A DNA stretch of 20,237 nt. Origin: a virus. Numbering within the stretch: position 1 is the stretch's first letter; the number at the start of each line of letters is the position of its first letter. Location of the stretch: IMG/VR virus record IMGVR_UViG_3300030382_000159, positions 1 through 20,237 of that record. One strand, 5' to 3'. Below are positions 1-20,237 of this stretch, in pieces. The position numbers and the translations under genes are program-made. A model generated the notes under the pieces. The model saw only the letters and a program-made list of their open reading frames with translations, ran no database searches and was not told the DNA's origin.

Positions 1-1
1 T

Positions 2-1117
2 TTTGCTGTTACAGTCTTTCTAACACTACTGACTATGACTGAAGGTATAAGGGTTTTATTTACAAGATATACTATGACTTCAGCACGTCTTTCAATAATA
101 CCTGAATTCTTAGAAAAGATAAGCCTATTAGGATATGATAATATCTTTAGCGTAAACAAAGCAGAGGTTGTAAACTTAAAGAATAAATCAGATATACTAT
201 TTCGTGGTATTAAAACTTCAGCAGGAAATCAGACAGCTAGTCTAAAATCACTAACAGGTGTATCTTGCTTCGTATTAGATGAGGCAGAAGAACTTGTTGA
301 TGAGAATATATTTGATACAATAGACCTTAGTATTAGAGAAAAGAATATACAGAATAGAGTTATCCTAGTCTTGAATCCTGTTACAAAAGACAATTGGATA
401 TATGAAAGGTTCTTTGAAGGTAAAGGAATTGAAGCAGGTTTTAATGGCGTTAAAGACAATGTATGCTACATACACAGTACCTACCTAGACAATAAAGAAA
501 ACCTCTCAGAGAGCTTCTTAGCAAGAGTAGAAGCTATTAAGCATAGAAACTATAAGAAGTATGCTCAAAAACTTTTAGGACAATGGTTAGATAAAGCTGA
601 AGGTGTAGTATTTGAGAATTGGAGTATAGGCGAATTTAATCCTGATGACTTACAGACTTCTTGTGGAATGGATTTTGGGTTCTCAATCGACCCTGATAGT
701 TTAACAGAAGTAGCTATTGATAAGAAGCATAAGAAGATATATTTAAAAGAACACATATATAAGAATGGTTTAAAGTCTCAAGAACTTGCTCAGATAGTAT
801 TAGAGAAAGTAGGAAATATGTTGATCATCGCTGATAGCAGTGAGCCACGTTTAATAGCAGATTTAAAACACTTAGGAGTTAATATAAAGCCAGTTAAAAA
901 AGGAACCATTGAAAGCGGTATAACAAGAATGCAAGATTATGAATTAATCGTATCACCAGAATCAACTAACATAGCTAAAGAACTAAATAATTATATATAC
1001 AGTGATAAATCTTCTAAGCTTTATGTTGATAGTTACAACCACGCAATAGATGGAATTAGGTATAATGTAATATATCATTTAGACAACCCTAATGCTGGAA
1101 AATACTATGTGCAATAA
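2..1117 (+). CDS. terL: Terminase large subunit (TerL), 5' end outside the window
   Basis: ATPase-nuclease motor that packages phage DNA into the prohead. The frame is open from base 2, eleven codons before the first ATG (35), and those codons read FAVTVFLTLLT, the hydrophobic stretch that normally follows a Walker A loop; the real start and Walker A therefore lie upstream of the window. Counting from the ATG at 35, the Walker B/catalytic pair is CFVLDEAEEL (Asp82, Glu83). The C-terminal RNase H-like nuclease has its three acidic positions: Asp213 in CGMDFGFSIDPD, Asp267 in LIIADSSEP and Asp339 in NHAIDGIRY. The fold order and spacing match the Terminase_3/Terminase_3C (PBSX-like) family. It is followed by a small hairpin and then the tail chaperone genes, not by the portal. 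Identification is firm; the sub-family is by recall of motifs. Confidence 0.95.
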   Translation, partial: FAVTVFLTLLTMTEGIRVLFTRYTMTSARLSIIPEFLEKISLLGYDNIFSVNKAEVVNLKNKSDILFRGIKTSAGNQTASLKSLTGVSCFVLDEAEELVDENIFDTIDLSIREKNIQNRVILVLNPVTKDNWIYERFFEGKGIEAGFNGVKDNVCYIHSTYLDNKENLSESFLARVEAIKHRNYKKYAQKLLGQWLDKAEGVVFENWSIGEFNPDDLQTSCGMDFGFSIDPDSLTEVAIDKKHKKIYLKEHIYKNGLKSQELAQIVLEKVGNMLIIADSSEPRLIADLKHLGVNIKPVKKGTIESGITRMQDYELIVSPESTNIAKELNNYIYSDKSSKLYVDSYNHAIDGIRYNVIYHLDNPNAGKYYVQ

Positions 1118-1120
1118 AAA

Positions 1121-1142
1121 AGGGCTGCTAAAAGCAAACCCT
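1121..1142 (+). terminator. Possible weak terminator hairpin after terL
   Basis: Four bases after the terL stop, AGGG-c-TGCT-aaa-AGCA-aa-CCCT can fold into a stem of two four-bp helices split by a small internal loop. The downstream tract (aattta) is not a proper U-run, so it may be a weak terminator or an RNA 3' end. A promoter-like element follows at 1216, which fits a transcription boundary here. Confidence 0.35.
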
Positions 1143-1215
1143 AATTTATATTATAATGAAAACAAAAACGCTGCAAAGATATAAGAATAAAACAAACAGT
1201 AAACTAAATTATGAA

Positions 1216-1240
1216 CTTTTCTATTATATATTAGATGAAG
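1216..1240 (+). promoter_or_regulatory. Recurrent AT-rich element, copy 1 (putative late promoter)
   Basis: The 20 bases cttttctattatatattaga (1216-1235) recur exactly at 13971-13990, and the match continues through YGAAG in both. Related copies stand before 10688 and 11454. This copy overlaps the ATG of the tail chaperone gene (1235). A TATTATA core could be a -10-like sequence, but no -35 partner is obvious, so a phage-specific regulator or polymerase factor would be needed. The function is inference; the repetition is seen directly. Confidence 0.55.
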
Positions 1241-1834
1241 ATTAAGATTAAGAAGCAAGGAAAACAAAAAGAATTTAAGTTAATCAGTAAATGGGAAGAT
1301 GTCACCCTAGAAAAATGGATTAAACTTATTGATTTTAAAAAAGGTACAAAGACTGAAGAAGCAAAAGAAACAATAGCTTTATTGTCTAATATTCCAAAAG
1401 ATATAATAACCCAATTGGAATTAAAAGATGTTGTTTTAATAATGGGAAAGTTGGTTGAGTTTCAAGAAAAGCAAAACCATTCTTTAAAAAGAATAATTAA
1501 AATAGATGATGAAGAGTTTGGCTTTCATCCTGATTTGGAAGCTATTACTTTAGGTGAGTATGCAGATTTGGAGCAGTTTATAAAGTTAGGTGTTGAAGAT
1601 TACTTGCCAGAAATAATGGCAATTCTTTATAGACCAATAGTTGAAAGGGAAGGAAATCTCTACACTATTAAAGCGTATGAGGGCAATATAAAGTTAAGGG
1701 CAGAGAAGATGAAGAAAATGTCAGCAGAGCAAGTGCAAAGTGCACTGGTTTTTTTTTATCTTTTAGGAAACGTATCTATAACGACTACGGAATCATTTTT
1801 AACGGAACGCCTGAAGGGAACGAAGAAGCAATAG
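1235..1834 (+). CDS. Tail assembly chaperone, short form (G-like)
   Basis: A 199-residue, highly charged, mostly helical protein. It opens with a basic beta-strand-like stretch (KIKIKKQGKQKEFKL), then the segment KWEDVTLEKWIKL, and has a central LGEYADLEQFI segment near residue 107. I recognise this as the type of Bacteroidota phage protein annotated as tail assembly chaperone, but the strongest argument is genetic: an overlapping -1 frame encodes an 84-residue extension typical of lambda G/GT (next entry). Such proteins bind the tape measure and recruit tube subunits during tail assembly and are absent from the virion. The ATG lies inside the repeated AT-rich element, so the mRNA may be leaderless or transcribed from further upstream. 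The short form ends with 25 residues after the slip site that are specific to the zero frame. Confidence 0.75.
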   Translation: MKIKIKKQGKQKEFKLISKWEDVTLEKWIKLIDFKKGTKTEEAKETIALLSNIPKDIITQLELKDVVLIMGKLVEFQEKQNHSLKRIIKIDDEEFGFHPDLEAITLGEYADLEQFIKLGVEDYLPEIMAILYRPIVEREGNLYTIKAYEGNIKLRAEKMKKMSAEQVQSALVFFYLLGNVSITTTESFLTERLKGTKKQ

Positions 1835-2010
1835 CAAGTGAAACATTTGCAGAGAAGTGGGGGTATTTTGGGGTATTTTATAGATTATGTAATGCAGATA
1901 TTTCAAAATTAGAACACATAACAAGACTTAACCTATTAGAAGCTTTTACATGGTTAAGTTATGAAACAGATTTAGACACACAAAATAAAGTAAAACATGC
2001 CAATAAGTAA
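1235..2010 (+). CDS. Tail assembly chaperone, long form by -1 frameshift (GT-like)
   Basis: Joined reading: zero frame from 1235 through Phe174 (codon 1754-1756), then the -1 frame from 1756 to the stop at 2008-2010, giving 258 residues. The -1 frame has no ATG of its own near the junction but is open and protein-like: it contains AEKWGYFGVFYRLCN and ends WLSYETDLDTQNKVKHANK. The shift site is T TTT TTT at 1750-1756, a canonical X XXY YYZ heptamer inside a T9 run. The stop overlaps the start of the next gene by 14 bases. In lambda and many siphoviruses the minor GT product made this way is essential for tail assembly. Alternatives are transcriptional slippage on T9, or a one-base sequencing error (T10 would make one continuous gene). 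Confidence 0.7.
1750..1756 (+). other. Programmed -1 frameshift slippery heptamer
   Basis: The zero-frame codons are GTT TTT TTT TAT, so the ribosome can slip back one base on T TTT TTT (1750-1756) with full re-pairing of both tRNAs. The T-run is nine long (1749-1757), which also allows polymerase slippage. No strong downstream stem-loop or upstream Shine-Dalgarno-like stimulator is evident by eye. Confidence 0.7.
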
Positions 2011-2545
2011 TAAAACATATAATAACGTAATTAACACTTTATGTAGATTAGGTGAATATCATGATCAAATCTCTACTGTATCGGTTGGAGATATATTTGA
2101 CATCAATTTAGAAAAAATGGAGAAGCTGCCTTTATTACACATCAACCCAGTAAGCGTAGCAACAGGAGATAGTGAATTGATCTATTCGTTTCAGATTTTT
2201 ATTTGCGATTTAGTTTCTGAAAAAAATGACTGGCAAACAGAACAGCAAAGCGACCTTACTAAATTAGTAAACACAAAAAGTAATGAGCAAGAAGTTTGGA
2301 ATCAAACATTAGAAATATGTACTGATTTTATTTCAATGTTAAGACATAGTGAGCAACAATCATTAGCAGGAACAAATGATATAAATCAAGCAATCTATTT
2401 TACACAAGACCAATTTACAATAGAACCATTCTCAGAAAGGTTTGACAATCTTTTATGTGGATGGGTATTCACAATAGGGGTTAAAGTTATGAATGACTTT
2501 GATGCTTGTGTTATCCCAGTAACAAGTGCAGGGGCAGGATATTAA
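1997..2545 (+). CDS. Putative tail terminator / tail completion protein
   Basis: A 182-residue soluble protein with no signal peptide or membrane segment. It begins with a helix (NNVINTLCRLGEYHDQI) and has mixed alpha/beta character. The C-terminal part, ERFDNLLCGWVFTIGVKVMN followed by DACVIP, is the kind of ending I associate with small Bacteroidota phage tail-completion proteins that cap the tube. It starts inside the 3' end of the GT frame (14-base overlap) and ends in a TAATG overlap with a 29-codon ORF. In lambda-type phages the tail terminator sits near the chaperone and head-tail joining genes, and here the gp10-like joining gene is two genes downstream. The gene is secure; the function is tentative and could equally be another neck or tail protein. 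Confidence 0.65.
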   Translation: MPISNKTYNNVINTLCRLGEYHDQISTVSVGDIFDINLEKMEKLPLLHINPVSVATGDSELIYSFQIFICDLVSEKNDWQTEQQSDLTKLVNTKSNEQEVWNQTLEICTDFISMLRHSEQQSLAGTNDINQAIYFTQDQFTIEPFSERFDNLLCGWVFTIGVKVMNDFDACVIPVTSAGAGY

Positions 2546-2634
2546 TGCTAGAAAGATTAAAGAAATATAATAAAATAAAAATAGGAAAAATAGAAATAAC
2601 AATATTTCCACCAAAAATAACAATTAAAATATAA
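2545..2634 (+). CDS. Small hypothetical ORF, 29 residues
   Basis: The ATG overlaps the stop of the previous gene (TAATG, 2543-2547). The ORF has 29 codons and ends six bases before the next ATG. The peptide is strongly basic and alternates Ile with Lys (KIKIGKIEIT, then FPPKITIKI), compatible with a beta hairpin or simply with AT-rich leader sequence. The start-stop coupling matches several certain junctions in this window, which favours translation; the low-complexity composition argues against it. No function can be assigned. Confidence 0.35.
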   Translation: MLERLKKYNKIKIGKIEITIFPPKITIKI

Positions 2635-2640
2635 AAAAAT

Positions 2641-3090
2641 ATGGCAGATTTAGTAACAACCATTAGTGAAGCAGTAACCTTGAATGGTTCGCTAAGAGGC
2701 TCAACAAATTCATTGACAACAACAGGGATAATAGATGTGTTTGAAAGAATATTAACTTGTACACATTCACAAACAACAACAGTAGCAGTGTTTAATTCTA
2801 CTCCCTATGGCGCTGATGGTGCTTTGGATGTAGAGAATTGTAAATACTTTAGAATAAGCAATTTAAGTAGTGACCAAGATATGAAGGTTGCTTTTGTTAC
2901 AGCAAACACTAACTATCAAGTAACTGTAAGAGCAGGAGGTTCTCACGTATTATTTCAAGCAGAAGAAGTGATGATAGGTGAAGAAGACGCAAGTCCTGCT
3001 TTTCCTACATTAGAAGACTTAGTGACAGTAGAAGTAAGACCTTCAGCTACAACTGATATTCAAGTAGAATTGTTTGCAGGTCTTGTATAA
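2641..3090 (+). CDS. Small beta-rich virion protein, function unknown
   Basis: A 149-residue protein rich in Thr, Val, Ser and Ala with alternating hydrophobic strands (TVAVFNST, FRISNLSSD, YQVTVRAGGSHVLFQ, IQVELFAGL), which suggests a compact beta-sandwich. It has no signal peptide or membrane helix. Its place between tail genes and the gp10-like joining protein, and its TAATG overlap with that gene, make a structural role likely: a tail tube partner, decoration protein or tail-tip component. Composition alone cannot separate these, and 13211 looks like a better tube candidate. The leader is A-rich (ataaaaaaat) with no Shine-Dalgarno, as for most genes here. Confidence 0.7.
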   Translation: MADLVTTISEAVTLNGSLRGSTNSLTTTGIIDVFERILTCTHSQTTTVAVFNSTPYGADGALDVENCKYFRISNLSSDQDMKVAFVTANTNYQVTVRAGGSHVLFQAEEVMIGEEDASPAFPTLEDLVTVEVRPSATTDIQVELFAGLV

Positions 3091-3623
3091 TGGACATCGC
3101 TAACCTTGAAAGGTATTTAGATAGTTTTGGCAAGTATGTAGTTAAACAAGCTAGAACCAAACTTACTAAAAGTAAAAAGAATGTAAGTAAGGCGCTATAC
3201 AATTCTATTAAGTTCAAGGTGTTTAGCTCAAGTGATAGAATATCTGTAAAATTTTACATGGCTGATTATGGGGCTTTTATAGATAAAGGAGTTTCAGGGA
3301 ATAAGAAAAAACAAAAATACAAGAATTGGGAGGGTAAAAATGTTTCAAGCCCTTTTAAATATGGGTCAAAACAACCCCCTAGTAGTATATTAGAAAAATG
3401 GATCAGTAAAAGAGGAATAAAAGGAAGGGATAAAAAAGGAAGATTTATAACACATAAGTCTTTAGCATTTTTGATAGGGCGTTCAATTAAATTAAAAGGA
3501 ATTAAAAGCACAAGTTTCTTTCAAAGACCTTTACAACTTGGCTTAGAAAACTTAGGGCAGGATTTTTTAAAAGCGTTAAGAGAAGATATAATAGGGGGAT
3601 TAACACAAGTAAATAAAAAATAA
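3090..3623 (+). CDS. HK97 gp10-like head-tail joining / minor tail protein
   Basis: A 177-residue basic protein with the layout of the HK97 gp10 / lambda Z-like family: an N-terminal helix with many lysines (KQARTKLTKSKKNVSKAL), a strand pair ending in YGAFIDKGVSG (residues 60-70), a basic loop, and the C-terminal segment SLAFLIGRSIKLKG...STSFFQRPL (124-148) followed by a helix. The pairing of an ...Y...ID.G..G motif with a late FF.RPL motif is typical of the family. These proteins sit at the top of the tail tube and complete the tail before it joins the head. The start overlaps the preceding stop (TAATG) and the stop abuts the next ATG, so the gene is embedded in a tight operon. Confidence 0.8.
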   Translation: MDIANLERYLDSFGKYVVKQARTKLTKSKKNVSKALYNSIKFKVFSSSDRISVKFYMADYGAFIDKGVSGNKKKQKYKNWEGKNVSSPFKYGSKQPPSSILEKWISKRGIKGRDKKGRFITHKSLAFLIGRSIKLKGIKSTSFFQRPLQLGLENLGQDFLKALREDIIGGLTQVNKK

Positions 3624-5072
3624 ATGGCAACAAATTCAATAATAGAACAAAAACCACCTAGTCAAATATGGCAGATATTACCAGTTGGTCAAGAGATAAT
3701 ATTCGTGGTTTCTAATAATACAGCAGTAGCAAATGAAACAAATGTTAAGTTTGTTGCGAAGGTACATATAAGTAATAGTACATATCCTGATTTAAGTACT
3801 ACAACTGATTTAATAGGAACTTTTAAAACCACGCCAAACAATGCAGGTGTAGGTATTTATAATTTTAGAAATATTATTGAGAATTACGTTAGTGCAGATA
3901 ATATGGCAGCTAATGGGAGTTCTTATAAAGGAACAACAACTAGCGCAACAGCTAGACATCCACTTCACTTAATAGATAAATATTCTTTAAATGATGATAT
4001 TGTAAGATACATGGCTATTGAATTTTCAGTAGAATATAAAGGAGCAACTGATACGTCTGGCAATAGTGATGTAAATACAGTGAAAATACAAGCAGGAACA
4101 GAAAGAAATTCTAGGGTATATGTTCTTTTTAATGGATATGTAAAAGAAACAGATGTACTTACAATGGGAACTGGTGTTGGTGCTAATGATTTTGGATTTG
4201 ATATGTCACCTTTTGTTCTATCAGGGGCTTCATCAACAAAGAAATTATTAACTAATATGCCTACCAATCAATATGCAAATATTGATGATTATGGAACTAT
4301 GTCATTTTGGGATGATGCAGGAGACCCTTTATATCGCTTTACTCTTGTGTATTATGATAGTGAAGATAGTTTGTTAGGAACAGACTATATATTAAGATCA
4401 ACAGCAAATGGGGCTTATGATACTTATGACGTTGATTCTAAAAAACAAATAGTACACTTTGGTTGTTTTCCAGGCAACTTAAACAATTGGGCAAGTACTT
4501 TTAGAACTTTAGTAGCAGCAGGAACTATACAGGGCGGCTATTATTTTGTAACTGCTGTTGATTTAAGTTCCGATGCAATGACACAAACATATAGAATTAA
4601 TCTAAATTGTCCTACATTAAAAGGTTATGAACCTATCAGGCTTGCGTGGTTAAACCAATGGGGGTGTTGGGATTATTACACATTTATTAAGCAATCAACT
4701 AAAACAATATCTACTAAAGGAACTACCTATGACCAACTTGATGGAACTTGGAATGATAGTTATTATAGAATAGATAGCTTTAAGGGTGGTAAAAAAACTT
4801 TCAGAGTAAATGCAACTGAAAAAATAAAAATAAATACAGATTTTGTAAGCGAAGATTATAATATAATTTTTGAAGAACTTATAAATAGCCCTGAAGTTTA
4901 TGTATTAGAGGGTTATCAGACTGATGCAACTAATACTGCTTTAAATCAATATGTTAAACCTGTTAGACTGGCAACTTCTAGCTTTACAAGAAAGACAGTA
5001 GCAAATGATAAGCTAATACAATATGCATTTGAAATAGAAAAAAGTAAAAAACTAAGAACTCAATCGGTATAA
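3624..5072 (+). CDS. Large tail / tail-tip structural protein
   Basis: A 482-residue beta-rich protein without signal peptide. The N-terminal part (about 10-95) has QEIIFVVSNNT, a strand VKFVAKVHIS, and LIGTFKTTPNNAGVGIYNFR; the C-terminal part has RLAWLNQWGCWDYYTF (about 338-353) and a strand-rich end with IIFEELINSPEVYVLEGYQT. I recall the WLN..G.WDYYTF type of motif from uncharacterised tail proteins of Bacteroidota phages. It is directly coupled to the 1018-residue tip protein downstream (TAATG at 5070-5074), so it likely belongs to the distal tail or baseplate, possibly as the distal-tail (Dit-like) ring. The exact role is inference; no enzyme motif is visible. Confidence 0.7.
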   Translation: MATNSIIEQKPPSQIWQILPVGQEIIFVVSNNTAVANETNVKFVAKVHISNSTYPDLSTTTDLIGTFKTTPNNAGVGIYNFRNIIENYVSADNMAANGSSYKGTTTSATARHPLHLIDKYSLNDDIVRYMAIEFSVEYKGATDTSGNSDVNTVKIQAGTERNSRVYVLFNGYVKETDVLTMGTGVGANDFGFDMSPFVLSGASSTKKLLTNMPTNQYANIDDYGTMSFWDDAGDPLYRFTLVYYDSEDSLLGTDYILRSTANGAYDTYDVDSKKQIVHFGCFPGNLNNWASTFRTLVAAGTIQGGYYFVTAVDLSSDAMTQTYRINLNCPTLKGYEPIRLAWLNQWGCWDYYTFIKQSTKTISTKGTTYDQLDGTWNDSYYRIDSFKGGKKTFRVNATEKIKINTDFVSEDYNIIFEELINSPEVYVLEGYQTDATNTALNQYVKPVRLATSSFTRKTVANDKLIQYAFEIEKSKKLRTQSV

Positions 5073-8000
5073 TGAATAACGTACAACTTATAATATATCC
5101 ACAATTCTTTAACGGAAGATTTAATGAAATATCTGCTGATACAAATGAATTTGTTGTAGATGGGATTAATTTTAACAGTTTTAATGCTAGTGAGTCTTAT
5201 GATACAACAGGATTAGTAGCAAATTCAAGAGAAGAAGCGCTTGTTAATTTACCACCTACTTACCCTAATACATGGTACAGATATAGAAGCACCACAGGAG
5301 TAACACCTGCCCTGCCAGTCGAGGCATTAGGAAGTGTGAGGCTTTATGCTGGTAGCTCAACTACTTTTACTGGTGTATATCAAACCCTTACGAATTTAAC
5401 AGTTGGACAAAATTATACTATTAGTATTGATATTGAAGTAGGGAGTGCAGGTCTTGTTTACATAAATACTTATAATGTTTTAGGAAGTTCTGTATTTATA
5501 AGAAGTCAGTCAATACATGTAGCAAGTGCAAGTACATTGTCCACCTCTTTCACAGCATCACAACCTAGTCAAATATTAATGTTGACTTATGTTGATAGTG
5601 GTTCGGTAAACATAGCAGTAGATCAAATATCTATATTACCACAAGGGGTAAAACCATCAGGAGCTGACAATATCTTGGCAAGTGGTGAAGTGATTTGCGA
5701 CCTTTATGAAGATGAAAATATACCATTGACATTAAGCGTAGATAATTTTAAAAATGCGGCTGAAAAGATACAATCTTATTCTAAGGCGTTTAAATTACCA
5801 GGAACAAAAAAGAACAATCGCATATTTGATAATATTTTTGAAATAACAAGATCAGCACAAGGGATAGTATTTAATCCTTATCTTAAAACACAAGCTAAAT
5901 TAAAACAAGATGGATTTCTTTTATTTGAAGGATATTTAAGACTTATAGCCATCCAAGACAAAAAAGGTGAAATAAGTTATAACGTGAATTTGTATTCTGA
6001 AGTAGTTGCGTTAGCTGATGTGTTGAAAGAGAAAGAGTTTAGTGATTTAGATTTTAGCGAATTATTACATAATTATCATTGGGATAATATTCAAGCTAGT
6101 TGGACAGGAGCATTACCTTTACAAAACCCCTTACCAGTTGGCACTTACGCAGGAACTGCTGGAGCATCATCTACTGGGGTTTTAAAATATCCTTTTTGCA
6201 ATTGGAACAATTCAATTGTAATATCTAATAACATACAACCTACATTACCAAATTTAGAAAGTGCCTTTAGACCTTTTATAAGCATCAAGTATTGTATTGA
6301 TAGGATATTTGAGTCCACACCTTTCACATACACAAGTAATTTCTTTTCCAGCGATGTTAATTTTCAAAATTTATATATGGATTTTAATTGGGGTTCAGAA
6401 ACGAATCCTTCTTTAGCAGAAGAAGCAGGATGGTTAAGATACACAGTGCCTCAGGATGGAACCACAACTTATGCTACTACATCTTGGTCAGCATATCCTC
6501 TTAACCCCCAAACTTTAGAAGATGAATTTGGATATGATGATACTACCCATATTTTTACCGTACCTGCTGCTCAAGAAAACAGTACATACATGATGGATTA
6601 TAATTGTAGAGTTATTGCTAAAAAAGATGCAAATATAGAAATGAGATGGGTTGTGAATTATGGTACTGCGACAGAAACTGTATATAATTATTCAGGAGTT
6701 GTAGCTTTAGAAGGTTCTGCTGTTGCAAATGCTAGATTTAATTGGAGTACTTCATACGATACAATTACATCAGTTGTAGTTAGACAGGGAGGCTATTATA
6801 CAGGAGCAGCACCTACGGTAACGATACAGTCTGGCTTACTTCCAAGTACTCCTACAACTTTTACAGCTACATTAACTGGTACTGAAGTAACAAGCATAGC
6901 AATTACTGGAGGTGATGATGCTCCTTATAATTTAAATGGAGCAAATACGGTATATTTTAATGGTATAAATCCTGTATACACTTATGAAGGAACTTTGAAT
7001 GGAGTAGCAGGTGGGGTGACCTTGCAACCAGGAGATACTTTACAATTACAATGGAAGGCAAGTGCAACAGATAGTATAAGACAAGATGATACTATAAATT
7101 ATTTTGCAAATGATAGTTATAATGTAAATACTTTTCGTATTCCAAATACTACTAACGAAGTGTATTGTAGAATTAGTATTTTAGCAATGACAGATGATGT
7201 TTTACTACAAACATTAAGAGGTGAACTAAGCCAATGGGAATTTTTAAAAGGATTAATGACTATGTTTAATTTAGTGAGTTTACCTGATAAGAATAATCCT
7301 AACAATATTTTAATTGAACCCTATGGTGATGTATTTATAAGTGATACAGCAGGATTAAATTTAGCATCAAGAAGCATATCACATGATTGGACAGAAAAAA
7401 TAGATGTACAAGAAATTAAACTCAAACCTCTAACAGATTTAAATAAAAAGACTATTTTTAAGTTCGCTGAAGATGAAGATGATGCTGCTTTTAGTATTTA
7501 TAAAAATGCAGTACAAGGCCATTTGTATGGAAGTAAAGTTTATGATGCATCAGGGTTTACCGTTCTACAAGGAGAAGATGAAATAGTAGCAGAGCCATTT
7601 GCGGCAACAATAGTTAAGCCAATTATACCTGATTGGGGATCACTTTTAATCCCTACAATGTATGGTATGGATGATAAAGGTACTCCTGAAGGTATTGATA
7701 ATTTACCTAGAATATTGTTTGATTGTGGGGTTAATACTTTGTCAGGATATACTTATATTGTTCCTAATCAAAATGGAGTTTCAGGAACTAATTCTCAAGC
7801 GACTTGGTTGCAATTTAGTCATTTGACACAGAGCAACCCTACTAATGCTGGAACGATAGATTTTCATTTTGGAGAATGCCAACTAATACCTCCTACTGGA
7901 AGCCCAGTCCCTAATAATTTATTTAATACATATTGGCTCCCTTATTATTCACAATTATATAATCCTGATACAAGAATCATGTCTTTAAAAGTGGATTTAA

Positions 8001-8128
8001 GGGCTTCAGATATTAATACATTTGATTTTGCAGATACCGTATTCATCAAAAACCGAGAGTTTCGAGTGAATAAAATAGACTACAAACCAAATGATTTATC
8101 AATTGTTGAATTTATACTTATACCATAA
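5072..8128 (+). CDS. Tail-tip hub protein with embedded carbohydrate-binding-like domains
   Basis: A 1018-residue structural protein. About residues 35-195 form a jelly-roll-like, Ser/Thr/Gly-rich segment (from SYDTTGLVAN to VNIAVDQISILPQG) that resembles CenC-type carbohydrate-binding modules. The conserved core starts near 206 (VICDLYEDENIPLTLSVDNF, then KIQSYSKAFKLPGTKKNN). Residues 563-635 hold two units of the type TSVVVRQGGYYTGAAPTVTI, a repeat known from phage fibres. About 711-755 (QWEFLKGLMTMFNLVSLPD, ILIEPYGD) and the C-terminal strands (YKPNDLSIVEFILI) look like hub or tail-associated protein parts. It probably forms the tail tip that contacts the outer surface of the host. Translationally coupled to both neighbours (TAATG). 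The hub assignment is by motif recall and position. Confidence 0.75.
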   Translation: MNNVQLIIYPQFFNGRFNEISADTNEFVVDGINFNSFNASESYDTTGLVANSREEALVNLPPTYPNTWYRYRSTTGVTPALPVEALGSVRLYAGSSTTFTGVYQTLTNLTVGQNYTISIDIEVGSAGLVYINTYNVLGSSVFIRSQSIHVASASTLSTSFTASQPSQILMLTYVDSGSVNIAVDQISILPQGVKPSGADNILASGEVICDLYEDENIPLTLSVDNFKNAAEKIQSYSKAFKLPGTKKNNRIFDNIFEITRSAQGIVFNPYLKTQAKLKQDGFLLFEGYLRLIAIQDKKGEISYNVNLYSEVVALADVLKEKEFSDLDFSELLHNYHWDNIQASWTGALPLQNPLPVGTYAGTAGASSTGVLKYPFCNWNNSIVISNNIQPTLPNLESAFRPFISIKYCIDRIFESTPFTYTSNFFSSDVNFQNLYMDFNWGSETNPSLAEEAGWLRYTVPQDGTTTYATTSWSAYPLNPQTLEDEFGYDDTTHIFTVPAAQENSTYMMDYNCRVIAKKDANIEMRWVVNYGTATETVYNYSGVVALEGSAVANARFNWSTSYDTITSVVVRQGGYYTGAAPTVTIQSGLLPSTPTTFTATLTGTEVTSIAITGGDDAPYNLNGANTVYFNGINPVYTYEGTLNGVAGGVTLQPGDTLQLQWKASATDSIRQDDTINYFANDSYNVNTFRIPNTTNEVYCRISILAMTDDVLLQTLRGELSQWEFLKGLMTMFNLVSLPDKNNPNNILIEPYGDVFISDTAGLNLASRSISHDWTEKIDVQEIKLKPLTDLNKKTIFKFAEDEDDAAFSIYKNAVQGHLYGSKVYDASGFTVLQGEDEIVAEPFAATIVKPIIPDWGSLLIPTMYGMDDKGTPEGIDNLPRILFDCGVNTLSGYTYIVPNQNGVSGTNSQATWLQFSHLTQSNPTNAGTIDFHFGECQLIPPTGSPVPNNLFNTYWLPYYSQLYNPDTRIMSLKVDLRASDINTFDFADTVFIKNREFRVNKIDYKPNDLSIVEFILIP

Positions 8129-9000
8129 TGGCAGATATACCTTACATACAAGGATACCCAATAAAACCTTATTATATTAACCCCTTAGGAATTGTTGTAT
8201 TTACTGATGATACCACAAACAAAGCATTAGGCACTCTCTTAGAAGTTGCTCCAAATCAAAAACAGTGTGAAGCGTATGGTTATACTTATGATTCTAGCTC
8301 AGGTACTTGTATGGCTTATTCTCCTAGTACAAGTTTGGTTCAATCTTTTGCAAATATAAATAACACTATTCAAGGAAGTGATAATGTCACCGAAAGTGGC
8401 ACTAACAATTCCTATATAATGGGAGAACATAATAGGATAAAAACAAGAGGATTTAACAATATTATAATAGGTAATAATAATGAAATAGCGGATACAATAA
8501 GTAATACTGCTGTTTTTGGAACTTTAGGTCAAGCAACAGCAAGTAATTCAATAGTATTAGGGGGTAATGCAGCAGGGGATAATTTAGCTGAAAGACAAAA
8601 TATCCAATTAATGTATGGGTTGCAAACAACTGATGGAACAACAACAGATAGTTTTTTGAATAACACAACAGATAGTTATTTTGTAGTGCCTGATAATACT
8701 ATTATATTTTTTCATGCTTACGTTGTAGCAGTTAGAGTTGGTGGTACTTATGGAACTGGTGCAGTTGGTGATTATGGGAGTTGGGTTGAAAGGGGTGTAG
8801 TTATAAATAAGTCAGGTACTTTAAGTGTACAAAGAGAAAGAGATACAATTAAAACTTCAGGAACAACAACAGGCTGGATTCCTACAGCAGATGTTTCAGG
8901 AACAAATTTTAGAATGAAAGTAAGGGGGAGGAATAACGTAACGATTGAATGGAATAGTAATATTTCAATAACACAAATAAAAACAGGAGTAGCACTTTAA
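8128..9000 (+). CDS. Tail fibre / receptor-binding protein with beta-roll repeats
   Basis: A 290-residue protein. The short N-terminal region (1-65: MADIPYIQGYPIKPYYINP, two Cys in a YGYTYDSSSGTC segment) may anchor it to the tail tip. Residues about 70-160 carry Asn/Gly/Ile repeats such as NNTIQGSDNV, NNSYIMGEHNRI, FNNIIIGNNNEI and SNSIVLGG, as in trimeric YadA-head-like beta-rolls or beta-helices. The C-terminal 125 residues are a Thr/Gly-rich globular beta domain ending NSNISITQIKTGVAL, a likely receptor-binding tip. It overlaps the tip hub gene (TAATG) and precedes the tape measure by ten bases. Trimeric fibre is inferred from repeats; no chaperone or lyase motif is visible. Confidence 0.7.
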   Translation: MADIPYIQGYPIKPYYINPLGIVVFTDDTTNKALGTLLEVAPNQKQCEAYGYTYDSSSGTCMAYSPSTSLVQSFANINNTIQGSDNVTESGTNNSYIMGEHNRIKTRGFNNIIIGNNNEIADTISNTAVFGTLGQATASNSIVLGGNAAGDNLAERQNIQLMYGLQTTDGTTTDSFLNNTTDSYFVVPDNTIIFFHAYVVAVRVGGTYGTGAVGDYGSWVERGVVINKSGTLSVQRERDTIKTSGTTTGWIPTADVSGTNFRMKVRGRNNVTIEWNSNISITQIKTGVAL

Positions 9001-9010
9001 TATAAAAGAT

Positions 9011-10651
9011 ATGGCAAAAGAAGAAACATTATATTTGAATGTAGACAGTAACGTAGGAGATGTAACCAAAGACGTAGATAAGTTAGATGATGCAACTAAA
9101 AAAGCAAGTGGCGGTTTTAGAGGGATTGGTACAGCTGTTAAAGGTGTTGGTACAGCATTAAAAGCAGCAGGGATAGGTCTTATAGTCGCAATATTTGCTA
9201 AGCTGTTTCAATTATTTAGCCAGAACCAAAAAGTCCTAGATACTTTTAATACAGCGAACAAAGCAATTAGTATTGTGTTTAGAGATATGTTCGAGTTGTT
9301 ATCTGATAATGTAGGGAAAGTTACAGGATGGTTTAAAGAATTATTTGAAGACCCAAAACAAAAATTAATAGATTTTGGAGATGCTGTTAAGAAAAATTTA
9401 ATAGAAAGGTTCAACAGTTTTATTGAGTCAGTTGGTTTTTTAGGTGAAGCATTTAAGAAATTACTTGGCGGAGATTTTACAGGAGCAATGGCAGCAGCAA
9501 AAAACGCAGGTAGTGAGTGGGTTGACGTATTGACTGGGGTTGATAATACGGTAGGTAAAGTAAAAACAACTTTAATTGAGACAGCAGACAAATTAAATAA
9601 GTATGCAAAAGCAACTATAGAGACTGCAACAGAAATGACTGAGTTGGAAAAAGCAGCAAAATTAGCGACAGTAACATTTGCCAAACAAAATGCACAATTT
9701 TTAAAAGACGCTGAAGACCAAAGAAAAATAAGAGATGATGTAAATAAAACTTTTGCTGAAAGAATTACAGCCAATGAAAAATTAGCACAAATTTTAGTAG
9801 ACCAAGAAGCAGCTCAATTAAAACAGTTAAAGACAGTAAAAGATCAAGCTCAAGCTCAATACGATTTAACAAAGCTAGACGCTGATTTCCTAGCCTTACA
9901 AGAGGCAAAAGTTGCTATCATTGAAAATGAAGAGGCAGTAAGGGCTCAAGCTTCAGAACAACTTACAAATCAAGTGGCTTTAGAAAATGAACTAGCTGAA
10001 GCTATAAGGCAAGTAAATGTTGAAAGCCTTGCTGGGATGGAAAGAGAATTAGAAGAGTTAAAAAATAGTTATGATGCTAAAATAGATTTGGCAAGAAAGG
10101 CAGGTATGGATGACGCTGCTATTACAGAGCAATACGAAAAACAAAAAGCTGATATTGTTGGAAAGTATAGTAAAAAAGTAAAGAAATGGAGTGAGATGAC
10201 CAGAGATGAAAAGTTAAAAATTGCTTCTTCAACAGCAGGAGATTTAGCTGCTATTTTAGGTGAAACAACAGCAGCAGGAAAAGCTGCCGCAATAGTACAA
10301 ACAACTATTGATACATATCAGTCAGCACAAGCTGCTTATAAGTCCTTAGCAGGTATACCTTATGTTGGGCCTATACTTGGGGGTATAGCGGCAGCGGCAG
10401 CAGTTGCATCAGGGATAAGAAATGTTAATGCAATTAAAAGTGCTAGTTCAAGTGGAGCATCAGGTGGTGGTGGTGGTGGTGGTGGTACACCAGCTGTATC
10501 TGCACAAACTCCTGCCCCACAAATGATGTCAGGTGCTTTTGATTTAGGTGGTGGGATAGCTCCTGAACCAGTACAGGCATTTGTTGTAACAGATGAAATG
10601 ACTAACAGCCAAAATCAATTAGCAAACATAAGACGAAGAAGTACACTTTAA
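9011..10651 (+). CDS. Tail tape measure protein
   Basis: A 546-residue, mostly helical protein that sets tail length and is ejected ahead of the DNA. The N-terminus (NVDSNVGDVTKDVDKLDDAT) is typical of phage tape measures, followed by a Gly/Ala-rich hydrophobic segment with a membrane-like stretch near 46-68 (KAAGIGLIVAIFAKLFQLF). Residues about 190-400 are long Ala/Glu/Lys/Gln coiled coil. A second hydrophobic segment (YVGPILGGIAAAAAVASGI) lies near 449-467, then a poly-Gly linker and the C-terminal tail VTDEMTNSQNQLANIRRRS. At roughly 1.5 angstrom per residue this would give a tail of about 80 nm. The leader is A-rich with no Shine-Dalgarno. It stands unusually between fibre and capsid genes. 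Confidence 0.9.
   Translation: MAKEETLYLNVDSNVGDVTKDVDKLDDATKKASGGFRGIGTAVKGVGTALKAAGIGLIVAIFAKLFQLFSQNQKVLDTFNTANKAISIVFRDMFELLSDNVGKVTGWFKELFEDPKQKLIDFGDAVKKNLIERFNSFIESVGFLGEAFKKLLGGDFTGAMAAAKNAGSEWVDVLTGVDNTVGKVKTTLIETADKLNKYAKATIETATEMTELEKAAKLATVTFAKQNAQFLKDAEDQRKIRDDVNKTFAERITANEKLAQILVDQEAAQLKQLKTVKDQAQAQYDLTKLDADFLALQEAKVAIIENEEAVRAQASEQLTNQVALENELAEAIRQVNVESLAGMERELEELKNSYDAKIDLARKAGMDDAAITEQYEKQKADIVGKYSKKVKKWSEMTRDEKLKIASSTAGDLAAILGETTAAGKAAAIVQTTIDTYQSAQAAYKSLAGIPYVGPILGGIAAAAAVASGIRNVNAIKSASSSGASGGGGGGGGTPAVSAQTPAPQMMSGAFDLGGGIAPEPVQAFVVTDEMTNSQNQLANIRRRSTL
10463..10486 (+). repeat. (GGT)8 trinucleotide repeat
   Basis: Eight exact GGT units encode eight glycines in the C-terminal linker of the tape measure. 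In-frame slippage would change linker length without breaking the frame. Confidence 0.95.
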
Positions 10652-10670
10652 ATATCAAATAAATATTAAT

Positions 10671-10690
10671 TAAATCTATTATATAATATG
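10671..10690 (+). promoter_or_regulatory. Recurrent AT-rich element, copy 2
   Basis: The sequence TCTATTATATAATATG (10675-10690) shares TCTATTATATAATA with copy 3 at 11422. It lies in the 36-base gap after the tape measure and runs straight into the ATG of the protease gene (10688). It marks the switch from tail to capsid genes. The T4-tract present in the other copies is missing here (taaa instead), so it may be weaker. Confidence 0.45.
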
Positions 10691-11413
10691 CCATGCGAAC
10701 AATGTGAAAACGGAAAATATAAATGGGGGAAGACAGGAAGCTGTGAATATGATTCAATAGCAGAATGTGAAGAAGCCAATAAAGACTATTACGAAAAGAC
10801 AACTGAAATTAGAGAGTTATTAATTGACGACAATAGTCAAGAACTAGCAATTGATGCTATTAGCTTAGTGTCAGCACCAGCCATAGAACAGGACTTTGTG
10901 TTTTTTGGGAAAGAAAAGAATAACTTGACTTTTGCTAAAATAGATGAAGAAAAAAGAATGATTGTAAGTCCAGCTTTAATCCCTAACAAGAATATCTTTA
11001 GATACGATCCAAATACAGACTCAGAATACTATGTATATTTCAGTCCTGAAACAGTTAGAAAAGCAAGTGAGTTATATTTAAAACATAACAATCATCACAA
11101 AGCTACATACGAACACCAAGATAGAGTAAGTGGTGTGCTTACAGTTGAGTCATGGATAATAGAAGACCCTAAAATGGACAAGTCTAAACTTTACGGATTT
11201 TCACTTCCTAAAGGAACTTGGATGGTCAAGCTATCCATCTCTAATCAAGATTTATGGTCTAAGATTAAAGACGGTGAACTTAAGGGGCTTTCGATAGAAG
11301 GCTACTTTACGGACAAGATGTCTAAGTTATCAGAAAAGACACCAACTAATGAAGAAATCTTATCAGCTTTAAATGAGATAATAAAGGAAAATCAAACAAA
11401 ATCAAATAACTAA
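10688..11413 (+). CDS. Capsid maturation protease (XkdF-like, Peptidase_S78_2 type)
   Basis: A 241-residue serine protease that should cleave scaffold and/or capsid protein during head maturation. The core (about 90-210) contains YEHQDRVSGVLTVESWIIED with the probable catalytic His143, then KGTWMVKLSISNQDLWSKIK and GELKGLSIEGYF with the probable nucleophile Ser202; the G.S(I/F)..G nucleophile elbow and the upstream His are typical of this family. The first 30 residues form a separate Cys module (Cys3, Cys6, Cys19, Cys27; MPCEQCENGKYKWG) that may bind zinc. The C-terminus is helical and polar. Scaffold and major capsid genes follow directly. The start is fixed by the Cys module, although it leaves no leader beyond the AT-rich element. 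Confidence 0.85.
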   Translation: MPCEQCENGKYKWGKTGSCEYDSIAECEEANKDYYEKTTEIRELLIDDNSQELAIDAISLVSAPAIEQDFVFFGKEKNNLTFAKIDEEKRMIVSPALIPNKNIFRYDPNTDSEYYVYFSPETVRKASELYLKHNNHHKATYEHQDRVSGVLTVESWIIEDPKMDKSKLYGFSLPKGTWMVKLSISNQDLWSKIKDGELKGLSIEGYFTDKMSKLSEKTPTNEEILSALNEIIKENQTKSNN

Positions 11414-11417
11414 CTAA

Positions 11418-11437
11418 TTTTTCTATTATATAATAGA
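11418..11437 (+). promoter_or_regulatory. Recurrent AT-rich element, copy 3 (perfect palindrome)
   Basis: tttttctattatataataga precedes the scaffold gene by 16 bases. The core TCTATTATATAATAGA (11422-11437) is a perfect 16-bp palindrome, which suggests a dimeric protein site as well as, or instead of, a -10-type promoter sequence. It differs at two positions from copies 1 and 4. Confidence 0.55.
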
Positions 11438-11453
11438 ACTTAAAAAACACACT

Positions 11454-12170
11454 ATGGATTTAAAAGAACAAATATTAGTAGCTCTTGGTCTTAATAAGAA
11501 AGATGAAGAAGTGAAATTAGCTTGGCAGTCAAAGTCTGAAGATGGTACAATCTTTGTATCAACTGCTGAAGAGCTAGAAGCTGGGGTGGACATCTCAGTA
11601 TTAACAGAAGACGGAACGACAATCTTATTGCCTGTTGGAACTTATAAAACGGATACAGGAGTTAGCTTTCGTGTGGAAACTGAAGGTATTGTTGCTGAAG
11701 TTATCGAATCAGAAACGGAAGAAGAAGTTGAAGCATCTGAAGAGTTATCTGAAGAAGTTGCTGAAACTGAATTAGCTGAAGAAGATGAAGATGATGACAG
11801 AAAAGAAACAGCTGATGTAGGTGACTGGAGAGGTATGGAGAAACGTATCCAAAACTTAGAAGATGCGGTTGCTGATCTTAAAAGAGAGAAAGTAGGTGGG
11901 GATGATGAAGTTGAAGAAATGTCAGAAGAAGCTGAAGAACCTTCTACAAACCCTAAGTCAATAAAAACTACTGAAGTAGTAGAATTTTCAGCAGAAGAAG
12001 TAGAATCAATAAAATCTGAGAATGAAAAACTTAAAGAAGAATTAGCAAAAACACCTGCTGATTCTCCAATTAACACAAACAAATTTAGTTCAGAAAAACC
12101 TAGAATGTCTAGGGCAGCTTATAGTAAACTGTCTAAGCGTGAAAGAATTTTAATGGATTTAGAAAAATAA
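11454..12170 (+). CDS. Putative head scaffolding protein
   Basis: A 238-residue, very acidic protein. The N-terminal 85 residues form a small domain (MDLKEQILVALGLNKKDEE, then strands including GTTILLPVGTYKTDTG). The middle is almost all Glu/Asp/Ala/Ser (about 85-165), a helix with RIQNLEDAVADLKRE follows near 132-146, and residues 183-200 (VESIKSENEKLKEELAK) are a coiled coil. The C-terminus (MSRAAYSKLSKRERILMDLEK) is basic, as in scaffolds that bind the inner capsid surface. Acidic composition, coiled coil, and the position between protease and major capsid genes all point to a scaffold. No sequence motif proves it. Antisense to it runs an open frame that is a shadow of the Glu-rich codons. 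Confidence 0.75.
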   Translation: MDLKEQILVALGLNKKDEEVKLAWQSKSEDGTIFVSTAEELEAGVDISVLTEDGTTILLPVGTYKTDTGVSFRVETEGIVAEVIESETEEEVEASEELSEEVAETELAEEDEDDDRKETADVGDWRGMEKRIQNLEDAVADLKREKVGGDDEVEEMSEEAEEPSTNPKSIKTTEVVEFSAEEVESIKSENEKLKEELAKTPADSPINTNKFSSEKPRMSRAAYSKLSKRERILMDLEK

Positions 12171-12203
12171 TAATAATTAATAACAAATAAAAAATAAACA
12201 ATT

Positions 12204-13115
12204 ATGGCGTTTACAGTAACACAAGCGAACTTTAATGGGAAAGCGGCAGGATTTTATATTTCCGCAGCATTAAAACAAGCTAAGTCGTTAGAATATCTAA
12301 CAGTCTTAGAAAACATAAAGTATAAAGAGAACATCCAGAAGATGGCAGGATCTGGATTAGTTTTAGACAATAGCTGCGACTTTAATTCAGCAGGAACTTT
12401 GGCTATGACAGAAGCAGTATTAGAACCTAAGAATTTACAAATCAACCTTAATATTTGCAAGGCTACACTTTTAACTTCATGGGAAGCGTTACAAATGAGA
12501 GCAGGTAGAGATGCAGGAGCATCCGCTTCTTTTGATGATTATGTAATCTCTTACATGGGGGAAATTATAGCAGATGCTACGGAATCTTCTATATGGTCAG
12601 GAGTAACAGGAACTCCAGGCGAATTTAATGGATTTACAGGGTATCATTTATTACCTGGAACTGATGCAACAGTTGTTCAATCAGCAGCATCAGCGGCTTA
12701 TACAGCAGGTAATATCATTGCTAATTTACAAACTTTAGTAACTGATATTTTAGGTGGTACAGCAGCAGATGTTTTAGGGAAAGATGATGCATATATATTT
12801 ATGAACCAATTAACATTCCAATTTTATATTCAAGCGATTTCTGCTTTAGGATATGTTCAAACTTATACGGACAATGAGTTCGCAATGAGTTTTGAAGGAA
12901 TAAAAATTGCAGTAGTACCTGGAATGCAGACAAACCAAATGGTATTTGGACAGAAGTCAAATCTATTTTTTGGGACTGACCTTTTATCGGACAGCACTAG
13001 AATAGGTCTGATGGACATGAGTGCTTTGGACGGAAGCGACAATATTCGCTTAGTGGCGAGATATACAGCAGGAGTTGTTCAAGGTGTAGGTGCTGACATA
13101 GTAAGACAATCATAA
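12204..13115 (+). CDS. Major capsid protein
   Basis: A 303-residue protein with features of an HK97-fold capsid subunit: a helical N-arm (AAGFYISAALKQAKSLEYLTVL), a long amphipathic spine-like region (WEALQMRAGRDAGASASFDDYV), and an alternating alpha/beta second half. The motifs GEFNGFTGYHLLPG and FEGIKIAVVPGMQTNQMVFG (about 230-250) are of the capsid type, where a P-domain strand precedes a final loop with KSNLFFGTDLLSDSTRI. It follows protease and scaffold genes and is followed by a stable hairpin, as expected for a highly expressed gene. The leader (aataaaaaataaacaattatg) is A-rich without Shine-Dalgarno. Assignment rests on gene order and overall pattern; fold family is inferred. Confidence 0.85.
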   Translation: MAFTVTQANFNGKAAGFYISAALKQAKSLEYLTVLENIKYKENIQKMAGSGLVLDNSCDFNSAGTLAMTEAVLEPKNLQINLNICKATLLTSWEALQMRAGRDAGASASFDDYVISYMGEIIADATESSIWSGVTGTPGEFNGFTGYHLLPGTDATVVQSAASAAYTAGNIIANLQTLVTDILGGTAADVLGKDDAYIFMNQLTFQFYIQAISALGYVQTYTDNEFAMSFEGIKIAVVPGMQTNQMVFGQKSNLFFGTDLLSDSTRIGLMDMSALDGSDNIRLVARYTAGVVQGVGADIVRQS

Positions 13116-13130
13116 TAATAATTACAAGAA

Positions 13131-13150
13131 GTGAGGGCTTCGGCTCTCAC
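13131..13150 (+). terminator. UUCG-tetraloop hairpin after the capsid gene
   Basis: GTGAGGGC-TTCG-GCTCTCAC forms an 8-bp stem (one G-U pair) closed by a C(UUCG)G tetraloop, 15 bases after the major capsid stop. The tract after it is tcctttaacc, a poor U-run, so it may act as a partial terminator or as a 3' stabiliser that sets the ratio of capsid to tube mRNA. Confidence 0.65.
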
Positions 13151-13210
13151 TCCTTTAACCCTTAACTGATTGACTATTAATCACTTAGTTAAAAAAAAAT
13201 ATAACAGAAT

Positions 13211-13795
13211 ATGGCATGTACAAACATAACAAAAGGGAGAGGACTTGATTGTAATAGAATTAGCGGCGGCGTAAAGTTCATTTACTTTGGAGTTTATGAC
13301 CAATTTACTGCTCCAATTGAAACAGTAGGAATCGTAGCAGCTTCAGGTGAAATTACGGATATTGAAATGGGAGCAGGGACTGGATTATATAGATATTCTA
13401 TGCCTTTAGGTGTAGCATCTGTAACAGATACAATAGTTGGTAGTCGTGAAAACGGAACTATCTACTACACACCAACAGCTCAAGTATTATTCAACAGACT
13501 TACGAAAGAGGATCAAAACCAAATAAAGCTCTTAGGAGCTACGAAATTAGTTATTTTCGCACAGCTTAATCAACAATTATCTAATGGTCATGATTTAATT
13601 ATTGGTTTAGGAATAACTAACGGAATGGAACTTAATGCAGGTACTATGGATACTGGCGCAGCGTGGGGCGACAAAAACGGATACACACTTACGTTTGACG
13701 GAATGGAGGCAGACCCATTCTCAATGGTTGCAGATTACACAGACAATCCATTTGACAATGCAGCGTTTACGAATGTTTCTATAACGAGTTCTTAA
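13211..13795 (+). CDS. Probable major tail tube protein
   Basis: A 194-residue soluble beta-rich protein. It begins MACTNITKGRGLDCNRISGG, then strands VKFIYFGVYDQF and ITDIEMGAGTGLYRYSMP. The second half has TKLVIFAQLNQQ, DLIIGLGITNGMELNAG, and GDKNGYTLTFDGMEADPFS (about 153-171). The pattern 'ligl.nGmel..gt...G...gD.nGytltf.g.E..P' is one I associate with Bacteroidota phage tail tubes. It is flanked by a UUCG hairpin upstream and a strong terminator downstream, as expected for an abundant virion protein expressed as its own unit. Location between capsid and portal is unusual for a tube gene; a capsid decoration protein is the main alternative. Confidence 0.7.
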   Translation: MACTNITKGRGLDCNRISGGVKFIYFGVYDQFTAPIETVGIVAASGEITDIEMGAGTGLYRYSMPLGVASVTDTIVGSRENGTIYYTPTAQVLFNRLTKEDQNQIKLLGATKLVIFAQLNQQLSNGHDLIIGLGITNGMELNAGTMDTGAAWGDKNGYTLTFDGMEADPFSMVADYTDNPFDNAAFTNVSITSS

Positions 13796-13828
13796 TCTTA
13801 TTAGTAGTTTTCATATATTTCTTAGAGG

Positions 13829-13860
13829 AGAGTGGCTTAGTCCACTCTTTTCTTTCTTAT
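13829..13860 (+). terminator. Intrinsic terminator after the tube gene
   Basis: AGAGTGG (13829-13835) pairs with CCACTCT (13842-13848) around a six-base loop, and is followed by a T-rich tract (tttctttctta). This is the best intrinsic terminator in the window, 33 bases after the stop of the tube gene. Confidence 0.8.
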
Positions 13861-13915
13861 TGGTAAAGGTGTTTGCGTTTAATCGTGTATAGGTTTTTTA
13901 ACCTAGCGTTTACCA
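13861..13915 (+). other. Nested inverted repeat between two terminators
   Basis: TGGTAAA (13861-13867) is complementary to TTTACCA (13909-13915), and inside it TAGGTT-TTTT-AACCTA (13890-13905) is a perfect 6-bp hairpin. No ORF of note lies here. It sits exactly between the terminators at 13829 and 13923, and could be a small structured RNA, a protein site or a remnant of a mobile or recombination end. No function can be assigned. Confidence 0.5.
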
Positions 13916-13922
13916 TTAGATT

Positions 13923-13950
13923 AAGGTAGCTTCGGCTACCTTTCTCTTTA
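13923..13950 (+). terminator. Second intrinsic terminator with UUCG loop
   Basis: AAGGTAGC-TTCG-GCTACCTT is a perfect 8-bp stem with a C(UUCG)G tetraloop, followed by tctcttta. It is the second terminator in a 205-bp non-coding gap and lies just upstream of the promoter-like copy 4, so it isolates the portal unit from upstream transcription. Confidence 0.75.
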
Positions 13951-13970
13951 TAAGCCAAATAAAAACAGGG

Positions 13971-13995
13971 CTTTTCTATTATATATTAGACGAAG
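13971..13995 (+). promoter_or_regulatory. Recurrent AT-rich element, copy 4 (putative late promoter)
   Basis: cttttctattatatattaga (13971-13990) is identical to copy 1 at 1216-1235 and is followed by CGAAG (TGAAG in copy 1). It stands between a terminator and the ATG at 14001, the place where a promoter is needed to transcribe the 14001-17042 unit. This context is the strongest argument that the element is a promoter. Confidence 0.65.
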
Positions 13996-14000
13996 GAATT

Positions 14001-14480
14001 ATGATACAAGCAACTACTGAAACTAATCTAACTACTTATTTGCAAACTGAAGATAATCGCATAGACACTTCAGTTAGCTCAGATAAGATAAGACATTTAG
14101 TAAAGTTCACTAATGATATGGATAAGTCTAAGCAATATGCTTATTCAACTGTTCATTTAATATATGATAGATACACAAAGTTTGTTTTTGATTATAATGC
14201 TACTCCTGATGTTTATGAAGGCAAAATAAAGTTTTTACCTGCTGGGTATTGGAAATATGAAGTGTATGAAGTAAGTTGGACAGGAGCAGTAGCGATTAGC
14301 TCAGGAAACGCCCCTGTAACAGAAGATGATATATTACCAGTAGGACCCACACATGGTGTGGTTCAAGGATTAGTAACAAAAGGGAAAATGTATGTAGCTG
14401 AGAAAGATGGAACAGAGCAAGTTCAATATACACAAAGACAAGAACCATCAGGAACAAATTACATTTATTACGGACAATAA
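14001..14480 (+). CDS. Conserved-type phage virion-associated protein
   Basis: A 159-residue soluble protein. The N-terminal half has RHLVKFTNDMDKSKQYAYS and a strand TKFVFDYN; the middle has the strand pair GYWKYEVYEVSW. The last third, beginning GVVQGLVTKGKMYVAEKDGT and ending NYIYYGQ, is the part I associate with small conserved proteins encoded beside portal or tube genes in Bacteroidota phages. It has no signal peptide, membrane helix or catalytic motif. It is the first gene behind promoter-like copy 4 and ends six bases before the portal gene, so a head decoration or neck function is plausible but unproven. The spacer GAAGGAATT before the ATG contains a weak AAGGA. Confidence 0.7.
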   Translation: MIQATTETNLTTYLQTEDNRIDTSVSSDKIRHLVKFTNDMDKSKQYAYSTVHLIYDRYTKFVFDYNATPDVYEGKIKFLPAGYWKYEVYEVSWTGAVAISSGNAPVTEDDILPVGPTHGVVQGLVTKGKMYVAEKDGTEQVQYTQRQEPSGTNYIYYGQ

Positions 14481-14486
14481 AAAATT

Positions 14487-16481
14487 ATGAAAGACAATAT
14501 TATTAACATCAATTTAGAAACAAGTACAGCTCCTAGTGTAAAAGAAGTTAGAGGCAAGGACTACATTGAATATGGCACAGACGACTGGACTAACCTATAC
14601 CCTCAATTTCTTATTGATTTATACTATTCTAGTAGTATATCAGCAGCAATTATTAATGCAACAGCAGAGATGGTTGCAGGTGAAGATTTAATTATTGAAG
14701 ATGAAGATGATAGAGATTTAGACGCTAGAATAAAACTTCAGAATTTTATGAATAGAGCTAATGGTAATGAGAGCTTACATGAAGTAATTAAAAAGATGGC
14801 TTTTGACTTTAAATTACAAGGGGCGTTTGCTCTTAACGTTGTATGGACAAAGGATAGGACTGAAATCGCTGAGATTTACCACGTTGGCGTTGAGAAAATT
14901 CGCTGTGCTAGACCTGATGAGTTTGGAAAAATAAAAGGTTATTATATTAGTGCGGACTGGTCAAACACTAGACAAAACAAACCTTATTACGTACCAGCGT
15001 TTAATACTAATGATAGAACATCAGCAAACCAAATAATGTATTCAGGTCTTTATAGCCCTAATATGAACAGCTATTATACGCCTGATTACGTTTCTTGTAA
15101 TAACTGGGCATTGATTGATGCTAGGGTTTCAGAGTACCACCTCAACAATATATCTAACGGATTCGCTGGATCATTCATGATTAGCTTTGCAAACGGCGTA
15201 CCAACACAAGAAGAAAGATTCCAAATAGAGCAAAGTCTAACTGACAAATTTTGTTCTGAGGCTAATAGCGGCAAATTTGTATTAACATTTTCAGACGATA
15301 AAACAAGAACACCTGAAATAACACCAATTAGCACAAGTGATTTAGATAAAAGTTATTTAGCTCTTCAAGAACTACTTACTAGCAACATCCTCTCAGGCCA
15401 TAGGGTGACTTCTAAGACACTTATGGGCATTGACAGTACTAATGGCTTCAGTTCTAATACAGACGAGCTTATAAACGCTGCGAATTTTTACTTAAATACT
15501 GTAATTAAACCGTTTCAAGACCAAATAGTAAAGCAACTTAGAAAGATATTTCAAGTTAATAATATGGATATGCCTGTCAACTTTGTACAGCTTAAACCTA
15601 TAACAGTTCAATTTGATTCTAAAACTCTAAGAGAAGTTATGACACAAGATGAAATTAGAGAAGAATTAGGATTAGAACCATTAGGTGATGAAGCAACTGT
15701 TGAACAAGAAGTTAAGTTTAACAAAGTTGGTATGATAGATGGAAAACCTATTTTCAATACAATAGAAGAGGCTGAAGAGCATTCTAGGTCTTTAGGGTGT
15801 GAGGGGTACCATACGCATGAATATGAAGGTAAAACAGCTTATATGGCGTGTGAAGGACATGAAGAGGCAACAGAGCTTCATAAATTTATTGAAGAATATG
15901 GAGAAGATTTGCCTGAAGAATGGGAATTAGTAGATGAAGAAATAGTAGATGGAGAGCATCAAGATTTCGACTTTGAATTAGAACTTAATAACAAGATAAA
16001 AGACAAATTAGAATTAGCTTCAACAGGAACAGCTAGACCTAATGCAAAAAGTAGTCAAGATGGAACAAATAAATCAGATAATGATTTTTATAAAGTAAGG
16101 TATGTATATACGAAAGATAATTTTTTAAGTCAAGAAGGAGAAACTAGAGATTTTTGCAGATTAATGACAAATGCAAAAAAAGTTTATCGAAAAGAGGATA
16201 TTTTACAAATGACTAATAGAGCAGTAAATCCAGGCTGGGGCCCACGTGGAGCAGCAACATATTCAATATGGCTTTACAAAGGTGGAGGGAATTGCCACCA
16301 TTTTTGGCTAAGAAGAATTTACAAAACATCACTAAGAGGAGCTAAAAGTGATATTAAACCTAGCGAAGCCATTTCTTATACTAAGGCATTGTCAGAAGGC
16401 TTCACAGCAAAAAGAAATGACAGTCTTGTTGCAAGACCACCAAAAAGAATGACTAATCAAGGATTTTTAGAACCAAGATAA
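14487..16481 (+). CDS. Portal protein with C-terminal Cys/His extensions
   Basis: A 664-residue protein. Residues about 1-400 look like a portal: TDDWTNLYPQFLIDLYYSSS near the start, a helix AAIINATAEMVAGEDL, the strand-helix region FALNVVWTKDRTEIAEIYHV, SGHRVTSKTLMGID, and a long C-terminal helix NAANFYLNTVIKPFQDQIVK that would line the channel. It should form the dodecameric ring at the capsid vertex for packaging and tail joining. Two extra parts follow: a Cys/His cluster at 438-458 (Cys438, His442, His444, Cys455, His458) that may bind zinc, then an acidic linker, and a domain at about 531-620 with DNDFYKVRYVYTKDNF, DFCRLM (Cys557), VYRKEDILQM, NPGWGPRG and GGGNCHHFW (Cys603, His604, His605). 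The end is basic. The extensions may replace a separate MuF-like minor head protein. Confidence 0.85.
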   Translation: MKDNIININLETSTAPSVKEVRGKDYIEYGTDDWTNLYPQFLIDLYYSSSISAAIINATAEMVAGEDLIIEDEDDRDLDARIKLQNFMNRANGNESLHEVIKKMAFDFKLQGAFALNVVWTKDRTEIAEIYHVGVEKIRCARPDEFGKIKGYYISADWSNTRQNKPYYVPAFNTNDRTSANQIMYSGLYSPNMNSYYTPDYVSCNNWALIDARVSEYHLNNISNGFAGSFMISFANGVPTQEERFQIEQSLTDKFCSEANSGKFVLTFSDDKTRTPEITPISTSDLDKSYLALQELLTSNILSGHRVTSKTLMGIDSTNGFSSNTDELINAANFYLNTVIKPFQDQIVKQLRKIFQVNNMDMPVNFVQLKPITVQFDSKTLREVMTQDEIREELGLEPLGDEATVEQEVKFNKVGMIDGKPIFNTIEEAEEHSRSLGCEGYHTHEYEGKTAYMACEGHEEATELHKFIEEYGEDLPEEWELVDEEIVDGEHQDFDFELELNNKIKDKLELASTGTARPNAKSSQDGTNKSDNDFYKVRYVYTKDNFLSQEGETRDFCRLMTNAKKVYRKEDILQMTNRAVNPGWGPRGAATYSIWLYKGGGNCHHFWLRRIYKTSLRGAKSDIKPSEAISYTKALSEGFTAKRNDSLVARPPKRMTNQGFLEPR

Positions 16482-16484
16482 ATT

Positions 16485-17042
16485 ATGGCATACGTATTAT
16501 TTATAAGTGAAGAGAAATTAAAGTCAAGCACCGCAGTGAACTTAAATGTGGACGTTGACATCTTACTTCCGTTTGTGCGTGAAGCACAAAAGCTCTATGT
16601 AGAAACAGCACTAGGGACGGATTTAACACAACATTTAAAAGACGAAATTATAGCTGGTACTTTAGCAGGTGCTGATAAGACTTTAGTAGATGATTATATT
16701 GGCGACATGCTACCTGGATATAGTCTGTATCACGCTATCCCATACCTTCGTTTTAAAGTAGAAAATGGCAATATTTATTCTAAGACATCTGAAACAGGTA
16801 CAGCTCTTTCAGAAAGTGAAGCTCAACACCTTAGAGAAGAAGTTTTAAATACTGCTATGTATTACAGAGAAAGACTAATAGATTATATAAGAAACAACAC
16901 AGGTAGTTTTCCATCTTACAATACGAATACTGGTGCTGATGTAGACCCCTCAATTGCCAACTATTATGCAGGGATGAACCTTGAAAGATCAAGACAATCA
17001 AGTAAATTAACTTTAAGAGATTTTTTAACTGCTAGTGATTAA
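16485..17042 (+). CDS. Head-tail connector-like protein (DUF6712 type)
   Basis: A 185-residue, mostly helical protein starting three bases after the portal stop. It has the layout of small connector proteins that dock under the portal: an initial strand and a helix region (DVDILLPFVREAQKLYVETA), the motif LGTDLTQHLKDEI, then a helix with LYHAIPYLRFK, and a long helix EAQHLREEVLNTAMYYRERL. The 'P.v.eAQ..Yve..LG..l...l' signature fits the Bacteroidota phage family DUF6712, which plays the role of gp6/gp15-like adaptors. The C-terminus (RSRQSSKLTLRDFLTASD) is polar. Its stop overlaps the start of a micro-ORF (TAATG). Confidence 0.75.
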   Translation: MAYVLFISEEKLKSSTAVNLNVDVDILLPFVREAQKLYVETALGTDLTQHLKDEIIAGTLAGADKTLVDDYIGDMLPGYSLYHAIPYLRFKVENGNIYSKTSETGTALSESEAQHLREEVLNTAMYYRERLIDYIRNNTGSFPSYNTNTGADVDPSIANYYAGMNLERSRQSSKLTLRDFLTASD

Positions 17043-17185
17043 TGAAGAAATATTACAAAACAAAACCAAAAAACATAACTAAACTAAAGACATACTTACA
17101 AGATGCCATTCAAACAGATAACAAAGGAGGTAGGCGAAGTGTTAGGAGTAAACACAGCGATACTAAGCATAACAACCTTCACTAA
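17042..17185 (+). CDS. Small basic ORF, 47 residues, overlapping the holin
   Basis: The ATG overlaps the connector stop (TAATG, 17040-17044). The first 22 residues (MKKYYKTKPKNITKLKTYL) look like a short basic helix. The last 28 codons overlap the holin frame and read like out-of-frame sequence (KGGRRSVRSKHSDTKHNN). It may be a true short peptide or simply a ribosome path that carries translation from the connector to the holin start. No function can be assigned. Confidence 0.35.
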   Translation: MKKYYKTKPKNITKLKTYLQDAIQTDNKGGRRSVRSKHSDTKHNNLH

Positions 17186-17273
17186 TTTAGAAGTTGTATT
17201 AAAGATAATTCTATTGCTAGTGTCAATTATTTATACACTAGACAAATGGTGGTATCATAAAAGTAATAGATGA
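17103..17273 (+). CDS. Holin-like small membrane protein
   Basis: A 56-residue ORF. It has a polar N-terminus (MPFKQITKEVGEVLGVNT), a hydrophobic region with the transmembrane segment VVLKIILLLVSIIYTL (about 31-46) and a Trp/Lys-rich end (DKWWYHKSNR). Size, one clear membrane helix with a weaker second hydrophobic stretch (ILSITTF), and position in front of a possible cell-wall enzyme fit a phage holin, which would make pores in the inner membrane and trigger lysis. Its TGA overlaps the ATG at 17270 (ATGA). No Shine-Dalgarno; a holin family cannot be named from sequence alone. Confidence 0.65.
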   Translation: MPFKQITKEVGEVLGVNTAILSITTFTNLEVVLKIILLLVSIIYTLDKWWYHKSNR

Positions 17274-17830
17274 CATGGATATACCTGTTAATAAAAAGTA
17301 TAAGATTAATTCAAAAAACCCTAAGTATAACAAAAGCCAAGAGAGTGATGTTAAGATGCGTAAGGAGTTTGTTAAAGAGGTTAAGGGGTGTAAAATCTAC
17401 AAAACCTATTATCTCTAAACCTACATCCATAAACCTTTTATTAATTAGAGATACTTTAAGTGATGTATCTACTATGGGTAAGCTGTTTTTAAATGGAGAA
17501 GTATTTTGTGATACTTTAGAATTGGCATGGAAAGAGAATCAAAGAAGCATATCTTGTATTCCTGCTGGAGAATATGATGTTAGATTAAGATTACCAAGAG
17601 AAAGCGCAACAAGACATTATATTCATCTATTAGTTAAAGACGTACCTAATAGAAGCTGGATACTCGTACATATCGGAAACACCACCAAAGATACAAAGGG
17701 CTGTATTCTAGTTGGTCAAAGTCGTAAACAACACTTTGTTGGTAACTCAACTTTGGCAATGGATTTGCTAATAAAAGAAATAATAAATTTGGGAGGTGAA
17801 AATATTAAATTAATAATTAAGAATAAATAA
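17270..17830 (+). CDS. DUF5675-family protein, possible cell-wall active enzyme
   Basis: The conserved domain is residues about 55-186 of the longest ORF: INLLLIRDTLSDVSTMGKLF, CDTLELAWKENQRSISCIPAG, and HIGNTTKDTKGCILVG. The last segment places His134 and Cys145 like the H-G...S-x-G-C core of YkuD L,D-transpeptidases. This suggests peptidoglycan chemistry and suits a lysis role, as no other endolysin is visible in the window; this is inference. The first 50 residues (basic, Leu/Ile-rich) look like out-of-frame reading, and another frame there (17275-17418) is more protein-like. True starts could be GTG 17345, ATG 17348, or a non-ATG codon such as ATA 17429, just before the domain. The ATG at 17270 overlaps the holin stop. 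It ends nine bases before the barrel protein gene. Confidence 0.7.
   Translation: MTWIYLLIKSIRLIQKTLSITKAKRVMLRCVRSLLKRLRGVKSTKPIISKPTSINLLLIRDTLSDVSTMGKLFLNGEVFCDTLELAWKENQRSISCIPAGEYDVRLRLPRESATRHYIHLLVKDVPNRSWILVHIGNTTKDTKGCILVGQSRKQHFVGNSTLAMDLLIKEIINLGGENIKLIIKNK
17275..17418 (+). CDS. Nested 47-residue ORF in front of the DUF5675 domain
   Basis: Begins five bases after the alternative ATG at 17270, in another frame. The peptide begins MDIPVNKKYKINSKNPKYNK and ends EFVKEVKGCKIYKTYYL; it is polar and balanced, more natural than the overlapping frame. It stops 10 bases before an ATA codon that would start the DUF5675 domain cleanly. Either it is a separate short gene coupled to a downstream start, or the two are joined by a frameshift. 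Unknown function. Confidence 0.4.
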   Translation: MDIPVNKKYKINSKNPKYNKSQESDVKMRKEFVKEVKGCKIYKTYYL

Positions 17831-17839
17831 ATAAATAAA

Positions 17840-18220
17840 ATGAAAAAAACAATATTAACAACAATCGTAGCATTATTTTGCCTGAGTGCATCAGCACAAT
17901 TCTCAATAATGACTAATATGAAAAGTGATAGCTGGAGTCTAGATAGTATCACTAACAATCTAGCTTTAGGTTATCAAGTTAATGATGACTTAATGGTAGG
18001 TGTTCAAAAAAATGGTGAATCGTATGATTTTATAGGGAGATACAATGTAAGTGGTAATGTGTATTTATCTGCACAAGCACCTGCTGAAGATGCGTTAGAT
18101 AACGTAATTTATGGAGTTGGGGTTTCATTAAAATTGTGGAATAATCTATATGTAGAGCCAAATTATGCAATAAAAGAAGAAGAAAGTTCTTTTAACGTGG
18201 GGCTATCTTATAAACTTTAA
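17840..18220 (+). CDS. Signal-peptide protein, putative outer-membrane beta-barrel
   Basis: A 126-residue protein with a clear signal peptide: MKKTILTTIVALFCLSASAQ, with a cleavage site expected after SAQ or just before it. The mature ~106 residues are alternating polar/hydrophobic strands (LALGYQVNDDLMVGVQ, SYDFIGRYNVSGNVYLSAQ, IYGVGVSLKLWNNLYVEPNY) ending SFNVGLSYKL, an aromatic/Leu-ended last strand typical of outer-membrane barrels. It should be exported and inserted in the host outer membrane. In the lysis region it could help outer-membrane disruption, or it may alter the host surface to block superinfection; it could also be a moron acquired from a host. The function is open; the export signal is strong. 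Confidence 0.75.
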   Translation: MKKTILTTIVALFCLSASAQFSIMTNMKSDSWSLDSITNNLALGYQVNDDLMVGVQKNGESYDFIGRYNVSGNVYLSAQAPAEDALDNVIYGVGVSLKLWNNLYVEPNYAIKEEESSFNVGLSYKL

Positions 18221-18244
18221 TAATAACTTAAAAAATATATAACA

Positions 18245-18439
18245 ATGAAAAATTGGTTAACAAATGTTGTCTTAGGACAAATTTTACACTCAAAGAAATT
18301 TATTTACGCTGTGACTGGAATAGTAACGCCATATCTTATGAATCATTTTGGATGGGGTGCAGACGTGGCGGAAACGGTTTGGCAAACATTCCTAGTACTA
18401 ATCTTAGGGCAAGGAGTTGCAGACATTAACAAAAAATAA
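18245..18439 (+). CDS. Second holin-like membrane protein
   Basis: A 64-residue protein with two hydrophobic segments, FIYAVTGIVTPYLMNHF (about 19-35) and VWQTFLVLILGQGVADI (45-61), joined by a short acidic turn, and with a basic C-terminus (NKK). The shape fits a two-helix holin or antiholin. With the 56-residue holin-like gene, this gives two candidates on either side of the DUF5675 and barrel genes. A few bases of its 3' end overlap the phosphoesterase ORF when the TTG start is used. Lysis role is by size and context. Confidence 0.6.
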   Translation: MKNWLTNVVLGQILHSKKFIYAVTGIVTPYLMNHFGWGADVAETVWQTFLVLILGQGVADINKK

Positions 18440-19148
18440 TAGATTTAGATTAAAGCCGCATGAGATTGTGGCAATAGAAAAGATGAGGGAAACCGAGACT
18501 AGGAATGTCCTAGTTATCGGCGACCTTCATGAACCGTTTTGCCTAGACGGTTACCTTGATTGGTGCTTAGAACAGTATGAAGCATTTAATTGCAATCAAG
18601 TGATATTCATAGGCGACATCCTTGATAACCACGCTTTTAGCTACCACGAACCTGACCCTGATGGAATGTCGGCAGGTATGGAATTAGAAAAAACTATTGA
18701 GAAAGTATCTGAATGGTATAAAGCATTCCCTATTGCAGATGTATGTATTGGAAACCATGACCGCCTTGCTTCAAGAAAGAGTTTTACAGGTGGTATTCCA
18801 AAAGCATGGATAAGGTCTTACAATGAAGTATTAGGAACTCCTAATTGGAATTGGGTTGAGTCAGTAGTTTATGATGATGTGCTTTATGAACATGGAGAAG
18901 GTGGTCAGGCTCAAACCAAAGCAAAAAACAACTTAATGTCTAGCGTTTGTGGACATACTCATACTGAGGCATATTGTAAGTGGTTTGTAGGAAAACGATA
19001 CAGAATTTTCGGAATGCAGGTAGGATGCGGTGTGGATGCTGACACTTATGCAGCAGCATACGCTAAGAATTTTAAACGACAAGCCATAGGATGCTCAGTA
19101 GTGCTAAACAATGGTACACTACCTATAAACCTTTTAATGCCCTTATAA
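18417..19148 (+). CDS. Calcineurin-like metallophosphoesterase
   Basis: A metal-dependent phosphoesterase with all core motifs: GDLH (35-38), GDILDNH (66-72), GNHD (112-115), EHGEGG (158-163) and GHTH (179-182). These supply the Asp, His and Asn ligands of a two-metal centre (Mn/Fe/Zn in the family). The substrate could be nucleic acid, a nucleotide or a phosphoprotein; nothing in the sequence decides it. The longest frame begins with TTG at 18417, overlapping the holin-like gene by 23 bases; the next in-frame starts are GTG within KPHEIV and ATG at 18483. The upstream residues RFRLKPHEIVAIEKMRE look coding, favouring the long form. It ends in a TAATG overlap with a micro-ORF. Confidence 0.9.
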   Translation: MQTLTKNNRFRLKPHEIVAIEKMRETETRNVLVIGDLHEPFCLDGYLDWCLEQYEAFNCNQVIFIGDILDNHAFSYHEPDPDGMSAGMELEKTIEKVSEWYKAFPIADVCIGNHDRLASRKSFTGGIPKAWIRSYNEVLGTPNWNWVESVVYDDVLYEHGEGGQAQTKAKNNLMSSVCGHTHTEAYCKWFVGKRYRIFGMQVGCGVDADTYAAAYAKNFKRQAIGCSVVLNNGTLPINLLMPL

Positions 19149-19225
19149 TGGAGGAAAATGCTTCTATGCGTATATTCTTAATATACATTCTTCTTATAAT
19201 AGTAATCATACTATTTTCCCTTTAG
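19148..19225 (+). CDS. 25-residue membrane micropeptide
   Basis: The ATG overlaps the phosphoesterase stop (TAATG, 19146-19150). The peptide is MEENASMRIFLIYILLIIVI plus ILFSL: a short acidic head followed by one continuous hydrophobic helix. It ends TAG, just upstream of the TGTTAAT cluster. The composition is not what random AT-rich sequence would easily give in one frame after such a coupled start, but it is short. A small membrane regulator or holin partner is possible. Confidence 0.4.
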   Translation: MEENASMRIFLIYILLIIVIILFSL

Positions 19226-19232
19226 TTATCTT

Positions 19233-19289
19233 ATTAACATTCTAATTGTTAATAACTTTATTAATATTTATGTTAATATAGTTGTTAAT
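19233..19289 (+). promoter_or_regulatory. TGTTAAT repeat cluster, possible operator
   Basis: TGTTAAT occurs at 19247-19253, 19271-19277 and 19283-19289, spaced 24 and 12 bases, and its reverse complement ATTAACA lies at 19233-19239, seven bases from the first copy. The last copy covers the TTG (-33) of the promoter at 19282. This geometry suits a repressor or activator site. The region is AT-rich, so chance is not excluded. Confidence 0.45.
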
Positions 19290-19311
19290 TCAAATATTTG
19301 TTGTATGTTTG
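19282..19311 (+). promoter_or_regulatory. Bacteroidota-type host promoter for the small-gene unit
   Basis: TTG (19282-19284), a 19-bp spacer and TATGTTTG (19304-19311) match the known Bacteroidota housekeeping promoter (TTG, 17-19 bp, TAnnTTTG). Transcription would begin near 19318, about 20 bases before the ATG at 19339. This suggests the following genes are transcribed by unmodified host polymerase, hence probably early. Confidence 0.75.
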
Positions 19312-19338
19312 TGTTATTATTAATTAAAACAAAAACAA

Positions 19339-19569
19339 ATGAAAATTACAAACAAAAAAACAGGTCATAGCTTTAACCTAAGTGGTAAAGGAGCAGCAGA
19401 TTTCTTTTACGCTAAAAATGCTAAAGGCGAATTTATTAATACTTCAGAAAATTATATTGTTGGAGATACTAAAGATAAAATAAGTGATTTCAAATATTAC
19501 TTATGTTTAGCTGCTATGATGGTTTTAATGGTATCAGCAGCGTTCTTACATATACACTTAAATTACTAA
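19339..19569 (+). CDS. Small protein with C-terminal membrane helix
   Basis: A 76-residue protein, first gene behind the host-type promoter. Residues 1-52 are polar (MKITNKKTGHSFNLSGKGAA, then KNAKGEFINTSENYIVGDTK). Residues about 55-71 (YLCLAAMMVLMVSAAFL) form one membrane helix, with a short HIHLNY tail. It could be a tail-anchored inner-membrane protein. Family unknown. It ends two bases before the next gene (TAATTATG), so the unit is compact. Location suggests an early host-interaction protein. Confidence 0.7.
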   Translation: MKITNKKTGHSFNLSGKGAADFFYAKNAKGEFINTSENYIVGDTKDKISDFKYYLCLAAMMVLMVSAAFLHIHLNY

Positions 19570-19571
19570 TT

Positions 19572-19853
19572 ATGAAACTAGAATGCGATACCTATTATTT
19601 TTATCCTGATGGAAGTTATAAAACAACCTCAAGATGGAATCAACAATTTAAGTGCTATGAAGCTGATCTTGAACAATACAGTACAGCAATCAGAATATTT
19701 GGAACAAGAAAACAAATAGATAAAGGTCTTGATGATTATTGTGAAAAATCAGGACTTAATCTTGATGAAGCATATGACTTTGAGGATAAAGATACATTAA
19801 AAGAATATAAAAAACACTATAAAAATAAACCACTAATAATAAACTTAAGATAA
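19572..19853 (+). CDS. Hypothetical early protein, 93 residues
   Basis: The frame is open upstream to an ATG at 19503, but that part overlaps the previous gene and reads as out-of-frame sequence; the start at 19572 two bases after the previous stop is far better. The protein begins MKLECDTYYFYPDGSYKTTS, has IRIFGTRKQIDKGLDDYCEK in the middle and an acidic-to-basic end (YKKHYKNKPLIINLR). No membrane segment or known motif is visible. Its stop overlaps the next ATG (TAATG). Function unknown. Confidence 0.75.
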   Translation: MKLECDTYYFYPDGSYKTTSRWNQQFKCYEADLEQYSTAIRIFGTRKQIDKGLDDYCEKSGLNLDEAYDFEDKDTLKEYKKHYKNKPLIINLR

Positions 19854-20143
19854 TGACACCAATAGAATTAGAAGAAGAATATAGAAATATGAATAAAAAA
19901 GAATTACAAGAACAATTAATGAAAATGCCTGAACTAGAACAGGAAGAAGAAATGATACACAAATCTTTGCATGATATTAATACTTTTCAATGTGTAGATA
20001 ATGAAATATACTTAAGAGGTAAAGATGAAATGGGTAAAGATTTTACAGTTGTATTTGATGCTTTTAACTTCTTAGAATGGATAGACAAAGAACATATAGA
20101 ATATATAAAACAAAAAGTTATTGAATATATAGAATTAAAATAA
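19853..20143 (+). CDS. Hypothetical early protein, 96 residues
   Basis: An acidic protein with a helical N-terminal third (MTPIELEEEYRNMNKKELQE, then MPELEQEEEMIHKSL), a central strand region (VDNEIYLRGKDEMGKDFTVVF) and a helical end (FLEWIDKEHIEYIKQKVIEY). Soluble, with no recognised domain. Coupled to the upstream gene by a TAATG overlap. Its stop is inside a second promoter-like sequence. Function unknown; small acidic proteins of this sort in early phage units often target host factors, which is only a contextual hint. Confidence 0.75.
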   Translation: MTPIELEEEYRNMNKKELQEQLMKMPELEQEEEMIHKSLHDINTFQCVDNEIYLRGKDEMGKDFTVVFDAFNFLEWIDKEHIEYIKQKVIEYIELK

Positions 20144-20149
20144 ATTTTG
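20121..20149 (+). promoter_or_regulatory. Possible second host-type promoter
   Basis: TTG (20121-20123), a 17-bp spacer and TAAATTTTG (20141-20149) resemble the Bacteroidota pattern with one extra base in the -7 box. It overlaps the 3' end of the previous gene and lies 38 bases upstream of the ATG at 20187. Confidence 0.4.
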
Positions 20150-20186
20150 TATTTTTAACATAATTATAAACAAAAAGAAAATAGAT

Positions 20187-20237
20187 ATGAAAACAGAAAA
20201 GATTAAAGAAAAGTACCACCATTACGGATTAGAGAAA
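20187..20237 (+). CDS. Start of a gene that continues past the window
   Basis: Seventeen codons open to the last base: MKTEKIKEKYHHYGLEK. The ATG follows an A-rich leader (caaaaagaaaatagat), typical for this phage, and stands behind a possible promoter. The polar, charged beginning suggests a soluble protein. Nothing more can be said from this fragment. Confidence 0.6.
   Translation, partial: MKTEKIKEKYHHYGLEK

Follow-up and report, generated by a model that had tools for sequence, protein, structure and literature searches.

A conserved T9 run links two reading frames of a probable tail-assembly chaperone gene in phages related to Nonlabens phage P12024S

The DNA analyzed here (the window) is the whole virus record IMGVR_UViG_3300030382_000159, with a length of 20,237 bases. 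Its plus strand starts with a gene for the terminase large subunit (terL; positions 2 to 1117, 5' end outside the window; Terminase_3, E = 1.8e-27), which is 61% identical to its counterpart in Nonlabens phage P12024S and, as a conserved neighbor, directly precedes the locus of interest. At this locus, an open reading frame (ORF) on the plus strand at positions 1235 to 1834 encodes a G-like protein of 199 amino acids (phrog_32199, E = 6.4e-11; AlphaFold model with a pLDDT of 82). Near its end, the ORF contains a run of nine T (T9; positions 1749 to 1757, plus strand) in the frame G GTT TTT TTT TAT, the only run of at least seven T on the plus strand of the window. Within T9, the heptamer T TTT TTT at 1750 to 1756 (plus strand) is in the zero frame and represents a possible ribosomal -1 slip site. 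Beyond the run, the -1 frame is open for 84 codons and ends with a TAA at 2008 to 2010 (T-like part, 1756 to 2010, plus strand), thereby overlapping the next start, an ATG at 1997. With stop codons making up 12.9% of the -1-frame codons within the window's genes, an open stretch of this length has a chance probability of about 1e-5 and is thus more than a chance occurrence. The G-like protein accordingly consists of about 174 residues common to both predicted products plus a tail of 25 residues specific to the unslipped reading, and a fused product would comprise 174 + 84 = 258 amino acids. A preliminary description of this DNA had proposed a tail chaperone pair of the G/GT type made by -1 frameshifting on the T run, and its account of the zero-frame stop and protein length, the 84 open codons, the slippery heptamer, and a fused form of 258 residues agrees with these coordinates.

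To collect relatives, IMG/VR was scanned with both parts of the gene (G and extension), which yielded two sets; all of the first 157 loci having both frames carry exactly T9. Later relatives from freshwater and marine sources were found with the Nonlabens phage protein and with one further member. Removal of identical contexts left 223 loci, which form 32 clusters at 70% identity and extend down to about 25% identity. In these, the run is T9 in 221 cases and T10 in two, while shorter runs and fused frames do not occur; both frames are kept, and the extension has a length of 80 to 92 amino acids wherever it is complete. The codons around the run vary, with AGT, TCA, or AGC before it, CTG, TTG, or CTA among the flanking codons, and TAT, TGG, or TGC after it. 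In one clade (L034, L055, and L118), the run is displaced by two bases (CGG TTT TTT TTT GCT), and in another relative (L379) it is T10 followed by C, and in both the length is still at least nine. A DNA search for the motif FFYHLGND that allowed either TTC or TTT led to the same picture, with T9 or T10 in 63 of 63 matches that have a -1 extension; three further matches without an extension apparently belong to other genes. Homologues therefore behave as the preliminary description had anticipated for a genuine slip site, which is kept in 223 of 223 loci amid synonymous variation of the flanks, and the in-frame T10 fusion that it had named as a refutation was not found among them.

Estimates of selection in the window's clade separate the two frames clearly. 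Read in the -1 frame, the extension has a dN/dS of 0.146, as opposed to 1.21 for its frame-0 reading, and the value for G upstream of the run is 0.126. The extension is thus under purifying selection in the -1 frame to a degree comparable to that of G, and its frame-0 reading is not. In the dual-coding overlap (1758 to 1834, plus strand), the -1 reading is constrained (dN/dS of 0.28) and the zero-frame tail is nearly unconstrained (0.86), so that a particular tail sequence may not be required in the short form. On the evidence of these sequence comparisons, the slip site is real and old, as are the -1 extension and the selection acting on it.

The same arrangement is present in two cultured phages, Nonlabens phages P12024S and P12024L, in which T9 persists at about 28% identity and the locus has been annotated as two unrelated hypothetical genes. 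In P12024S (L159:9917-10611), genes 38 and 39 make up a single gene fused by slippage, its T9 being located at L159:10359-10367, and the -1 frame is open from the run into the annotated gene 39. The predicted short and long forms of this phage, whose host is Nonlabens (Persicivirga) sp. IMCC12024, have 175 and about 230 residues, respectively. The extension had been treated as a stray gene in these two phages, and the PHROGs family phrog_38404, consisting of 55-amino-acid fragments, was made of it and fits the gene 39 fragment of P12024S. Searches by tblastn with the extension of the window and with that of a freshwater relative matched no cultured phage.

A Foldseek search with the AlphaFold model of G led to Flavobacterium phage 6H. 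Its GT-like gene (L448:10352-10927) is cut at 191 amino acids by a divergent patch, representing either an error or a real break, and is a single ORF of 293 amino acids in its relatives 23T and FPSV-F7; phage 6H was therefore dropped as a split homologue. Unsplit homologues of 259 to 301 amino acids (phrog_25418) were found in Flavobacterium phages FPSV-F7, 23T, and laban6-1, Cellulophaga phage Ingeline, Polaribacter phage Leef, and Microcystis phage Mea-Yong924, and a scan with one of these proteins found nothing new. In hhalign comparisons, the profile of the fused GT aligned with the single-ORF proteins over 216 columns spanning the slip junction (probability of 98%, E = 1e-13), and reversed controls gave no match. 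G alone reached 96.6% and the T part alone gave a weak match (3.75%, E = 0.011), so that the evidence for homology lies in the alignment of the whole GT and its reversed controls. Since the alignment covers the fused protein over its full length and its partners are encoded by a single uninterrupted ORF, the 258-residue fusion very probably exists as a protein. Judging from these relatives, some phages manage without a split gene.

We propose that slippage on T9 gives rise to a short and a long product that probably form a pair of tail-assembly chaperones, and we assign this explanation as a whole a probability of roughly 75%. Straight reading through T9 would yield the 199-residue G-like protein, and slippage into the -1 frame would yield the 258-residue GT-like fusion, the last 84 residues of which would form a second domain; the two proteins would share 174 residues. 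The split state has been kept even though one additional T would fuse the frames permanently, which implies a need for the two products in a certain ratio. If the slippage is caused by RNA polymerase, some of the mRNAs would carry U10 or U7; if it is caused by the ribosome, it would occur as -1 slippage on U UUU UUU, and both mechanisms may add up.

The preliminary description had allowed both machines for the -1 frameshift on T9. The slip site and the change of frame have stood, being kept in the 223 loci, and as to the machine, we rate RNA polymerase, slipping on T9, slightly above even odds and the ribosome, with a -1 slip on U UUU UUU, slightly below. The heptamer at 1750 to 1756 conforms to X XXY YYZ in the zero frame, and all 223 loci have a homopolymer of at least nine A or T, as is typical of transcriptional slippage. 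It is conceivable, at somewhat less than even chances, that the same G/GT pair is made by ribosomal -1 frameshifting and that T9 is kept only to satisfy the needs of both frames for hydrophobic or aromatic residues at this place. T TTT TTT is found in frame in every relative; since any T9 run contains this heptamer, its presence by itself does not separate the mechanisms. An aliphatic residue ahead of FF would account for the first T of the run, and Tyr, Trp, or Cys behind it for the ninth. Also, lambda G/GT and the known chaperone pairs are ribosomal (PMC5009743), and the T6G, T7G, and T7C sites of P2-like phages have been described as translational (PMC3931495). Against this stands the second Phe codon, which is never TTC, a codon that accounts for 22% of Phe codons elsewhere. 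In the common context GTT TTT TTT TAT, a change to TTC would be silent in both frames, and the probability of its absence would be 0.78^32 = 3e-4 if kinship is ignored. The run is never shorter than nine, even where it is displaced or followed by C. Moreover, folding of the downstream 90 nt of each of 20 relatives revealed no stimulatory RNA structure beyond that of shuffled sequences (z = -1.07 to +1.71, mean of +0.2). Such structures are frequent in ribosomal -1 cassettes, though not obligatory.

The remaining ORFs of these phages also contain fewer runs of at least nine A or T than expected. Compared with a synonymous shuffle as the null, 8 A runs were seen where 28 were expected, and no T run where 1.3 were expected, the T count being too small to be read alone. 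This depletion agrees with a threshold of nine nucleotides, the length at which many bacterial genomes avoid runs prone to slippage (PMC1088944). The constant presence of nine or more T, the depletion of A/T runs, and the absent RNA structure tilt the balance slightly toward polymerase slippage. Loss of one U would lead into the +1 frame, which has a stop within three codons in 200 of the 223 loci. A broader scenario, in which polymerase slippage on T9 sets the ratio of short to long tail chaperone in a large family related to the Nonlabens phages and sister lineages with a single ORF avoid the need for a short form or solve it otherwise, is somewhat less likely than not. The sole A9 run of the window lies at 13191 to 13199, between an ORF that ends at 13115 and one that begins at 13211.

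With respect to function, the conserved two-frame pair named by the preliminary description was found, and the chaperone role that it had assigned is suggested by the split G/GT architecture, the position in the structural module, and weak fold matches; the pair probably acts in tail assembly in this way. By analogy to gpG/gpGT of lambda, the role of the short form would be to coat the tape measure protein, that of the long form to recruit the tail-tube subunit, and both would be absent from virions. The overlapping frames with a programmed frame change are conserved in the 223 loci and backed by the dN/dS values. Foldseek with the G model matched predicted proteins labeled as tail-assembly chaperones (TAC) with probabilities of 0.99 and 0.98 and poor E values of 0.014 and 0.22. 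Searches of the PDB by sequence and by structure gave no usable match, the extension modeled alone was poor (pLDDT of 58), and the best E value to phrog_166, "tail protein", was 0.005 (four members). Pfam and PHROGs offered no function for the pair, and its PHROGs are without functional annotation.

As already described for this DNA, the pair lies beside the terminase and seven genes from the tape measure gene (9011 to 10651, plus strand; phrog_3336, E = 7.5e-15; phrog_1538), with six genes in between. In lambda, the corresponding pair is located just before the tape measure gene, an adjacency that is usual and not defining. The order of the window is kept in contigs L236, L237, and L238. In Cellulophaga phage Ingeline, the homologue is found three genes before the tape measure gene, so the position varies among homologues. 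The missing functional annotation in PHROGs, the location next to terL here and a short distance behind terL in Microcystis phage Mea-Yong924, and that after portal and adaptor in Ingeline would also fit a real split-gene pair that serves as another head-neck or tail-assembly factor in two lengths. We consider this unlikely, given the fold matches to TAC-labeled proteins and given that the vicinity of the tape measure gene showed no second overlapping pair of the G/GT type; there, the preceding gene (8128 to 9000) appears fiber-like by its repeats. These are NNxI/GxxN repeats, resembling the head of a beta-roll adhesin, and the gene has no match in Pfam.

That the extension forms an independent gene, translated from its own start instead of as part of a fusion, is highly improbable. 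In favor of this reading, the annotation of P12024S lets gene 39 begin at an ATG, and GTG or TTG codons occur early in the extension of some relatives. The extension of the window contains no ATG, GTG, or TTG codon and hence cannot be an ordinary separate gene; 195 of the 223 loci lack an ATG before codon 28, conservation begins at the slip site itself (LSFR), and the whole is encoded as one ORF in other relatives. A sequencing error, a decayed gene, or a phase-variable run with a true T10 single ORF has a negligible probability: homopolymers are error prone and one added T would fuse the frames, but the uniform run length, T9 or T10 in phase in 223 of 223 non-identical loci from independent assemblies and cultured phages, with no fused or T8 variant, rules these readings out, and from the sequences the observation is real and no sequencing error.

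The locus probably belongs to an already known class of phage devices, and its slip site is unusually strict. As in lambda gpG/gpGT, one gene near the structural module is predicted to give two products by a -1 shift shortly before the first ORF ends, with an extension of similar scale (PMC5009743). In contrast to lambda, the slip site is T9, and the lambda proteins show no detectable match to the pair in sequence or PDB fold. The slip site of lambda is G GGA AAG. The E/E' genes of P2-like phages likewise use a T run as the slip site of a tail chaperone gene (PMC3931495), yet these runs have six to seven T followed by a variable base, whereas those of the window's family have nine, rarely ten, in every relative. 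No P2-like E/E' protein is listed among the matches of the family. The phrog_25418 proteins are homologous end to end to the fused GT across the junction and differ from it in being uninterrupted, without a T9 run and without a short form made by slippage. Bacterial slippage genes with 9T or 9A (Thermus dnaX, Shigella mxiE, and insertion sequence elements) share with the locus a run of about nine at which extra bases lead to a second product (PMC1088944), and runs of nine are avoided elsewhere, as is also the case in the window's phages. No report of transcriptional slippage in phage tail chaperones was found in the literature searched.

The analysis recovers a missing domain of 84 amino acids in hundreds of phage genomes, including the two cultured phages. 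Nonlabens phage P12024S offers a cultured system for the question of ribosome versus polymerase in a tail gene, and the split and unsplit homologues provide a natural comparison for the question of why the frameshift is retained in most long-tailed phages.

Several further observations concern the surroundings of the pair. After the tape measure gene, positions 10688 to 12170 hold a gene for a serine protease of the XkdF type (PF14550) and an ORF whose acidic product is scaffold-like; they are followed at 12204 to 13115 by a gene that by this position is probably the capsid gene. Tail genes precede head genes in this order. A portal-like protein is encoded at 14487 to 16481 and has a long C-terminal part (ending ...GGGNCHHFWLRRIY...), possibly a fusion. 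Finally, contigs L236, L237, and L238, filed as metagenome-assembled genomes of Pseudooceanicola and Euryarchaeota, are phage contigs of the same family, most genes of L236 being about 99 to 100% identical to those of the window, and are therefore likely mis-binned.
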